Part shown: one piece after another, positions 1 through 64,000 of the stretch
Position numbering within the stretch: the first letter of the stretch is position 1
How the letters are laid out: every line of letters begins with the position of its first letter
Assembly (NCBI RefSeq): GCF_021513175.1
Contig: NZ_CP090953.1
Coordinates: forward strand, 1 to 64,000
Origin: Sphingomonas sp. S2-65
GTDB lineage: Bacteria; Pseudomonadota; Alphaproteobacteria; Sphingomonadales; Sphingomonadaceae
Length of the DNA stretch: 64,000 nucleotides
Direction of reading: 5' to 3'
Program-made: the position numbers and the translations under genes
Notes under the pieces: generated by a model
Told to the model about the DNA's origin: nothing
The model's input: the letters and a program-made list of their open reading frames with translations, nothing else
Database searches by the model: none

Positions 1-101
1 GTGCCAGCCTGGGGGGAATGTCCGGCTGGCGGGAGCCACTTGGTTTTGTTGGTTTAGCGCGCGGGAGGCAGCGGCTTCTTGCGAGGGAGAGGTGCGTCGG
101 C

Positions 102-1478
102 GTGACTCAGGTGCAGAGCTTGGACCGAAACGAATTGGGTGCAGTGGCCAAGGCCTGGACGCATGTCCGTGGCAACCTGCGCCGTTCGGCGGGCCAGCGC
201 CTGTTCGACCAGTGGCTGAAGCCAGTGGTGCTGGTCGAGGGCTCGACCGCACAGGATGTGCGGCTGGGTCTGCCGTCATCCTTCATGACCCAGTGGGTGA
301 AGAACCACTATGCCGACCGGCTGCTGCTCGAATTCCGCGCCGTGCTGCCCGAAGTGGCGAGCGTTACACTGGAGACGGTGACCGACGAGCCGCAGCGCGT
401 GCTGAAGGCGGTGGCCGAGGCGCCAGCGATGGTGCCGCCGCCCGCATCGGCCGAGCGCCCGGCGTTCGACCCGCGCTTCAGCTTCCAGCGTTTCGTGGTG
501 GACACCACCAACCGCGTCGCGTTCAACGCCTCCAAGGCGATGGCGCTGCCGGGCGTGCCGCAGTTCAGCCCGCTCTACCTTCATGCCGGTACCGGCCAGG
601 GCAAGACGCACCTGATGCACGCAATCGGCCAGACGTTCCTTGAGGCCAATCCAGGCGCGACGGCGATCTACGTCACCGCCGAGCGCTTCATGTTCGAATT
701 CGTCCAGGCATTGCGCAATCGCGACACGCACGCCTTCAAGACGCGTCTGCGCTCCGTCGATCTGCTGATGATCGACGACCTGCAGTTTATCGGCGGCAAG
801 GATGCGACTCAGGAAGAGTTCTTCCACACGGTCAACGAGTTCATGTCGGCCGGCAAGCGGCTGGTGATCGCCGCCGATCGTGCGCCCCAGGCATTGGAAG
901 GCTTCGAACCGCGGCTGGCGGGGCGCCTGGGATCGGGCCTTGTGGCGGACATCCGCCCGGCCGAGCTTGAGCTGCGCCGTGCGATCGTCGCCCGCAAGCT
1001 GGAGGACATGCCCGCAGTGAGCCTGCCCGAAGCGGTGGTCGATCTGCTGTCGGCGCGGATCACGTCGAACGTTCGCGAGCTTGAGGGCGCGCTCAACCGG
1101 CTAGTGGCCTATGCCAATCTGTCGAACGAGACGATCACCGTCGACTTCGCAGTCAACACGCTGGGCGAGGTGCTGCGTTCGGCGCAGCGGCGCGTGACGA
1201 TCGACGAGATCCAGCGCGCGGTTTCCACCCATTTTGACTTGAAGCAGCTGGACCTGATCTCGGAGCGGCGCGCGGTGGCGATCGCCCGGCCGCGGCAGAT
1301 CGCGATGTATCTGGCCAAGCGGCTGACGACGCGTTCGCTGCCCGAGATCGGCCGCAAGTTCGGCGGGCGCGACCACTCCACGGTGATCCATGCGGTGCGC
1401 CGCATCGAGGACCTGCGCGCCAAGGATGTCGAGATCGACGGTGCGGTGCGCTCGCTGATGCGCACGCTGGAGGGATAA
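102..1478 (+). CDS. dnaA: Chromosomal replication initiator protein DnaA
   Basis: AAA+ ATPase that binds DnaA boxes and opens the origin. The GTG at 102 gives 458 residues and sits about 9 nt after GGAGAGG; the frame stays open upstream to 18 but that stretch looks non-coding. Seen: N-terminal DnaB-contact domain (about 1-75), a short linker, Walker A GTGQGKTH (163-170), Walker B LLMIDD (221-226), and the C-terminal helix-turn-helix signature GRDHSTVIHAVRRIED near residue 440. Length fits the family. No dnaN or obvious origin lies beside it. Function is secure; only the start is inferred. Confidence 0.96.
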   Translation: MTQVQSLDRNELGAVAKAWTHVRGNLRRSAGQRLFDQWLKPVVLVEGSTAQDVRLGLPSSFMTQWVKNHYADRLLLEFRAVLPEVASVTLETVTDEPQRVLKAVAEAPAMVPPPASAERPAFDPRFSFQRFVVDTTNRVAFNASKAMALPGVPQFSPLYLHAGTGQGKTHLMHAIGQTFLEANPGATAIYVTAERFMFEFVQALRNRDTHAFKTRLRSVDLLMIDDLQFIGGKDATQEEFFHTVNEFMSAGKRLVIAADRAPQALEGFEPRLAGRLGSGLVADIRPAELELRRAIVARKLEDMPAVSLPEAVVDLLSARITSNVRELEGALNRLVAYANLSNETITVDFAVNTLGEVLRSAQRRVTIDEIQRAVSTHFDLKQLDLISERRAVAIARPRQIAMYLAKRLTTRSLPEIGRKFGGRDHSTVIHAVRRIEDLRAKDVEIDGAVRSLMRTLEG

Positions 1479-1575
1479 GGGTGCGCTTGCGTTCCTGATG
1501 TCGTCCTTCGATGATCGGCAATTGTTCGGTCGCGCTGCGTGCCGCGTCCACATCCGGTTCGCTTAGCTCTCCGAG

Positions 1576-2619
1576 CTACGGCGTCAGGCGGAAATAATAG
1601 CTGTAGGTGCGTGGCGTGCCGGCTACGCTGACGTTGCTGATCGTGACGTCGTAGATGGCGTTGGGCGCCAGCCCCGCCACGTTCCACTGCAGGTTGTTCG
1701 GCAGGCCATAGCCGTCATTGTCCGAGGCGACGTTCGACACTGCCAGCGCCGCGCCACCGCGTTGCTGCACGCTGACCGTGGCGTTGGCATAGCTGACCTG
1801 CGCGTTGATGCCGAAGTTGCGGCTCTTGTCGGCGATCACCCCGAACGACAGCAGCGCACCGTTCGCATAATAGCGGGCGGGATAGTCCTGATAGGGATAG
1901 GCGACGAAGTCCGGCAGCGGGCCGGCCGTGTTCTGCGTGGTGTTGATCACCTTGATCGAGGCGGCATCGGCGCGGGCGTTGGTCGTATAGGGCCCCGCGA
2001 CGCGGCCATAGGCGACGCTGGAGAGAAACGGGTAGAGCAGCCAGCGGCGGTGGCCGATATTGTTGGCGATGAGGTTGTCGACGTCGGTCAGCCAGCCGAT
2101 CATGATGTCGGCATCCTGCGAATAGCGCAGCCCGGCGCCATAGCCGAGATAGATGTTGCTCTGCCCCGCCGCAGTGGCCCCCAGGCTCGTATAGCACAGC
2201 CAGCTGGTGGGCGGGGTGTGGCTGAGCTGGCCGTTAGCCGCCATCATCAGCGAGGATTGCATCTCGGCCGCTTCCTCGGCGCTGGCATAGGTCACCGGCG
2301 GCAGACCGTGGCGGGCGCGGATGTCGTTGAGCGTCGCGAGCACGCGGGCGCCGACCTCGAGCTTCAGTGCGCCGGGCTGACAGGCGGCGATGTTTGGCTG
2401 GACCGTGTAGAGTTGTGCAATCGAGGCGAAGAAGTCCGAGCCGGTCGCGGGTTCGCTGCTGGCGGGTGCCGGGGTCGGAGTGGGCGTCGAGATGGGACCG
2501 GGCGTGGTGCTTGGTGCTGGCGTCGGCGTTGGAGCGACGACGGTGCCGCCTCCGTCCGAACTCCCGCCCCCGCAGGCGGTCAGCAAGGAGGCAAGGAGAA
2601 GAGGGGCGAGCTTCCGCAT
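1576..2619 (-). CDS. CAP/SCP-domain lipoprotein
   Basis: Predicted lipoprotein of 347 residues. The signal peptide ends in the lipobox LLTAC, making Cys16 the lipidation site. A Pro/Thr-rich linker (about 25-60) leads to a CAP-like domain: the segment LNDIRARHGLPPVTY, the HTPP motif and NIGHRRWLLYP are typical of bacterial CysRich/Antigen5/PR-1 proteins. The C-terminal 100 residues look like a small beta domain. Substrate and role are unknown; bacterial CAP proteins are mostly uncharacterised. It stands alone, convergent with dnaA and in the same direction as trpS. Family call fairly firm, function open. Confidence 0.75.
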   Translation of the reverse strand: MRKLAPLLLASLLTACGGGSSDGGGTVVAPTPTPAPSTTPGPISTPTPTPAPASSEPATGSDFFASIAQLYTVQPNIAACQPGALKLEVGARVLATLNDIRARHGLPPVTYASAEEAAEMQSSLMMAANGQLSHTPPTSWLCYTSLGATAAGQSNIYLGYGAGLRYSQDADIMIGWLTDVDNLIANNIGHRRWLLYPFLSSVAYGRVAGPYTTNARADAASIKVINTTQNTAGPLPDFVAYPYQDYPARYYANGALLSFGVIADKSRNFGINAQVSYANATVSVQQRGGAALAVSNVASDNDGYGLPNNLQWNVAGLAPNAIYDVTISNVSVAGTPRTYSYYFRLTP

Positions 2620-2764
2620 AGCATCCGTTCAACCGGTACTGGTCGGAAGCGGTTCCTCGCTAAACAGGGTTAAGTGTTTCTGAAACGGGCATGATTGCCC
2701 CCGCTTGCGCGTGCATGGCGCTGGACGATTGCCGGCCATCCCCACGAGGGGGAGGAACGACGGA

Positions 2765-3769
2765 TCAGATCTGGAGCCCTACCGCTTCCTTGGCAGCCTT
2801 GAGCGTCGGGGCTGCGAGCGTGTTGGCACGCTCGGCGCCGTTGGCAAGTTGGGTCCCCACTTCGGCGCGGTCGTTCAGCAGAGTGGTAAGGCGGGTGCGG
2901 ATCGGCGACAGGACCGAAACGGCGAGATCCGCCAGCGCGGGCTTGAAGGCGCCAAAGCCCTGGCCGGCGAATTCTTCGACCACCGACTGGGGAGAGCGGT
3001 CCGATAGCGCGGCGTAGATGGTGACGAGGTTCTTGGCCTCCGCACGCTCGCCCAGTGCATCGAACGAATCGGGCAGCGGCTCGGCGTCGGTGCGGGCCTT
3101 GCGGAATTTCTGGGCGATAGTGTCGTCGTCGTCGATCAGGTTGATGCGGCTCATGTCCGAGGGATCGGACTTGGACATCTTGGCGGTGCCGTCGCGCAGG
3201 GACATGATCCGCGGCGCGGCCTTGGAGATCAGCGGCTCAGGGAGCGGGAAGAGCTCGACGCCGAAATCGGTGTTGAACTTGGCGGCGATGTCGCGGGTGA
3301 GCTCGAGATGCTGCTTCTGATCCTCTCCCACCGGCACGTGGGTCGCCTGGTAGACCAGGATGTCGGCGGCCTGGAGCACGGGATAGGTGAACAGGCCGAC
3401 GCTGGCGCTGTCGCGGTTCTTGCCGGCCTTGTCCTTCCACTGCGTCATCCGGTTGAGCCAGCCCATGCGGGCGGTGCCCTGGAGGATCCAGCACAGCTCG
3501 GCATGCGCGGGGACGCGGGCCTGGTTGAACAGCACCGAGCGATCGTCGATCCCGGCGGCGAGCAGGGTCGCGGCCATCTCGATGGTGGCGTTGGCGAGAT
3601 CCTGAGGGCTGATGTTGCCGGTCAGCGCGTGAAGATCGGCGAGGAAGAACAGGCAGTCGCCGCCGTCTTTCTCGGCCGCGTCCTGCATCGCCACCCATTG
3701 CTTGATCGCCCCGAGATAGTTGCCGAGGTGAAGATTGCCGGTGGTCTGGATGCCGGAAATGACGCGCAT
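2765..3769 (-). CDS. trpS: Tryptophan--tRNA ligase
   Basis: Charges tRNA-Trp with tryptophan using ATP. The ATG at 3769 gives 334 residues, the usual length, beginning MRVISGIQTTG; the frame is open to 4285 but that extension lies inside murJ in another frame. Class I signatures are present: the HIGH-type motif GNLHLGN near residue 13 and KMSKS within GTAKMSKSDPSD. It starts 14 nt after the murJ stop, so the two are probably co-transcribed, an arrangement I associate with sphingomonads. Confidence 0.97.
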   Translation of the reverse strand: MRVISGIQTTGNLHLGNYLGAIKQWVAMQDAAEKDGGDCLFFLADLHALTGNISPQDLANATIEMAATLLAAGIDDRSVLFNQARVPAHAELCWILQGTARMGWLNRMTQWKDKAGKNRDSASVGLFTYPVLQAADILVYQATHVPVGEDQKQHLELTRDIAAKFNTDFGVELFPLPEPLISKAAPRIMSLRDGTAKMSKSDPSDMSRINLIDDDDTIAQKFRKARTDAEPLPDSFDALGERAEAKNLVTIYAALSDRSPQSVVEEFAGQGFGAFKPALADLAVSVLSPIRTRLTTLLNDRAEVGTQLANGAERANTLAAPTLKAAKEAVGLQI

Positions 3770-3783
3770 CTTGGGTCCTTGGT

Positions 3784-5355
3784 TCACGAAGTACGGCGGC
3801 GGCGCATCAGCGCCTTGACGTCCGATAGGCGGAAGGCGCCGGTTAGGAAACAGGCCGCGCCATAGATCGCGCAGCCGGCGCCAACGAGGACGATCAGCGC
3901 GACGTAGCGCTGGGCGAGCGGGCCGCTCAGCCAGGGGTCGAGCAAGTGGTTGGCGGCGAACAGGGCAAGGCCCATGACCAGCGCGGCCAAAGCGAGGCGA
4001 GGTAGGCGACGCTTGAGCTGCGCGTCCGCGACGAAATGGCCGCGCTTGGCGAGTGTGCGGTAAAGCAGGGCCACGTTGACGGTCGAGGACAGCGCCGTGG
4101 CGAGCGGCGGGCCGACATGGGCGATCAGCGGGATCAGCGCGAGGTTGGCGGCGATGTTCACCGCGACCGAGATGGTGGCGAAGCGAACCGGCGTGCGGGT
4201 GTCCTGCCGCGCGTAGAAGCCGGGGGTGAGCACCTTCACCAGGACGTAGGAGGGCAGGCCGATGGAGAAGCCGGCGAGTGCCCATGCGCAGGCGGCGGTG
4301 TCCGCCGCGTCGAAATGGCCATATTGGAACAGCCCTCGCACGATCGGCTGGGCCGAGACGATCAGCGCGATCATCGCGGGCAGGGTGAGGAACAGCGCGA
4401 GTTCCATGCCGCGGTTCTGCGTCTCCATCGCCTGCGCTTCCTCTCCCTTGCCGAGCAGGCGCGAGATGGTGGGGAGCAGGATGGTGCCGAGGCCGATGCC
4501 GATCATGCCGAGCGGGAGCTGGTTCAGCCGGTCGGCATAATAGATGTACGAGATCGAGCCTTCACCGAGCAGATAGCCCGAAAGCGCGGTCGAGATGACG
4601 AGGTTGAGCTGCACCGCACCGGCGCCGAGCGCGGCGGGGAGGATAAGCTTGAGGAGGCGCTTGACCTCGGGATCGAGGCGCGGGCGGCGCGGGCGCAGCG
4701 ACACGCCCGAGGCGCGGCAGGCGACCGCGAGCCAGATGAGCTGGAGTACGCCGCCCAGCGGCACGGCGATCGCCTGGGCGCGTGCGGTCTCCTCCGGCGT
4801 GCCGTGGAAGACGAACAGCGCGGTGACCATCGCGATGTTGAGCAGGATCGGCGCGGCGGCGTTCACCCAGAACTTGTCGAGCGAATTCAGGATGCCGCCG
4901 AGCAGGGAGGCGAGGCAGATCAGCATCAGATAGGGGATGGTGATCCGGCTGAGCTGGACTGCGAAGGCGAACTGGTCTGGAGTGGGATGCTGTTCCGCAA
5001 AACCGAAGCCCGAGAGCAGGAACGTCATCGGCCAGGCGGCGAGCAGCAGCAGCGCCGTCATGGCCGCGAGAAACGTGAACAGCACCGCGAGCGTACGCTC
5101 GGCGAAATCGAAGGCAGGGCCGCGTTCGCCGCTCTCGCCCAGCTTGCGGTTGAACATCGGGATGAACGCCGATGCGAACGCGCCCTCGGCGAAGAAGGCG
5201 CGGAACATGTTGGGGAGGCGGAAGGCGACGAGGAACGCGTCGGAGGCGAAGTTCGCGCCGACATAGCGCGCCTGGAGCGAGTCGCGGACGAGCGCGAGGA
5301 CGCGGCTGGCGAGGGTGAGACCGCCGATCGAGCCGAGGGTGCGGAGGAGTTTCAT
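3784..5355 (-). CDS. murJ: Lipid II flippase MurJ
   Basis: Integral membrane protein of the MOP superfamily that flips the peptidoglycan precursor lipid II across the inner membrane. 523 residues with about 14 hydrophobic segments. The N-terminus MKLLRTLGSIGGLTLASRV and the early segment around FRLPNMFRAFFAEGA are typical of MurJ/MviN. Full length, with no frameshift seen. First gene of a probable murJ-trpS operon; a palindromic repeat (5362-5504) separates it from secB upstream on the same strand. Confidence 0.96.
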   Translation of the reverse strand: MKLLRTLGSIGGLTLASRVLALVRDSLQARYVGANFASDAFLVAFRLPNMFRAFFAEGAFASAFIPMFNRKLGESGERGPAFDFAERTLAVLFTFLAAMTALLLLAAWPMTFLLSGFGFAEQHPTPDQFAFAVQLSRITIPYLMLICLASLLGGILNSLDKFWVNAAAPILLNIAMVTALFVFHGTPEETARAQAIAVPLGGVLQLIWLAVACRASGVSLRPRRPRLDPEVKRLLKLILPAALGAGAVQLNLVISTALSGYLLGEGSISYIYYADRLNQLPLGMIGIGLGTILLPTISRLLGKGEEAQAMETQNRGMELALFLTLPAMIALIVSAQPIVRGLFQYGHFDAADTAACAWALAGFSIGLPSYVLVKVLTPGFYARQDTRTPVRFATISVAVNIAANLALIPLIAHVGPPLATALSSTVNVALLYRTLAKRGHFVADAQLKRRLPRLALAALVMGLALFAANHLLDPWLSGPLAQRYVALIVLVGAGCAIYGAACFLTGAFRLSDVKALMRRRRTS

Positions 5356-5361
5356 CGGGTA

Positions 5362-5504
5362 AATCCTCCCTGAGCTTGCTCGGGGAGGGGGACCATGCGC
5401 AGCATGGTGGAGGGATGGCGGACGTAGTCCGCCGTCTGCGACGGCGGCCCCTCCACCACCGCTTCGCGGCGGTCCCCCTCCCCGAGCGTAGCTCGGGGAG
5501 GATT
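5362..5504. repeat. Intergenic palindromic repeat, AATCCTCC...GGAGGATT type
   Basis: An imperfect inverted repeat bounded by AATCCTCC (5362-5369) and GGAGGATT (5497-5504). Inner complementary parts include CTCGGGGAGGGGGACC and its partner, and a CCATGCGCAGCATGG sub-hairpin. A second member with the same ends and the same ...CCATGCTTCGCATGG... core lies at 58882-58981. It fills the space between secB and murJ. Looks like a dispersed REP/MITE-like element. Confidence 0.75.
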
Positions 5505-5539
5505 GAAGCGGGTCACCGTTCTACCCCTCCGAAGCCGTG

Positions 5540-6049
5540 TCAGGCGTTGCCGGCCTGCGGGGCCGAAGCGAGGGCGTCCTGCTGGGCGCGCTGCTGGAGG
5601 TAGATGCCGCCGAAATCGATCGGCTCGAGCATGAGCGGCGGGAAGCCGCCGTCGCGCACGGCGTCGGCCAGCACGCGGCGCGCGAAGGGGAACAGCAGGC
5701 GCGGCGCTTCGCCGAGCAGGAAGGCGTCGAGCTGGTCGGCCGGGATGTTGCGGAGCGCGAACAGGCCGGCATAGGAAAGGTCGACCACGAACGCGACCTG
5801 GGTCTCGGCCTGGGCGCGCACGTCGATCTTGAGCACGACTTCATAGACGTCGTCGCCGACCTGGCCGGAGCCGATGTTGAACTGAACGTCGATCGCAGGC
5901 GCGGTCTGCGACTGATAGACGCCGGGTGCGTTCGGGTTCTCGAACGAGAAGTCCTTGACGTATTGCGACAGCACGTGCGCGGCGGGCGCGGTGTCGGCGC
6001 CGTTGGTCTGGGTCTCGCCGAAATCGGCGCCGGTCTCGTTCTCGGCCAT
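5540..6049 (-). CDS. secB: Protein-export chaperone SecB
   Basis: Cytosolic tetrameric chaperone that holds preproteins unfolded and passes them to SecA. The ATG at 6049 gives 169 residues (MAENETGADFG...), preceded by a purine-rich AAGGAACCT-like Shine-Dalgarno; the longer open frame to 6136 has no family similarity. Core motifs SQYVKDFSFENPNAP and LRNIPADQLDAFLLGEAPRLLFPFARR are typical SecB. Divergent from the Tim44-like gene, as usual in alphaproteobacteria. Confidence 0.95.
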   Translation of the reverse strand: MAENETGADFGETQTNGADTAPAAHVLSQYVKDFSFENPNAPGVYQSQTAPAIDVQFNIGSGQVGDDVYEVVLKIDVRAQAETQVAFVVDLSYAGLFALRNIPADQLDAFLLGEAPRLLFPFARRVLADAVRDGGFPPLMLEPIDFGGIYLQQRAQQDALASAPQAGNA

Positions 6050-6209
6050 CGAAGGTTCCTTCTTTTTCGGGAAAGTTTCACGCTTGTGACGCGTTGGATC
6101 GCGAGCGCGCCTAGCAGGCACGTGACGGCAGTTCAATCGTGGGGCCGGTGGCTATTTGAAACCGGCGGCGTTCGGCCCTATGTACGGGGCCTAGTGGCTC
6201 GGAGGCTCA

Positions 6210-6854
6210 GTGTTTTACGTCATTCTGTTCGCGATGATAGCTGGCTTCCTTGCGCTGAGGCTCTACTCGGTGCTGGGCAAGCGCACCGGGCATGAGCAGC
6301 CGCTGCCCAAGCCGGCCGAGGAGCGCATCGCGCCCGCATCGATGCCCCGCACGATCGACATGAAACCCGAAGTGCGCGAAGTCGCCAACCGCGCCGTCGA
6401 TGCGCGCGCCGAGACGGGGCTGCGCAGCGTGATCGCCGCGGATCAAAGCTTCGACGTCGCCCAGTTCCTGGAAGGCGCCAAGTCCGCTTATCGCATGATC
6501 CTGGAAGCCTATTGGAAGGGCGACGAGGAAACGCTGAGCTGGCTGGCCGAAGATGACGTGCGCAGCGGCTTTGCCGAGGCGATCGCCGCCCGCAGCGAAG
6601 CCGGCCATGTGCTCGACAACCGCCTGGTCGTTGTGGAGCGCGCGTCGATCCTCGACGCGTCGGTCGAGGGCAAGCTGGCGCGGATCACCGTGCGCTTCGA
6701 CGCCGACATCGCTGCTGTGACGCGCGACCTCGAGGGCAATGTCGTCGCAGGATCGCTGACCGACGCAGTCGAGACGCACGATGTTTGGACTTTTGCGCGC
6801 AAGCTGCGCAGCGACGATCCCAACTGGAAGCTTGTCGAAACCGACGAAGCCTAA
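6210..6854 (+). CDS. Tim44-like (TimA-type) membrane-anchored protein
   Basis: 214 residues. A single N-terminal hydrophobic segment (VILFAMIAGFLALRLYSVLG) is followed by a charged linker and a C-terminal Tim44 domain (about 80-210, including FLEGAKSAYRMILEAYWKGD). Starts at GTG 6210 after GGAGG. Mitochondrial Tim44 is an import-motor subunit; bacterial homologues are membrane-associated and less well understood. Just upstream of mltA and smr and divergent from secB, consistent with envelope biogenesis. Confidence 0.88.
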   Translation: MFYVILFAMIAGFLALRLYSVLGKRTGHEQPLPKPAEERIAPASMPRTIDMKPEVREVANRAVDARAETGLRSVIAADQSFDVAQFLEGAKSAYRMILEAYWKGDEETLSWLAEDDVRSGFAEAIAARSEAGHVLDNRLVVVERASILDASVEGKLARITVRFDADIAAVTRDLEGNVVAGSLTDAVETHDVWTFARKLRSDDPNWKLVETDEA

Positions 6855-6866
6855 AAGGGGCAGATC

Positions 6867-8162
6867 ATGCGGGTTCTGGGGGCGACCGCGCTTGCGGTGT
6901 TGTTGAGCGCGTGCTCCGGCGGCCTCGTGCCGCCCGAAGCGGGAACCCGGCCGGCCGCGGCGGTACAGCCGCCACGCGAGCGGCCTTCGCGCGGATCGCA
7001 ATTGCCGGAAACGCCGGTGCATCTTCCTGCACGCCAGCCGATCGGCGCGACTCCGTTGCCGCCGATGCCCTCGCGCGCGGTTCCCGGTGCGACCACGGCG
7101 GCGGCTGCCGGGCTTGTAGCCGGGCCGGCGATCGAAGGCCTGCCGATTACCCAGGAAAGCGCCGAACGCGCGCTTGCCGCCTACCGGCTGAGCTGTGGAT
7201 CGCTCCAGCGCCGCACCGACGGAACCGGGCTGACGCGCGGCACCGATTGGGCCGCGTCGTGCCAGGCGGTGCAGGGCTGGCCGGCAGCCGACGCGCGCGA
7301 TTTCTTCATCCGCCATTTCGAAACGGTGCAGGTGGGCGACGGTGCCGCCTATGCCACGGGCTATTACGAGCCGGAAATCCGCGGATCGCGCGAGCGGCGG
7401 CCGGGCTATGACGTGCCGATCTATGGCGTGCCGCGTGACTTGATCGAAGCCGATCTGGGCCTGTTCAGCGACAGCCTGAAAGGCAAGCGCGTGCGCGGCC
7501 GCGTGGATGGGCAGAAGTTCGTTCCTTATTTCGACCGTACCCAGATCGAACAGGGATCGATCGAGCGCAGTGCCGAAGTGATCGCCTGGGCAGCCGATCC
7601 GGTCGAGATTTTCTTCCTCCAGGTACAGGGTTCGGGACGGCTGCGGCTCCCCGATGGCGGCGTCATGCGGATCGGCTATGCCGGGCAGAACGGGCGTGAC
7701 TATACCGGCATCGGCAAGCTGATGAAGGATCGTGGGCTGCTTGGGCCCGGCCAGACGTCGATGCAGGGCATCATGGCCTATCTGCGCGCCAACCCCGAAG
7801 AAGGCCGCGCGATCATGCGCGAGAACAAGAGTTTCGTGTTCTTCAAGGAACTGACCGGGGCAGGCCCGCTGGGCGCGATGGGGCTGCCGGTGACCGGCTG
7901 GACCAGCGCGGCGGTGGATCCCAAGTTCGTGCCGCTGGGCGCGCCGGCGTTCCTGTCGATGGACCGCACCGACGCGACCGGGCTGTGGGTGGCGCAGGAT
8001 ACCGGCGGCGCGATCAAGGGCGCCAACCGCTTCGACACGTTCTGGGGCGCGGGCGATGACGCGCGGGCGATCGCCGGCGGCATGTCGGCGCGTGGCACTG
8101 CCTGGCTGCTGCTGCCGCGCGGCGTGCTGAGCCGGCTGCAGGGAAGCGTAACGCCGCAGTGA
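6867..8162 (+). CDS. mltA: Membrane-bound lytic murein transglycosylase A
   Basis: Outer-membrane lipoprotein that cleaves the MurNAc-GlcNAc bond of peptidoglycan, leaving 1,6-anhydro ends. 431 residues; the lipobox LLSAC places the lipidated cysteine at residue 16. A Pro-rich linker precedes the MltA domain (YATGYYEPEIRGSR; VEIFFLQVQGSGRL) and a C-terminal 3D domain (VDPKFVPLGAP; WVAQDTGGAIKG; DTFWGAGDDA) carrying the expected aspartates. It overlaps smr by four bases (GTGA). Confidence 0.95.
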   Translation: MRVLGATALAVLLSACSGGLVPPEAGTRPAAAVQPPRERPSRGSQLPETPVHLPARQPIGATPLPPMPSRAVPGATTAAAAGLVAGPAIEGLPITQESAERALAAYRLSCGSLQRRTDGTGLTRGTDWAASCQAVQGWPAADARDFFIRHFETVQVGDGAAYATGYYEPEIRGSRERRPGYDVPIYGVPRDLIEADLGLFSDSLKGKRVRGRVDGQKFVPYFDRTQIEQGSIERSAEVIAWAADPVEIFFLQVQGSGRLRLPDGGVMRIGYAGQNGRDYTGIGKLMKDRGLLGPGQTSMQGIMAYLRANPEEGRAIMRENKSFVFFKELTGAGPLGAMGLPVTGWTSAAVDPKFVPLGAPAFLSMDRTDATGLWVAQDTGGAIKGANRFDTFWGAGDDARAIAGGMSARGTAWLLLPRGVLSRLQGSVTPQ

Positions 8163-8962
8163 GCCGGCGACGGCTTTCGCCAGAGGAAGCGGCGCTGTGG
8201 GAGCGGGTGATCGCTTCGGTGGCGCCGCTGGCCGGCGTGCGGGTGAAAGCAACTTCGTCAGAGACTGCCCTCCCTGGAAGGGAGGGGGCGGGGGTGGAGG
8301 CGAGCCGCAAGGCGAGCGGCGCGGCTTCCGCAACTGGGCGCTCGGCGAAGCGAGTGCCTCGGCTAGCCAAAGAGCCTTCTGGGCGCGCAGACGCGCGCAC
8401 CCACCCCCAACCCCTCCCTGCGAGCAGGGAGGGAAGCGACGCTGGGCTCTGGGCGCAGGTAGCGGCTTCGGTGACGCCGTTGCGGGCGACGGCTGCGGTT
8501 CTGGCGCCTGCAGCGGCGGTCGCGCCTGTCGCGGCGCCGGCCAAGCGAGCACTCGCGACCGTCAGTGCACCTCCGCTGGGCTCTGCATCCCCTACCAAAC
8601 AGGCGCGTGCCAACACTCTGGACGCTTCTTGGGACCGGCGGCTTTCGCGCGGGCTGGTTGCGCCCGAAAGCTCGATCGACTTGCATGGGCATAGCCTGGC
8701 CTCGGCGTATGACCGGCTCGATCGCGGGCTCGACCAGGCAATCCGGCGGGGCGACCGGGTGCTGTTGCTGGTAACGGGCAAGCCGCCGCGGCCGGAGTCC
8801 GAGCGGCCGCACGCGCGCGGCGCGATCCGCGCGGCAGTTGGCGATTGGCTGGCGTCTTCGCGGCATGCCGAGCGGATTGCGGCGGTGCGCGGGGCGCATC
8901 CGCGGCATGGCGGGACGGGGGCGCTGTATATCGTGCTGCGGCGGCCGAAGGCGGCGGGCTAG
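8159..8962 (+). CDS. Smr-domain protein with a repeat-derived linker
   Basis: 267 residues. The C-terminal Smr domain (about 175-265) carries DLHGHS, DRVLLLVTGKPP and the closing GGTGALYIVLRR; stand-alone Smr domains are nucleases or nucleic-acid-binding modules. Starts at GTG 8159, coupled to the mltA stop. Residues about 35-95 are encoded by a palindromic repeat (8268-8433), and the flanking segments LWERVIASVAPL and LWAQVAASVTPL are near duplicates. The gene appears to have absorbed a mobile repeat without losing frame. Confidence 0.88.
   Translation: MSRRRLSPEEAALWERVIASVAPLAGVRVKATSSETALPGREGAGVEASRKASGAASATGRSAKRVPRLAKEPSGRADARTHPQPLPASREGSDAGLWAQVAASVTPLRATAAVLAPAAAVAPVAAPAKRALATVSAPPLGSASPTKQARANTLDASWDRRLSRGLVAPESSIDLHGHSLASAYDRLDRGLDQAIRRGDRVLLLVTGKPPRPESERPHARGAIRAAVGDWLASSRHAERIAAVRGAHPRHGGTGALYIVLRRPKAAG
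8268..8433. repeat. Palindromic repeat inserted in frame within the Smr gene
   Basis: The left end is the hairpin CCCTCCCT-GG-A-AGGGAGGG (8268-8286). The right end is CCCTCCCTG-CGAG-CAGGGAGGG (8412-8433). Just inside them GGGGGTGG and CCACCCCC are also complementary, so the whole segment can fold back on itself. It is 166 bp long with no stop in the smr frame. Near-duplicate flanks lie at 8195-8230 and 8447-8482 (27 of 36 bases the same by my count). It resembles dispersed intergenic repeats more than protein-coding DNA. Confidence 0.7.
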
Positions 8963-9031
8963 CGGGGAGGGCGTATAGACGTAGCGGTCTTCCTTCGCCG
9001 GGGAACTGCCGTTCTTGCCTGTTTCCTTCTT

Positions 9032-9116
9032 CGTCACCCCGGCCTTGAGCCGGGGTCCCGCTTTTTTTTTCCGTAGATAAGAAGAAGCGGGATCCCGGCT
9101 CAAGGCCGGGATGACG
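9032..9116. repeat. Long inverted repeat, CGTCA-CCCGGCCTTGAG type
   Basis: Two 32-base arms (9032-9063 and 9085-9116) are complementary with two mismatches around a 21-base spacer containing a run of T. Each arm itself holds the small palindrome CCGGC(C/T)...G(G/A)GCCGG. The right arm recurs exactly at 59682-59713. It lies between smr (+) and dapE (-) and runs into the 3' end of dapE. A U-rich hairpin here could also end smr transcription. Confidence 0.8.
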
Positions 9117-10239
9117 AGGCGATCCGCTCCAGCACGCCGGCATAGATGTCGGTCAGCGCATGGAGGTCAGCCAGCGCGACCGCTTCGTCTAGTTTGTGCA
9201 TCGTGGCGTTGAGCAGGCCGAATTCGATCACTGGGCAGAGCTTCACCAGGAAACGCGCGTCGGAGGTGCCGCCGCTGGTGGAAAGTTCGGGGCGGATGCC
9301 GAGGCGGGCTTCGACCGCGTCGGCGACCAGCGTGGAAAGCGGGCCTGGGTGCGTGAGGAAGGCGTCGCCGAATACGCGGCCTTCGACGATCGCTTCGGGC
9401 GCATGCGCGTGCACCGCGGCGCGAACTCGCTCGATCAGTTCGGGGCCGCGTTGGAGATCGTTGAAGCGGATGCTGACGCGCGCACTGGCCTTGCCGGGGA
9501 TGACGTTGCTGGCGACGTTTCCGGTGTGGACGTCGATGATCTCCAGGTTTGAGGGCTGGAACCAGTCATTCCCCTGATCGAGGACGATCGCGTCGACTTC
9601 GGCTAGCGCGCGCAGGAAGCGCGGGATCGGATTGTCGGCGAGGTGCGGGTAGGCGACATGGCCCTGCTTGCCGGGTACGTCGACCGTGATGACCACCGAG
9701 CCGCGGCGGCCGATCTTGATCGTGTCGCCCAGGCGATGCGCCGAGGTGGGTTCGCCGACCAGGCAGAGATCGGGGCGGACGCCGCGCTCGGCCATGCGCT
9801 CGATCAGGCGCGGGGTGCCGAAGGTGGCGGGGCCTTCCTCGTCGCCGGTGATGAGCAGGCTGGCAGTGGCGCCCGGCACGCGGGCGGCGGCGGCGGCGAA
9901 GGCAGCGACGGCCCCCTTCATGTCGACCGCGCCGCGGCCGTAGAGGAGGTCGCCGCGGATCTCGGGCGTGAAGGCGCCCGCGGTCCAGCCCTCGCCGGGG
10001 GGAACCACGTCGAGATGACCCGCAAAGGCGAGGTGGGTGCCGGTGCCGGCGCGGGTGGCGAGCAGGTTCTCGACCGGGCCGTCCGGCGCCTCGCCTTCCA
10101 CGAAGCGCGTCACGGTGAAGCCGAGCGGTCGCAGCGCGGCTTCCAGCACGTCGAATACCTGCCCGCGCGCCGGGGTGATGCTTTCGGCGGCGATCAGCGC
10201 CTTGGTGAGTTCGACGACGTCTGGCAAAGCGGGCTCCAT
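9100..10239 (-). CDS. dapE: Succinyl-diaminopimelate desuccinylase
   Basis: M20 metallopeptidase that hydrolyses N-succinyl-LL-diaminopimelate in lysine/peptidoglycan precursor synthesis. From ATG 10239 it is 379 residues (MEPALPDVV...); 10257 is an alternative. Metal-site motifs are visible: FAGHLDVVPPG, GRGAVDMKG, TGDEEGPA, STSGGTSDARF and NATMHKLDE. The last few codons (...SSSRP) lie inside the inverted repeat at 9032-9116, so the natural C-terminus is partly repeat-derived. Divergent from the cupin gene with only about 17 bases between starts. Confidence 0.93.
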   Translation of the reverse strand: MEPALPDVVELTKALIAAESITPARGQVFDVLEAALRPLGFTVTRFVEGEAPDGPVENLLATRAGTGTHLAFAGHLDVVPPGEGWTAGAFTPEIRGDLLYGRGAVDMKGAVAAFAAAAARVPGATASLLITGDEEGPATFGTPRLIERMAERGVRPDLCLVGEPTSAHRLGDTIKIGRRGSVVITVDVPGKQGHVAYPHLADNPIPRFLRALAEVDAIVLDQGNDWFQPSNLEIIDVHTGNVASNVIPGKASARVSIRFNDLQRGPELIERVRAAVHAHAPEAIVEGRVFGDAFLTHPGPLSTLVADAVEARLGIRPELSTSGGTSDARFLVKLCPVIEFGLLNATMHKLDEAVALADLHALTDIYAGVLERIASSSRP

Positions 10240-10256
10240 CTTCAGCGGAGGTGGCA

Positions 10257-10718
10257 TTGCCCAAGCTCGATCTCGACACAATCCCGCAAACCAATGCGAC
10301 CGGCTACCCCGCGCCGTTCGACGCGGCGGTGCAGGGACGCTGGTACCGGCGGCTGGCGCCGGCGAGCGGGCTTACCGAGATGGGCGCAAGTCATGTGGTG
10401 CTGAAGCCGGGCGCCTGGTCGTCGCAGCGGCACTGGCATGAACATGAGGACGAACTGGTGGTGATAATCGCCGGTGAGGCAGTGCTGGTCGAGGATGGCG
10501 GCGAGACGGTGCTGCGGCCCGGCGATGTCGCAGCCTTTACCAAGGGCGTGCGCGACGGGCACCAGCTTCAGAACCGAAGCGAGGCGGACTGCGTGTTCGT
10601 GGCGATCAGTGCCGGGGCACGAGGCTCTGGGGAATATTCGGACATCGACATGTACTTCAACGCCGATGGTTATTTTCACAAGGACGGCACGCCATACCCG
10701 ACGCAGCGGCTACCCTAA
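10257..10718 (+). CDS. Cupin-domain protein
   Basis: Single-domain cupin of about 153 residues. The TTG at 10257 is preferred because GGAGG (10246-10250) then has a 6-base spacing; a GTG at 10251 is also in frame but touches that Shine-Dalgarno. Cupin motif 1 is seen in SQRHWHEHEDELVVIIAGEA (HxH plus Glu) and motif 2 in LRPGDVAAFTKGVRDGHQLQN. Cupins of this type bind a divalent metal, but the substrate is unknown. Divergent from dapE, convergent with the GST gene. Confidence 0.8.
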   Translation: MPKLDLDTIPQTNATGYPAPFDAAVQGRWYRRLAPASGLTEMGASHVVLKPGAWSSQRHWHEHEDELVVIIAGEAVLVEDGGETVLRPGDVAAFTKGVRDGHQLQNRSEADCVFVAISAGARGSGEYSDIDMYFNADGYFHKDGTPYPTQRLP

Positions 10719-10725
10719 GCGCGCG

Positions 10726-11391
10726 CTAGGCGGTGGCGGGCAGTTCGAACTGTTCGATCACCCAATCCTCTTCCTGCGCGCCGGCGATCCAGTCTTGCAG
10801 GAAGGGGTGCTGGAGCACTGCCATCATATAGGCCTGGGCGAAGCGCGGGGCGGGCAGCGAATAAGTGACCAGGCGGGTGACCACCGGCGCGAACATGATG
10901 TCGGCGGCGCCGAATGCACCGAACAGGAACTCGCCGTCGCCGCCGAAGCGGGCGCGGGCCTGGGCCCAGAGCTCCATGATGCGGGCGAGGTCCTGCACGA
11001 CATCCGCGTCGGGAGTCTTGGCGGGATAGACCTGGCGGATGTTCATGCTGTGCTTGCGGCGCAGCGCAGTGAAGCTGGAATGCATCTCCGCAGCCATAGA
11101 GCGGGCCATGGCGCGGGCGGCGGGGGCTTCGGGCCAGAACAGCGTGTTGCCGGTCTTGTCGTTGAGATATTCGACGATCGCCAGGCTGTCCCAGACCACC
11201 GCGTCATCGTCCCACAGGATGGGCACCTTGCCCGACGATGGGGCGAACTCGGCGCCTTCGCGGGTCTTGTCCCAATTGTCGTCGTAGAGCGGCACCACGA
11301 CTTCCTCGAACGAAAGCCCGGATTGTTTGCACGCGAGCCAGCCGCGTAGCGACCAGGAGGAATAGGCCTTGTTGCCGATGATGAGTTTCAT
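10726..11391 (-). CDS. Glutathione S-transferase family protein
   Basis: 221 residues from ATG 11391 (MKLIIGNKAYSSWSLRGWL). It has a thioredoxin-fold N-terminal domain with a Ser-rich motif SSWSLR at the usual catalytic position and the glutathione-binding segment GKVPILWDDDAVVWDSLAI, followed by an all-alpha C-terminal domain (about 90-215). The family conjugates or reduces substrates with glutathione; the natural substrate is unknown. The frame extends to 11427 but the start at 11391 fits the family. Confidence 0.88.
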   Translation of the reverse strand: MKLIIGNKAYSSWSLRGWLACKQSGLSFEEVVVPLYDDNWDKTREGAEFAPSSGKVPILWDDDAVVWDSLAIVEYLNDKTGNTLFWPEAPAARAMARSMAAEMHSSFTALRRKHSMNIRQVYPAKTPDADVVQDLARIMELWAQARARFGGDGEFLFGAFGAADIMFAPVVTRLVTYSLPAPRFAQAYMMAVLQHPFLQDWIAGAQEEDWVIEQFELPATA

Positions 11392-11440
11392 GGGGCGGGG
11401 GATAGCCGCGCCGGCAGGCCGCGGCAACGGCTAGCCGTCG

Positions 11441-12085
11441 CTAGCTGATGGCTTCCAGAACGGCGGCGCGCAGCTCGGGCAGGCCCATACCCTTCTCGCT
11501 GGATGTGGCGATGACGTCGGGGTGCGCGGCAGGGCGCTTGCGTGCCTCGGCCTCGGTCTGCGCGCGGACTTCGGCAAGGTCGGTGGCCTTGATCTTGTCG
11601 GTCTTGGTGAGGACGATGTGATAGCTGACGGCCGCGGTGTCGAGCATGTCGAGGATCTCGCGGTCCACGTCCTTGATGCCGTGGCGCGAGTCGATCAGCA
11701 CGAACGCACGCTTGAGCGACTGGCGCCCGCGCAGGAAGTCGTTCACCAGATAGCGCCACTTGCGGAGCAGATCCTTGGGCGCCTTGGCGAAGCCGTAGCC
11801 GGGCATGTCGACCAAGCGGAAGCGCAAGGGCTCGCCGACGTCGAAGAAGTTGAGCTCCTGCGTGCGGCCGGGGGTGTTCGACGTACGCGCCAAGCCGTTG
11901 CGGTTGGTCAGCGCGTTCAGCAGCGACGATTTGCCGACATTGGAGCGGCCAGCGACTGCAACTTCCGGAACGATCGGGTCAGGAAGGTGCTTCAGCTCGG
12001 GAGCGGACTTCAGGAACGTGACCGGCCCGGCGAAGATCTTGCGGGCGTTCTCGATCGCCTCCGGGTTCAGATTGTCTGCGTTCAC
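11441..12085 (-). CDS. engB: Ribosome-biogenesis GTP-binding protein EngB (YsxC/YihA)
   Basis: Essential small GTPase for large-subunit assembly. The GTG at 12085 gives 214 residues (VNADNLNPEAIEN...), with GGAGAA seven bases upstream; the longer frame to 12172 lacks a good site. G-motifs: G1 GRSNVGKSS, G2 region TSNTPGRTQ, G3 DMPGYGFA, G4 TKTDK. In many alphaproteobacteria engB lies directly after yidC; here about 3.1 kb of foreign-looking genes separates them. Confidence 0.94.
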   Translation of the reverse strand: MNADNLNPEAIENARKIFAGPVTFLKSAPELKHLPDPIVPEVAVAGRSNVGKSSLLNALTNRNGLARTSNTPGRTQELNFFDVGEPLRFRLVDMPGYGFAKAPKDLLRKWRYLVNDFLRGRQSLKRAFVLIDSRHGIKDVDREILDMLDTAAVSYHIVLTKTDKIKATDLAEVRAQTEAEARKRPAAHPDVIATSSEKGMGLPELRAAVLEAIS

Positions 12086-12329
12086 GTGCCAGTTCTCCCG
12101 CGCCGCTTTACGAGCGAAGTGACTGCGCTGCCTAGACCAAAACTGGGGTGCCGGGAACGGAGCCTTCCTCACGCCGGCGAGGGCCTATTGGCAGGATATC
12201 CGCCCGGAGTCAACTATGATGACAGTCAACTCGTCCTGCCACATAGATCTATTCACCGTAAAACCTTGTAAATAGCCTGATGAATTCGAATCATTGCAAC
12301 GAATTGACGGCGTGATAGGCTCCTTGCGC

Positions 12330-12338
12330 TGGTATAGA
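12330..12338 (+). promoter_or_regulatory. Candidate extended -10 promoter for the small peptide gene
   Basis: TGGTATAGA matches an extended -10 (TGn-TATAnn). It would start RNA near 12345, just upstream of GGAG (12352-12355) and the ATG at 12363. A TTGACG at 12304 is too far (23 bases) to be a normal -35. The region 12190-12362 is visibly AT-richer than its neighbours. Inferred by eye only. Confidence 0.4.
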
Positions 12339-12362
12339 CCAGCAAACTTGTGGAGCAACGCG

Positions 12363-12497
12363 ATGGGACAGATTGATCTCGAAGAAATTCCGCAGTTGGA
12401 TGTCAAAGTGCTGTTCGACACGGAAGAAGCACATTCCCACAACGTCATACATCCGATCTTCATTCCTATCCTGATCGGCACGGCTATCATCGTGTAG
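12363..12497 (+). CDS. 44-residue peptide, leader-like N-terminus and hydrophobic C-terminus (unrecognised)
   Basis: Starts at ATG 12363 with GGAG seven bases upstream; stop TAG at 12495-12497. The first about 22 residues are acidic (MGQIDLEEIPQLDVKVLFD...), followed by a His-rich turn EAHSHNVIH and a strongly hydrophobic tail PIFIPILIGTAIIV. There is no Cys, Ser-rich core or GG motif. It is followed at once by a strong hairpin terminator and then three co-directional genes. The layout resembles a peptide precursor expressed above its processing genes (RiPP-like), but a single-pass membrane microprotein is equally possible. No family recognised. Confidence 0.6.
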   Translation: MGQIDLEEIPQLDVKVLFDTEEAHSHNVIHPIFIPILIGTAIIV

Positions 12498-12505
12498 CAG
12501 TGATC

Positions 12506-12540
12506 GAGCTCGCGGCATCATGCATGTCGCGAGCTCTTTT
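12506..12540 (+). terminator. Rho-independent terminator/attenuator after the peptide gene
   Basis: GAGCTCGCG (12506-12514) pairs with CGCGAGCTC (12528-12536). The stem extends through one G-U pair and CAT/ATG to 13 bp with a 5-base loop, and is followed by TTTT (12537-12540). The short U-tract suggests it could be leaky, so the downstream genes would be expressed at a lower level from the same promoter. Confidence 0.8.
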
Positions 12541-12553
12541 CGCGGAGGCGTTC

Positions 12554-13525
12554 ATGCGTATCGATGCTGGCTATAGAGACTTTCTCGTATCTGACGGGCC
12601 CCTGAAGTATCTCGTCCGCAAGCTGGAGGAGATGAAGGCGTTCAGATCGACTCCGTCGATCGAGGCGCTACTCTCCGTTGCGCGTGACTCAAGCGGCGCT
12701 CGCCATGTGGAAGCGATCGATGAAGCAATTCGGCAGTTTCTTTCAACAGACACTAGCTTCGTTCTGGAGTCGCTGAAGAAATGGATACTCGAAGCTGTAG
12801 AGGACGATAAGGCGCTGCCGCCGTTCAGGGATGCGATAGAGTATGACGAAGGGCTGTTCCACAACGTCAACATCCTGAAGCGGGATGGGATCAGTATCAC
12901 TGCCAGCTCCATCTCTGAGCAGGACATTGCAGCTAGCCGGGAACGCGGTGTCGGTACGCGGGTAGTGTTCTCCGGGCAGCGCGTGTTCTTCAAGTTCCTG
13001 AAGGCCGATAATGCCGTCGTCACGATTTGGGAGTGTGATCCGTTCAGCGACGCCAGCGAATTCGGCGCGCTGCGGTGCACGGGGTCGCGCGACGTTCGAG
13101 TGAGCGCCGGCGACACGCTTGAAGTCGACGGTACCCGCGAGAGCCTGTCGTTCGGAAGCTGCGAGAGTACGGCAGTGTTCCTGCAGGTGGAGAATGTCGT
13201 GCGGGACGTCGGCACATCGGTGGCATTCCACCGCGAAACAGGCGCGTTCATGGAAACCTATCCCACGGACCGAACCGCGTTGCGACGCATGGTGATGTGC
13301 TCTGCGCTGAAGCACATGGGCGCGAGTAGCCGGCTGGCCACGCTGCCCGCGCCGGCGCGTGAGGGTCCGTTCTATTTGCGCTGGCACTTCGCGCGCGAGA
13401 CCGTCGCGGCAGCGCCCGAGCGCAGCGTGGCGTTGCTGGAGTCCCTCGCCGAGGATGATGCGAGCCCCACTGTCCGTCGGGCAGCCTCCGCCACCCTGAC
13501 CATGCTTGCGAAGAGGAGGGCGTGA
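12554..13525 (+). CDS. Unrecognised protein with cupin-like middle and HEAT-like C-terminus
   Basis: 323 residues from ATG 12554 (MRIDAGYRDFLV...), with GGAGG six bases upstream; an in-frame GTG at 12500 lies in the terminator stem and is rejected. Residues about 1-90 look alpha-helical. Residues about 100-235 look beta-rich (FHNVNILKRDGISITASS, RVVFSGQRVFFKFLKAD, RVSAGDTLEVDG) like a double-stranded beta-helix but without a complete HxH...E...H set. Residues about 270-323 resemble an armadillo/HEAT repeat. Ends one base before the next gene. Base composition is milder than neighbouring housekeeping genes. Function unknown. Confidence 0.7.
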   Translation: MRIDAGYRDFLVSDGPLKYLVRKLEEMKAFRSTPSIEALLSVARDSSGARHVEAIDEAIRQFLSTDTSFVLESLKKWILEAVEDDKALPPFRDAIEYDEGLFHNVNILKRDGISITASSISEQDIAASRERGVGTRVVFSGQRVFFKFLKADNAVVTIWECDPFSDASEFGALRCTGSRDVRVSAGDTLEVDGTRESLSFGSCESTAVFLQVENVVRDVGTSVAFHRETGAFMETYPTDRTALRRMVMCSALKHMGASSRLATLPAPAREGPFYLRWHFARETVAAAPERSVALLESLAEDDASPTVRRAASATLTMLAKRRA

Positions 13526-13526
13526 C

Positions 13527-14411
13527 ATGTCGCTAGACATCCCGGTTCAGACCGACCGGCAGCTCGGATTGGATGAATTCCAGGAGCTGTTCCGCGACGG
13601 CAAGTACGATGCGCGCGATTCGGAGTCGTTGAAGGACGCCGCCGAAATTTTGCTGGCGCTGGGCAACAACAAGAGCTTCCTTCCCGATCTGATCATGAAG
13701 GAACTGACCGACGACATGTCGGGGCAGCGCGACAACTTCTATGGTCCCTCGGTCATCAAGCTGGGGCATCCGACGGACAGCACCGTGATGCGTGCGAACA
13801 TTTGGGCCTCGGCGACGGACGAAGATTATCGGCGCTCACCCAACGCCTTTATCTACGGCGTGCCGCACGACCATAACTTCAATTTCCTGACGGTCGGATA
13901 TTGGGGTCCCGGGTATAAGAGCCGGTACTACGAATTCGATTATGAGAATGTCGAAGGATATACCGGGGAAGAAGTTCGCATTCGGGAAGTCGCGTTCAAG
14001 TCGCTAGGGTTAGATTCGGTGATGCTCTACCGGGCCCATGTCGACATCCATTCTCAGCTTCCTCCAGATAAGTTATCGATCACTTTGAACGTGATGGAGT
14101 CCGGCCCCGAGCACCATTACAAAGATCAATATATGTTCGACGGCGAGGGCGGAAGCGTTGCGGTGGTCCTGAGTTCGCGTTGTTCGCCGAACCTGTTCGA
14201 AGTCGCGGCCTCGTTCGGCGACGCTGAGATCCAAGAGGCCTTGGTCTTCATCAGCAAGCGCCACCAGAGCGAATATACGCGGGCGTGCGCGCTGCGCTCG
14301 GCGCTTCGGGGCGCGGCCGACGAGGACGAAGTAGAGCGCCTAGTCGCCTATGGGATGAACTCGAATTGCGGTGGGCTGCGGCAGGCCGTCCATCGTTTCC
14401 TCGCCCATTGA
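13527..14411 (+). CDS. Unrecognised protein with a cupin-like metal-site pattern
   Basis: 294 residues from ATG 13527 with GAGGAGGG six bases upstream; an upstream in-frame ATG at 13506 overlaps the previous gene and is less likely. The central segment holds His114-Asp-His116 (GVPHDHNFNFLTVGYWGPGY), Glu136 (YYEFDYEN) and His171/His175 (RAHVDIHSQLPPD), an order and spacing reminiscent of cupin-type Fe(II) oxygenases. The C-terminal 50 residues look helical. Stop overlaps the next ATG (TGATG), implying translational coupling. A metal-dependent oxygenase is my inference; no family is confirmed. Confidence 0.65.
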   Translation: MSLDIPVQTDRQLGLDEFQELFRDGKYDARDSESLKDAAEILLALGNNKSFLPDLIMKELTDDMSGQRDNFYGPSVIKLGHPTDSTVMRANIWASATDEDYRRSPNAFIYGVPHDHNFNFLTVGYWGPGYKSRYYEFDYENVEGYTGEEVRIREVAFKSLGLDSVMLYRAHVDIHSQLPPDKLSITLNVMESGPEHHYKDQYMFDGEGGSVAVVLSSRCSPNLFEVAASFGDAEIQEALVFISKRHQSEYTRACALRSALRGAADEDEVERLVAYGMNSNCGGLRQAVHRFLAH

Positions 14412-15328
14412 TGGCAGGGGCGATGGATCAGCGTGTCTGCATCGTCACTGGGGGCACGCGAGGACTGGGGTGGGCGGCCGTCCAGATGCTGGCGGAACAA
14501 GGCCACACCGTCATCGCCGCGTCTCGCCATCCCGAAGCGGCGCAGCCCGCCATCGACGCCCTAGTGCACAGGGGTGTATCCGGTGCCGTGCAGGCCATGC
14601 CGCTGGATCTCGGTTCGGCGGCTTCGGTCCGGAGCTTCGCGGCGGAGTGCCAAAGCCGGTTCGGGCGCCTCGACGTGTTGATCAACAATGCCGGTGTGAT
14701 CACGCGAAACCGCGAACGTACTCAAGATGGTCACGAGAGGCAGTTCGGCGTCAATCACCTAGGGCATTTCCTGCTGACGCGCGAGCTGATGCCGATGCTG
14801 GCCGAACGCGCCGATCCGCGCGTCGTGATCGTGTCTTCCGCCATGCACCGCGCCGGAGAGATCGCGTGGGACGACCTCAACCTCGAGCACGGCTACGGGA
14901 TGATCCGCGCCTATGCGCAGAGCAAGCTGGCCAATGTGATGTTCGCGGTTGAGTTGGCCCGCCGAGCGCCGGCGCTGAGCGTCAATGCGCTGCATCCAGG
15001 TGGCGTGACCACCGGCATATTGCGTGAGGCGCCGTTGATGCGCGCGCTTGCCTGGCCCTTTTCGAAGCGCCCGGCCACTGCAGCACGCGCTGTGATCCGG
15101 CTAGCCACCGATCCCACGCTTGCCGGCGTGAGCGGGCGCTATTTCGAAGGTATGAAAGAGACACGTCCCGCACCGGCCGCGCGCGATGCGGCCAGTGCGG
15201 GACGTCTTTGGGGCATCAGCGAGGCACTGACCGAATTGCCGCGCCAGAAGTCTAGCGTTTCGAAGGCGCCGGCTGCTGTTTCAACGCCGGGTGACGCGAA
15301 TACAGCCATTGCTGCTGCAGGATCGTGA
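14411..15328 (+). CDS. Short-chain dehydrogenase/reductase with 3' overlap into yidC
   Basis: 305 residues from ATG 14411, coupled to the previous stop; ATG 14423 is an alternative. NAD(P)-binding motif TGGTRGLG, NNAG, and catalytic Tyr-x3-Lys in YAQSKLANVMF mark a classical SDR similar to retinol-dehydrogenase-like enzymes. The conserved fold seems to end near LWGISEALTELP. The last about 25 residues (...KAPAAVSTPGDANTAIAAAGS) are read from the antisense strand of the yidC 3' end. Substrate unknown; it may act on the product of the two upstream proteins. Confidence 0.85.
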   Translation: MAGAMDQRVCIVTGGTRGLGWAAVQMLAEQGHTVIAASRHPEAAQPAIDALVHRGVSGAVQAMPLDLGSAASVRSFAAECQSRFGRLDVLINNAGVITRNRERTQDGHERQFGVNHLGHFLLTRELMPMLAERADPRVVIVSSAMHRAGEIAWDDLNLEHGYGMIRAYAQSKLANVMFAVELARRAPALSVNALHPGGVTTGILREAPLMRALAWPFSKRPATAARAVIRLATDPTLAGVSGRYFEGMKETRPAPAARDAASAGRLWGISEALTELPRQKSSVSKAPAAVSTPGDANTAIAAAGS

Positions 15329-16964
15329 GTACGTTCGACGTGATCCAATAGACCTGAAGGCCGACTGCAAACGGCGCCATCAGGAACATCATCATCCAGG
15401 GCATGATCATCATGATCTGCTTCTGCACCTCATCGGTGGAGGTCGGATTCAGCTTGAACTGGAAATACATCGAGATCCCCAAAACGATCGGAATCACGCC
15501 AATCGCGATGAAATGCGGCGGGGTGAAGTCCAGCAGGCCGAAAAGGTTCAGCGGCGTGAGCGGATCCGGCGCGGAAAGATCCTTGATCCACCCGAAGAAG
15601 CTCTGGTGCCGCATCTCGATGGTGAGCAGCAGAACCTTATACAGTGCGAACATGATTGGGATCTGGAGGAGCATCGGCAGGCACCCGGCGACCGGGTTTG
15701 CCTTTTCGTCCTTGTACAGTTTCAGGATTTCCTGCTGCTGACGCTGCTTGTCCTCCTTGTGACGATCCTGAATAGCCTTCATCTTCGGCTGGATCGCCCG
15801 CATCTTCGCCATCGAGGCGAACTGCTTCTGCGCGATCGGGAACAGCAGCGCGCGGATGGTGATCGTCAGCAGGATGATCGCGACACCGAAATTGCCGACG
15901 AGGCGGAACAGCCAATCGAGATAATAGAAGATCGGCTGTTCGATGACGCCGAACCAGCCCCAATCGATCGCGCGGTCGAACTGCACGATGCCGAGTTTGT
16001 CCTGATACGCCTCAAGCAGCTTCACTTCCTTCGCGCCGGCGAAGAAGCGGCTGGAATAGCTGATCTTCTGGCCCGGCTGCAGGCTGAGCGGCTGGGCGAG
16101 CTGATAATCGGCCTGATAGGACTGAGCAGCATTGCCGCGGTGCTGAAGCTGCACCGGCACGCGCTGATCGGGGACGAGCGCTGTCAGCCAGTAATGGTCC
16201 GAATAGCCGACCCAGCCGCCGGTGGTGGCGAGCTGCTCCGGCGTGCTCTCGATGTCCTTCCAGTTGATATAGTTGGCAGCACCGTCCGCGACTGCGACGG
16301 GCCCGACATGCGCGGCCCATTGATCGGCATCGGTCGAGCGGCTTGCGCGCGAGACGAGCGCGTACGGCGTGACCGACACCGGGGCGCTGCCGGTATTGGC
16401 AACGGTCTGGCGGATGCCGAACATGTAGTTCTCGTCCACCGACAGCTCGATCCGGAAGATCTGGCTGGTGGCGTTGGACGCCGTCAACGTGACGGGAGTG
16501 GTGGGGGTGAGCTTGGTGCCGCTTGCCTGCCACACCGTGTCGGGACCCGGCGCCTGGGCACCGGCCCCTTGCCAGCCAAACTGCGCGTAATACGCGCCAG
16601 TGGCGCCGCCCGGAGAGAGCAGGCGGATCGGCGGCGAGTTCTTCGCGACGGTCTCGTCATATTTCGCAAGGACGAGATCGTCGAGACGGGCCCCCTTGAG
16701 GTTGATCGACCCGCGGAGCGCCGGAGTCTCGATCTGCACCCGAGGACTTTCGGCCAGGACGATCTGGCGGTCGCGCAGCGCCTGCGGCGAATCGGCCGTG
16801 GGGTCGGCGCCGGGCTGCGGCACGACCTTGGTCTTGCCGCCTTCGATCTGCGTCGGCGCGGGGTTCTGCTGCGGGAAGATCCAGTGCTGGATCTTGGGCC
16901 AGCCGAACAGGATCAGCGCGGCCAGCACCGCGAAGATCAGAAAATTCTTCTTGTCGTCTTTCAC
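15252..16964 (-). CDS. yidC: Membrane protein insertase YidC
   Basis: Inserts and folds inner-membrane proteins with or without SecYEG. 570 residues: N-terminal membrane anchor (FLIFAVLAALILFGWPKI), a large periplasmic beta domain (about 60-350), and the C-terminal Oxa1-like core with five hydrophobic segments (GNFGVAIILLTITIRALLF; GCLPMLLQIPIMFALYKVL). Directly downstream of yidD in the rpmH-rnpA-yidD-yidC order. The 3' end is overlapped by a convergent dehydrogenase gene, and engB, its usual neighbour, is about 3.1 kb away. Confidence 0.96.
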   Translation of the reverse strand: MKDDKKNFLIFAVLAALILFGWPKIQHWIFPQQNPAPTQIEGGKTKVVPQPGADPTADSPQALRDRQIVLAESPRVQIETPALRGSINLKGARLDDLVLAKYDETVAKNSPPIRLLSPGGATGAYYAQFGWQGAGAQAPGPDTVWQASGTKLTPTTPVTLTASNATSQIFRIELSVDENYMFGIRQTVANTGSAPVSVTPYALVSRASRSTDADQWAAHVGPVAVADGAANYINWKDIESTPEQLATTGGWVGYSDHYWLTALVPDQRVPVQLQHRGNAAQSYQADYQLAQPLSLQPGQKISYSSRFFAGAKEVKLLEAYQDKLGIVQFDRAIDWGWFGVIEQPIFYYLDWLFRLVGNFGVAIILLTITIRALLFPIAQKQFASMAKMRAIQPKMKAIQDRHKEDKQRQQQEILKLYKDEKANPVAGCLPMLLQIPIMFALYKVLLLTIEMRHQSFFGWIKDLSAPDPLTPLNLFGLLDFTPPHFIAIGVIPIVLGISMYFQFKLNPTSTDEVQKQIMMIMPWMMMFLMAPFAVGLQVYWITSNVLTILQQQWLYSRHPALKQQPAPSKR

Positions 16965-16986
16965 CGATCAGTCCCCGGAAAAACCG

Positions 16987-17223
16987 TCATGGCACGGGAT
17001 CATAGCCGTGCCCGCCCCATGGATGGCAACGCCCGATGCGCCGAAGCGCGAGCCAGCTGCCCTTAAGCGCGCCATAGCGGCGAAGCGCCTCGATTGCATA
17101 GGCCGAACAGCTGGGTTGGTACCGGCAGCTGGGCGGCAGGATCACGGAAGGCCCCAGCTGCCAGCCACGGGCGATGAGGATGAGTATGCGGGCGATCACG
17201 CCCTCTTTGCCGGCGTCGTTCAC
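16987..17223 (-). CDS. yidD: Membrane protein insertion efficiency factor YidD
   Basis: 78-residue amphipathic protein that helps YidC-dependent insertion. Shows the conserved core [19 protein letters not shown] and the [12 protein letters not shown] ending. Starts at GTG 17223, overlapping the rnpA stop by four bases (GTGA). Its place between rnpA and yidC is the standard one. Confidence 0.94.
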
Positions 17224-17699
17224 CGCTTCACCTTGCCGAGCGCCTTGGCAAGCTCCGCCTTGAGCGCGTCGTAGTCGCGCTCGATGCCGCTGTGGCGGCC
17301 GATAAGAACATGATCGGCGCCGGAAATACCGGCCGTCGGCAGCACGTCGCGGATCAGCGCACGAAAGCGCCGCTTCATCCGGTTGCGAATGACTGCGTTG
17401 CCGACCTTCTTGGAAACGGTAATGCCGACCCGGATAGCCGGATCGGCATCATTCCGTTCGCGCACGAGAAGGACGAAAGCGGGCATGGGCGCCCGTTTGC
17501 CCGCATTCGCGGCGAGATAGTCTTTGCGCTGCGTGAGCCGCGAAACGGCTACGGCAGTTACGCCGACAGCTTCTTGCGGCCGCGGTTGCGGCGGGCGCGG
17601 ATCACGTTGCGGCCACCCACGGTCGCCATCCGGCTGCGGAAGCCGTGCCGGCGCGCACGCACCAGGTTGCTCGGCTGAAAGGTCCGCTTCATCGCTCAT
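17220..17699 (-). CDS. rnpA: RNase P protein component, apparently enclosing rpmH
   Basis: Protein cofactor of RNase P, which matures tRNA 5' ends. The conserved part begins at [16 protein letters not shown] and includes [20 protein letters not shown]. Reading back through the frame there is no ATG, GTG, TTG or CTG before that region until ATG 17699, which lies 7 bases upstream of the rpmH ATG. From there the protein is 159 residues, with an N-terminal Pro/Arg-rich extension encoded in a second frame across all of rpmH, as described for Thermus. The next start, ATG 17486, would remove conserved residues. GAGG abuts ATG 17699 and is ideally placed for rpmH instead, so initiation is uncertain. 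Confidence 0.85.
17558..17692 (-). CDS. rpmH: 50S ribosomal protein L34
   Basis: 44 residues, [20 protein letters not shown]..., ending [11 protein letters not shown]; the sequence is unmistakable. ATG 17692 follows GAGG with 7 bases of spacing. It is the first product of the rpmH-rnpA-yidD-yidC transcription unit and appears wholly contained, in a different frame, within the longer rnpA reading frame. Confidence 0.97.
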
Positions 17700-17754
17700 C
17701 CTCGAGTATCTAGAATGTAAAAGGGCCACCACTGGGGCGGCCGCGTGTCGGGTG

Positions 17755-17783
17755 CCCTTAATGGGGGGCGTGCCCTGAGTCAA
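17755..17783 (-). promoter_or_regulatory. Candidate rpmH operon promoter
   Basis: On the minus strand TTGACT (17783-17778) is followed after 17 bases by TAAGGG (17760-17755). The -35 is good and the -10 weak. It would give a leader of about 55 bases before rpmH and overlaps the stop codon of the upstream PGPGW-like gene. Inferred by eye. Confidence 0.4.
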
Positions 17784-18079
17784 TGTGCCTCCTGCGCCGC
17801 CAGCGCCTCTCGCCGGCGTCGTTCGCGGCGGCGGAAGCTGGTGCGGCGAAGCGCCATGTCGCAATAGCGCCCCAGGCGCGGATAGCGGCGCTTCAGCCTG
17901 GCGAACTTGCGTCGTGCCCAGGTCGCGTTGCGTAGCACGAGAACCAGGCCGCCAGCGAACACGAAGATGCCGCCGGGCCCGGGGAGGACGCCCAGCACCG
18001 GCGCGACCGCCATCAGGACGAAGCCGAGCACTACCAGGGTGGTGCGGATGGCCGGGCTGCGCTGGTGTGTCCGGGGCAT
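17780..18079 (-). CDS. Small membrane protein, PGPGW-like
   Basis: 99 residues from ATG 18079 (MPRTHQRSPAIRTT...). One or two hydrophobic segments flank the motif VLPGPGGIFVFAGGLVLVLR, as in the PGPGW family of small transmembrane proteins, and the C-terminus is very basic (RRTSFRRRERRRREA). Function unknown. Same strand as the rpmH operon and just upstream of it. The longer frame to 18163 adds nothing recognisable. Confidence 0.7.
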   Translation of the reverse strand: MPRTHQRSPAIRTTLVVLGFVLMAVAPVLGVLPGPGGIFVFAGGLVLVLRNATWARRKFARLKRRYPRLGRYCDMALRRTSFRRRERRRREALAAQEAH

Positions 18080-18201
18080 AAACGCGATGTGGGAGCCCTG
18101 TGTTGCTGCTGCAAGGCACGCCATGTTTATCCATATCGGAGGGAAGCGTTCCACAATGGACAAAAGCCGCTATGGTCTGCCTGCTTAAGGGGAGGCGGGC
18201 T

Positions 18202-19710
18202 TTGGTCGCGAGCGTTTCGACGGTGGCCTATCTGGGGCTCGAAGCGCGAGCGGTGGAGGTGCAGTGCAACCTCGTCGCCGGGCTGCCCAAGTTCGTCGTG
18301 GTCGGGCTGCCGGACAAGGCGGTGGCGGAAAGCCGCGAGCGGGTGCGCGCGGCGATGGCGGCGATCGGGCTGGCGCTGCCGCCCAAGCACATCGTGCTGA
18401 ACCTGTCGCCGGCTGACCTGCCCAAGGAAGGATCGCATTTCGATTTGCCGATCGCGTTGGCGCTGCTCGGGGCGATGGGCGTCGTCGATGCCGAGACGCT
18501 CGCCGGCTATGTTGTAGTCGGCGAGCTCGCGCTGGACGGACGGATCGCGCCCAGCCCGGGCGTGCTGCTGGCCGCGCTGCACGCGTCGGAGATCGGCAAG
18601 GGGCTGGTCTGCCCGGCGGTGCAGGGATCCGAGGCCGCATGGGCAGGGCAGATCGAGGTGGTCGCCGCGCCCGACCTGATCGGACTGCTCAATCACTTCA
18701 AGGGCCAGCAGCTGCTGGCGATGCCGCTTCCCGGAGAAGCGGAGACTCCGGCGCATGGCCCCGACCTGCGTCAGGTGAAGGGGCAGGAGACCGCCAAACG
18801 TGCGCTGGAGATCGCCGCGGCTGGCGGGCACAACATGCTGATGTGCGGTCCGCCCGGTGCGGGCAAGTCGTTGCTCGCCTCCTGCCTGCCCGGCATCCTG
18901 CCGCCGCTGGATGCGGCAGAGGCGCTGGAGGTGTCGATGGTCGCGTCGGTGGCAGGGACGTTGCAGGGCGGCCGGCTGACGCGGACCCGGCCTTTTCGCA
19001 GTCCCCACCATTCCGCGTCGATGGCGGCGCTGACCGGCGGCGGGCTGAAGGTGAAGCCTGGCGAGGTGAGCCTCGCCCATCTTGGCGTGCTGTTCCTGGA
19101 CGAGCTGCCCGAGTTTCAGCGGGCGGTGCTCGACTCACTGCGTCAGCCGCTCGAAGCCGGCGTGGTGAGCGTTGCCCGTGCCAACGCCCATGTCACCTTT
19201 CCGGCGCGCGTGCAGTTAATGGCCGCGATGAACCCGTGCCGGTGCGGACATCTTGGCGATCCGGCGCTGGCATGCGCACGGGCGCCGAGATGCGCGGCGG
19301 ATTACCAGGCCAAGGTTTCCGGCCCGCTGCTCGACCGCATCGATCTGCACGTCGAGGTGCAGCCGGTCACCGCTGCCGACCTGGTGTTGCCGCCGCCGGC
19401 CGAAGGATCGGAGCACGTCGCGGCACGCGTCGCGGCGGCGCGTGCGCTTCAGACGGCGCGTTACGCCGGCACGCCCGCGCGGACCAATGCCGAAGCCGAT
19501 GGCGACGCGCTCATGGCGGTCGCGACGCCGGACGAAGCCGGGCGCAAGCTGCTGGCCCAGGCAGCGGAGGCGATGCGCTTGTCCGCGCGGGGCTATACGC
19601 GGGTGCTGCGTACCAGCCGGACCATCGCGGACCTGGCCGGGGCGGATCATGTGACACGTATTCATGTCGCGGAGGCGCTTAGCTATCGCCGGCGCGCTCC
19701 GGCCAGTTGA
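18202..19710 (+). CDS. comM: ComM/YifB-type Mg-chelatase-like AAA+ ATPase
   Basis: 502 residues. TTG 18202 is chosen because GGGGAGG (18189-18195) has 6-base spacing and the N-terminus VASVSTVAYLGLEARAVEVQ matches the family; the upstream frame to 18100 looks non-coding. Domains: N-terminal ChlI-like region (about 1-170), AAA+ with Walker A GPPGAGKS and Walker B LGVLFLDELPEF, and a C-terminal domain with the NPCRCG and CSAP-like cysteine region. ComM is a hexameric helicase that promotes branch migration during natural transformation; that role is inferred from homology. Confidence 0.92.
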   Translation: MVASVSTVAYLGLEARAVEVQCNLVAGLPKFVVVGLPDKAVAESRERVRAAMAAIGLALPPKHIVLNLSPADLPKEGSHFDLPIALALLGAMGVVDAETLAGYVVVGELALDGRIAPSPGVLLAALHASEIGKGLVCPAVQGSEAAWAGQIEVVAAPDLIGLLNHFKGQQLLAMPLPGEAETPAHGPDLRQVKGQETAKRALEIAAAGGHNMLMCGPPGAGKSLLASCLPGILPPLDAAEALEVSMVASVAGTLQGGRLTRTRPFRSPHHSASMAALTGGGLKVKPGEVSLAHLGVLFLDELPEFQRAVLDSLRQPLEAGVVSVARANAHVTFPARVQLMAAMNPCRCGHLGDPALACARAPRCAADYQAKVSGPLLDRIDLHVEVQPVTAADLVLPPPAEGSEHVAARVAAARALQTARYAGTPARTNAEADGDALMAVATPDEAGRKLLAQAAEAMRLSARGYTRVLRTSRTIADLAGADHVTRIHVAEALSYRRRAPAS

Positions 19711-19766
19711 ACGCGCAACACCCGCTTGCAGGCGGCGCGCGCATCGTCTAGCCACACCCGCTCGCT

Positions 19767-19851
19767 GCCCCTGTGGCGAAATTGGTAGACGCGACCGACT
19801 CAAAATCGGTTGCCGCAAGGCATGCTGGTTCGAGTCCGGCCAGGGGCACCA
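19767..19851 (+). tRNA. tRNA-Leu (anticodon CAA)
   Basis: Acceptor stem GCCCCTG (19767-19773) pairs with CAGGGGC (19841-19847), discriminator A, and an encoded CCA (19849-19851). Anticodon loop CTCAAAA gives CAA, reading UUG. A long variable arm (TTGCCGCAAGGCA) and TTCGAGTC T-loop confirm a class II leucine tRNA. Confidence 0.97.
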
Positions 19852-19876
19852 TCTTCCGCAACATCGGTGCTGAAAG

Positions 19877-19902
19877 AGCTGTGGTCGGCAGGCCACAGCT
19901 TT
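19877..19902 (+). terminator. Hairpin after tRNA-Leu
   Basis: AGCTGTGG (19877-19884) pairs with CCACAGCT (19893-19900) around an 8-base loop, followed by only TT. Likely ends or trims the tRNA transcript before the PepSY operon, but the missing U-run makes this weak. Confidence 0.45.
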
Positions 19903-19942
19903 CACGCGCTTGCGCGATAGGAATAGTGCTAGCTTCTGAGAC

Positions 19943-19958
19943 GCATTCGCAATAATGC
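19943..19958 (+). promoter_or_regulatory. Candidate Fur-type operator
   Basis: GCATTCGCAATAATGC is an imperfect palindrome (GCATT-6-AATGC) containing ATTCGCAAT, which resembles alphaproteobacterial iron-regulator half-sites. It lies 7 bases before the start of a PepSY/siderophore-receptor operon, where iron repression is expected. Only a by-eye resemblance. Confidence 0.3.
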
Positions 19959-19964
19959 CCCGGC

Positions 19965-21143
19965 ATGACTCGCACGTCGGTCCGTAGCTGGTATCTGGTC
20001 CACAAGTGGACGAGCCTCGTCTGCACGGCGTTTCTGCTGATGCTGTGCATCACTGGCTTGCCGCTGATCTTCCATGACGAGATCGAGGCTGCGACGGGCG
20101 ACGGCCCGAACGCCACGATCAGCCGTCAAGCCTCATCGGGTCAAGGGCCGGGGCTCCGGCCGCTGGACGCGATGCTTGCCAAAGCACTGGGGGCGCGTCC
20201 GAGTGAAGTGCCGCTGTTCATGGCGTTCTCGAACGACAATGCGCTGATGACGATCACCACGGGGCCGGCGCCGGACGCACCCGCCGCGAAGATGACGTTG
20301 CAGCAGTTCGATCGCGCAACTGGAAGGCCGATCGGGGCCGAGCCGGCCGAGGGCGGCGGCTTCATGGGCTTCATGCTGCAACTGCATACCGACCTGTTCC
20401 TGGGGCTGCCCGGCATGCTGTTTCTCGGCGCCATGGGCGTGCTCTTCGTCGCGGCTCTGGTGTCGGGAACGGTTCTGTACACCCCTTTCATGCGCAAGCT
20501 GGCGTTCGGCACTCTGCGGGTCAGCCGTTCCAAGCGCGTGAAGTGGCTCGATTATCACAATCTGGTCGGCATCTGCGCGCTCGCCTGGATGACCGTCGTG
20601 GGGCTGACCGGGGTCATCAACGCGCTGGTCGATCCAATCACCAAGCTTTGGCAGAGCAGCGAACTCAGCGCGATGACGGCCGCCTATGCCGGCCGCGCGC
20701 CGCTTTCGCCCGCGCGCTACGGCTCGCTCGACAAGGCGATGGCCGAGGCGCGGCGGGCGATCCCGGGCATGAACCCGCAGTTCATCGCGTTTCCGGGCGG
20801 CAAGTTCAGTTCCAAGCATCATTATGCGGTGTTCTTTCAGGGGGCGACGCCGCTTACCGAGCGACTGCTGACCACCGCATTGATCGATGCGCAGACCGGC
20901 ACGCTCACCGACGCGCGCCCGATGCCTTGGTACTTCAAGGCGTTGTCGCTCTCGCGTCCGTTGCACTTCGGCGACTATGGCGGCCTGCCGCTCAAGATCC
21001 TGTGGGCGGTGCTCGACCTGTTCACGATCCTGGTGCTCGGCTCGGGTCTGTATCTGTGGCTTGGCAAGCGCCGTACGCCGCTGGACGCCCGCGTGCGCGA
21101 AGTCGAGAGCGGCGGCGCCTGGACGCCGGTAGCCGTGAAATGA
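19965..21143 (+). CDS. PepSY-associated transmembrane protein (siderophore uptake type)
   Basis: 392 residues with four hydrophobic segments: N-terminal TSLVCTAFLLMLCITGLPLI, two in the middle (GMLFLGAMGVLFVAALVSG; ICALAWMTVVGLTGVINAL) and one C-terminal (ILWAVLDLFTILVLGSGLYL). The large periplasmic loops match PepSY_TM proteins, inner-membrane partners often linked to TonB-dependent siderophore receptors and ferric reduction. It overlaps the next small membrane gene by four bases (ATGA), and the receptor follows, so the three genes probably form one iron-acquisition operon. Confidence 0.85.
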   Translation: MTRTSVRSWYLVHKWTSLVCTAFLLMLCITGLPLIFHDEIEAATGDGPNATISRQASSGQGPGLRPLDAMLAKALGARPSEVPLFMAFSNDNALMTITTGPAPDAPAAKMTLQQFDRATGRPIGAEPAEGGGFMGFMLQLHTDLFLGLPGMLFLGAMGVLFVAALVSGTVLYTPFMRKLAFGTLRVSRSKRVKWLDYHNLVGICALAWMTVVGLTGVINALVDPITKLWQSSELSAMTAAYAGRAPLSPARYGSLDKAMAEARRAIPGMNPQFIAFPGGKFSSKHHYAVFFQGATPLTERLLTTALIDAQTGTLTDARPMPWYFKALSLSRPLHFGDYGGLPLKILWAVLDLFTILVLGSGLYLWLGKRRTPLDARVREVESGGAWTPVAVK

Positions 21144-21337
21144 CCAAGGCGATTGGCCGCGCCCGCAACCAGTCGTTACGGGCGATCTTCGCGATCCCGC
21201 TGCTGCTGGCGATGCTCAGTGTCGTTGGTCTTGTGGTCGCACTGGTCGATCAAGGCTGGCCCGACCTGGTGTCCTGGGTGCTGCTGTCCGCGCCGATCGC
21301 GGCCGTCGCCTGGGCGATGCGCGCGCGGCGTCGCTAG
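21140..21337 (+). CDS. Small two-segment inner-membrane protein
   Basis: 65 residues from ATG 21140, overlapping the PepSY-TM stop (ATGA). Two hydrophobic stretches (AIFAIPLLLAMLSVVGLVVA; LVSWVLLSAPIAAVAWAM) and a basic C-terminus (RARRR). Small proteins of this shape often sit between PepSY-TM genes and TonB receptors. No motif that assigns a function; co-transcription with its neighbours is very likely. Confidence 0.75.
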   Translation: MTKAIGRARNQSLRAIFAIPLLLAMLSVVGLVVALVDQGWPDLVSWVLLSAPIAAVAWAMRARRR

Positions 21338-21386
21338 ATTCACGAAAAAAATGGGGCGCGGCCAAGCGCCTGAGAAAGGGAAGCAT

Positions 21387-23552
21387 ATGATCACGACTTC
21401 ATCGCGCCTGTCCGGCTGGCTGCTCGCCGCAACCGCGCTTGCCGGTTCCGCGCCGGCCTGGGCGCAGGATGCGGAAACCCCCGAGGAGATACTGGTGACT
21501 GCGCAGCGCGCGAACCAGACGCAGGTTGAGCATGGTGGCCGCCTCAGCGTGCTAGGCGATCAGGCGGCGGAGAACGTCCCGTTCGCGATGAAGAGCTATG
21601 GAGAGGCGCTGATTCTGAACCAGCAGCCGCAGACCCTTGGCCAGGTGTTGGAGAATGATCCGTCGATCCGCACCAGCTTCGGCTATGGCAATGCGGCCGA
21701 GGTGTTCATCATACGCGGCTTCCCGCTCTACAGCGACGATGTCGGGCTGAACGGTCTTTATGGTATCACGCCGCGCCAGCTGGTCGCGCCCGAGCTGTAC
21801 GGGCAGGTCCAGGTGTTGAGTGGCGCGAGCGGTTTCCTGAACGGTGCTGCACCCAGTGGCACCGGACTGGGCGGCAGCGTCAATTTGGAGCTCAAGCGTG
21901 CTGGCGAGGTACCGCTCACACGAGTGACTGGCAATTATGGCGGTGGCGCGCATTTCGGCGGCAGCTTCGACGTCAGCCGCCGTTTCGGGAGCAACGGCGA
22001 TTTCGGCGTGCGGATCAATGGTGCATACCGCGGCGGCGACGTGGCCGTCGATGACGAGTTCCGCCGCTCGGCAGTGCTCGGCGTTGGGCTCGACTGGCGC
22101 AGCGATCGCGCGCGTCTCGCACTGGACCTCGCCTATCAGCGCGTTCAGGTGCGCAACCTGCGTCAGAAGGTGCGGCTGGGCTCGCTCACCGTGATCCCGG
22201 AAGTGCCCGCGGCAGACGCGAACTATTTCCAGCCCTGGTCCTACTCCACGCTGCGCGACATCTTCGGCGTGCTGCATGGCGAATACGACCTGACCGACAA
22301 TGCGACGTTCTATGCGACGCTGGGGGCGCGCGACGGATCCGAAGACGGCATCTATGACGGCATCACTCTGACCGATGCAGCGACCGGCGCCGCGACCGGC
22401 AGCGGTCTCTATGTGCCCCGCACCGACAATAACGAAGCGGCGACGGCGGGCATCCGCGTAAAGCTGAACGGTTTCGGCATGAGCCACCAGGTCAACTTCG
22501 GTGGCTCGCACAGCCGTCAGGTCAATCGCAACGGCTATGACTTCCTCAACGGCTTCGCGACCAACTTGTACGACACGCCCAGCGTGGCGATCCCGCCATC
22601 GACCGTGGCGACGTGGAACCCCGCCGGCGACCTGGACAATCCAGGACCGGTCAGCAAGGTGCGCCTGAGCAGCCTCTTCGCGTCGGACACGATCGGCCTG
22701 TTCGACGACCGCGTGCTGGTTACCGGCGGTCTGCGGCTGCAGGATCTGCGAGTCGAAAGCTATGCCACCGCCACCAATCAACTGACCAATACTTATCAGG
22801 AAAGCGCAGTGACGCCGATCGCCGGCGTCGTGGTGAAGCCGCTCGCCGGGCTGTCGCTCTACGCCAATCGCATGGAGGGGCTTCAGCAGGGCCCCACTGC
22901 TCCGATCGACGCGCTCCTCATCAATTCGGGCGAGGTATTCGCGCCGGTCAAGACGACGCAATATGAGGCCGGTGCCAAGCTCAACCTGGGACGCTTCAAC
23001 GCCACGCTCGCGGTGTTTCAAGCCGACCGGCCCGCTACCGGGACTGAGGCAGTCGAAGGCAGCGCAACGCTCCGCCGCTTCGTGTTGCTCGGTAAGCAGC
23101 GCAACCGGGGGCTCGAGTTCAGTGTCGACGGCGAGCCGGTGAAGGGGCTGCGAGTGATCGCGGGAGCCTCGCTCACCGAAGCCAAACTGCGTGACACCGG
23201 CACGGTCCTGGAGGGTAATCGCGCGGTTGGCGTGCCGGAATATACCGTCAACGCCAACATCGAATGGGATCTGCCGTTCGTACCTGCGCTGACGCTTACG
23301 GGCCGCGTCGTGAACACCGGCGAGCAGCAGGTGAACACGGCCAACACGCTGGAACTGGACGGTTGGACGCGGTTCGATCTGGGCGCGCGGTATGTCGCCA
23401 TTGTCGGGGAGCGTCCGCTAACCTTCCGCTTCAACGTCGATAACGTGGCGAACAAGCGCTACTGGGCGTCCGCTTACGACCCGTCGAGCGTCACCTCGCT
23501 TCTTCAGGGGACACCGCGGACCTACAAGGCGTCGATCTCCATCGACCTTTAA
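21387..23552 (+). CDS. TonB-dependent siderophore receptor
   Basis: Outer-membrane barrel of 721 residues that imports ferric siderophores. ATG 21387 follows GAAAGGGAAG. The signal peptide ends at ...APAWAQ. A TonB box-like EEILVTAQRA precedes the plug domain with VFIIRGFPLYSDDVGLNGLY and LSGASGFLNGAAPSGTGLGG, typical of the siderophore-receptor subfamily. The barrel runs to the C-terminal strand (TYKASISIDL), which ends in Leu rather than the usual Phe. Third gene of the PepSY operon and followed by a terminator. The exact ligand is unknown. Confidence 0.93.
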   Translation: MITTSSRLSGWLLAATALAGSAPAWAQDAETPEEILVTAQRANQTQVEHGGRLSVLGDQAAENVPFAMKSYGEALILNQQPQTLGQVLENDPSIRTSFGYGNAAEVFIIRGFPLYSDDVGLNGLYGITPRQLVAPELYGQVQVLSGASGFLNGAAPSGTGLGGSVNLELKRAGEVPLTRVTGNYGGGAHFGGSFDVSRRFGSNGDFGVRINGAYRGGDVAVDDEFRRSAVLGVGLDWRSDRARLALDLAYQRVQVRNLRQKVRLGSLTVIPEVPAADANYFQPWSYSTLRDIFGVLHGEYDLTDNATFYATLGARDGSEDGIYDGITLTDAATGAATGSGLYVPRTDNNEAATAGIRVKLNGFGMSHQVNFGGSHSRQVNRNGYDFLNGFATNLYDTPSVAIPPSTVATWNPAGDLDNPGPVSKVRLSSLFASDTIGLFDDRVLVTGGLRLQDLRVESYATATNQLTNTYQESAVTPIAGVVVKPLAGLSLYANRMEGLQQGPTAPIDALLINSGEVFAPVKTTQYEAGAKLNLGRFNATLAVFQADRPATGTEAVEGSATLRRFVLLGKQRNRGLEFSVDGEPVKGLRVIAGASLTEAKLRDTGTVLEGNRAVGVPEYTVNANIEWDLPFVPALTLTGRVVNTGEQQVNTANTLELDGWTRFDLGARYVAIVGERPLTFRFNVDNVANKRYWASAYDPSSVTSLLQGTPRTYKASISIDL

Positions 23553-23560
23553 CTTGCCAA

Positions 23561-23600
23561 ACGGGCTTCCGCCGCGCGTGGGAGCCCGTCACTCGTTTTT
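23561..23600 (+). terminator. Terminator after the siderophore receptor
   Basis: ACGGGCTTCC (23561-23570) pairs with GGGAGCCCGT (23580-23589), one G-U pair, followed by CACTCG and TTTTT (23596-23600). Placed 9 bases after the receptor stop. Confidence 0.7.
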
Positions 23601-24107
23601 GTGAACGCACCACTTGATGAGCACTCAGTCAAGTTGGGAGGTTTGTGCCGCGTCCTGACGCCTGTTGCTTGGCACGCCCAACGCTGGAGCCCGGCCGCAT
23701 CGTGCCGGCGCACTTTCCGCGCCCATGTGCGGCATCCGTGCCGATTCCAATCGGCTGATCTTGGCGCGAGTTCAAGGCAGCGGCATCCTGTCGACGTTAG
23801 ACAACGGGCCCTTCGTGACGCTCGTAACTGACAAATACAACGAACTCAGGGATAAAAACTCCTGCCACGGACGAAAATCGGGCGAATACACTGCGGATAA
23901 AGTGGGCTGTTTTCTAAGGATGAAGCTCAGCTGCCACTATGAATCTACCAATGTAGTACCACGCCACTGCAACAATGATGGCTCTCTGCAGGGCGGCGAC
24001 GAAAGAATCTGACTTGACGGTTCTATGACACTGCCGGATGGTATGCATATTGGCACGCAACTGGTTCAATAATGGCATGCTGCTGAATAGCTAAAGGGGA
24101 CGGGGTC
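23601..24107. other. 507-base intergenic region, no convincing gene
   Basis: AT-richer than its surroundings, with only short frames of no recognisable similarity. It is the upstream control region of the next TonB receptor: a TTGACG (24014-24019) lies about 90 bases before the start without a clear -10. The self-complementary ATGCAT (24044-24049) and the GGGGACGG before ATG 24108 are the only other marks. Confidence 0.5.
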
Positions 24108-26846
24108 ATGAGAATTCGGGCTCTTCTTGTCGGCACGGCAAGTGGGATTGCGCTGCTGTCTAGCACGGCACATGCACAGACCAGCGATGTGACCGCGGAC
24201 GCGCAGGCCGCGGCAGAAGCACAAGCAGCTGCCGACGCAAATGATGGCGAGGATGTCGTTGTCACGGGCTATCGCGCGTCGCTTGCCGCGGCGATCGCGA
24301 CGAAACGCAACGCCAATGCAATCGTGGATTCGGTTTCGGCCGAGGATGTCGGAAAATTTCCCAACACCAATGTGGCGGAGGCGCTGACGCTCGTCCCAGG
24401 CGTGACTGTGGACCGACAGTTCGGTCAAGGCGAAAAGGTATCGATCCTCGGCACCGATCCGGCGCTCAACAGGACGCTACTCAACGGCCAGACGGTGGCG
24501 TCGGCGGACTGGTTCATTCTCGACTCGCCTGGGCGGACCTTCAACTATGCGCTGCTGGCGCCGCAGCTTGTCGGACGCGTAGACGTGTTCAAGTCACCGG
24601 AACCGCGTATCGACGAAGGTTCGATCGGCGGAACGGTCAACGTGAACACGCGGCGGCCGCTCGACCTGAAGCCGTTCACCGTCGCGGGAACTCTGGGTTA
24701 CCTGTACAACGACCGCTCCGAGAAAGGCGATGTCCAAGGCTCCATGCTGGTCAGCTGGCGCAACGAGGGCGGGACGATCGGCTTGCTCGCCTCGTTTCAG
24801 CGTACCAAGGATCGCTTGCGGCGCGACGGCCTTGAGTCTTACGGCACGATCAGCGCGGATTTCTGGTCTGGCGCAAACGATGGTGGGATCAGTTCGCTAT
24901 TGCCGAGGGGAAGCGGGGCCACGGCGCTGCCGCCCGCATGTGTCGGCACCTGCGCAACGACGTTGCGGGCCAACCCCGATGCGGTGTTCCCGAATGCGTT
25001 CGGGACTTCCTATTTCGAACAGGCACGTGAACGCCTGACCTATTCGGCGACGGCGCAATGGAAGCCTGTGCCGGAGCTCACGCTGACAGTCGACTGGCTG
25101 CGGATCGAGGCCGATTACGATAACTTCAACCAGTCGATGTATGCGTTTCCCGGCAATGTCTGGAACAGCGCGAATGCGCTAACCGGGCTCACGGTCGAGA
25201 ACGGCATCGTCCGCCAAGCGACGTTCGACAATGCGCTTTCGGTGCTAGATGCGCAGTACCGGCTTGCTTCGATGAACTCGGACACGTGGCACGCCCAGCT
25301 CGGCTGGGAAGGCACCGGCTGGGACCTGAATGTCGAGGGCGGCCTTTCCGATGCCGATGGTGGCACGAAGCGCCAGGTGTTTCTCGAGTTTCTGAATTGG
25401 GCCGATTACACCGTCGACATCAGCGGTGCTCCGGGCAAGCCCGGCACCATCGCTTACACCACCGACGTGCTTGGTAACCCGGCGGCGTTTGCCACCGATC
25501 CTGGCTGGAGCGGCAACCTGGTGGAAAAGCCGACGACAGACAAGGAGCGCTATGCCCAGGCCGACCTGGGGTTCGATTTCGACGGCGCGTTGAAGCGCAT
25601 TCAATTCGGATACAAGTTCCGACGCCACGAAACCGGACAACGCTATCGCGGCGTGACCGTAGCCGGCGTCGCGGCGGCGGCGTCCCTGTTTGAACCTTCG
25701 CGAGTGAAGGACAATTATCTCAGCGGCTTCGACGGCGTGAACGATCAGATGGCCGGCCGCTTCAAGATCGATGGCGGAGCGATGGTCGACTATGTGTCGA
25801 GCGGACAGTGGCTTGCGGCGGGCGCACCCTTCCCGGTGCCTTCCGAGTTCGCCGCGGCCGAGTTCACCGCCGGCAACTGGGACGTCAGCGAGGATATCCA
25901 TGCCGCCTATGGACAGGCGAACTTCGATACCGGGACCGTGCGGGGCAATTTCGGCGCCCGTTACGTCCGCACCTCGACCGAAAGTGCGGGCTTTGTCTGC
26001 AACCCTGGAACGCCGTGCAACGCCCAGGCGAACTGGACATGGCAGACCACAAACAAGACCTATGAAAATGTGCTGCCGAGCGTGAACGTGGCGGTGGATG
26101 TGCGACGGGACGTCATCCTCCGCCTCGCGGCAGCGCAGGTCATCGCCCGGCCGAATTATGCCGATCTGACCAATTATTTCTGGCTTTCCGATCAGATCCT
26201 GACGGGAGGCGGCGGCAATCCCGACCTCGAGCCCTATCGCTCGAACAACTTCAACGCATCGCTCGAATGGTATTTCTCGCCGCGCGCGATTTTGGCGGCC
26301 GAGGTCTTCTACAAGGACATCGGCAATTACATCCTTCAGCAGACCGCGCCTGAGCGCTATTTCAACCAGTCTCAGAACGCGGTTACTACCTATCAGATCA
26401 GCCGGCCGTACAACGCTGGCGACGCGGAGGTGAAAGGCTTTGCCGTAGCGTATCAGCAGAACCTGCCATACGGTTTTGGCGTGCTGGCGAACTACACCTA
26501 CTCGGATGGGCATGGCCAGGACGCTGCGGACCTGCCGTACAATTCCAAACACCAGGTGAGCTTCAGTCCGTTCTTCGAGACAGGGCCGGTGTCGATCCGG
26601 GGCACGTACACTTGGCGGTCGAGCTATTTCACCGGCATCGATCGCGGCGATGACATGTATGTCCGTGACACGGCCAATGTCGACGTGTCGGCGACCTATA
26701 ACTTCACTCCGCAAATCGGTCTTACTCTGTCGGGCATGAACCTCACCGACAGTCAGTATTACGCTTATGCCAACACGCCGGAGTTGCCTCGCGGCGTGTA
26801 CAAGTCGGGACGAAAGCTGCTCGCTTCGGTGAACGTCAACTTCTGA
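24108..26846 (+). CDS. TonB-dependent receptor (large, carbohydrate-type)
   Basis: 912 residues. The signal peptide ends in STAHAQ, followed by an Ala-rich linker. TonB box-like EDVVVTGYRASL leads to the plug (VSAEDVGKFPNTNVAEALTL; RTLLNGQTVASADWFILDSP; IDEGSIGGTVNVNTRRP). The barrel closes with LLASVNVNF, a normal terminal Phe. The plug signature SVSAEDVGKFP is characteristic of the TIGR01782-like receptors of sphingomonads and Caulobacter, many of which import oligosaccharides. No enzyme or regulator for a sugar is adjacent, so the substrate is unknown. Monocistronic, with a terminator behind it. Confidence 0.92.
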   Translation: MRIRALLVGTASGIALLSSTAHAQTSDVTADAQAAAEAQAAADANDGEDVVVTGYRASLAAAIATKRNANAIVDSVSAEDVGKFPNTNVAEALTLVPGVTVDRQFGQGEKVSILGTDPALNRTLLNGQTVASADWFILDSPGRTFNYALLAPQLVGRVDVFKSPEPRIDEGSIGGTVNVNTRRPLDLKPFTVAGTLGYLYNDRSEKGDVQGSMLVSWRNEGGTIGLLASFQRTKDRLRRDGLESYGTISADFWSGANDGGISSLLPRGSGATALPPACVGTCATTLRANPDAVFPNAFGTSYFEQARERLTYSATAQWKPVPELTLTVDWLRIEADYDNFNQSMYAFPGNVWNSANALTGLTVENGIVRQATFDNALSVLDAQYRLASMNSDTWHAQLGWEGTGWDLNVEGGLSDADGGTKRQVFLEFLNWADYTVDISGAPGKPGTIAYTTDVLGNPAAFATDPGWSGNLVEKPTTDKERYAQADLGFDFDGALKRIQFGYKFRRHETGQRYRGVTVAGVAAAASLFEPSRVKDNYLSGFDGVNDQMAGRFKIDGGAMVDYVSSGQWLAAGAPFPVPSEFAAAEFTAGNWDVSEDIHAAYGQANFDTGTVRGNFGARYVRTSTESAGFVCNPGTPCNAQANWTWQTTNKTYENVLPSVNVAVDVRRDVILRLAAAQVIARPNYADLTNYFWLSDQILTGGGGNPDLEPYRSNNFNASLEWYFSPRAILAAEVFYKDIGNYILQQTAPERYFNQSQNAVTTYQISRPYNAGDAEVKGFAVAYQQNLPYGFGVLANYTYSDGHGQDAADLPYNSKHQVSFSPFFETGPVSIRGTYTWRSSYFTGIDRGDDMYVRDTANVDVSATYNFTPQIGLTLSGMNLTDSQYYAYANTPELPRGVYKSGRKLLASVNVNF

Positions 26847-26853
26847 CGTAAGC

Positions 26854-26887
26854 TCGGGCGGCGTGGTGAGCGCCGCCCGATAGCTTT
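26854..26887 (+). terminator. Terminator after the large TonB receptor
   Basis: TCGGGCGGCG (26854-26863) and CGCCGCCCGA (26871-26880) form a perfect 10-bp stem with a 7-base loop, followed by TAGCTTT. Starts 8 bases after the receptor stop. Short U-tract. Confidence 0.65.
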
Positions 26888-26992
26888 GCGACGAAGCGCG
26901 CCGTAAGCACGTCCGGCGGTTGGCCCATCAACGTGGTTGAAGGACGGGGGTGTTCCTGTGGTATATCAGGGCCATGTGAACGGGGAACGTCG

Positions 26993-27187
26993 ATGGCAAC
27001 GAAAGAGGATAGCTACTTTTACGACCGGGCCGAAGCTGAACTGAAGATGGCGCAGACTGCTGCCCACCCTGCGGCAGTACGTGCGCATTACCTGCTTGCC
27101 GGACATTATCTCGACCGGTTCTACGGCGATTCCGAGCAGGGAGCGCTTGGAGCACCACTTTCGACCAGAGCTTCTTCAAACGACTGA
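26993..27187 (+). CDS. Small conserved-type protein, unknown function
   Basis: 64 residues from ATG 26993. Helical, charged N-terminus (SYFYDRAEAELKMAQTAAHP) followed by AAVRAHYLLAGHYLDRFYG. I recall similar short proteins across sphingomonads, but no function is known. GGGGAACG precedes the start. Stands alone between the receptor and tRNA-Thr. Confidence 0.65.
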   Translation: MATKEDSYFYDRAEAELKMAQTAAHPAAVRAHYLLAGHYLDRFYGDSEQGALGAPLSTRASSND

Positions 27188-27370
27188 AGTAGTTTTCATG
27201 ATCGAAGGGGCTGGGCGTGGGGTTGGGCATCGTGCCGCACCGCAGCCACGAACAAGCTTTCCAGGCGCGCCGACACAAGCCTCGCAGCGTACGCTCTTCA
27301 ATTGCCTCGGCCATCCCATCAGAATGCTTGAGCCGGCCGAAACGACGCCCAACCAGAGGGGTTTCGAAGG

Positions 27371-27446
27371 TGGTGCCGGATGCAGGAATCGAACCCGCGA
27401 CCTTCGGTTTACAAAACCGCTGCTCTACCAGCTGAGCTAATCCGGC
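27371..27446 (-). tRNA. tRNA-Thr (anticodon TGT)
   Basis: On the minus strand GCCGGAT pairs with ATCCGGC; D-loop AGCTCAGCTGGTAGAGC; anticodon loop TTTGTAA gives TGT; T-arm GCGGGTTCGATTCCTGC; encoded CCA (27373-27371). All expected stems are present. Confidence 0.96.
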
Positions 27447-27635
27447 GTGCCAATACCGGTCTCAGCGTATGAGCCGGTCGCCGGCCTGTGCTATGTGCGC
27501 CCGCCGTGGTCAAGGCGGGTAGCACAGAAATCTTCCTGCGAAGGCACGGCTTCGGGCGGACAAACCTTCCGAAGACCTGGGCATCCGGGCCTCGCCGGAC
27601 GGCGGGGCTAGCGTTGCCGGCGAAGGCGAGTCTCC

Positions 27636-27977
27636 TTAGCTCTTCACCGCTTTTAGATGCGCGCTCAGGAACTTGTTCATCTCGAACATGCTCGCGGACT
27701 TCTTCCCGAATATCTTGGCGAGATTGTCGTCTGCGTTGATCTGACGGCGATCCTTTTCGTCCTGCAGATCGTGCTTCTTGATATATTCCCACATCTTGCT
27801 GACAACCTCGCTCCGCGGGAGATCGTCCTTGCCGACGATCTCTGCCAGCTCGGGGGAGGGAGTCACGGGAGCGGTGATGCCGCCGCGCGCGCCGCCAGCG
27901 GGCTTGCCGGTCTTCTTGACCTTCTTTTCTGCTGCGGCAGTTTCATCCTTGCCGCGCTTCTCCGCCGATCGTGCCAT
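27636..27977 (-). CDS. SWIB/MDM2-domain protein
   Basis: 113 residues. A Lys/Ala-rich N-terminal tail (about 1-35) precedes a SWIB domain (about 38-112): SPELAEIVGKDDLPRSEVVS, MWEYIKKHDLQDEKDRRQIN and DDNLAKIFGKKSASMFEMNK. SWIB domains occur in eukaryotic chromatin remodellers and, as short stand-alone or topoisomerase-fused proteins, in some bacteria, where the role is unclear (possibly DNA or nucleoid binding). GCGGAG precedes the ATG. Confidence 0.92.
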   Translation of the reverse strand: MARSAEKRGKDETAAAEKKVKKTGKPAGGARGGITAPVTPSPELAEIVGKDDLPRSEVVSKMWEYIKKHDLQDEKDRRQINADDNLAKIFGKKSASMFEMNKFLSAHLKAVKS

Positions 27978-28079
27978 GTGTTTCTCCGCTTTGCTTGCTC
28001 GCCATCGGCGCGCACGGGCATATACGCTGGTGCGTGGCGTTTCGTTTCCTGGCTCAGAAGATCGCGTGCTCCTCGCAGC

Positions 28080-28946
28080 TTAGGGAACGCCGAAGGTCCA
28101 GCCTTCGGTTCGGGCGAGTTCGGGAGTCAGTGTCGCTGGAGACCACAATCCGGGATCGGGCGCCGCATAGCGCAGCCAGGCAGCAGATAGGATCGCGTCC
28201 GTAGCGTGGTCATCGTAGCGCGGAAGCGGCTGGTGAGGCTCGGAGCCGAATGCGTCGAGCAGAGTGTCAAGCGACTGAGGATCGCGGATCTTGGACGTGC
28301 CTTTGCGCATGCCTGCAAGCCGGGCGGGCAAAGCGGTGTAAATCTCGACCAGCAGCGGACCTTTCGCGGGAACGGGATCGAACGGCCACAAGCCAAGCGT
28401 TCCGCGCAGCCGGTGAAGCACGCGCATGCCGGTCAGGCTGGATTTGCCCACCTGGCTCGCACCCACCAGATTGAAGCAGCTGTAGGGTGAAAGGCGAAGC
28501 AACTCCTGGCCGTGTTCGCATATACGGAAGCGGCCGCGACCTGGCGGGAACAGGTCGCCGCAGTCGCCGCGCTGGCGGAAATGTCGGCGCGCCTCCGGGT
28601 GCGACACGAAGCTGGTGGCCGCCAGGTGCGGGTCACCGCTAGAGAGCGCATCGACCAGGCCCCAAAGCGAAGGACCATCGGGCGGAGAGCTGTTCCAGCC
28701 TGGGAAGTAGGCGCCTTCGTCCTCGAACGGAAAGGCGGGCGACAAGTCTAGTCCGATCAGTGCGCGAACGCGGCGATGTGCCAGTTGTTCTAGCCAACCA
28801 AGGATGTCTCCTCGGGACCACGGCCGGTCGATCAACACCGGCGCCGCAGTTCCAGCACGAGCATGGGCTACGGCCAGTCCCTTGGGGCGCTCGACAGCCT
28901 GGCCAGACCAGTCGATCGCGATGAAGTCAGTGAAGTTCAGGGGCAG
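28080..28946 (-). CDS. DUF429-like (RNase H-fold-like) protein, non-canonical start
   Basis: The C-terminal two thirds carry ALIGLDLSPAF, LLVEIYTALPARLAG, YDDHATDAILSAAWLRYA and the ending TEGWTFGVP, which recall DUF429 proteins. The first canonical start (GTG 28838) would remove the in-frame upstream segment NFTDFIAIDWSGQAVERPK, which looks like the expected first strand with its acidic residue. CTG at 28946 or 28940, with AGGA just upstream, would restore it to 288 or 286 residues. Function unknown; the fold suggests a nucleic-acid-related enzyme. The start is my inference. Confidence 0.6.
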   Translation of the reverse strand: MPLNFTDFIAIDWSGQAVERPKGLAVAHARAGTAAPVLIDRPWSRGDILGWLEQLAHRRVRALIGLDLSPAFPFEDEGAYFPGWNSSPPDGPSLWGLVDALSSGDPHLAATSFVSHPEARRHFRQRGDCGDLFPPGRGRFRICEHGQELLRLSPYSCFNLVGASQVGKSSLTGMRVLHRLRGTLGLWPFDPVPAKGPLLVEIYTALPARLAGMRKGTSKIRDPQSLDTLLDAFGSEPHQPLPRYDDHATDAILSAAWLRYAAPDPGLWSPATLTPELARTEGWTFGVP

Positions 28947-29132
28947 ACTTCCATTCCTGCTGCGAGACGCCGCACCTTGGTGCGATCCTAAGAGACGCGA
29001 TGCGTGTGGCGTTCGATCCGCTCACTAAACGGCCTGCCGTAGCGGGCCAGCAGCATCGGGCACTGGTGTGGCAATCGGTTCGCCAGAACGTACGGATCAG
29101 TTCCGAGCGTGAAGGGACACGCTTGCTCCCGA

Positions 29133-30449
29133 TCACACATCGCTCCGCTGCGCGCGCATCTGGTCCCACCAGGCCATACGCTCGGCAATCCGCTTCTCCA
29201 TGCCGCGGTCGGTCGGTGTGTAGAAGGTCTGCGGGGCCATTTCCTCAGGCCAGTAGTTGGCACCCGAGAAGCCGTTCTCGGTATCGTGATCGTACTGATA
29301 GCCTTTCCCATAGCCGATCTGCTTCATGAGTTTGGTTGGGGCATTGAGGATGTTCTGCGGGGGCATCAGCGACCCGGTTTCCTTGGCGGCGCGCCATGCG
29401 GCTTTCTGCGCGGCGTAGGCGGCGTTCGATTTGGGCGCGGTCGCGAGGTAAAGGCAGGCCTGAGCGATGGCTAGTTCGCCTTCGGGACTGCCCAGGAAGT
29501 CGTAAGTGTCCTTGGCGGCGATGCACTGGACCAGGGCTTGCGGGTCGGCAAGGCCGATGTCCTCTACCGCTGCGCGGGTGAGACGACGCAGCAGGTATAG
29601 CGGCTCCTCGCCAGCGGTAAGCATCCGGGCGAGATAGTAGAGAGCTGCCTGCGGATCGCTCCCCCGGATCGATTTGTGAAGCGCCGAGATGAGGTTGTAA
29701 TGCCCTTCGCGGTCCTTGTCGTAGACTGCGACGCGGCGCTGCAGGAATGCACCGAGGGCCGCGGAGTCGAGCGCTACGTCGAATTGCACCGAGAACAGCG
29801 TCTCGGCCTGGTTCAGCAGAAAGCGGCCGTCGCCATCGGCGCTGGCGACCAGCGCGTCGCGCGCCTCGGGCGTGAGCGGAAGCGGCCGTTCTTCGAGTGC
29901 TTCGGCGCGGTCGAGCAGCTTGCATAAGGCGCGGTGATCGAGCCGGTGGAGGATCAGGACCTGGGCGCGGCTGAGAAGCGCTGCGTTGAGCTCGAACGAC
30001 GGGTTCTCGGTCGTGGCGCCGACCAGCGTGACCGTGCCGTCCTCGACATAAGGGAGGAAGCCGTCCTGCTGGGCGCGGTTGAAGCGGTGGATCTCGTCCA
30101 CGAAGAGCAGCGTCTTGCGGCCGATGCGGGCGTGTTCCTTGGACTCGGCGAAGACCTTTTTGAGATCGGCGACGCCGGAGAAGACGGCCGAGATCGCGAC
30201 GAAGCGGAGGCCGACGGCGTCGGCGAGGAGGCGGGCGATCGTAGTCTTGCCGGTGCCGGGCGGTCCCCAGAGGATGATCGAGCTGAGGCGGCCGGCGGCG
30301 ACCATGCGGCCGATCGCGCCGTCGGGACCGGTGAGATGTTCCTGGCCGACGACTTCGTCGAGCTGCTGGGGGCGCAGGCGATCGGCGAGCGGGCCGGTGG
30401 TGGCTTGCTCGGCGGGGGCGGAGTCGTGGCTGGCGAAAAGGTCGGCCAT
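29133..30449 (-). CDS. rarA: Replication-associated recombination protein A (MgsA/RarA)
   Basis: 438-residue AAA+ ATPase of the clamp-loader clade that acts at stalled forks. It starts MADLFASHD... with DRLRPQQLDEVVGQEHLTG, then Walker A GPPGTGKTT, Walker B LLFVDEIHRFNRAQQD, sensor 1 GATTENPSFELN, and the C-terminal tetramerisation region around NAPTKLMKQIGYGKGYQYDH. Full length. Divergent from the PadR regulator. Confidence 0.95.
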   Translation of the reverse strand: MADLFASHDSAPAEQATTGPLADRLRPQQLDEVVGQEHLTGPDGAIGRMVAAGRLSSIILWGPPGTGKTTIARLLADAVGLRFVAISAVFSGVADLKKVFAESKEHARIGRKTLLFVDEIHRFNRAQQDGFLPYVEDGTVTLVGATTENPSFELNAALLSRAQVLILHRLDHRALCKLLDRAEALEERPLPLTPEARDALVASADGDGRFLLNQAETLFSVQFDVALDSAALGAFLQRRVAVYDKDREGHYNLISALHKSIRGSDPQAALYYLARMLTAGEEPLYLLRRLTRAAVEDIGLADPQALVQCIAAKDTYDFLGSPEGELAIAQACLYLATAPKSNAAYAAQKAAWRAAKETGSLMPPQNILNAPTKLMKQIGYGKGYQYDHDTENGFSGANYWPEEMAPQTFYTPTDRGMEKRIAERMAWWDQMRAQRSDV

Positions 30450-30518
30450 TGGGGTGAGATAGGGTTGTGGGTGGAAGTTTACAAAAGTGCCGCGGAGAGG
30501 GCTTGTGTAAACCGCGGA

Positions 30519-30530
30519 AAGATATATCTT
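30519..30530 (+). promoter_or_regulatory. Candidate PadR operator
   Basis: AAGATATATCTT is a perfect 12-base palindrome 34 bases before padR. AT-rich dyads of this kind are common PadR targets and often serve for autoregulation. It would lie at or near the padR promoter, between padR and divergent rarA. Confidence 0.5.
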
Positions 30531-30564
30531 AGACGCATCATGACTCGCTAGATAAGGATTTCAG

Positions 30565-31179
30565 ATGCGACATCATCATCACCATCATCACGGCCACCCT
30601 GGGCGCTTCGGCGGGCCAGGAGGCGGCGGCTGGGGGCGCGGCGGCTTTGGCGGCGGCTTCGGCGGCGGCTGGGGCATGCATGACGGCCGCGAAGGCGGCG
30701 GCGGCGGCGGACGCGGCCGGCGGCGGATGTTCGACGGCGGCGAACTGCGGCTGCTGCTGCTCAAGCTCATCGAGGAAGCGCCGCGCCACGGCTACGACCT
30801 GATCCGCGAGATCGAGGAACGCTCCGGCGGCGCCTATGCGCCGAGCCCCGGGGTGATCTACCCCACGCTCACCCTGCTCGACGAGATGAACCTCATCGAA
30901 GAGGCGAAGGCCGAAGGTGCCAAGAAGCAGTTCGCGATCACCGAAACGGGCCGCGCCCATCTGGCAGAGCGCCAGGCAGAAGTGGAGGCGCTGTTCGCGC
31001 GGCTGGCCGAGCTGGGGTCGATGGCGGCGCGCGCGAGCGGCGGCCCGGTGCGGCGCGCGATGGGCAATCTGCACGCGGTGCTGCGCGAGCGCCTTGCCGC
31101 CGCGGAGGTCGATCCCGACATGCTGCACGACGTTGCCGGCATCCTCGACGAGGCGGCGCGCAAGATCGAGCGGCTTTGA
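30565..31179 (+). CDS. PadR-family transcriptional regulator with His7/Gly-rich N-terminus
   Basis: 204 residues. The N-terminus is MR followed by seven histidines, then a Gly-rich tail up to about residue 55. The winged-helix PadR domain (about 55-140) shows LRLLLLKLIEEAPRHGYDLI and SPGVIYPTLTLLDEMNLI. The C-terminal helices (about 140-204) would dimerise. AAGGA is 6 bases before ATG. The native poly-His tail suggests metal binding, but that is inference. A hairpin and a DUF2218 gene follow on the same strand, so the two are probably co-regulated. Confidence 0.9.
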   Translation: MRHHHHHHHGHPGRFGGPGGGGWGRGGFGGGFGGGWGMHDGREGGGGGGRGRRRMFDGGELRLLLLKLIEEAPRHGYDLIREIEERSGGAYAPSPGVIYPTLTLLDEMNLIEEAKAEGAKKQFAITETGRAHLAERQAEVEALFARLAELGSMAARASGGPVRRAMGNLHAVLRERLAAAEVDPDMLHDVAGILDEAARKIERL

Positions 31180-31199
31180 GGCCGCGAGGGCAAGGAATG

Positions 31200-31226
31200 G
31201 AAGCGGCGGGCCTGCACCGCCGCTTC
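31200..31226 (+). repeat. Intercistronic hairpin between padR and the DUF2218 gene
   Basis: GAAGCGGCGG (31200-31209) pairs perfectly with CCGCCGCTTC (31217-31226) around a 7-base loop; no U-tract follows. Could limit read-through or protect the upstream mRNA. Confidence 0.6.
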
Positions 31227-31243
31227 CCCGAGGAGTTGAGCGC

Positions 31244-31567
31244 ATGACGATCACGACCGCGACCGCTTCGGCGCTGGTGCCGACCGAAAACGCCAGCCGC
31301 TACCTTCAGCAGCTGTGCAAGCACTGGTCGCACAATCTGCAAGTCGAGTTCACCCCCGAGAACGGCACGGTGATCTTCCCCAAGGACGTGCGCGGCGCCG
31401 ATTACCCCGGCGATGCCGTTGTGACCTTCAATGCCGTGGAGGACGGGCTCGACCTGCGGATCGACGCGTCATCGTCCGAGCAATTGGAAGGGCTAAAGGA
31501 GGTGGTGCAGCGTCACCTTGACCGCTTCGCGTTCCGCCAGGGCGAGCTGCAATACGACTGGCAGTAA
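31244..31567 (+). CDS. DUF2218 family protein
   Basis: 107 residues from ATG 31244 with GAGGAG upstream. Matches the DUF2218 pattern: CKHWSHNLQVEFTPENGTVI, a central strand pair, LEGLKEVVQRHLDRFAFR and the ending LQYDWQ. Family function unknown, though members often neighbour iron-uptake or regulator genes. Follows padR after a 64-base gap containing a hairpin; convergent with the antiporter gene three bases further on. Confidence 0.88.
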   Translation: MTITTATASALVPTENASRYLQQLCKHWSHNLQVEFTPENGTVIFPKDVRGADYPGDAVVTFNAVEDGLDLRIDASSSEQLEGLKEVVQRHLDRFAFRQGELQYDWQ

Positions 31568-31570
31568 GGC

Positions 31571-33121
31571 TCAGGCCTCGCGCACTTCGATCTCGCGATT
31601 GGGGCGGGCGGCGAGTTCGAGCCAGTCCAGCTCCTCCTGAAGCCGGTCGAACACGTCCTCGGCGATGCTGCCGTCCTGGCGCATCGCGATGAGGCGGCGG
31701 CGCTGCGCATGGACGACATGCGCGAGACCCGTGTCGAACGGCGTGGCGCCTTGTGGGTCATCGTCCGACCGGCTGACGGCGCGGGCGGCCTCCAGCTTGG
31801 TGCGGAGCATCCGCGCGACGTCGTCGGGCTCCCGCGCCGTCGCTTCCAATCCGGCGTCGAGCATGGCACGGCGCGCGTCGCCAAGCTCGCCGGCCAGTTC
31901 GCTGGCCGGCGCTTCGGCTTCGAACAGCCGCATCAGCGGGCGCAGCGTCAGTCCCTGCAGGACGAGCGTGCCGAGAACCACGGCAAAGGCGGCAAGCACG
32001 ATATAGTCGCGGCCGGGGAAAGTGGCGGGAAGGGCAAAGGAGGTGGCGAGCGTCAGCAAGCCGCGCATGCCGCACCAGGATACCAGCACCGAGAGCTTCC
32101 AGGGGGGCGGCTCGGTCAGCCAAGCAGGCTGGAAGCGTGTCCACAACCAGCCGGTGAGCGCACGGTACCCCAAGACACAGACCAGCCGCACGACGATCAC
32201 CGCAACGACCACCACCGCTGCGAAACCGAGCGCGCGGGGCAATTCGCTGGGTGACAGCGCGCCGAGGATGGCGCGTACCTGGGTTCCCATCAGCAGGAAG
32301 GCGATGACGTTCAGCACGAACACCGCCGCCGCCCAGACCGCATAGGACTGCACCCGGTCGCGCGCAGACTGGCGGCCCGGGGCGTAGTGCGCCGTCAGCA
32401 TCGCGAAGGCGACCACCGCGAGCACCGGCGACATGTGCAGGCGTTCGGCGATGATCCACACCCCGAAGGTGCCGGTGAATTCGATGATCGTCGCGGAGTG
32501 CGTGCCCGAGAACAGCCGCGAGAACTTGGAATAGCCCCAGGAGAGCACAAGCCCGATCGCGATCCCGCCGGGCGCGGCGAGCGCCAGGGTCCAGACTTCA
32601 CCCTCTTCGTGCCAGCCGGCGACCGCTGCAGTGGCTACGCCGAACAGCAACAGCGCGCTGGCGTCGTTGAGCAGGCTCTCCCCCTGAAGCACCAGCGTGG
32701 AACGCCGGGAAAAGCGCACCTGGTTGAGGATGGCGGTGGACGCGGCCGCATCTGGCGGCGCGACGATCGCCCCGAGCGCGAAGGCGGCGGCGAAGGGCAG
32801 GCCGATCCAATACCAGCCGAGCAGCGCGACGACGGTCGCGGTCATCACCACCGCGCCGACCGCAAGCGCGAGCAGCGGCGCCCAGAGCTTCTTGAGCTCG
32901 CGTGGCGACGTGTCGAAGGCGGCGTCGAGCAGCGCGGGAGCGATGAAGACCGCAAGCGCCAGCTTCGGATCGATGCCGATGTCGGGGGCGAACGGGGTAA
33001 GCGCGACGCCCACCCCGACGAGGCTGAGCAAGGTGGGATAGGGAACCCCGATCCTGCTGGAACCGGCGAGCAGCATCGCCGCGACGAACAGCAGCAGTAC
33101 GAGGAATTCGAAGCTTTCCAT
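31571..33121 (-). CDS. CPA1-family Na+/H+ (or K+/H+) antiporter
   Basis: 516 residues from ATG 33121 (MESFEFLVLLLF...). About 12 membrane segments followed by a cytoplasmic tail of about 110 residues. Typical CPA1 motifs are APPDAAASTAIL (the ion-binding Asp region), GESLLNDASALLLF and SWCGMRGLLTLATSFALP. Role: exchange of protons for monovalent cations at the inner membrane, for pH and salt homeostasis. The frame continues to 33307 but that stretch is non-family and basic. Confidence 0.93.
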   Translation of the reverse strand: MESFEFLVLLLFVAAMLLAGSSRIGVPYPTLLSLVGVGVALTPFAPDIGIDPKLALAVFIAPALLDAAFDTSPRELKKLWAPLLALAVGAVVMTATVVALLGWYWIGLPFAAAFALGAIVAPPDAAASTAILNQVRFSRRSTLVLQGESLLNDASALLLFGVATAAVAGWHEEGEVWTLALAAPGGIAIGLVLSWGYSKFSRLFSGTHSATIIEFTGTFGVWIIAERLHMSPVLAVVAFAMLTAHYAPGRQSARDRVQSYAVWAAAVFVLNVIAFLLMGTQVRAILGALSPSELPRALGFAAVVVVAVIVVRLVCVLGYRALTGWLWTRFQPAWLTEPPPWKLSVLVSWCGMRGLLTLATSFALPATFPGRDYIVLAAFAVVLGTLVLQGLTLRPLMRLFEAEAPASELAGELGDARRAMLDAGLEATAREPDDVARMLRTKLEAARAVSRSDDDPQGATPFDTGLAHVVHAQRRRLIAMRQDGSIAEDVFDRLQEELDWLELAARPNREIEVREA

Positions 33122-33371
33122 CCCGATCAGGTGGCGCGGCGGAAAAGGCAAATAGGCATGCGAGCTCCGCCGGGTGGGGATGGGAATGATGTAACCCTTC
33201 AGGCGGCCGAAGGTTCGCCCGGCATCGTCACGTCCGCGAATTCCGGTCGGCACGCGGGCATGCCGCCGCGGAGCGCGTGCGGCAGCATCGCACAACCGCT
33301 TTACCATGCCCTGCAGCTTGCGCCTCTGCCTGGTCCTGCGGCGCGGGGGTGAAGGGCCGAACCGGGTGCGC

Positions 33372-36194
33372 TCAGTCTTGGGCGTTCAACTGCCGCGACC
33401 GAGCGAGGACCTGTCGCAGCATGCGGGCAAGGTCCTCTGCCGAATAAGGCTTTTGCAGCAACGGGAAACCGTGCCGGGCGTCCTCCGCGAGCACATGGCT
33501 GTAGCCGCTGGTGAGCACGACCGGAAGTTCGGGCCAGCGTGTCTGGATCTCGCGGGCGAGTTCGAGCCCGCTGCGCCCCGGCATGATCACGTCGGAAAAT
33601 ACCAGGTCGAACGCGATCGCCTGCGGCTGCTCCAGGCACGCGATCGCCGCATCGGCGTTCACTGCATGGGTAACCTGGTAGCCGAGGTCGCGCAGCAGAT
33701 GCGTGGCGAATTCGCCGACCTGGACATTGTCCTCGACCAGGAGGATGTGCCCGCCGCCGTCCGGCGTCTCGCCCGCCGGCTGCTGGTCGACTGCCTCGGC
33801 CGGGGCCTCCGTCTTGGGAAGGTACATGGTGAACACGGTGGGCTGTCCGGGTTCGCTGTGAACCGTTATCTCGCCCCCCGACTGCTTGGTGAAGCCGTAG
33901 ACCTGGGACAGCCCAAGCCCGGTGCCGCGGCCCACTCCCTTGGTGGTGAAAAACGGTTCGAAGATGCGATCGATGATCTCGGGCGCGATTCCGGGACCCT
34001 GGTCCTCCACCGAGATCGCGACGAACGGGCCCTTCGCGCCTGCCTGGCCCCGCACGGTCGGAAGGGCATCAGCAACCTCCACCCGGATGGTCAGCACGCC
34101 TTCGCCGTTCATCGCATCGCGTGCGTTGACCGCGAGATTGACGATCGAGGTCTCGAACTGGCCCGGATCGGCATCGACGAAGCAGGGGTCGCAAAAGGGA
34201 AGAACGTTGAGGGTGATGCGCGGCCCGACGGCGGTGCCCAGCATGTCGCCGATGATTCGCAGCCGTTCGGGGACGTCGAATACCTCGGCCTTGAGCGCCT
34301 GCCGCCGCGAAAAGGCGAGCAGCTGGCCGGTAAGCTTGGCCGCGCGGTCGGCGGTGTCGGCGATCGCGTCGATATAACGCTTCTTCTTGACCTCGGCCAC
34401 GTTGTCGCGGCGCAGCAGATCCGCGGAGGACCGTATGACGGTCAGCAGATTGTTGAAGTCGTGCGCGACTCCGCCGGTCAGCTGGCCGATCGCCTCCATC
34501 TTCTGGCTTTGCCGCAGCGCATCCTGAGCCTGGACGAGCTCGGCGGTGCGGGCGTGCACGCGTTCCTCCAGCCAGTGGTTGAGCTGCTGGAGCCGCTCCT
34601 CGGCCTCGCGGCGTTCGGTGATGTCGATGACCGAGCCGACATAGCCCAGATACGCGCCATCCTCGCCGAAGCGTGGCGCCGCGGCATCAATCGCCCAGCG
34701 ATAGGTGCCGTCATGTTGGCGGAGCCGATATTCCACGCGGAACCGACTTCGGACCGCGTTGGAGTCGACGAACATCTTCTCGGCTGCCGGCTCGTCTTCG
34801 GGGTGTGTCGCGTCGAGCCAGCCATAGCCCTGCGCCTCCTCCTCGCTCTGGCCGGTGAACTCGTACCAGGCCCGATTGAGATAGGTGCAATAACCGCTGG
34901 GGTCGGTCACCCACATCATCACCGGCGCATGGTCCGCCATGTTGCGGAACCGCGCCTCGGACTCCGCCACCGCCATCTCGGCATGCTTCTGTTCGTCGAT
35001 GTCGACGTTCATGCCGACCCATTCGACGATTTCGTCCGCCTTGTTCCGTAGCGGCACCGCCCGCACGCGGGTCCAGCGCCAGCTGTCGGAAGCGGCATGG
35101 CGCAGGCGGAACTCGGTAGCGAACTCGGTGCCGTGCGCGACCGACTCTTGCCACTTCCCCGTGGCGCGTTCGCGGTCCGCGGGGTGAACCGCGTCCAACC
35201 AGCCAATGCCCATCCATTCATCGACGGTCTGCCCGGTGAATGCACGCCAGCTTGGCGAATCCTCGATGACGTTGCCGGTGGGGTCGGTCGTCCAGACCGC
35301 TGCCGTGGATGCCGCGATCAGTGCCCGGAAGCGCTCTTCGCTGGTGACGAGTTCGGCGCGGGTGCGGGCAAGTTCGTCAGCGTGGCGGCGCTGCTCGGTT
35401 TCATTGCGGGCGATCTTGAGCAGGCCGCCATCGCCGCCGGTCCCGAGCGGGTGCACCGAGCCGTTCATGAAGACCCGCGATCCGTCGGCGCGCTGATGCC
35501 AGCGAATGTTCGGCGCGAAGCCGGTCTGCTGCGGCTCCTGCTGCTCTTGGGCAGGCGCGCCGGCTGCGCGGTCCTCGGGAAGATAGAGATCGTCGGTGAG
35601 CCGGCCGATCGCATCCTGCTCGCGCCAGCCAAAGGCGATCTCGGCACCCTTGGACCAGCTGGTGATCCGACGGTCGGCGTCGCTGGTGAGGATGGCGTAA
35701 TCGGTCGCGCTGTCGAGGATCAGGCGCAGGCGCTCTTCGCGCTGTTGGCGCAGGGATTCCGCTTCCACCTCGCCGGTGGTTTCGATGCACGCGCACAAAA
35801 AGCCCCGAACCACGCCGGCGACGCTGTGCAGCGGCGTGTAGGAGAAAGTGAAATGGGCTTCCTCCACCGCGCCGCGCCGTTCCATCATCAACAGGATGTC
35901 GCGCATGTAGACGGCGTTGCCGGCATAGGCTTCGGCAACGATCGGAGCGAGGTCGCCCCGGATCTCCGCCCAGGCGTCGAGGAAATCGCGGCCGAGGGCG
36001 GCCGGGTGCTTGGCCTTCAGGATCTCGGCATAGGCATCGTTGTAGAGAAGCGTGCGCTCCGGCCCCCAGACGACGAACATCGGCTGGTTGGCGCACAGGA
36101 TCATGCCGGCCATCGCCCGCAGCTGTTCGGGCCAGGCCTCGATCGGCCCGAGCGGCGTGGACTGCCAGGCATGATCCTGGATCAGGGTGCCCAT
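33372..36194 (-). CDS. Hybrid sensor histidine kinase with four PAS domains and a receiver
   Basis: About 940 residues from ATG 36194; a GTG at 36293 is an alternative. Order: PAS-like (about 10-140, [17 protein letters not shown]), PAS (about 165-275), PAS/PAC (about 295-415), PAS/PAC (about 420-545), a coiled coil, HisKA with the phospho-accepting His in [14 protein letters not shown], HATPase with [20 protein letters not shown] and [14 protein letters not shown], then a receiver domain with the phospho-Asp in [16 protein letters not shown]. No transmembrane segments, so a soluble sensor. No output regulator is adjacent; it is divergent from the GAF gene. Signal unknown. Confidence 0.93.
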
Positions 36195-36471
36195 GACGGT
36201 GCCGCCTGGAACGAAGAAGGCGGCGGACGAAAGTCGATCAGAGGACAAAGGCGTAACTCGACAGCGAAACCGTCCAGCGTCGCCGCTGGCCACCGTCGCG
36301 TATCACAGGTGCGCGGCAGTTGATTGGGGAAAGTCGACAGATCGCCCGGTCAGGCGTTTTCGCGCCACGGCATCGCTGCCGGTAACTTCTCGTAAACAAG
36401 ATCAACGGTTTAAAGGAAACGGACTTCACTATCCCTGTTCGGCGAACAGGCGCACCCGGCGAGGCGGAACG

Positions 36472-36966
36472 ATGAAGATGGAAACGGTCGCGTTGGAAGG
36501 TGCCAGGCTGGCGGCGCTGCACCGCTATCGGATACTCGATACCGGGACGGAGGCCGATTTCGACGCGCTGGTCGAGCAGGCGCGCACGCTGTGCGACACG
36601 CCGATCGCGCTGATCAGCCTGATCGATGCGGAGCGGCAGTGGTTCAAGGCGCGGGTCGGCATCGAGGAGTGCGAGACGCCGCTGGAGACGTCGGTGTGCG
36701 CGATCGCGATCCGCCAGGGCTATCTGTTCCAGATCGAGGATCTTGCCGCCGATCCGCGTACCGCGCGGATGTCGCTGGTGCTCGGCGGGCCGCGGATCCG
36801 CTTCTATGCCGGCTATCCGCTGATCACCTCGGCGCGGGTGGCGCTGGGCAGCCTGTGCGTGATCGACACCGCGCCGCGCCCCGGCGGGCTGGATGCCGAT
36901 CAGCGCGAGGGGCTGATGGAGCTGGCCGACGAGGCGGTGCGGCTGATCGAGCGGCGGGCGGGCTGA
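36472..36966 (+). CDS. GAF-domain protein
   Basis: 164 residues from ATG 36472 (GAGGCGGAAC upstream). One GAF domain spans nearly the whole protein: RLAALHRYRILDTGTEADFD, DTPIALISLIDAERQWFKAR, FYAGYPLITSARVALGSLCV. GAF proteins starting this way are usually phytochrome-like or signalling modules fused to cyclases; this one is stand-alone and may serve as a sensor or partner for the divergent kinase. A GGAAAC-16-GTT pattern just upstream faintly resembles a general-stress sigma promoter. Confidence 0.85.
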   Translation: MKMETVALEGARLAALHRYRILDTGTEADFDALVEQARTLCDTPIALISLIDAERQWFKARVGIEECETPLETSVCAIAIRQGYLFQIEDLAADPRTARMSLVLGGPRIRFYAGYPLITSARVALGSLCVIDTAPRPGGLDADQREGLMELADEAVRLIERRAG

Positions 36967-36972
36967 GCGCGG

Positions 36973-38172
36973 TCAGGCGCGGGCCCGCCGGCGCTCGTCC
37001 AGCACCGTCAGGCCGAGAATGGCGAGCCCGCCAAGCGCCAGCGCCGCGCCGACATAGCCGGTCGAGGCCCAGCCCCAGCCCGCGGCGATCGCCAGTCCGC
37101 CGAGCCAGGGACCAAGCGCGTTGGCGGTGTTGAAGGCCGAATGGTTGAGCGCGGCGGCGAGCGCCTGGGCGTCTCCCGCGACGTCCATGAGGCGGGTCTG
37201 GAGCACCGGGCCGAGCGCGCCGCCGAAGCCGATCGCGAACACGTCGAGGCAGAGCAGCCAGAAAGTGCCGGCGGCGAGCGGGTAGAGCGCCAGCGCGACG
37301 GCGCTGCCGACCAGCAGCGCGGCGGCGGTGGGCATCAGCGCGCGGTCGGCATAGCGCGGGGCGATGATGTTGCCCGCGGTCATGCCCAGGCCGAACACGC
37401 CGAGCGCTACCGGGATCATGCCGGGGGAGACCTTGGTCACCTCGAGCAAGGTCGAGGCGACATAGGTGTAGACGCAGAACATGCCGCCGAAGCCGATCGC
37501 GCCGATGCCCAGCGTGAGCCACACCCTGCCGTTGCCTAGGGCGCCGAGTTCGCGCAGCGGGCTGGTGCCGCGCGCGGGCTTGTCCTGGGGGGCGAGGCAC
37601 CAGACCAGCACGACGGTGAGCAGCGCGAGCACCGCGACCAGCGCGAAGCCCCAGCGCCAGCCGATCGCCTGGCCCATCCAGTTGGCCAGCGGCACGCCGA
37701 TCACCGTGGCGACGGTGAGGCCCAGCAGGACGCGGCCGACCGCCTGGGAGCGCTGGTCGGTGGGGACGAGCGAGGCGGCGACCAGCGAGGCGATGCCGAA
37801 ATAGGCGCCGTGGGGCAGGCCGCTGAGGAAGCGGAACAGCAGCATCAGCGGATAGCTGGGCGCGAGCGCGCTGAGGCCGTTGAACAGGGCGAAGCTCGCC
37901 ATCAGCAGGATCAGCAGCACGCGCCGCGAGAGCTTCGCGCCGAGCACCGCCAGCAGCGGCGCGCCGACCACCACGCCGAGCGCATAGGCACTGATGACGT
38001 GCCCGGCGGTCGGCTCGTCGATGCCCAGCCCCGGTGCGAAATAGGGCAGGAGGCTCATCGTCGCGAATTCCGTGGTGCCGATCGCGAAGCCGCCCATCGC
38101 CAACGCGAAATGGACCAGCGCGGGATGGCGCGCGGCCGCGGGAGCGTCGGGGGAGCGGGTCAGGTCGTGCAT
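36973..38172 (-). CDS. MFS exporter (AraJ/sugar-efflux-like)
   Basis: 399 residues, 12 predicted membrane segments. The first helix ALAMGGFAIGTTEFATMSLLP is the hallmark of the DHA1/AraJ-SotB branch of drug and sugar efflux proteins. Loop 2-3 motif LGAKLSRRVLL. Convergent with the GAF gene, six bases apart. Substrate cannot be told from sequence. Confidence 0.9.
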   Translation of the reverse strand: MHDLTRSPDAPAAARHPALVHFALAMGGFAIGTTEFATMSLLPYFAPGLGIDEPTAGHVISAYALGVVVGAPLLAVLGAKLSRRVLLILLMASFALFNGLSALAPSYPLMLLFRFLSGLPHGAYFGIASLVAASLVPTDQRSQAVGRVLLGLTVATVIGVPLANWMGQAIGWRWGFALVAVLALLTVVLVWCLAPQDKPARGTSPLRELGALGNGRVWLTLGIGAIGFGGMFCVYTYVASTLLEVTKVSPGMIPVALGVFGLGMTAGNIIAPRYADRALMPTAAALLVGSAVALALYPLAAGTFWLLCLDVFAIGFGGALGPVLQTRLMDVAGDAQALAAALNHSAFNTANALGPWLGGLAIAAGWGWASTGYVGAALALGGLAILGLTVLDERRRARA

Positions 38173-38228
38173 GCCCCGCAGGTGGCAATGCTGCAGTGCA
38201 GCGTCAACCCACCCAGGTTATCGCCAGG

Positions 38229-38336
38229 TTATTGATAGCCGCCATTTTCCTCGCGCTGCTCGGCGGCATCTTCCTGGGCCTTTTCCAGCTCTTCGGTCTG
38301 ATCGTCGGGGGCCTGGTCGTCGGGATCCTGGGGCAT
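38229..38336 (-). CDS. 35-residue acidic protein
   Basis: From ATG 38336 (GGAG 8 bases upstream) to TAA at 38229. Very acidic: MPQDPDDQAPDDQTEELEKA, ending EENGGYQ. It lies in the gap between the glycosyltransferase and the MFS gene, on the same strand as both. The good Shine-Dalgarno and biased composition suggest a real microprotein. Function unknown. Confidence 0.5.
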   Translation of the reverse strand: MPQDPDDQAPDDQTEELEKAQEDAAEQREENGGYQ

Positions 38337-38360
38337 CGTGCGTCTCCGGATGGGAGCCGG

Positions 38361-39530
38361 TCAACGAAGCGGGGCGGGGGAAGGGTCCCTGGCGGCGAGC
38401 ATGGCGAGATAGGTGTCGAGCACGACCTGGTTGATCGCGTCCCAGCGATAGGCCTGCGACTTGGCGTGGCCGGCCTGCGACTGGGCACGGTAAAGCGCGG
38501 GGTCGTGGATCAGGCGGGCGATCGCGCCGGCATAGGCTTGGACGTCGCGTGGCGGCACGAGGAAGCCCGTCACCCCTTCATCGATCAGGTCGACGGCGCC
38601 GGTCGCGCGGGCGGCGACCACGGGAACGCCGGCAGCCATCGCTTCCAGGGTGACATTGCCGAAGGTTTCGGTGACCGAGGGGTTGAACAGCACGTCCATC
38701 GACGCGACCGCGCGGCCGAGATCGTCACCGCGCTGGAACCCGGCAAAGGCGGCGTCGGGCACGCGCTCCGCGAACCAGTCGCGTGCGGGTCCGTCGCCAA
38801 TCACCAGCACCTTGTGCGGCACGCCGCTGGCGCGCAGCGCGGCGCAGACGTCGGCGAAGATGTCGAGGCCCTTTTCGAGCACCAGCCGCCCCAGGAACCC
38901 GACCGCGAACTCGTCGTCGCGGACGCCGAGCGACCGGCGCCAGGCCAAGTCGCGGCGATCGGGATTGAAGCGGACATGGTCAACCCCGCGCGACCAGGTG
39001 CGGATCGGCGTGGTCACCCCCCATCCGCGCAGCAAGTCGGCAGTCGACTGGCCTGGGGTCACCACTTGGTCGACACGGTTGTAGAAGCGGGTGAGCCCTT
39101 TGATCATCAACGGCGCCAGAAAGCCGATGCCGTAATATTGGGGATAGGTCTCGAACCGGGTGTGGAGCGAGGCGATGCTGGCGATGCCGTTGTCGCGTGC
39201 CCAGCTTACGGCGCGGTGGCCGAGCACCTCGGGTGAAGAGACATGGACGATGTTGGGGGCGAACGCCGCCAGGTCGCGGCGGGTCTCGGCGGGAAGCCGC
39301 CAGGCGAAGCGATATTCGCTGCGGCCACCGGGCACCGGAAGCGCCGGGACGCTGACCAGTTCGCCCGTCGGCTCGAACGCCGGCCTGTCGGTCGTCGGCG
39401 AATAGACCCTGAGCGTCACGCCCTGCGACAGCAGATGGCCCGCGAGGAAGTTCAGCGCCTGGTTCGCACCGTCGCGGACATAGTTGTAGTTGCCGCTGAA
39501 GAGCGCGACACGAAGGTCGGATGGCTGCAT
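38361..39530 (-). CDS. Glycosyltransferase family 4 protein
   Basis: 389 residues with two Rossmann-like domains (GT-B). N-terminal acceptor domain starting LRVALFSGNYNYVRDGANQA; C-terminal donor domain with FLGRLVLEKGLDIF, VLIGDGP-type and the nucleotide-sugar motif NPSVTETFGNVTLEAMAAGV (E-x7-E). Similar to enzymes that glycosylate lipids with a GDP- or UDP-sugar. No exopolysaccharide genes adjoin, so a glycolipid role is a guess. Confidence 0.9.
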   Translation of the reverse strand: MQPSDLRVALFSGNYNYVRDGANQALNFLAGHLLSQGVTLRVYSPTTDRPAFEPTGELVSVPALPVPGGRSEYRFAWRLPAETRRDLAAFAPNIVHVSSPEVLGHRAVSWARDNGIASIASLHTRFETYPQYYGIGFLAPLMIKGLTRFYNRVDQVVTPGQSTADLLRGWGVTTPIRTWSRGVDHVRFNPDRRDLAWRRSLGVRDDEFAVGFLGRLVLEKGLDIFADVCAALRASGVPHKVLVIGDGPARDWFAERVPDAAFAGFQRGDDLGRAVASMDVLFNPSVTETFGNVTLEAMAAGVPVVAARATGAVDLIDEGVTGFLVPPRDVQAYAGAIARLIHDPALYRAQSQAGHAKSQAYRWDAINQVVLDTYLAMLAARDPSPAPLR

Positions 39531-39649
39531 CGCGGCGGCTTAGCCGGGGTGGGGGGAACCGGCAAGTTTGGCAGCCGGCGGCCCGTGCCACGAGCCTGCC
39601 GCATTCGCATGGGACCTTCCATGCTTCAGCGAGCGCCGGGGGGTGTGAG

Positions 39650-39802
39650 ATGGACGTGATGGATTGGCGCGCCTGGGAAGGCGCATTGGCGGGGGCCGCG
39701 AGAGCGGCGGCAAACGACAACGAAGCGGGCTTCAGTCGGGGCCGGCCGGCGCCGCACGTGACGCTTCGAGGGGTATGCCGGACCGGTCAGCCCAGGACCT
39801 GA
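39650..39802 (+). CDS. Possible 50-residue protein
   Basis: ATG 39650 after GGGGGG. MDVMDWRAWEGALAGAARAA then NDNE, a motif seen in short alphaproteobacterial proteins. Overlaps the 3' end of the convergent AraC gene by 16 bases. The only support is the start site and this weak resemblance. Confidence 0.3.
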   Translation: MDVMDWRAWEGALAGAARAAANDNEAGFSRGRPAPHVTLRGVCRTGQPRT

Positions 39803-40686
39803 GCGGTCGCGAGCGGAAGCTGCCCGCTCCTGAGCCGTTCGGCATCGCGGGCCGGCGGCAGGCCGAACATTCGCGCATATTCCCGGCTGAACTGCGACGC
39901 GCTTTCATAGCCGACGTGATGCGCGGCGCGCTGGGCATCGGTATGGCCGACTAGCAAGCGGCGCGCGGCCTCAAGGCGTAGCTGCTTCTGGTACTGGAGC
40001 GGGCTCATCGCAGTCGCTGCCTTGAAGTGGCGGTGTAGGGAGGCCTTGCTCATGCCCGCCAGGGTAGCGAGCGCATCGACGCTGAGCGGCGCGTCATAGT
40101 TGTCGCGAATCCACGCGATCGCACGCTGCACCTGAGACAGCCGGCTGTCGGCGCGCGCGATCTGGCACAGGGTGCTGCCGGTTTCGCACTGGAGTAGCCG
40201 ATAGAGTATCTCGCGGTGGAGCATCGGCGCGAGAACGGGCGCATCGCCGGGGTTATCGAGCAGATCGAGCAGACGCGCGACCGAGCCGAGCAGCTGCGGC
40301 GTCACTGCGTTCACTGCGAAACCGGCGGTGGCGGCGTCGGGCTGGACCGGCACCTGCGCGATCAGATCGGTGAGCATGGCACGGTCGATGGTGATGCCGA
40401 GCGCCACATAGGGGTGCTCCGGGCTCGCCTCGGTGATCCAGCCGGCGGCGGGCAGCTCCACCGACGCCACGAAATAAGAGGATGGATCGTAGCGCATCGT
40501 CCGGTCGCCGATCGTGACGTGCTTTGCGCCCTGAAGCACCACACACAGCATCGGTTCGTACACGCCCGAAACCGGCGCGGTCGGCGCCGTGGCGCTGTGG
40601 AAGCGGGCGCCGGGGATCGTGTGCTGGGTGCCCAGCTGAATATGGCGCAGGACGAGACCGCGGAGCCGGCTGAGTTCTTCGTGCAT
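39787..40686 (-). CDS. AraC-family transcriptional regulator
   Basis: 299 residues. The N-terminal cupin-type ligand domain (about 20-185; PGARFHSATAPTAPVSGVYE, LCVVLQGAKHVTIGDRTMRY) is of the AraC_N type. C-terminal double helix-turn-helix: LATLAGMSKASLHRHFKAAT and HHVGYESASQFSREYARMFG, ending GLPPARDAERLR. Divergent from the dehydrogenase at 40827 with 140 bases between them, so it likely controls that gene. Confidence 0.93.
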   Translation of the reverse strand: MHEELSRLRGLVLRHIQLGTQHTIPGARFHSATAPTAPVSGVYEPMLCVVLQGAKHVTIGDRTMRYDPSSYFVASVELPAAGWITEASPEHPYVALGITIDRAMLTDLIAQVPVQPDAATAGFAVNAVTPQLLGSVARLLDLLDNPGDAPVLAPMLHREILYRLLQCETGSTLCQIARADSRLSQVQRAIAWIRDNYDAPLSVDALATLAGMSKASLHRHFKAATAMSPLQYQKQLRLEAARRLLVGHTDAQRAAHHVGYESASQFSREYARMFGLPPARDAERLRSGQLPLATAQVLG

Positions 40687-40826
40687 GCAATACAGATCGG
40701 CCCAGCTTGGCGGGACCGCAAGAGGTGAGACGATCAGGCAAGAAGTCGATCCAAACGGGCGCGGGTTCCGACAGGCGGAACCGCATCTTCTGACAAGCGG
40801 AGCATGGGGCTCTGCGGGAGATCATC

Positions 40827-41792
40827 ATGACCAAGATTTTCGGGGCGAGCTCGACCACTCACGATGTACTCGACGGGCTGGACCTGCGCGGCAGGCGCTT
40901 CCTGGTGACCGGCGCGTCGGCCGGGCTGGGCGTGGAAACGGCGCGTGTCCTGGTGGCGCATGGCGCGGATGTGGTCGGCGCCGCGCGCGACCTGGCCAAG
41001 GCCGAGCGGGCGACCGGCGCGGCGCGCGACGCGGCGACGGCGTCGGGCGGCAGCCTGGAACTGGTTCAGCTCGACCTCGCGTCGCTGAACAGCGTCCGCG
41101 CCTGTGCCGATGCGCTGCTAGCCGATGGGCGTACGTTCGACGTCATCATCGCAAATGCCGGAGTAATGGCGCCGCCGTTCGGCCGGACCGAGGACGGGTT
41201 CGAGACGCAGTTCGGCACCAACCATCTTGGCCACTTCGTGCTGGTGAACCGGATCGCGTCGTTGCTGAGGCCGGAAGGGCGAGTGGTCAGCCTGTCGTCG
41301 GCGGGGCACCGCTTTTCCGATGTCGACCTGGAGGACCCGAATTTCGAGCATACGCCCTATGCCGAGTTCGTGGCTTATGGCCGGTCCAAGACCGCCAATG
41401 CGCTGTTCGCGGTTGAGTTCGACCGGCGGCACCGCGACCGGGGCATCCGCGCGGCGGCGGTGCATCCGGGCGGGATCAACACCGAGCTCGGGCGGCACAT
41501 GAGCGCCGAGGACATGGCGGCGCTGGTCCAGTCGCTGGAGGTGGCGCATGCCGCCGCGGGGCTGCCGCCCTATCGCTTCAAGTCGATCCCGGAAGGCGCG
41601 GCGACTTCGGTCTGGGCCGCCGTGGTGGCGCCCGCCGAGGAAGTCGGCGGCCGGTACTGCGAGGATTGCCACGTTGCCGAGACGGTAGAGGGCGAAGGGC
41701 TGCGCGGCGGAGTGCGTCCCTATGCGCTGGACCCGGAGCGCGCGAAGGCATTGTGGGCCAAGAGCGAGGAAATGGTGGGCGAGCGGTTCTGA
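40827..41792 (+). CDS. Short-chain dehydrogenase/reductase
   Basis: 321 residues. Cofactor motif TGASAGLG, structural ANAG, catalytic YGRSK (Tyr-x3-Lys) and HPGGINTELGRH. The extended C-terminus with CEDCHVAE suggests the retinol-dehydrogenase/WWOX-like oxidoreductase branch. Divergent from an AraC regulator, a pair typical of inducible stress or detoxification loci. Substrate unknown. Only distantly similar to the other dehydrogenase in the window at 14411. Confidence 0.9.
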   Translation: MTKIFGASSTTHDVLDGLDLRGRRFLVTGASAGLGVETARVLVAHGADVVGAARDLAKAERATGAARDAATASGGSLELVQLDLASLNSVRACADALLADGRTFDVIIANAGVMAPPFGRTEDGFETQFGTNHLGHFVLVNRIASLLRPEGRVVSLSSAGHRFSDVDLEDPNFEHTPYAEFVAYGRSKTANALFAVEFDRRHRDRGIRAAAVHPGGINTELGRHMSAEDMAALVQSLEVAHAAAGLPPYRFKSIPEGAATSVWAAVVAPAEEVGGRYCEDCHVAETVEGEGLRGGVRPYALDPERAKALWAKSEEMVGERF

Positions 41793-41880
41793 CGCGCTCC
41801 GCGGTGCTGCGCGGCTCCGCCGGCACCGCACCCTTGCATATGGGGTTGTTCCCGTCCTGTTCCTCCGCTAGCGTGTGGCG

Positions 41881-43248
41881 ATGGCCAAGCCGAAGAAACG
41901 TTATGTCTGTCAGTCCTGCGGGTCGGTGACGTCGCAATGGGCGGGGCAATGCGGCGACTGCTCCGAGTGGAACACGCTGCTGGAGGATGCCGGCGGAGTG
42001 GTGACGCCGTTCCAGGCACGGCATAATTTGCAGTCCGGGGGGCGTGCGATCCAGCTGACCGGGCTGGACACCGACGTTGCGCTGCCCGAACGGATGGCGA
42101 CCGGGATCGCCGAGTTGGACCGGGCGCTGGGCGGCGGCTTCGTGGAGGCGAGCGCGACATTGATCGGCGGCGACCCGGGTATCGGCAAGTCGACGCTGCT
42201 GCTCCAGGCGGCGGCGAAGCTGGCCAAGGCGGGGCGGCACGTCGCCTATGTCTCGGGCGAGGAAGCGTCCGATCAGGTGCGGCTGCGGGCGCGGCGGCTG
42301 GGGCTCGGCGATGCGCCGGTGCAGCTGGCCGCGGCGACGTCGGTCCGCGACATCCTGACCACGCTGGGGCATGGGACGCCGCCCGCGCTGCTGATCATCG
42401 ACTCGATCCAGACGATGCATTCCGACCTGATCGAGGGCGCGCCGGGCACGGTGAGCCAGGTGCGCGCTGCCTCGGGCGAGCTGATCCGCTTCGCCAAGGA
42501 GCGCGGCACCGCGCTGGTGCTGGTCGGGCACGTAACCAAGGACGGATCGATCGCCGGCCCGCGCGTGCTCGAGCACATGGTCGATACGGTGCTCGCCTTC
42601 GAAGGCGAGCGCAGCCATCAATATCGCATCCTTCGCGCAGTGAAGAACCGCTTCGGGGGCACCGACGAGATCGGCGTGTTCGCGATGCAGTCCGAAGGGC
42701 TGGAGGAAGTGTCGAACCCGTCGTCGCTGTTCCTGACGCAGCGTGACGAGAGCGTGACCGGGACGGTGGTGTTCCCCGCGCTGGAAGGCACGCGTCCAGT
42801 GCTGATCGAGATCCAGGCGCTGGTGGTGCGGCTGGCGAGTGGGGCGACGCCCAGGCGGGCGGTGGTCGGATGGGACAGCGGGCGGCTGGCGATGATCCTG
42901 GCGGTGCTGGAGGCGCGGTGCGGACTGAGCTTCTCGGCGAGCGAAGTGTATCTCAACATCGCTGGCGGGTACCGGGTGCAGGACCCTGCCGCCGACCTTG
43001 CGGTTGCGGCGGCGTTGGTATCGGCGCTGTCCGAGCGGCCGGTTCCGGCGGATGCGGTTGCGTTCGGCGAGATCGCGCTTTCCGGCGAAGTGCGGCCGGT
43101 GGCCCATGGCGCGCTACGCTGTCGCGAGGCGGCCAAGCTGGGGTTCGGCCGGGCGCTGGCGCCGTCGTCGCAGCCGGACGCCGGCGGACTGAAGGTGGCG
43201 GGCTTCCGCAATTTGGGCGGCTTTGTCGAGCATCTGCTCGGGCGGTAA
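41881..43248 (+). CDS. radA: DNA repair protein RadA
   Basis: 455 residues from ATG 41881; the preceding in-frame GTG at 41875 is an alternative. N-terminal zinc finger CxxC...CxxC (YVCQSCGSV; GQCGDCSEW), RecA-like core with Walker A GGDPGIGKSTLLLQ, RadA-specific LKNRFG-type motif (VKNRFGGTDEIG), and C-terminal Lon-like domain (EIALSGEVRPVAHG). RadA extends D-loops during recombination. Confidence 0.96.
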   Translation: MAKPKKRYVCQSCGSVTSQWAGQCGDCSEWNTLLEDAGGVVTPFQARHNLQSGGRAIQLTGLDTDVALPERMATGIAELDRALGGGFVEASATLIGGDPGIGKSTLLLQAAAKLAKAGRHVAYVSGEEASDQVRLRARRLGLGDAPVQLAAATSVRDILTTLGHGTPPALLIIDSIQTMHSDLIEGAPGTVSQVRAASGELIRFAKERGTALVLVGHVTKDGSIAGPRVLEHMVDTVLAFEGERSHQYRILRAVKNRFGGTDEIGVFAMQSEGLEEVSNPSSLFLTQRDESVTGTVVFPALEGTRPVLIEIQALVVRLASGATPRRAVVGWDSGRLAMILAVLEARCGLSFSASEVYLNIAGGYRVQDPAADLAVAAALVSALSERPVPADAVAFGEIALSGEVRPVAHGALRCREAAKLGFGRALAPSSQPDAGGLKVAGFRNLGGFVEHLLGR

Positions 43249-43260
43249 AGGACCGGCGCC

Positions 43261-43818
43261 TCAGCAGCCGTCGGGTGATCGAACCCCGTCAAAGCTTTTG
43301 GGGAGCGGGAAGCTAAGCTCGGTGAGCAGCGCGTTGTGTGCGTTGCAGTAGCGCCGCTTGGCATGCCGCTCCTCGACCTTGACGAACTGGTAAGGCGTTC
43401 CGAAGCCTTCGTCGTTCGCCACCAGCGCATAGATCGAGATCGTCGTCGCCGCCGGGTCGGGCACGGCTTCGCCGACCGCGCGGTCCGCGACCAGCGCGAA
43501 GGTGGTCGATTTTCCCGCATGCGTGCCGCGGGCGAAGCGCACCGCGCGGATGGCATCCTCGCCGGTATGCGGCTGATCGGTGATCAGGTCCTTGCCGCCG
43601 ATCGTGGCGATCGACCCGCCGACGCGCACCATGAAGATGTCGTACCCCCAGGCATTGCCGTTCTCGCGCCAATCGAGCGAGATGCTGCCGCTCTGACCAT
43701 CGCCGGCGATGTCGGGGACGGGGTTCACGCCAGGCTGGAGGCGGATCGGAGTCAGCGCCGGCAAGGGCGCCGCCGCCAGCACCGAAGCGGCGAGCAGGGC
43801 GAGAACTCGAACGATCAT
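43261..43818 (-). CDS. Secreted CarG-like protein
   Basis: 185 residues with a cleavable signal peptide (VLALLAASVLAAAPLPA). The mature part resembles CarG, the periplasmic carbapenem self-resistance protein: PDIAGDGQSGSISLDWREN, NAWGYDIFMV, and ISIYALVANDEGFGTPYQFV near the C-terminus. No carbapenem biosynthesis genes are nearby, so a resistance role is only suggested by resemblance. Convergent with radA. Confidence 0.6.
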   Translation of the reverse strand: MIVRVLALLAASVLAAAPLPALTPIRLQPGVNPVPDIAGDGQSGSISLDWRENGNAWGYDIFMVRVGGSIATIGGKDLITDQPHTGEDAIRAVRFARGTHAGKSTTFALVADRAVGEAVPDPAATTISIYALVANDEGFGTPYQFVKVEERHAKRRYCNAHNALLTELSFPLPKSFDGVRSPDGC

Positions 43819-43951
43819 GGCGATTCCTCCAGCGTGTCGCGCCCTTATCGTGCGACGATCGCCACGGCAAAGCGGCGCTCAGGCGCGCCCTTGCAGTTGC
43901 GCGGCGCACGACGGACTATGCGCCGCCGCACTTTGGGGAGCCTGACTCGAG

Positions 43952-44164
43952 ATGGCCAACGAACCGACAAAAGGACCCGCATCCTATTTCCCCTCGATCG
44001 AGAAGAAATATGGCCGGCCGATCGCCGACTGGCAGGCGCTGGTGCGCACCCACCTGCCGGCCAAGCACATGGACCTCGTCGCGATGCTGAAGAACGATCA
44101 CGGCATGGGGCATGGCCACGCCAATGCGCTGGTGGCGCACACGCTGGCGGCGGAGAAGCGCTAG
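43952..44164 (+). CDS. DUF4287-domain protein
   Basis: 70 residues. The whole protein fits DUF4287: PASYFPSIEKKYGRPIADWQ, LPAKHMDLVAMLKNDHGMGH, GHANALVAHTLA. Function unknown; the domain is often fused to DUF5655. Overlaps the convergent acidic gene by four bases. Confidence 0.85.
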   Translation: MANEPTKGPASYFPSIEKKYGRPIADWQALVRTHLPAKHMDLVAMLKNDHGMGHGHANALVAHTLAAEKR

Positions 44165-44352
44165 CGGCCGCCGTCGGGAATGGGGGCGCCGAGCTTTTCG
44201 GCGATCCGCGCGATCTCCTCGTCGGTCGGCGTGTCGGGGAGGTCTTCGCCGGGGGCAAGCGCCTCGTCGGGGATGCCGGGGCCGGTGCCGGCGATGCTTT
44301 CGTTCCTGGGGCGCTCGTTGGGGCCTTCGCTGATCTTCTCGTCGTCGGGCAT
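44161..44352 (-). CDS. Small acidic protein, unknown function
   Basis: 63 residues, acidic and probably disordered (GTGPGIPDEALAPGEDLPDT, TDEEIARIAEKLGAP). AGGAGCGG precedes the ATG. It lies between DUF4287 and cvpA, convergent with the former. No recognised family. Confidence 0.55.
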   Translation of the reverse strand: MPDDEKISEGPNERPRNESIAGTGPGIPDEALAPGEDLPDTPTDEEIARIAEKLGAPIPDGGR

Positions 44353-44457
44353 GGTCCGCTCCTGTAGATATCACGGGTACAACGTGCATGCGCGGCAAAG
44401 GATCTCCGCTTTCGCGGGCGGCCCGTCCTGCGCTAGAGGGGCGGCCGGAGGGTTTTC

Positions 44458-45021
44458 ATGGCGTTGACCGGTTTGGATATCATCGTGCTGCTGGCGATCG
44501 GCGGGGCGGGGGTGCTCGGGTTTATCCGCGGTTTCGTGACCGAGGTGCTGGCGCTGCTCGCCTGGCTGCTGGTCGTGCTGGCGCTCAAGCTGTTTCACGG
44601 GCCCTTGTCGCAGGTGCTGGCGAGTGCGGTCGGCACGGTGCAGGGCGGGGCGGTACTGGCGTTCGCGCTGCTGGGTGGGGCGACCTATTTCGGCGGGCGG
44701 CTGATCGCGCGGTCGATCGGCGGTCGGACGCGCGACAGCTTCCTGGGACCGATCGACCGGGCGCTGGGCTTCGGCTTCGGCGCGCTGAAGGGGCTGGTGC
44801 TGGTCAGCGTCGCGTTCCTGCTGGTGGTGCTGGTGTTCGACACCGTGGGCGGCGGCAAGTCGAGCCGGCCGGCGTGGATCACCGGGTCTGCGACTTACCC
44901 GATCCTGGACCGGACCAGCGCGGGTATCGCCGAGATCGTCGACCGGCGGCGGCGCGGGGAGCCGGTGTTCGGCAAGACCCGGCGGGACGGGCTGGAGAAT
45001 GCAAGCCATAGCCAGGAGTGA
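44458..45021 (+). CDS. cvpA: CvpA family protein
   Basis: 187 residues with four hydrophobic segments (IIVLLAIGGAGVLGFIRGF; EVLALLAWLLVVLALKLF; AVLAFALLGGATYF; LVLVSVAFLLVVLVF). The N-terminus and the DRALGFGFGALKG segment identify CvpA, an inner-membrane protein linked to colicin V production and to bile/deoxycholate resistance. radA is a usual neighbour; here three small genes intervene. Confidence 0.92.
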   Translation: MALTGLDIIVLLAIGGAGVLGFIRGFVTEVLALLAWLLVVLALKLFHGPLSQVLASAVGTVQGGAVLAFALLGGATYFGGRLIARSIGGRTRDSFLGPIDRALGFGFGALKGLVLVSVAFLLVVLVFDTVGGGKSSRPAWITGSATYPILDRTSAGIAEIVDRRRRGEPVFGKTRRDGLENASHSQE

Positions 45022-45078
45022 GGCGGGGCGCGCGCAAAGCGATGGCGCCGGGCGGTCATCTTGCCTAAGTCTGCCGGC

Positions 45079-45504
45079 ATGAATGCGCCGCTCTACAACA
45101 CCGAGATCCTGCGGCTTGCCGCGTCCGTTCCCTTTGACGAGCGATTGGCCGAGCCGATGGGGAGCGTGGAGAAACGCTCGCCGGTGTGCGGCAGCCGCGT
45201 GACGGTTGACGTTATGGTTGACGCCGAAGGCCAGATTTCGGCGGTGGGGATGCTGGTGCGGGCCTGTGCGCTGGGGCAGGCGTCCGCCTCGCTGATGGGC
45301 GCGCATGTCGTCGGGCGTAGCGCCGCCCAACTGGCGCAGGCGCGCGACGAGCTGACTGCCTGGCTGGCGGGCGAGCGCGACGTGCCGCCGGACTGGCCCG
45401 GAATGGAGATATTCGCGCCGGCGCTGCCGCATCGCGGGCGCCACGCCTCGATCCGGCTGGCGTTCGAAGCCGCGGCCGAAGCCGCCGAGCAGGCGCGCGG
45501 CTGA
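45079..45504 (+). CDS. IscU/NifU-like scaffold protein lacking one ligand cysteine
   Basis: 141 residues from ATG 45079; TTG 45061 is an alternative. Aligned by eye with IscU: first Cys37 (SPVCGS, with Ser in place of the usual Asp39), second Cys63 (RACALGQAS), while the HCS motif has become HAS (Ala123). Two of three cysteines remain and the Asp is gone. It may act as a divergent scaffold or have lost cluster assembly. Stop overlaps the antiporter start (TGATG). Confidence 0.8.
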   Translation: MNAPLYNTEILRLAASVPFDERLAEPMGSVEKRSPVCGSRVTVDVMVDAEGQISAVGMLVRACALGQASASLMGAHVVGRSAAQLAQARDELTAWLAGERDVPPDWPGMEIFAPALPHRGRHASIRLAFEAAAEAAEQARG

Positions 45505-47285
45505 TGGAGGAAAATGCCGGCATCTCGCTGCTCCACGACGGCGCGCCGCTGCTTGGCTTCGCCCTGGTCTTCGTGCTGTTGTTCCGCAGGCTCGGGCTGG
45601 GTGCCACGCTGGGCTTCCTGGTCGCCGGCGCGGTGGTCGGGCCGCAGGTTCTGGGGCTGGTGGGTGACGCCGAGGCCAAGATGGGCATCGCCGAGCTGGG
45701 CATCGCGCTGCTGCTGTTCCTGGTCGGGCTGGAGCTGAGCCCGTCGCGGCTGTGGCGGATGCGGCGCGACATCTTCGGGCTGGGGCTGTTGCAGGTCACG
45801 ATTTGCGGGCTGGTGCTCGCGGCGTTGGTGTGGGTGGCGACGCGCTTCTCGCCGGGCGCGGCATTGGCGCTGGGACTGCCGCTGGCGCTGTCGTCGACCG
45901 CGCAGGTGCTGCCGCTGCTGCAGTCGGCGGGGCGGCTGCGCACCGATTTCGGCGAGCGCGCCTTTGCGATCCTGTTGTTCCAGGACCTGTCGATCGTGCC
46001 GCTGATCACGATCGTCGCGGCGATGTCGCGCAACCCGGCCGACCAGAACGGGCCGCCGGGGTGGCAGCTGGCGCTGTATACGGTGCTGGCGGTGGTCGGG
46101 CTGATCCTGGCGGGGCGCTTCCTGCTGCGGCCGCTGTTCCGGCTGATCGGCAATCTGGGCGAGCGCGAGATGTTCGTCTTCGCCGGGCTGTTCGCGGTGA
46201 TCGCCAGCGCGGCGGTGATGGAGGCACTGGGGCTGTCGGCGGCGCTGGGCGCGTTCATCGCCGGCGTGATGCTGGCGGACTCGCCCTACCGGCACGAGCT
46301 GGAGGCCGATGTCGAACCGTTCCGCGCGATCCTGCTGGGGCTGTTCTTCCTGGCGGTGGGCATGGCGCTGGACCTGCATGCGATCGCCGAGCGGCCGTTC
46401 TTCGTGGCGGGCATGGCGCTGGCGCTGATCGCGGCCAAGGCCGGGCTGATCATGGCGCTGGGGCTGGTGTTCGGGATGAAGCGGCGCCAGGCGTTCGCGC
46501 TGGGCATCCTGCTGAGCCAGGGCGGCGAGTTCGGCTTCGTGCTGTTCGCGCAGGCGCAGCGGGCGCTGCTGGTGGAGCCGCAGGCCGCGAGCATCTTCGG
46601 CGCGATCGTGACGCTGTCGATGGCGACGACGCCGTTCGTGATGATGGCAACCAAGCGGCTGCGGGCCGAGCCGGCGCCGAGCTCCGAAGGACTGGACGCT
46701 CCGCGCCAGGATGGCAGCAACGCAGTGGTGGTCGGCTATGGCCGGTTCGGCCAGACAGTGGCGCAGATGCTGATCGGGCAGGGCATTCCGGTGACGATCG
46801 TCGACACCGATGTCGAGATGATCCAGACAGCCGGCGATTTCGGCATGAAGGTCTATTATGGCGACGGCACCCGCATCGACCTGTTGCGGCAGGCCGGGGC
46901 GGCGGATGCCGAGCTGCTGCTGTTCTGCCAGGATGGCGACGGGCTCGACACCGAAAAGCTCGAAGGGCTGCACCACGCCTTCCCCGACGCGACGATCTTC
47001 GTGCGCGCGTATGACCGGCGATCGGTGATGAAGATGAAGGGCGCGCCGATTGCCGGCGCGGTGCGCGAGGTGCTGGAAAGCGCGATCGTGATGGCCAGAC
47101 GTGCGATGCAGGCGGTCGGCGTCGACGGGAGCGAGATCGACAAGACCGAAGGCGAATATCGCCGCCGCGATTACGAGCGGCTGAAGATCCAGCGCGATAC
47201 CGGCGACCTGTATGCCGCGCGCGATTCGATGTTCAGTCAGGCGGGGCAGGCAGCGGCGATGCTGAGCGATCTGGAGCGGAAATGA
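45504..47285 (+). CDS. Kef-type CPA2 monovalent cation/proton antiporter
   Basis: 593 residues: about 12 membrane segments (1-390), then a cytoplasmic RCK_N domain with the nucleotide-binding motif VVVGYGRFGQTVAQ and GMKVYYGDGTRID. Resembles KefB/KefC, glutathione-gated K+ efflux systems that acidify the cytoplasm during electrophile stress; no KefF/KefG subunit is present. Coupled to the upstream IscU-like gene (TGATG) and the downstream DUF423 gene (ATGA). Confidence 0.92.
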   Translation: MEENAGISLLHDGAPLLGFALVFVLLFRRLGLGATLGFLVAGAVVGPQVLGLVGDAEAKMGIAELGIALLLFLVGLELSPSRLWRMRRDIFGLGLLQVTICGLVLAALVWVATRFSPGAALALGLPLALSSTAQVLPLLQSAGRLRTDFGERAFAILLFQDLSIVPLITIVAAMSRNPADQNGPPGWQLALYTVLAVVGLILAGRFLLRPLFRLIGNLGEREMFVFAGLFAVIASAAVMEALGLSAALGAFIAGVMLADSPYRHELEADVEPFRAILLGLFFLAVGMALDLHAIAERPFFVAGMALALIAAKAGLIMALGLVFGMKRRQAFALGILLSQGGEFGFVLFAQAQRALLVEPQAASIFGAIVTLSMATTPFVMMATKRLRAEPAPSSEGLDAPRQDGSNAVVVGYGRFGQTVAQMLIGQGIPVTIVDTDVEMIQTAGDFGMKVYYGDGTRIDLLRQAGAADAELLLFCQDGDGLDTEKLEGLHHAFPDATIFVRAYDRRSVMKMKGAPIAGAVREVLESAIVMARRAMQAVGVDGSEIDKTEGEYRRRDYERLKIQRDTGDLYAARDSMFSQAGQAAAMLSDLERK

Positions 47286-47617
47286 ATCCGATTGCGGTAC
47301 TGGCGGCGCTTTCCGGCGCGCTCGCGGTGGCGGCGGGCGCGTTCGGCGCGCATGGCGCGCAGGGCGACGCGGCCGAGTGGCTGAAGACCGGCGCGCAGTA
47401 CCAGATGGTGCACGCGGTCGCGGCGCTGATAGCGGCACAGATGGGCGCGCGTGGACCGGCCTGGCTGTTTCTGGGCGGGGCGCTGATCTTTGCCGGTACG
47501 CTGTACGCGATGGCGCTGGGCCAGCCGCGCTGGCTGGGCGCGGTGACGCCGATCGGGGGCGCCGGGTTGATCCTGGGATGGCTGTGGCTGGCATGGACGA
47601 CAGCGCGCGCTAGCTGA
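47282..47617 (+). CDS. DUF423 membrane protein
   Basis: 111 residues with four hydrophobic segments; starts MNPIAVLAALSGALAVAAGA and carries FGAHGAQ...WLKTGAQYQMVHAVA and GGAGLILGW, the DUF423/YgdD signature. Function unknown. Four-base overlap with the antiporter gene indicates one operon. Confidence 0.9.
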   Translation: MNPIAVLAALSGALAVAAGAFGAHGAQGDAAEWLKTGAQYQMVHAVAALIAAQMGARGPAWLFLGGALIFAGTLYAMALGQPRWLGAVTPIGGAGLILGWLWLAWTTARAS

Positions 47618-47644
47618 GCCGAGGCACGTTTCGCCGCGCTGCGA

Positions 47645-47673
47645 CTGTCACACAATCGACATCTGACTGTCGC
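47645..47673 (+). promoter_or_regulatory. Pho-box-like repeats upstream of the lipoprotein gene
   Basis: CTGTCAC (47645-47651) and CTGTCGC (47667-47673) are spaced 22 bases apart, twice the 11-base period of PhoB sites; the middle position reads TCGACAT, matching only CAT. Located about 135 bases before the lipoprotein ATG. Suggests control by phosphate starvation but is a partial match. Confidence 0.4.
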
Positions 47674-47805
47674 CAAATCGTCTCGCTACCATAACGAGCG
47701 AGTCATGTAGCGCGCCTAACGCCGCTCTTGGGCGCGATAGGGGGTATCGACATTCAATCGCCGCGCGTCCGGATCCGCAACGATACGACCGGGAGTTATT
47801 CCGCG

Positions 47806-49434
47806 ATGGCGAGCTTCAAGCGCTACGGCCTCATCCTACTGACGACAGCCGCCTCCGCGGCCCTTTCCGCCTGCAACGGCGCCGACAACGTGGCATCTCC
47901 GGGCGCAGGCGAGGTCGTGATCGTTCAGCCGACCCCGACTCCCACGCCGACGGCCACGCCGACGCCGACCGCGCCGATCACCGCCGCGCAGTTCGCTGCG
48001 GCCACGGCGCAGGGCACTCCGGCCGTGACCATCACCGCCGACCAGCAGCTCGCGATCGTCAACGCCGGCACCAACAACAATGTGAACGGCACCGGCGCCA
48101 GCCTGAACGGCGTGTACCCGGTCTCGGCCACTTCGCTGACGACCGCGCTCGATCCTTCGACGATCAACCCCTTCTTCACCAGCACCAACTTCGTCGGCGC
48201 GCTCAATGGCCCGACCGATACGTCGTTCCAGGGCTGGACCTGCAATTCGACCAGCGCGAACTTTGGCGGCACCAGCGCGGCCTGCTCGGCAGTACCTGCC
48301 GTGGGTAGCGGCGGCGCGACCGCGGCCTGCCCGACCGGCACGATCGACGATGGTGTTCTCACCGTGGGCACCACCAACACCGGCTTCCGCGCTTGCCGCC
48401 TGCCGACCAACATCACTGCCGACCTGACGCTGCCAAAGATCGCTGGCGTGTTCTACCGTCTGCGCGGTCAGACCGAAGTCGGCGCGGATCTCGGCGCAAC
48501 CGGTGGCGCGGGCGTCACGCTGACGATCGCTGCCGGCGTCGTGATCGCAGCCGATGCCAGCGAGGCCACCAACGACCTGCTGCTCGTCAACCGCGGCTCA
48601 AAGATCCAGGCCGTCGGCACGCGCGATGCGCCGATCGTCTTCACCTCGCAGCAGAACCTGGTTTCGAACGGCGTCAGCGACGTGACCCAGGGCCAGTGGG
48701 GCGGCATCATCCTGCTCGGCCGCTCGACCACCGCGATCTGCGCGACCGGCACCGGTGGTGCCAACCCGACCCCGTGCCAGCAGGCGATCGAAGGCGTGAC
48801 GCAGCGCTTCTATGGCGGCACCAACGAAGCCGACAGCAGCGGCCAGATGTCCTATGTCCAGATCCGCTACAGCGGCATCGCGATTTCGGACGGCAACGAG
48901 CTGCAGGGCCTGACGCTGGGTGCAACCGGTTCGGGCACCGTGCTCGACCACATCCAGAGCCACAACTCGGCGGATGACGGCATCGAGATCTTCGGCGGCA
49001 CGACCAACGTGAAGTACATCGCGGTGACCGGCGCGGACGATGACGGCTTCGACGTCGACAATGGCTGGCGCGGGTTCATGCAGTTCATGGTTGCGGCACA
49101 GAAGGTGTCCGGCGCGACTGCCGACTCGTTCGCAACCGAGATCGACTCGAACGGTGCCGAAGACTTGATCCCGCGCACCTGGGGCCGCTACGCCAACTTC
49201 ACCTTCATCCAGACGGCGACCAATGCTCCGGCGGCGATCCGTCTGCGCGGCGGTGCCGACATGACCTTCGTCAACGGTGTGGTGAAGAGTCCGTCGGGCA
49301 GCGCCTGCGTCAACATGATCGCCCAGGAAGCCCCGGGCGGCGTGCCCACCACGATCCGTCCGGCCAACCCGGCGATCTCCGATCAGGGCCCGCCGGTGTT
49401 CAACTCGATCTACTTCAGCTGCCAGGGCCGTTAA
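47806..49434 (+). CDS. Surface lipoprotein, probable beta-helix
   Basis: 542 residues from ATG 47806 (GGGAG upstream). Lipobox LSAC makes Cys23 the lipid site. A PTPTPTPTATPTPT linker follows (about 42-60). The rest is rich in Gly, Asn and Thr, with paired cysteines and beta-helix-like stretches: TQGQWGGIILLGRS, QSHNSADDGIEIFGGTTNVK, DDDGFDVDNGWRGFMQFMV. Such proteins are often cell-surface partners of TonB receptors; the receptor gene follows directly. A Pho-box-like site lies upstream. Ligand unknown. Confidence 0.8.
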   Translation: MASFKRYGLILLTTAASAALSACNGADNVASPGAGEVVIVQPTPTPTPTATPTPTAPITAAQFAAATAQGTPAVTITADQQLAIVNAGTNNNVNGTGASLNGVYPVSATSLTTALDPSTINPFFTSTNFVGALNGPTDTSFQGWTCNSTSANFGGTSAACSAVPAVGSGGATAACPTGTIDDGVLTVGTTNTGFRACRLPTNITADLTLPKIAGVFYRLRGQTEVGADLGATGGAGVTLTIAAGVVIAADASEATNDLLLVNRGSKIQAVGTRDAPIVFTSQQNLVSNGVSDVTQGQWGGIILLGRSTTAICATGTGGANPTPCQQAIEGVTQRFYGGTNEADSSGQMSYVQIRYSGIAISDGNELQGLTLGATGSGTVLDHIQSHNSADDGIEIFGGTTNVKYIAVTGADDDGFDVDNGWRGFMQFMVAAQKVSGATADSFATEIDSNGAEDLIPRTWGRYANFTFIQTATNAPAAIRLRGGADMTFVNGVVKSPSGSACVNMIAQEAPGGVPTTIRPANPAISDQGPPVFNSIYFSCQGR

Positions 49435-49457
49435 GGCGCCGCGCACCTGTACCCCTT

Positions 49458-49486
49458 GCCGGGGCGGCGCGATCCGCCGCCCCGGC
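49458..49486 (+). repeat. Perfect intercistronic hairpin between lipoprotein and receptor genes
   Basis: GCCGGGGCGGCG (49458-49469) pairs perfectly with CGCCGCCCCGGC (49475-49486), 12 bp, 5-base loop, no U-tract. Probably a partial terminator or mRNA-stabilising stem that keeps the lipoprotein more abundant than the receptor. Confidence 0.75.
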
Positions 49487-49519
49487 ATTGCTCCTATTAC
49501 CTGACTGGATGACACGGCC

Positions 49520-52327
49520 ATGCAGCGACGCCCCGCCTTTGCCACGCTTCTTTTCCTGACCACGCAGCTGGTTTCGCCGGCCGTGCTCGCCCAGACTGCC
49601 GGAGGAACCGCCGCGCCCGCACCGGCCGCTCCGCCGCAGACCAGCAACCCTGCGGATGCCGCCGCGGATGACGCAGGCGCCACGGATCCGCAGAGCGAGC
49701 AGGCCTCGCCGGAAATTTCTGCGCCTGGCATCGACCCGCTGGCTGGCGAAGAAATCGTCGTGACCGGCCGCCACATCCCGAACGTGGTTCGCGCGACGCC
49801 CCAGATCGTGTCCGTTCTGTCCACCGCCGACATCGCCCGCACCGGCGAAGGCGACATCGCCGGCGCGCTTACTCGCGTCACCGGCCTGAGCGTCGTCGGG
49901 GGCGGCTTCGTCTATGTCCGTGGCCTCGGCGACCGTTATTCCTCGTCGCTGCTGAACGGCTCGCCGTTGCCGAGCCCCGAACCGCTGCGCCGCTCGGTGC
50001 CGCTCGACATCTTCCCGACGACGATCGTGGGTTCGGCGCTCGTCCAGAAGACCTATTCGGTCAATTATCCCGGTGAGTTCGGCGGCGGCGTGATCAACCT
50101 CACGACCAAGGCCATTCCCGAGAAGAATTTCGTGACGGTCGGCGGCTCGATCTCCGCGGACGACGCGACCACCAGCGAGCTTGGCTATACCTATTATGGT
50201 GGCGATACCGACTGGCTGGGCTTCGACGACGGCACCCGCCGCGTGCCGGGCTTCATCCGCAATGCGCCCGATGGCACGGGGATCATCCCGGCCGAACAGC
50301 TGCTCCAGCTTTCGAACGCCTCGACCACGTTGCTCCAGCGCAACCAGCAGCTGCCGGCCAACTGGTCGGGCGAGCTGAGCACCGGCACGGCAATCGACAT
50401 CGGCAGCGACCAGCTCGGCATCATCACCTCGGTCGGCTACAGCAATACCTTCCGCACGCGTTCGGCGATCCAGCAGGATTCGGTCACCGACACCGGCACG
50501 ATCCGCAACGATTTCCGCACGCTGCTGACCGACAACCGCATCGTCGGCAATGCGCTGCTTGGCCTGGGCTACAAGTTCGGCGAGAACACGCTGCGCTGGA
50601 CCAACGTCTATATCCGCGACGTGCTGAAGCAGGCGCGCGGTTCCGCGGCCGAAGTGTACAACAACGCCAGCGGCCTGCGCTTCCAGCAGAATACCAACTG
50701 GTTCCAGCGCCAGCTGTTCGAATCGCAGGCGGTTGCCGAGCTGCGCCCGATCGACGGGCTCAACATCGATCTGCGCGGCGCCTACGCCAACTCCAAGCGC
50801 GACGCGCCTTATGAGCGCCAGTTCGACTATCTCTGCTCCGACCGCACGACCACGGGCCTGCCGATCAACTATGACGGCGGCAACGGCACGACCGGCTTCC
50901 AGTGCAACGGCGCCTATCAGGTCACGCAGCGCTTCTCGCCGTTCGCGTCGATCATCTTCTCGGACCTGAACGAGGATCTGTGGACCGGCCAGGCCGACGT
51001 TTCGTACAAGATCCGCGATGTGGGCACGCTGTCGGCCGGCTATTATTATTCGGACACCGAGCGTTTCTCGCGGCGGCTCCAGTTCAACTACCAGACCAGC
51101 TCGGGTGGCGGTACGGCGCCGGGATACCCATACAACCTGCTGCGCCCGGACTATCTGCTGAGCCCCGACGTCGTGAACAACGCCTGCCCGCAGGCGGGCA
51201 CCGGCGCCTGCACGCTGCAGCTTCAGTTCAGCACCCCCTTGGGCGCCTATGCGTATGACGCCAAGCTCACCACGCATGCCGGCTATGTGCAGGCCGAAGT
51301 GCAGCCGTTCGACGGCCTCCGCGCGGTCGGCGGTGTGCGTTATGAAAAGGGTGAGCAGTCGGTTACGCCGATCGGCACCGCCACGACGCAGCTGAACAAC
51401 GATTATTGGCTGCCGGCCCTAACCCTGACCTGGAACTTCGCGCCGGACCTGCAGCTGCGCGCGAGCGCGGCCAAGACGATCTCGCGCCCGCAGTTCCGTG
51501 AACTCGCGCCGCAGCAGTTCCGCGATCCGGACTCGGACCGCCTGTTCTTCGGCAACCCGCTGCTTCGGGATACCGAGCTGTACAATTTCGAAGGCCGCCT
51601 CGAGTGGTTCTTCGCGCGTGACCAGCGCTTCACCCTGGCGGGCTTCTACAAGCGGCTCGAGAACCCCATCGAGCAGGTCGGCTTCTACACCGGCGCCGAC
51701 GACCGGCTCCAGACCGGCTTCACCAACCTGCCCAAGGCGAAGCTCTACGGTGCCGAAGTCGAGCTGCAGAAGTATTTCGCGCTGGCATCGCTGGGCGGCG
51801 ACTTCTTCTCGTCGCGGCGCCTGCTGGCGATCGCGAACTACACCTATACCAAGTCCGAGATCACCGCGGACGAGACCTGCGCTCCCAACGTGCTGAACCA
51901 GACGCTGGGTGGTTGCGCGACCGGCTTCGGCCCGGCCAACCTCCAGTTCCGCGACGGCGCGCCGCTTACCGGGCAGTCGGACCATCTGGTGAACCTGCAG
52001 CTGGGGATTGAGGACACCGATCGCCTGTCGCAGCTGACCTTCCTGTTCAACTATGCCAGCGACCGCGTGACCAATCGCGGCCCGTCGCTGCTGTCGGGGC
52101 AGGGCTTCCAGCCCGACATCATCGAGCGCCCCGGCATCCGCTTCGACATCGTCGCCCGCCAGGGCTTCCAGGTCGGCGGCGGTCAGTTCGAGCTGAAGCT
52201 GGAAGGCCGCAACCTGACGCGCACCAAGTTCAACGAACGCCAGACCTTCGAGGGCGGCAACGTGGTCTATATCAACAAGTACGATCTGGGCCGGGTGTTC
52301 ACCCTGGGGCTGAGCACCACCTTCTAA
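49520..52327 (+). CDS. TonB-dependent receptor (Oar-like), partner of the lipoprotein
   Basis: 935 residues. The signal peptide ends at VLAQ. After a Pro/Ala-rich linker comes the TonB box-like EEIVVTGRHIPN and the plug (GDIAGALTRVTGLSVVGGGF; YVRGLGDRYSSSLLNGSPLP; SVNYPGEFGGGVINLTTKAI). The barrel ends LGRVFTLGLSTTF with the terminal Phe. The plug with RGLGDRYSS resembles receptors of Caulobacter and sphingomonads whose ligands are unknown. Upstream lipoprotein and Pho-box-like site hint at phosphorus or polymer uptake. Confidence 0.93.
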   Translation: MQRRPAFATLLFLTTQLVSPAVLAQTAGGTAAPAPAAPPQTSNPADAAADDAGATDPQSEQASPEISAPGIDPLAGEEIVVTGRHIPNVVRATPQIVSVLSTADIARTGEGDIAGALTRVTGLSVVGGGFVYVRGLGDRYSSSLLNGSPLPSPEPLRRSVPLDIFPTTIVGSALVQKTYSVNYPGEFGGGVINLTTKAIPEKNFVTVGGSISADDATTSELGYTYYGGDTDWLGFDDGTRRVPGFIRNAPDGTGIIPAEQLLQLSNASTTLLQRNQQLPANWSGELSTGTAIDIGSDQLGIITSVGYSNTFRTRSAIQQDSVTDTGTIRNDFRTLLTDNRIVGNALLGLGYKFGENTLRWTNVYIRDVLKQARGSAAEVYNNASGLRFQQNTNWFQRQLFESQAVAELRPIDGLNIDLRGAYANSKRDAPYERQFDYLCSDRTTTGLPINYDGGNGTTGFQCNGAYQVTQRFSPFASIIFSDLNEDLWTGQADVSYKIRDVGTLSAGYYYSDTERFSRRLQFNYQTSSGGGTAPGYPYNLLRPDYLLSPDVVNNACPQAGTGACTLQLQFSTPLGAYAYDAKLTTHAGYVQAEVQPFDGLRAVGGVRYEKGEQSVTPIGTATTQLNNDYWLPALTLTWNFAPDLQLRASAAKTISRPQFRELAPQQFRDPDSDRLFFGNPLLRDTELYNFEGRLEWFFARDQRFTLAGFYKRLENPIEQVGFYTGADDRLQTGFTNLPKAKLYGAEVELQKYFALASLGGDFFSSRRLLAIANYTYTKSEITADETCAPNVLNQTLGGCATGFGPANLQFRDGAPLTGQSDHLVNLQLGIEDTDRLSQLTFLFNYASDRVTNRGPSLLSGQGFQPDIIERPGIRFDIVARQGFQVGGGQFELKLEGRNLTRTKFNERQTFEGGNVVYINKYDLGRVFTLGLSTTF

Positions 52328-52351
52328 GTCCCCGGCGCGCCGGCGGAATAG

Positions 52352-52386
52352 GGGGCTTCGGAACACCGGTTCCGGAGCCCCTTTTT
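52352..52386 (+). terminator. Rho-independent terminator after the receptor
   Basis: GGGGCTTCGGAAC (52352-52364) pairs with GTTCCGGAGCCCC (52369-52381), one G-U pair, 4-base loop, followed by TTTTT (52382-52386). A classic structure ending the receptor transcript. Confidence 0.9.
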
Positions 52387-52394
52387 CGTTGCGC

Positions 52395-53084
52395 CTAGGC
52401 CCAGGGCCGCTCGCGGAACCACTGGGTGATGACGTATTTGGTGCCGGCGCGCACCTTCATCGCGTGGTGGAGCGTGGATGGATTGGGGGTGCCATTGGGG
52501 CGCAGATTGTTCCAGGCGAGCAGCTTGCCGGCTTCGGGCTGGACAATCTTGTCGATCGCCTTGAAGCGGGTCGCGCCGCCGGCTTCCACGTCGTTGAGGT
52601 AGAGCATCACCGTCCAGGTGCGCTGGCCCGATACCGCGCAGAAGCGTTCGAAATCCTGGCCGTTCGGCTCGAAATAGTCGGTGTGCGCCTTGAACTCCTG
52701 GCCGACGGCATAGCGCTGGCCCTGCATCGGCTCGCCATGGCGGGGGGCGAGGCCGGTGAGCGCGACGATCCGCTGCTTGAGGTCGGCGGCGGCGGGATCC
52801 TCGGGATCGAGGTCGCAGGTCTCGCTGGTGCGGAAGGCGTTGTCGCCATTGGCGTCGGCGATCGTCGACGGGCGGCGGCGGGCATCGATCTGGCGCATCA
52901 GCTGCTGACAGGCGTCGGGGCTGAGGAAGTTCCGGACGATGAACATCGCGACCTTGGGGCTGGGCACGCGCTGGATGCCCTGCTGCGACAGCAGCCGGGC
53001 GATGACGGGTTCGCCGGGGTATCCCGAGCCCGGAGTTGGGACGATGGACGATGCGGTCGCGGCGGCGGTTTGCATGGGCGGCAT
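52395..53084 (-). CDS. 2-oxoglutarate-Fe(II) dioxygenase (prolyl-4-hydroxylase type)
   Basis: 229 residues. The C-terminal P4Hc domain shows the iron triad His-x-Asp in KAHTDYFEPN and distal His in STLHHAMKVRAG, with the 2-oxoglutarate-binding Lys in GTKYVITQWFRERPW. A Cys-containing N-terminal half (FIVRNFLSPDACQQLMRQID) is typical of bacterial prolyl hydroxylases. Hydroxylates proline or similar residues in a target; the target is unknown. Convergent with the TonB receptor, sharing the terminator region. Confidence 0.9.
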   Translation of the reverse strand: MPPMQTAAATASSIVPTPGSGYPGEPVIARLLSQQGIQRVPSPKVAMFIVRNFLSPDACQQLMRQIDARRRPSTIADANGDNAFRTSETCDLDPEDPAAADLKQRIVALTGLAPRHGEPMQGQRYAVGQEFKAHTDYFEPNGQDFERFCAVSGQRTWTVMLYLNDVEAGGATRFKAIDKIVQPEAGKLLAWNNLRPNGTPNPSTLHHAMKVRAGTKYVITQWFRERPWA

Positions 53085-53183
53085 CCTGCCAAATCCGCGG
53101 TTGGAAGACCAGCAAAGGCTTGGCGGTGCCGCTCGTCACAAAAGTGCAAGCTCGGCGTCACAATGGTGCGGCACCTCTGGCAC

Positions 53184-53882
53184 ATGACCAGTGGGATCGA
53201 GCTGGAAGCGAAAGACGCTGCCACTTCGGTGGAAGCCGGCGCATGGCCGGGCATGGCGCCGGCGTTGCGCCGCGCGCTGGCGCGCAGCTGCGCCAAGCGG
53301 TTCGGGCTGATCGTCGTGACCGGATCGGGCGTGGATCGGAGCGTCGCCATGCTTGCAAAGCACGGCGTAACGGTGCTCGGCGCGATCCACGACCGCGACA
53401 CGCTGGGGCATGCTTTGGAAGCCGCCGAGCAGGGGCTGGGCGTGGCGACGAGCGAGGGTGGCGACGCGATCTCGACGCTGGCGAGTTTGCGCCGGCTCGC
53501 GCCGGACCGGTTTGCCTTCGCGGCGATGTTGCGGCTGGTGATCGCCCAGCGCGTCACGGCGCGCCTGTGCGGCGCCTGCCGACGGCCCGAACAGGCCTAT
53601 GGCTCATTGTCGGCGCTGCTGGGGCTCGATCCGGGTGCGATCCTGTGGTCGGCGCCCGGGTGCGCGGCATGTGGTAATAGCGGGACCGCGGGCGAGATCA
53701 GCGTCTTCGAAGGGTTGGAAGCCGATCCGGCGATGCGGCGGCTGATCTATGACGGGGCGGATGCTCCGCTGCTGGCGCGGCACGCGTTTCTGGCGATGCC
53801 CAATTTGGCCTCCGCGGCGCGGACTTTGGCGCGCGACGGAGTGATCGCCGCCGACGCGGCGGTGCGGATTTCGCGCGAATGA
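53184..53882 (+). CDS. GspE/PilB-like ATPase remnant lacking catalytic core
   Basis: 232 residues from ATG 53184 (ATG 53163 also possible). It has a degenerate Walker A, VVTGSGVDRS (45-53, no GKT), then GAIHDRDT (66-73), which resembles the GEIRDRET segment, followed by the secretion-ATPase C-terminus: AQRVTARLCGAC (121-132) and GCAACGNSGTAGEISVFEGL (159-178), the usual tetracysteine motif. The stretch between Walker A and GEIRD, including Walker B, appears deleted. Probably cannot hydrolyse ATP. No other secretion genes nearby. Confidence 0.6.
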   Translation: MTSGIELEAKDAATSVEAGAWPGMAPALRRALARSCAKRFGLIVVTGSGVDRSVAMLAKHGVTVLGAIHDRDTLGHALEAAEQGLGVATSEGGDAISTLASLRRLAPDRFAFAAMLRLVIAQRVTARLCGACRRPEQAYGSLSALLGLDPGAILWSAPGCAACGNSGTAGEISVFEGLEADPAMRRLIYDGADAPLLARHAFLAMPNLASAARTLARDGVIAADAAVRISRE

Positions 53883-53939
53883 ATCGCGGCAACTATCTTG
53901 CGTTCGGCGAAACGCCCCGCTAAGCGGCCAACCTCCACG

Positions 53940-54016
53940 GCGACCGTAGTTCAATTGGTTAGAGCGCCGGCTTGTGATGCCGGAAGTTGCGGGTTCAAGT
54001 CCCGTCGGTCGCCCCA
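53940..54016 (+). tRNA. tRNA-His (anticodon GTG)
   Basis: Acceptor GCGACCG (53940-53946) pairs with CGGTCGC (54006-54012), followed by C73 and encoded CCA (54014-54016); G at 53939 can serve as the -1 residue specific to tRNA-His. Anticodon loop CTTGTGAT gives GTG. D and T arms are normal (GCGGGTTCAAGTCCCGT). Confidence 0.96.
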
Positions 54017-54035
54017 TCCACTCACAGTCTGGATA

Positions 54036-55094
54036 GTGATTGTGCTGACCGATTGGGGCTTTCCCGACTTCGACGACCATGAGGGTCTGCACCTCTTCAG
54101 CGACCGCGAGTCGGGGCTGAGCGCGATCATCGCGGTGCATTCCACGGCGCTTGGACCGGCAGCCGGCGGCGTGCGCTTCTGGCATTACGCGAATTCGGAC
54201 GCGGCGATCACCGACGCGCTGCGGCTTTCGCGCGGCATGAGCTACAAGAACGCGATGGCCAACCTGCCGATGGGCGGGGGCAAGGGCGTCGTGCTGGCCG
54301 ACAAGCCGGGGGCCGAGATCACCACCGCACAGCTTGAGGCGTTCGGGCGCGCGGTGGAATCGCTCCAGGGCCGCTACGTGACGGCCGAGGATGTCGGCAT
54401 GTCCGAAGCGCGGATGAAGGTCGTGGCTACCCAGACCAAGCATGTGTCGGGCCTGCCCGTGGCCGCGGGCAGCGCCGGCGGCGATCCGGGGCCGGTGACT
54501 GCGCGCGGCGTCTATCTGGGCGTGAAGGCTGCGGCCAAGCGCGGCCTGAGTGCGGACTCGATGGCTGGCGTACGCGTGGCGATCCAGGGCGTTGGGTCGG
54601 TCGGCGGCGGGCTTGCCCGGCTGCTGGCGGCGGATGGCGCCAAGCTGGTGCTGGCCGATGTTCATGCCGAGCGTGCCAAAGCGCTGGCAGCCGAACTGGG
54701 TGCCGAGGCCGTGGACGCCGACGAGATCCTGACGCTCGACACCGACGTGCTGAGCCCGTGCGCGCTGGGCGCGATCCTGACCGAACAGTCGATCGCCGCG
54801 CTGAAGTGCAAGGTGGTCGCCGGTGGCGCCAACAACCAGCTGGCGACCCGCCAGGACGGCCACAGGCTGCACGACCGCGGCATCCTGTATGCGCCCGATT
54901 ATGTGATCAACGCTGGCGGCATCATCAATGTCGGGCTGGAGTATCTAGGCCAGGGCGACCGCGCCGAGGTGGACACCCGCGTCGAGAAGATCCCGGTGCG
55001 GCTTGCCGAGGTGTGGGACGAAAGCGCACGCACCGGCGATCCGGAGAGCGAAGTAGCGGACCGGATCGCGCAGCGGCTGATCGGCCGCGGCTGA
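54036..55094 (+). CDS. Glu/Leu/Phe/Val dehydrogenase
   Basis: About 352 residues from GTG 54036 (GTG 54042 also possible); the frame continues upstream through tRNA-His, which is excluded. The N-terminal dimerisation domain carries the substrate-binding lysine motif PMGGGKGVVLADKP; the C-terminal Rossmann domain has VAIQGVGSVGGGLARLLAADG. Length and motifs fit leucine dehydrogenase better than glutamate dehydrogenase. Catalyses reversible NAD-dependent deamination of branched-chain amino acids. Confidence 0.92.
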   Translation: MIVLTDWGFPDFDDHEGLHLFSDRESGLSAIIAVHSTALGPAAGGVRFWHYANSDAAITDALRLSRGMSYKNAMANLPMGGGKGVVLADKPGAEITTAQLEAFGRAVESLQGRYVTAEDVGMSEARMKVVATQTKHVSGLPVAAGSAGGDPGPVTARGVYLGVKAAAKRGLSADSMAGVRVAIQGVGSVGGGLARLLAADGAKLVLADVHAERAKALAAELGAEAVDADEILTLDTDVLSPCALGAILTEQSIAALKCKVVAGGANNQLATRQDGHRLHDRGILYAPDYVINAGGIINVGLEYLGQGDRAEVDTRVEKIPVRLAEVWDESARTGDPESEVADRIAQRLIGRG

Positions 55095-55188
55095 CCGCGC
55101 CCGCATCGACGTCCCCGCAAGGCAGCACGATCCACGGAGCCTCTGTGGGTCAGCAAACGTTCAGCTGCAGTGTTGCAAAGGACGTGTC

Positions 55189-55590
55189 ATGCGAAACATC
55201 CTGAAGACCTTCCTGATCGGCTCCGCGGTGATCGCGGCGCCTGCCGTTGCCGCGCCTCGCGACAATCCCGACGTGCAAATGCAGAAACTGCTTGCGGGCC
55301 GGACCGCAGGCAAGCCGGTCAGTTGCATCAGCCTGAACCTGTCGCGGTCGAGCGAAGTCGTCCCTGGGCGGGCGATCGTTTACCGGGTGGGTGGCAAGCT
55401 GTACGTCAACCAGCCCAGCTCGGGCGCCGAGTCGCTTGACGATGACTCGATCCTGGTGACGCGAACGGTCGGCTCGCAGCTTTGCCGCGGCGAAGCGGTG
55501 AACCTGATCGACCGTGGGTCGCGGTTCCCGCGAGGTTTCGTGTTGCTCGGGGACTTCGTGCCTTACACCAAGACGAAGGCCGCGCGCTAA
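55189..55590 (+). CDS. Small secreted protein, unknown function
   Basis: 133 residues with a signal peptide ending around APAVAAP. The mature part has two cysteines (KPVSCISLNLSRS; VGSQLCRGEAVNL), consistent with one disulfide, and strand-like segments (GRAIVYRVGGKLYVN; FPRGFVLLGDFVPYTK). I recall similar short proteins in other sphingomonads. Periplasmic; role unknown. 94 bases after the dehydrogenase. Confidence 0.65.
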   Translation: MRNILKTFLIGSAVIAAPAVAAPRDNPDVQMQKLLAGRTAGKPVSCISLNLSRSSEVVPGRAIVYRVGGKLYVNQPSSGAESLDDDSILVTRTVGSQLCRGEAVNLIDRGSRFPRGFVLLGDFVPYTKTKAAR

Positions 55591-55647
55591 ATACCTCAAT
55601 CTATTGAGGCTATCGGCACGATTACAGGGCTGGTGGGTTCTCCCACC

Positions 55648-56946
55648 ATGCCCAATGACGCGATCGCACCAAGTTCCTCCGCGGCGCCTCGCGTCAACGC
55701 GCTACTCGAGAAGGCCTGGAGCAAAGGCTGGCTGTCGCGACCGGTGCTGGAGCCCGATGCGCTGATCGGCGCCGCGCGCGCGCGGACGGGGTTGCAGGAT
55801 CTGGGCGCCGAGCCAGGATGGCGCGAGCGGCTGGAGCTGCTGCTGCACGCCCTGCACGAAGAGGCAGCGCTGACGCCGCTGGGCAAGGTGATCGCATATG
55901 GGCAGCTGGTCGCGGCGCTTGCCAATCGCGCGCGAGCCCACACCTTATGGCAGCGCCACCCCGAGATACTCGACATACCGATACCGGCACCGATCGTCGT
56001 GCTGGGGCAAATGCGATCGGGAAGTACGCGAATGCAGCGGCTGCTCGCCTGTGACCCGCGGCTGGCGCATACCCGCTTCTTCGAAAGCTGGAATCCGCTG
56101 CCCGGCGCGCGCCTGGGTCGCATTGACGATCGCATGCTGCGCGGCTGGATAGGGCTGCGCTGTGCGCATTGGCTGAACCCGGAGTTCGGCATCATCCATC
56201 CCACCGGCACGTGCCAGCCCGACGAGGAGATAGGCCTGCACAACGTCTCGATCTTCGGATCGGCGTTCGAGGCGCAGTGGCGGGTGCCGAGCTTCGCCGC
56301 GGCCGGGGAGGCGATGGACGCCGTACCGGTCTATACCGAGTTCAAGCGGCTGTTGCAGTCCATTGCGTGGCTGCGCGGCGAGCGCGGCGACCGGCCATGG
56401 ATATTGAAGGTGCCGCAACTGACCCAGGACTTGGGGGCTCTCCTGGAAGTGTTCCCCGACGCGCGGCTGGTGTGCCTCGACAGGCCTGCGGCGGCGCTGG
56501 TCGCGTCTTCGGCGTCGCTCGTGCACAGCCAAATGCGGATGCAGTCGGATGCGGTCGACCGTGACTGGATCGGGCGCGAGTGGCTGCGCAAGATCGCGCT
56601 GCGCCAGCGGCGAATGCGGGCGGCGCGGGCGCGGGCGGATGTGCCGCAGGTGGATGTCGACTTCGACACAATGAATGCGGATTGGGCGGGCGAGATGCAG
56701 CGGGTGTATCGTGCGCTTGGCATGGCACTCACGCCTGCGGTTGAGCAGCGGATGGCGCGCTATATGGCGCAGCCGGCGCATCGCAAGCTTGGCGGGCACC
56801 GCTATACGCTGGAGGCGTTCGGGCTAAGCCGCCAGGAGGTTGACGCGGCGATGGTCGCCGCGCCTTCTTCCGACCGGTTGCGGCTCGTGCCCAGCGCTAT
56901 CGAGCACAAGGCAGAGCCGGCGCAGACGCGGATCCGCGCCGGCTGA
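55648..56946 (+). CDS. Sulfotransferase-family protein
   Basis: 432 residues from ATG 55648 (GTG 55633 is in frame). The PAPS 5'-phosphosulfate loop is recognisable in VLGQMRSGSTRMQRLLA, and a 3'-phosphate-binding region is likely around DRPAAALVASSASLVHSQMR. Bacterial members of this family sulfate small molecules or glycans; acceptor unknown. It carries an N-terminal helical part (about 1-110). Convergent with the M1 peptidase gene. Confidence 0.8.
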   Translation: MPNDAIAPSSSAAPRVNALLEKAWSKGWLSRPVLEPDALIGAARARTGLQDLGAEPGWRERLELLLHALHEEAALTPLGKVIAYGQLVAALANRARAHTLWQRHPEILDIPIPAPIVVLGQMRSGSTRMQRLLACDPRLAHTRFFESWNPLPGARLGRIDDRMLRGWIGLRCAHWLNPEFGIIHPTGTCQPDEEIGLHNVSIFGSAFEAQWRVPSFAAAGEAMDAVPVYTEFKRLLQSIAWLRGERGDRPWILKVPQLTQDLGALLEVFPDARLVCLDRPAAALVASSASLVHSQMRMQSDAVDRDWIGREWLRKIALRQRRMRAARARADVPQVDVDFDTMNADWAGEMQRVYRALGMALTPAVEQRMARYMAQPAHRKLGGHRYTLEAFGLSRQEVDAAMVAAPSSDRLRLVPSAIEHKAEPAQTRIRAG

Positions 56947-56953
56947 CCGGCAT

Positions 56954-58834
56954 TCAGTTCGTGCCGACGATCTTTGCGACGCCGGCCGCCGTAGCGGGAT
57001 GGTAGGTGTTGCGAGCTTCGGCGAAGAACCGGCGGGCGATCGGCTGGCCCCATTCGCCTTGCTTCATCAGACCTTCGTAGATCGGGCGAATGAGCAGGCC
57101 GCGGCCCACGCTGTTCACGAAGGCGCGGATCGAGGGCAGCGCGGGATCGTAGCGGTTGGCGATGGCGAGTTCCGCCCACGCCGAGCGGACATAGGCGTTG
57201 TTGGACTTGCCGAGGCCCAGCGTCTCGTCGAGCTCCCTGAGGCGGGCAGGAGTCTGCTGGCGGGGCAGGCCATTGAGGAAGCGCATCCATTGCTGGGTGC
57301 TCCAACCCTGGGGCTGGACGGCGGAGATAGGGCCGCCGGCATTCACTGCCGCGAGCTTGGCATCGATCCGAGCGAGCGTCGGTGACTGCACATGCACGGC
57401 ATTGTCGGGGAGGCCGGGCTGATAGGCCCAGCGGTCGAGCTGAAGCTTGGCTTCGAGCGCCTTGTCGCCCTTGATCAGGTTTGCGCGCAGGTCGGCGAGG
57501 AAGCCTGCAGTGGTCTGTGGCTGGAAAGCGTGACGATCGAAATAGGAGCGCAGATAGGCGTCGAACCGCAGGCGGCCGACTGCCTGTTCGACGGTGCGCA
57601 GGAAGGTCGAGCCCTTGAAATAGTCGAGCTGGCCGAAGGTCGCGCCGGGATCGCCGTGAAGGCGGGTTGTCGGTGCCTGGGCGCCGCCGGCATCCTTGAT
57701 GTCGCTTTGGAGACCGTCCCAGTCGAGGTCGGCGTACATCGCGGCACGCTCGGCGCCGTAAACCGCCTCCATGATGCGGTTCTCGAAATAGGTGGTGAAC
57801 CCCTCGTTGAGCCAGCTGTCCGACCAAGTGGCGTTGGTGACGAGATTGCCCGACCAGCTATGCGCGAGTTCGTGGGCGACGACGTCGGTGTTCGAGCGGT
57901 CACCGGTGATGATCGTGGGTGTCAGGAAGGTGAGGGTGGGGTTTTCCATGCCCCCGAACGGGAAGGAAGGCGGCAGGACCAGCATGTCGTAGCGGCCCCA
58001 GCGATAGGGGCCGTACAATGCCGCCGCCGCGTCGATCATCTTTTCGACGTCGCCGACTTCGGACGCGGCGGCGTCGAGCTGGCTCGGCTCGGTCCAGACG
58101 CCGGAGCGCTTGCCCGTAGCCTTGAAGGCGAGGTCGCCCACCGCCATCGCGATGAGATAGGGCGGCACCGGCTTGTCCATGCGGAAGCGGAAGCTGTGCA
58201 TGCCGGCCCCCGCAGGCTGGCCCTTGGCGCCGTCGACGCGCTCGCCACTCATCACCGCGACGAGGTCGGCGGGAACGGTGATCCGGGCGTCCCAGGTCTG
58301 GCGGATGCCGGGGCTGTCCTGCGTCGGAATCCAGCTGCGGTTGTTGATCGGCTGGCCCTGGCTGAACAGATACGGCTTGGCCCTGCCGGCGGTGAGTTGA
58401 GGCGGGAGCCATTGCAGCGCGGAGGCGCCGGGCTTGGTCTCGTAGCGGATGTGGATGCGCCTGGCGCCGTTCAGCTGGATGGTGAGCGCCTGGCCGAGTT
58501 CGGGATCGTCCTGGCCGACCGTGTAGGCCAGCGGTGTGCCGGCGGGATCGGTGATCGCGGCGATTGCGAGATCGTCGACATCGAGGACGATCTGTTTGGC
58601 GTTGCGGGCGGCGAGGACGTCGAGAGTCGCGGTGCCGCGCATCGTCTTTCGCGCGAAATCGGCGGTGAGGTCGAGCGCGACATGAGTGACGCGGGCGACT
58701 TCGGGCTGGGCGTGAGTCCAGACGTCCTTCGCCTCGGGCGTGGTTAGGATCGGGGCGGGCTTCGCCTGCTGGGCGAGGGCTGCCGGGGCGGTGGTGGTCA
58801 TCAGGGCAGCGAGGGCGGGGAGGAGGATGCGCAT
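56954..58834 (-). CDS. M1-family metallopeptidase (aminopeptidase/LTA4-hydrolase-like)
   Basis: 626 residues with a signal peptide ending at ALAQ, so periplasmic. N-terminal beta saddle domain, exopeptidase motif GGMENPTL, zinc site HELAHSWSGN with the second Glu in NEGFTTYFENR about 18 residues on, and a C-terminal helical domain resembling leukotriene A4 hydrolase. Releases N-terminal amino acids from peptides. Full length. Confidence 0.94.
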   Translation of the reverse strand: MRILLPALAALMTTTAPAALAQQAKPAPILTTPEAKDVWTHAQPEVARVTHVALDLTADFARKTMRGTATLDVLAARNAKQIVLDVDDLAIAAITDPAGTPLAYTVGQDDPELGQALTIQLNGARRIHIRYETKPGASALQWLPPQLTAGRAKPYLFSQGQPINNRSWIPTQDSPGIRQTWDARITVPADLVAVMSGERVDGAKGQPAGAGMHSFRFRMDKPVPPYLIAMAVGDLAFKATGKRSGVWTEPSQLDAAASEVGDVEKMIDAAAALYGPYRWGRYDMLVLPPSFPFGGMENPTLTFLTPTIITGDRSNTDVVAHELAHSWSGNLVTNATWSDSWLNEGFTTYFENRIMEAVYGAERAAMYADLDWDGLQSDIKDAGGAQAPTTRLHGDPGATFGQLDYFKGSTFLRTVEQAVGRLRFDAYLRSYFDRHAFQPQTTAGFLADLRANLIKGDKALEAKLQLDRWAYQPGLPDNAVHVQSPTLARIDAKLAAVNAGGPISAVQPQGWSTQQWMRFLNGLPRQQTPARLRELDETLGLGKSNNAYVRSAWAELAIANRYDPALPSIRAFVNSVGRGLLIRPIYEGLMKQGEWGQPIARRFFAEARNTYHPATAAGVAKIVGTN

Positions 58835-58881
58835 GGCGCGTATCGGTAAGCGGGTTGCCGGGGGAGGGCAATGAGACGTTC

Positions 58882-58981
58882 AATCCTCCGGGCGGGGACG
58901 GGTGGGCCACAGGCGTGTCGCTGGTGGAGGGCCCCCTCCACCATGCTTCGCATGGTCCCCCTCCCCGTTCCGGGGAGGATT
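58882..58981. repeat. Second copy of the AATCCTCC...GGAGGATT palindromic repeat
   Basis: Ends AATCCTCC (58882-58889) and GGAGGATT (58974-58981), with the CCATGCTTCGCATGG sub-hairpin and GGGGGACC/GGTCCCCC segments also present in the copy at 5362-5504. Shorter than that copy by about 43 bases. Lies between the M1 peptidase and the 2H-like gene. Confidence 0.7.
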
Positions 58982-58983
58982 TT

Positions 58984-59355
58984 TTAGAGGTTGCTTGGGA
59001 TCAGGGTGATGGGGATTGGCTCAATGCGGTGCCAGCCTTGTTCGCGCAGGACGTCGTTGCTTTCGACGGCGCGGCGGCCGCGCTCCCGGTCCAGCGACCA
59101 GGTGATGTGATAGGTGCTGCCGTCGGGGCGGTCGGTGGTGCCGCCGATCGCGACGACGAGGGCTTGGAGGCCTTGGCCGTCATCGACCTGGCCGACGATC
59201 TCGCCGGTTGTCGCGGTCGGGATCTGGTCGGTTACTTTTGATGCGAGAGTGACGTGATGGGCGACGACGTCGGGCCAGATCGGCGGGAAGCGGATCAGCA
59301 GCGCGGCGCGGTCGAGGTCGTCGAGCAGCCAGCCGATGGTGCGGGGTTCGGACAT
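58984..59355 (-). CDS. Small 2H-phosphoesterase-like protein
   Basis: 123 residues. Two H-x-T motifs, HHVTLAS (about residue 34) and YHITWSLD (about 82), are spaced as in the 2H phosphoesterase superfamily; PIWPDVVA precedes the first. At this size it resembles the short 2H proteins tied to RNA repair or cyclic-phosphate processing, but the rest is too short to be sure. GTTCGG precedes the ATG. Function inferred from motifs only. Confidence 0.5.
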   Translation of the reverse strand: MSEPRTIGWLLDDLDRAALLIRFPPIWPDVVAHHVTLASKVTDQIPTATTGEIVGQVDDGQGLQALVVAIGGTTDRPDGSTYHITWSLDRERGRRAVESNDVLREQGWHRIEPIPITLIPSNL

Positions 59356-59478
59356 GGCGTGGTGAACGCAGGCCGGATGCAGGGGTTCACGCGTTTACCA
59401 CGGATGTGCGTGGACAGGAGGCCTGCGCTGCATCCACTTTGCCTGGCGCGCGTTGAGGCGGAGTAGGAGGCAGGCACG

Positions 59479-59649
59479 ATGAACGGTCCCGACATCGAGA
59501 GAGCCGCGGCGATGACGGCGTTGTCGCTGGACCTGGCCGAACTTGCCGCCGAGATCGAGGCGATGCGCGCGCAGCTGCGACGGGTGCATGCGGAGCTGAC
59601 CTGTGCGCGGCTGGACGCGGTCGAGCGGTTGTTGCCGGAGCCGCTCTGA
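59479..59649 (+). CDS. 56-residue helical protein
   Basis: ATG 59479 with a strong AGGAGG 8 bases upstream. MNGPDIERAAAMTALSLDLA, then LAAEIEAMRAQLRRVHAEL: a probable coiled coil. Lies between the 2H-like gene and aroB. No family recognised; the strong Shine-Dalgarno argues it is translated. Confidence 0.55.
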   Translation: MNGPDIERAAAMTALSLDLAELAAEIEAMRAQLRRVHAELTCARLDAVERLLPEPL

Positions 59650-59681
59650 ATTGGAGCCGTGCTGCCTTCGTTGGGCAGAAG

Positions 59682-59713
59682 AAGCGGGATCCCGGCTCAA
59701 GGCCGGGATGACG
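59682..59713. repeat. Single arm of the 9032-9116 inverted repeat
   Basis: These 32 bases are identical to 9085-9116 and contain the palindrome CCCGGCTCAAGGCCGGG. It ends 7 bases before the aroB stop, on the 3' side of aroB. A half-element without the mirror copy. Confidence 0.75.
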
Positions 59714-59720
59714 GGGAAAG

Positions 59721-60821
59721 TTAGCGGGGTTGTTCGTCCAGGAACGCTTCGACGTCCTTGAGGTCCACCGTCTTGTCGAGGAACACCTCGCCGATGCCGC
59801 AGGCGAGCAGGAAGGGCAGGGTGCCGGCGGCCATCTTCTTGTCGTGGAGCATGTGTTCGACCAGCCGGGCGCCGCTGGCGGTTATGTTGGCAGCCTTGAG
59901 GCCGTCGGGAAGGCCCACCGCGCGCAGGTGCGTGGCGACGCGTTCGGCGTCTTGCTGGGAGCAGAGGCCCTGGCGGGCGGAGAAGGCGAAGGCCAGCGCG
60001 GTGCCGGCGGCAACGCCTTCGCCGTGGAGGAGCTTGGTGGAGAAGCCGGTCTCGGCTTCCAGCGCGTGGCCGAAGGTGTGGCCCAGGTTGAGCAGCGCGC
60101 GGGTGCCGCTGAGTTCGCGTTCGTCCGCGGCGACGATGCGGGCTTTCGCGCCGACCGAATGGGCGATGGCGTGGCTGCGGGCTTCGGGATCGCCGGCGAG
60201 CAGCGCGGCGGCATTGGCTTCACACCATTCGAAGAAGGCATAGTCGTCGATCAGGCCGTATTTTACCACTTCGGCATAGCCGGCGCGCAGTTCGCGGATG
60301 GGCAGCGTGTCGAGCACCTGCGGGTCGATCAGGACCAGTGCGGGCTGATGAAAGGCGCCAACCAGGTTCTTGCCGGCGCGGCTGTTGATCGCGGTCTTGC
60401 CGCCGACCGACGAATCGACTTGGGCGAGCAGCGTGGTGGGGATCTGGACGAAGCGGCAGCCGCGCTTGAGGATGGCGGTGGCGAAGCCGACCAGGTCGCC
60501 GATCACCCCGCCGCCAAGCGCGATGACATGGTCGCTGCGTTCGACACCGAGCTCGAGCAGGCGATCGGTAAGCGCCTCGAGCTGGGCCCAGCTCTTGGTG
60601 GCTTCGCCCGGCGGCAGGACGATGGCTTCGCTGGCGATGCCGGCGGCGGTGAGGCTGGCCTGGAGGGTGGCGAGATGGGAACCGACATTGGCGTCGGTGA
60701 CGATCGGCATGCGCCGGCCCTTGGCGAGCGGCGCGAGGATGTCGCCGGCGCGGGCGAGCAGCCCGGCCTCGATACGCACGTCATAGCTGCGCTCGCCGAG
60801 CGCCACGGGGATGGTGGTCAA
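59721..60821 (-). CDS. aroB: 3-dehydroquinate synthase
   Basis: 366 residues; second step of the shikimate pathway (DAHP to dehydroquinate), NAD- and Zn-dependent. Motifs: nucleotide-binding ALGGGVIGDLVGFATAIL, GGKTAINSRAGKNLVGAFHQ, and zinc ligands in NLGHTFGHALE and LLHGEGVAAG. Starts at TTG 60821, overlapping the aroK stop by four bases (TTGA), so aroK-aroB are co-translated. Confidence 0.96.
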   Translation of the reverse strand: MTTIPVALGERSYDVRIEAGLLARAGDILAPLAKGRRMPIVTDANVGSHLATLQASLTAAGIASEAIVLPPGEATKSWAQLEALTDRLLELGVERSDHVIALGGGVIGDLVGFATAILKRGCRFVQIPTTLLAQVDSSVGGKTAINSRAGKNLVGAFHQPALVLIDPQVLDTLPIRELRAGYAEVVKYGLIDDYAFFEWCEANAAALLAGDPEARSHAIAHSVGAKARIVAADERELSGTRALLNLGHTFGHALEAETGFSTKLLHGEGVAAGTALAFAFSARQGLCSQQDAERVATHLRAVGLPDGLKAANITASGARLVEHMLHDKKMAAGTLPFLLACGIGEVFLDKTVDLKDVEAFLDEQPR

Positions 60822-61357
60822 GGTTGGATGGCCTTCAGGATGGCGTCGACGGTGGCTTCGTGCGGCGCGGCTATGCTGGGGATGTGGATCGGCGCAAGCG
60901 CGTAGAAGGGATTTCGCACGCGCGCCAGTTCGGTGAGCACGGCCCGGGGGTCCTTGCCGCGCAGCAGCGGACGCGTGTCGCGGCGCTTCACTCGGTCGGC
61001 CAGGACGTCGGGGTCGGCGTCCAGCCAGATCGCGGTGGCCTGTTCGAGGATCAGCCGGCGGGTCTGTTCATTGAGGAACGCGCCGCCGCCGGTGGCGATC
61101 ACCTTTGGCGTGCCGTCGATCAGCCGAGCGATCACGCGGCGCTCGCCATCGCGGAAATGCGGCTCGCCAAACCGTTCGAAGATGTCGGCGATGGTCATTC
61201 CAGCGGCGGTCTCGATCTCGACATCGGCATCGACGAAGGGCAGGCGCATGCGCTGCGCCAGCCGCCGGCCGACCGTCGTCTTGCCGGCTCCCATCAGCCC
61301 GATCAGCACGATCGGCTTGCCATTCCAGCGAAGGGTATGCGCCTCGGTTTGTAACAT
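60818..61357 (-). CDS. aroK: Shikimate kinase
   Basis: 179 residues from ATG 61357; the frame extends to a TTG at 61396. Phosphorylates shikimate at O3. Walker A GLMGAGKTTVGRRLA, shikimate-binding DADVEIE, RDGERRVIARL and GGGAFLN, and a lid region with RPLLRGKDP. Co-directional and overlapping with aroB; divergent from the xerD group. Confidence 0.95.
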   Translation of the reverse strand: MLQTEAHTLRWNGKPIVLIGLMGAGKTTVGRRLAQRMRLPFVDADVEIETAAGMTIADIFERFGEPHFRDGERRVIARLIDGTPKVIATGGGAFLNEQTRRLILEQATAIWLDADPDVLADRVKRRDTRPLLRGKDPRAVLTELARVRNPFYALAPIHIPSIAAPHEATVDAILKAIQP

Positions 61358-61432
61358 CCTGGCGGGGGCTATACAGCGAGGGCGGGTCTCGGGCAAAAGG
61401 CCCGCGGATTATTCAAGTCACGGACTGTTTTC

Positions 61433-61570
61433 ATGTCGCGTTCGCTCGTCGCTCTACTTGTCGTCCTGGTCATTGTGGTCGGAGGCCTGTTCTTCCTGGC
61501 CGGCCGCACCGCCGAGAAGGAGCCGGTCCGCATGGAAAAGGTAGTCCCGCTTGAAAACCTCACCAAGTAA
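61433..61570 (+). CDS. 45-residue single-pass membrane protein
   Basis: From ATG 61433 to TAA 61570. N-terminal hydrophobic segment SLVALLVVLVIVVGGLFFLA, then a short charged tail (TAEKEPVRMEKVVPL). It overlaps the start of the following gene (TTG 61551) by 20 bases, implying coupled translation. Probably an inner-membrane microprotein. Function unknown. Confidence 0.65.
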   Translation: MSRSLVALLVVLVIVVGGLFFLAGRTAEKEPVRMEKVVPLENLTK

Positions 61571-63356
61571 GCGGTCGCGCGCCGCCGCACTGGCGGCGGT
61601 GCTGCTCGCGGGGGTGGCGGTTCCGGCGCAAGGCCAGCAGGACCGGCCGGAGTCGCTGTTGCCACCCGGGTTCGACGAGCCCGCGCCGACGCCTGCACCC
61701 ACGCCGAGCTCGGCACCGGCAGCGCCGGGCGCGCCGCGGCCCGCGGAGATCGTGCAACCCCTGCCGGCAGAGCCGGCGACGTCAGGCGATTCGCCGATCG
61801 CCAATGTTGCGGCTGCGGACGCGGTCGATGCGGCGGAGATCGACTGGTCTAAATATGAGCTGCCCGAGTTCGCGCGGCACTCGCTGGCCAAGGTTGGCGC
61901 GACCGCTGCGGGGAACGAGGCGTTTCCGGCGGACGCGTTCGGCCAGGCGAGCGGCAAATATCTCCAGACGCTGATGCGGCGGCTGGACGCGCCGGTGGCG
62001 TCGCGCTGGGCATCGATCCTGTTGCGGCGCGCGCTGATGTCGCCGGTCGACACGCCCGCCGACATCAACGGTGCCGATTTCGCGGCGGAGCGCGCCTGGG
62101 TGCTGCTGCGCATGGGCGAAGCGGTCGCGGCGCGCAGCGTGGTCGAGGATGTCGACACCGACAACTATACCGCGCCGCTGTACGAGATCGCGATGCAGGC
62201 GGCGATGGCCAATGGCGACCCTGCGGCATTGTGTCCGGTGGTCGACAAGGGTGCGGCGGCGATCCCGCAGCGCGGATGGGCATTGGCGCGCGCCATGTGC
62301 GCGGGGCTTGCCGGCAAGCCGACCGAAGCCGGGCAATTGCTGCGCCAGGCGCGTTGGAGAACGAGCCAGGGCGACATCGATACGCTGCTCGCCGAAAAGG
62401 TGCTGGGCACCGGCGCGCAGGGGCGGCGCGCGGTGACGATCGAGTGGGCCGGGGTGCCCCAGCTCACGGCGTGGCGCTGGGGCCTGGCGACGGCGACGCG
62501 AGTCGAAGTGCCGGCCTGGTTGTACCGGAGCGCTGGCCCGAACGTGCGCTACTGGCAGGCGCTGGCCCCCAATATCGACGCGGCGCAGCGCGCGCCGGCA
62601 GCCGAGCTGGCGGCGACCGCGGGAGTGTTCTCCAACGCCGGGCTGGTCGACCTGTATAGCGAGATCGAGCAGGGCGCGGATGCGGCGCCTGAGGTGGCGG
62701 GTGTCGCGCGCAACCTGCGCGTGGCCTATACCGACACCAGCGCGAGTGCGCGGGTGAAGGCATTACGGGCGCTGTGGGACGACGCGGAAACGCCGCGCAC
62801 CCGCTATGCCCGGCTGATCCTGACGGCGCGGGCTGCGGCGTGGGTGCCGGCCGATGCGAAACTGGGCGAGGCGGACCGTCTGGTCGCGTCGATGCTCTCG
62901 GCTGGGCTGGACGGCGCGGCGATGGAGTGGCGAACTGCCGTGACCCCGGGCAGCGAAGGATGGGCGTTGCTGACGCTGGCCGATCCGGCCGGTGCGGGCG
63001 CGGTATCGTCGGGCGATGTGGAGGGGTTCGGCAATACCGCTTCGCGCCGCAAGGGGCAGATGCTGCTCGCCGGGCTGGCTGGATTGGGGCGGATGAGCCC
63101 TGCCGACGCGCAGAGTGCCGCCGCCGAGCTGGACGTGGCAATCGGGGGCAGCAATGCCTGGACGCGGGCGATCGACGAGGCAGGACAACGCGGCGACACC
63201 GGCATGGTGGTGCTGCTGGCGGCGGTAGGCATGCAGTCGCCCAATTGGGACTGGGTGACGCCCGAGGCGCTGTTCCATGTCGTCGCGTCGCTGCGCGCGG
63301 CGGGGATGGTCAATTATGCGCGGATGATCGCCGTCGAGGCGGTCAGCCGGGCTTGA
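61551..63356 (+). CDS. Exported repeat-type protein, unknown function
   Basis: 601 residues from TTG 61551 (MKTSPSKRSRAAALAAVLLA...). Signal peptide ends near VPAQGQ; a Pro/Ala-rich linker (about 35-90) follows; the remainder is Ala-rich and helical, suggestive of tetratricopeptide-like repeats (AERAWVLLRMGEAVAARSVV; KALRALWDDAETPRTRYARL). Periplasmic. Coupled to xerD by a TTGA overlap. I recall an equivalent gene before xerD in other sphingomonads; role unknown. Confidence 0.7.
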   Translation: MKTSPSKRSRAAALAAVLLAGVAVPAQGQQDRPESLLPPGFDEPAPTPAPTPSSAPAAPGAPRPAEIVQPLPAEPATSGDSPIANVAAADAVDAAEIDWSKYELPEFARHSLAKVGATAAGNEAFPADAFGQASGKYLQTLMRRLDAPVASRWASILLRRALMSPVDTPADINGADFAAERAWVLLRMGEAVAARSVVEDVDTDNYTAPLYEIAMQAAMANGDPAALCPVVDKGAAAIPQRGWALARAMCAGLAGKPTEAGQLLRQARWRTSQGDIDTLLAEKVLGTGAQGRRAVTIEWAGVPQLTAWRWGLATATRVEVPAWLYRSAGPNVRYWQALAPNIDAAQRAPAAELAATAGVFSNAGLVDLYSEIEQGADAAPEVAGVARNLRVAYTDTSASARVKALRALWDDAETPRTRYARLILTARAAAWVPADAKLGEADRLVASMLSAGLDGAAMEWRTAVTPGSEGWALLTLADPAGAGAVSSGDVEGFGNTASRRKGQMLLAGLAGLGRMSPADAQSAAAELDVAIGGSNAWTRAIDEAGQRGDTGMVVLLAAVGMQSPNWDWVTPEALFHVVASLRAAGMVNYARMIAVEAVSRA

Positions 63357-64000
63357 GCGGTTCGGACGATCGCGCGCTGATCGACCGGTTCCTCGAGATG
63401 CTGCGCGCTGAAGCCGGAGCCGCGGGCAACACGATTGCGGCCTATGGCACCGACTTGCGGCTGGCATCGCATGCGCTGGGTGGCGGGTTGAGCGTGGCCG
63501 GCGCGGCCGAGCTGGAGCGGCTCGCCGGCGCGTGGCAGGCGCTGGCGTCCTCCACGGTGGCGCGCAAGTCGGCAGCGCTGCGACGGTTCTTCTCTTTCCT
63601 GGCGGACGAAGGGTTCCGGGCGGACGATCCAGGGCAGGCGCTGCCGCGGCCGGGGTCGGTTCGGCCGCTGCCCAAGGTGCTGACCGCGGGCGACGTCGAG
63701 CGACTGTTTGCGGCTGTCGCCGAGCGGATGGCGCGCGAGCCGGCCGATCCGCTCGACCTGCGGCTGCTGGCGCTGGTGGAGCTGTTATACGGGTCGGGGC
63801 TGCGCGCCACCGAGTTGGTGTCGCTGCCGCGCAACGCAGTGGCGCCGGATCGGCCATACCTGATCCTGAAGGGCAAAGGCGGGCGCGAGCGGCTGGTGCC
63901 GATCTCCGACCGGGCGCGCGCGGCAGTGGCTGCGTGGCGGGACAAGGTACCGGCGGCAAGCGCGTGGCTGTTCCCATCGGGGAAGGGGCATCTGTCGCGC
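63353..64000 (+). CDS. xerD: Tyrosine recombinase XerD (partial, runs off the window)
   Basis: The first 216 codons are present, from TTG 63353 overlapping the previous stop (TTGA). N-terminal SAM-like domain (IDRFLEMLRAEAGAAGNTIA; ALRRFFSFLADEGF) and the start of the catalytic domain: first catalytic Arg in YGSGLRATELVSLP, and the KGKGGRERLVPIS segment with the catalytic Lys. Resolves chromosome dimers at dif with XerC. XerC cannot be fully excluded, but gene order favours XerD. Confidence 0.9.
   Translation, partial: MSGSDDRALIDRFLEMLRAEAGAAGNTIAAYGTDLRLASHALGGGLSVAGAAELERLAGAWQALASSTVARKSAALRRFFSFLADEGFRADDPGQALPRPGSVRPLPKVLTAGDVERLFAAVAERMAREPADPLDLRLLALVELLYGSGLRATELVSLPRNAVAPDRPYLILKGKGGRERLVPISDRARAAVAAWRDKVPAASAWLFPSGKGHLSR

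What the first reader, a model, noticed from the sequence alone, without database searches (positions are those of the whole stretch)
12190..15330. Foreign cassette between engB and yidC: peptide, two cupin-like proteins and a dehydrogenase
Seen: four co-directional, tightly spaced genes (gaps of 1 base or overlapping TGATG between the last three) in an AT-richer block between engB and yidC, both on the opposite strand. Known: yidC and engB are neighbours in many alphaproteobacteria. Inferred: a laterally acquired functional unit in which a short peptide (12363-12497) may be modified by one or two Fe(II)-oxygenase-like proteins and a short-chain dehydrogenase. No transporter or radical-SAM enzyme is present, so it does not fit a RiPP class I know.
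Basis: partly seen in the sequence, partly recalled or inferred. Interest (0 to 1): 0.75.

Follow-up and report, generated by a model that had tools for sequence, protein, structure and literature searches.

The report
Peptide operon with oxygenase-like twin proteins
A short peptide gene sits next to the gene of an iron-oxygenase-like protein and that protein's apparently inactive twin, and the same trio turns up in dozens of related bacteria, which suggests an undescribed way of making modified peptides.

Summary
The cassette is real, but its recurring unit is three genes, not four: a 44-aa peptide (12363-12497), protein B (12554-13525) and protein C (13527-14411). The dehydrogenase does not recur. 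In 79 genome loci found by searching for C, an ORF in B's position precedes C in 78 (the last contig starts inside C), and a related ~40-58-aa peptide precedes B in 75 (three of the other four are cut by contig ends). The peptides are under purifying selection and tandemly repeated in some genomes (five in a Rheinheimera). C is predicted with high confidence to have the thiol-dioxygenase cupin fold, with an invariant HDH...DxHxQ set (three likely iron-ligand histidines) and a HEAT-like C-terminal part. B has the same architecture without conserved histidines: an apparent pseudoenzyme. The six gammaproteobacterial loci and an Alteromonas plasmid carry MacB-type/ABC transporter genes nearby; four of the six also kinase and LytTR-regulator relatives. 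Best reading: a RiPP-like peptide modified by a B-C oxidase, exported and sensed in some lineages. Pfam and NCBIfam name neither C nor the peptide (only HEAT repeats match in some B and C), and ten paper searches listed no description. The chemistry is untested.

The parts
12363..12497 (+). precursor-like peptide, 44 aa, hydrophobic C-terminal half
   Evidence: GGAG ribosome site; related peptides upstream of B in 75 of 79 C loci; purifying selection in 12 pairs of relatives (the window's own peptide was not in those pairs)
12554..13525 (+). protein B, 323 aa: N-terminal helices, cupin barrel without conserved histidines, C-terminal HEAT-like helices (putative pseudoenzyme partner)
   Evidence: AlphaFold2 pLDDT 91.2; fold matches; alignment A2 of 62; profile similarity to C over 148 columns
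13527..14411 (+). protein C, 294 aa: cupin with thiol-dioxygenase fold, H114-D115-H116 ... D173-x-H175-x-Q177, and C-terminal HEAT-like helices (putative iron oxygenase)
14411..15328 (+). short-chain dehydrogenase, overlapping C by TGATG but not part of the recurring set
   Evidence: PF00106 6.4e-31; absent after C in L019; no match at E <= 1e-60 in 198 other family genomes

Best explanation
Peptide, B and C form a RiPP-like unit. Shown from sequence: the peptide is a conserved coding gene; B and C are constant neighbours; C is predicted to have a thiol-dioxygenase-type cupin with invariant putative iron ligands; B is predicted to be a related cupin without them. Inferred: B and C form a heteromeric enzyme in which B (and the HEAT-like parts) bind the peptide's more conserved N-terminal half (PKID...LPxLDTxxGxFGS in most relatives) and C uses Fe(II) and O2 to oxidise the peptide. 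No one C-terminal residue type explains all peptides (of 80: Cys in 21, Tyr among the last 28 residues in 61, neither in 6; the window's peptide has neither), so simple thiol oxidation is unlikely to be the common reaction; oxidation of the backbone or of a residue in the shared half is more likely. In gammaproteobacteria and some Sphingomonas the product is probably exported by HlyD/MacB-type transporters, and where LytS-type kinase and LytTR regulator genes adjoin it may be sensed.
For: Scan of 84,980 species genomes with the C alignment: 311 related stretches, 79 loci kept. ORF in B's position in 78 of 79; a B profile finds B even beside the most divergent C tested (L175, L176, L177: E 1e-10, 2e-5, 4e-7). 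Peptide in 75 of 79. omega 0.17 over 12 pairs; 0.12 in the first 23 codons, 0.20 after, difference not tested. Tandem precursors: five in L091, three candidates in L027, three in L043; double operons in L138, L140, L143. Folds. Transporter and two-component genes. Precedent: a cupin-like hydroxylase acts in a RiPP pathway (PMC12257519, passages read).
Against: No modification, product or metal has been observed. No leader-binding (RRE) domain of Pfam was matched in 62 B or 61 C. No processing peptidase was identified; I did not search for one systematically, and the only peptidase noted, a signal peptidase (PF10502), is in the shared chromosomal neighbourhood of 44 of 79 loci and looks like housekeeping. 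None of the 57 loci in that neighbourhood had a transporter match with our queries within the sequence held, unusual for a secreted RiPP. 200 of 295 genomes of the genus lack a C match. None of 61 C proteins matches the Pfam thiol-dioxygenase family CDO_I at E <= 0.01.
Confidence: 0.6

Rival explanations
1. The peptide is not a substrate but a small membrane, regulatory or toxin-like peptide, and B-C bind, sequester or sense it rather than oxidise it.
For: The C-terminal halves are strongly hydrophobic; B lacks a conserved metal site; most sphingomonad loci show no exporter with our queries.
Against: C keeps an invariant polar set around the putative metal site in 61 of 61 relatives, which binding alone would not require; precursors can be multiplied beside a single B-C pair (L091).
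Confidence: 0.18
2. B-C oxidise a small molecule or another protein; the upstream ORF is a leader ORF that controls their expression.
For: Known thiol dioxygenases mostly act on small thiols (general knowledge, recalled); the peptide gene precedes B directly.
Against: Selection acts on the amino-acid sequence; tandem copies, copies up to 726 bases from B, and copies before a second B-C pair; exporter and two-component genes near the trio in gammaproteobacteria.
Confidence: 0.12
3. One reading: the short-chain dehydrogenase is a further tailoring enzyme of the pathway in this strain.
For: It overlaps C by TGATG and shares its direction.
Against: Absent after C in L019 at the same site; no match at E <= 1e-60 in the other 198 of 199 family genomes; among the genes of the compared loci, the window's SDR clustered with SDRs of only three other loci.
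Confidence: 0.08

Closest known systems
Thiol dioxygenases (cysteine, 3-mercaptopropionate, mercaptosuccinate dioxygenase)
   Different: Extra C-terminal HEAT-like part, a histidine-less partner, an adjacent peptide; the second-shell Ser-His-Tyr of cysteine dioxygenase (recalled) is replaced by S/T186, N188, M/V/L/C190 in my hand alignment; 0 of 61 match Pfam CDO_I.
RiPP pathways with cupin-like hydroxylases, e.g. PbsQ of biphenomycin-like peptides (PMC12257519, passages read)
   Same: A cupin-fold oxygenase encoded beside a precursor peptide.
   Different: PbsQ is related to JmjC proteins and works in a pathway with an MNIO, an arginase and a B12 radical SAM enzyme; here only C and its histidine-less partner are constant.
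Daptides (hydrophobic RiPPs with several precursors; recalled)
   Same: Short leader-like N-terminus, hydrophobic C-terminal part, several precursors in some loci; one of 47 peptides touched NCBIfam daptide_Mpa2 at E 0.09.
   Different: That E-value is at chance level, and no daptide enzymes were noticed near the loci (not searched for by model).
HlyD/MacB exporters with LytS-LytTR two-component systems
   Same: Pfam HlyD, ABC_tran, MacB_PCD, FtsX, His_kinase, LytTR in genes near the trio in gammaproteobacteria.
   Different: These are companions in some lineages, not a constant part of the unit.

Membership tests
RiPP biosynthetic cluster | short precursor gene adjacent to the putative modifying enzymes | tested here: met
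   75 of 79 loci; three of the other four cut by contig ends
RiPP biosynthetic cluster | conserved N-terminal leader and freer C-terminal core | tested here: inconclusive
   omega 0.12 in the first 23 codons, 0.20 in the rest, 12 pairs: in the expected direction, small, not tested statistically; alignment A4
RiPP biosynthetic cluster | several precursors per enzyme set in some genomes | tested here: met
   L091 five (four identical) before one B-C; L027 three candidates (one at E 0.5); L043 two before one B-C
RiPP biosynthetic cluster | leader-binding RRE (PqqD-like) domain | tested here: inconclusive
   no such Pfam match among 62 B and 61 C at E <= 0.01; RREs often escape Pfam (recalled)
RiPP biosynthetic cluster | post-translational modification and leader removal | not testable with these tools
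   needs mass spectrometry
Thiol dioxygenase family (CDO_I, PF05995) | sequence match to the family model | tested here: not met
   0 of 61 C members at E <= 0.01; hhalign to six CDO_I-like ORFs, 0.4% probability (a small profile)
Thiol dioxygenase family (CDO_I, PF05995) | cupin fold of the thiol-dioxygenase type | tested here: met
   best Foldseek and VIA rows are thiol dioxygenases, on a predicted model
Thiol dioxygenase family (CDO_I, PF05995) | three-histidine iron site | tested here: inconclusive
   H114, H116, H175 identical in 61 of 61; geometry and metal not seen
Thiol dioxygenase family (CDO_I, PF05995) | Ser-His-Tyr second-shell motif (recalled) | tested here: not met
   N188 in 61 of 61, M/V/L/C at 190, by hand alignment
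Daptides | match to daptide precursor models | tested here: not met
   1 of 47 peptides, E 0.09; none of the others at E <= 0.1
Transposase (public name of some C relatives) | transposase domain | tested here: not met
   no Pfam or NCBIfam transposase match in 61 C members at E <= 0.01; cupin fold

The most novel reading that the evidence does not exclude
An undescribed RiPP class: an O2- and iron-dependent enzyme of thiol-dioxygenase fold, paired with its own catalytically dead paralogue, modifies hydrophobic ~40-58-aa peptides. It spans Sphingomonadales and Gammaproteobacteria; in many sphingomonads it is kept at one chromosomal place without a recognised exporter, which would fit an internal cofactor or signal rather than an antibiotic, while in gammaproteobacteria it is coupled to export and two-component sensing.
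Probability: 0.42. Interest if true: 0.85.

Novelty: new variant of a known kind. Interest (0 to 1): 0.7.

Why it matters
If true, it adds a peptide-modifying enzyme type (three-histidine cupin plus dead twin) to RiPP chemistry and gives a role to several hundred genes now called 'hypothetical' or 'transposase'. The small constant core (one peptide, two proteins) makes reconstitution in E. coli directly feasible.

Tried and rejected
Transposase: the public name of some relatives of C has no support. Defence system: no PADLOC match for the four proteins. Mobile element: C matched no phage record and one plasmid record (Alteromonas stellipolaris, 38% identity). Cysteine oxidation as the common reaction: 21 of 80 peptides have a Cys. 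Four-gene cassette with the dehydrogenase: see rivals. The promoter scan of 12100-15400 found no sigma-70-like site, not informative. hhalign of C and of B against six CDO_I-like ORFs gave nothing. VIA rows for B tie thiol dioxygenases with other cupins, so B's fold is 'cupin'; its kinship with C rests on architecture and a profile match over 148 columns in its second half (89.6%). The C-terminal helical parts were not searched alone. Papers: ten searches listed nothing describing this trio; one search listed 10 of 95 papers; only passages of PMC12257519 were read, all other papers were seen as listings with the start of the abstract. Papers outside that library were not covered.

Rows dropped or weak: of the 79 loci, L037, L052 and L055 are cut by contig ends in or before B; L097 shows no peptide and an odd N-terminal part of B. 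Of the 75 peptides, L068 (E 0.4, then 3e-5 with another profile) and L051 (E 0.004) are weak, and the profiles were seeded with peptides of some of these loci. A2 holds 62 B sequences (window, 61 from loci, two of them second copies); partial and some similar ones were left out. The gene caller missed genes in L047, L051, L068 and L091, so its cluster counts are lower bounds. Not independent, by equal contig length: L143 = L072, L178 = L043, L142 = L067.
Full report
What is there. Between engB and yidC, both on the minus strand, the plus strand carries a 44-aa peptide gene (12363-12497), B (12554-13525), C (13527-14411) and a short-chain dehydrogenase (14411-15328). B's better start is ATG 12554, five bases after GGAGG, aligned with the start of B in L019. 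The peptide-B-C block has the lowest GC of 124 sliding windows of 2050 bases in the 64 kb (58.8% against 66.5% overall). The peptide and C matched nothing in Pfam, NCBIfam or PADLOC; B only weak HEAT and one sub-cut-off NCBIfam hit. Across the families 30 of 62 B and 6 of 61 C match HEAT_2 at E <= 0.01.

The unit. C has 768 relatives at E <= 10 among 3746 candidates in the protein database (120 listed), some named 'transposase'. A scan of 84,980 species genomes with the C alignment found 311 related stretches; the best gave 79 loci, mostly Sphingomonadales, with Lysobacter, Tahibacter, two Alteromonas, Thalassotalea and Rheinheimera. An ORF in B's position ends near the start of C in 78 of 79; the last contig begins inside C. 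In a BLAST clustering of 88 stretches (79 loci, eight, the window) the B family holds 69, a lower bound because gene calling failed in some loci. A B profile finds B even beside the most divergent C tested (L175, L176, L177). Reverse test: in the same 61 relatives C is in 9 and B beyond its HEAT part in the same 9; four more genomes have only a short HEAT match. C matched in 95 of 295 genomes of the genus, 5 of 385 of a class sample (four of them in the own family) and 12 of 349 of a phylum sample (ten in the own family).

The peptide. A profile seeded with 14 peptides hits a small ORF in 70 of 79 loci (80 plus-strand peptides); L024, L033, L051, L080 and L073 add five; three of the other four are cut by contig ends and L097 has none that I could find. 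Most read M.LPKIDLxxLPxLDTxTGxFGS, a linker, then a hydrophobic tail often ending MVYVYD/E; others have ...EVGGPVCIGV...; the window and L019 have ...HPxFxPIL.... Over 12 pairs of related peptides omega is 0.17 (first 23 codons 0.12, rest 0.20). L091 (Rheinheimera MAG) has five in tandem, four identical; L027 three candidates; L043 three, of which two precede one B-C pair; L138, L140 and L143 (Sphingomonas) have two B-C pairs with two or three peptides. A database search with the peptide alignment gave 711 proteins at E <= 10 of 1044 candidates; the named ones among the 120 listed are 'hypothetical' or 'uncharacterized'. Of 18 further stretches of the genus, not all independent, 15 had a peptide hit.

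Neighbours. The six gammaproteobacterial loci (L027, L047, L051, L061, L068, L091) all have MacB-type or other ABC genes within the stretch held; four (L027, L047, L051, L091) also have relatives of the L091 kinase and LytTR regulator, confirmed by Pfam in L047 and L091; order and strand differ between loci. The Alteromonas stellipolaris plasmid copy (CP013927.1) has Yip1, HlyD, a MacB pair, two candidate peptides (one at E 0.04, one by eye), B, C, an ABC ATPase and an ABC-2 permease. Among the other 73 loci, L043, L072 and L075 have HlyD-MacB sets and L035 an ABC gene on the other strand. 57 of 79 loci share at least one of six flanking clusters (two 4HBT thioesterases, RuvX, DUF3089, signal peptidase, ACPS), and none of these 57 had a transporter match. 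Trans_reg_C regulators follow C in L011, L013, L044, L056 (Pfam) and in five more by clustering.

The window's copy. Its nearest relatives are 79% (Sphingomonas psychrotolerans) down to about 50% identical over C, while in the genus other genomes reach at most 43%. L019 is close (C 54%, B 46%, peptide 59%), L020 looser (38%, 27%, 32%). L019 has yidC-peptide-B-C-engB on one strand; L020 yidC-engB-peptide-B-C; the window has the trio and the dehydrogenase inverted between engB and yidC. No nearer relative could be seen in context.

Interpretation. Shown from sequence and prediction: the constant trio, a selected peptide, the folds, the missing histidines of B. Inferred: iron, oxygen, the peptide as substrate, B as recognition partner, export and sensing.

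Noticed in passing
window 15163-15205: An 18-pair GC-rich hairpin inside the 3' part of the dehydrogenase ORF, just beyond yidC's stop; probably the yidC terminator.
   Followed up: no
window 10251-10718: An ordinary Cupin_2 protein (PF07883 1.7e-16), not related to B and C by any search made here.
   Followed up: no
window 11441-16964, L019 5031-9521, L020 4140-8900: The window, its relative L019 and the looser relative L020 all have the trio at yidC/engB but in three different arrangements; a hot spot, or a link of a hydrophobic peptide with the insertase YidC, is unexplained.
   Followed up: partly
L091 6206-6911: Five tandem peptide genes, four encoding the same 39 aa, at about 146-base spacing.
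   Followed up: partly
P0002, P0027, P0084 and others: C relatives carry the name 'transposase' in public records, an apparent mis-annotation.
   Followed up: yes
L044 9391-10875, L076 9461-11101: A gene whose N-terminus looks like a TIR domain follows the operon and its regulator in Parasphingopyxis (by eye).
   Followed up: no
L043 4306-5515: A second peptide and B upstream of the main operon in Sphingomonas sp. Leaf33, with a different peptide type.
   Followed up: partly
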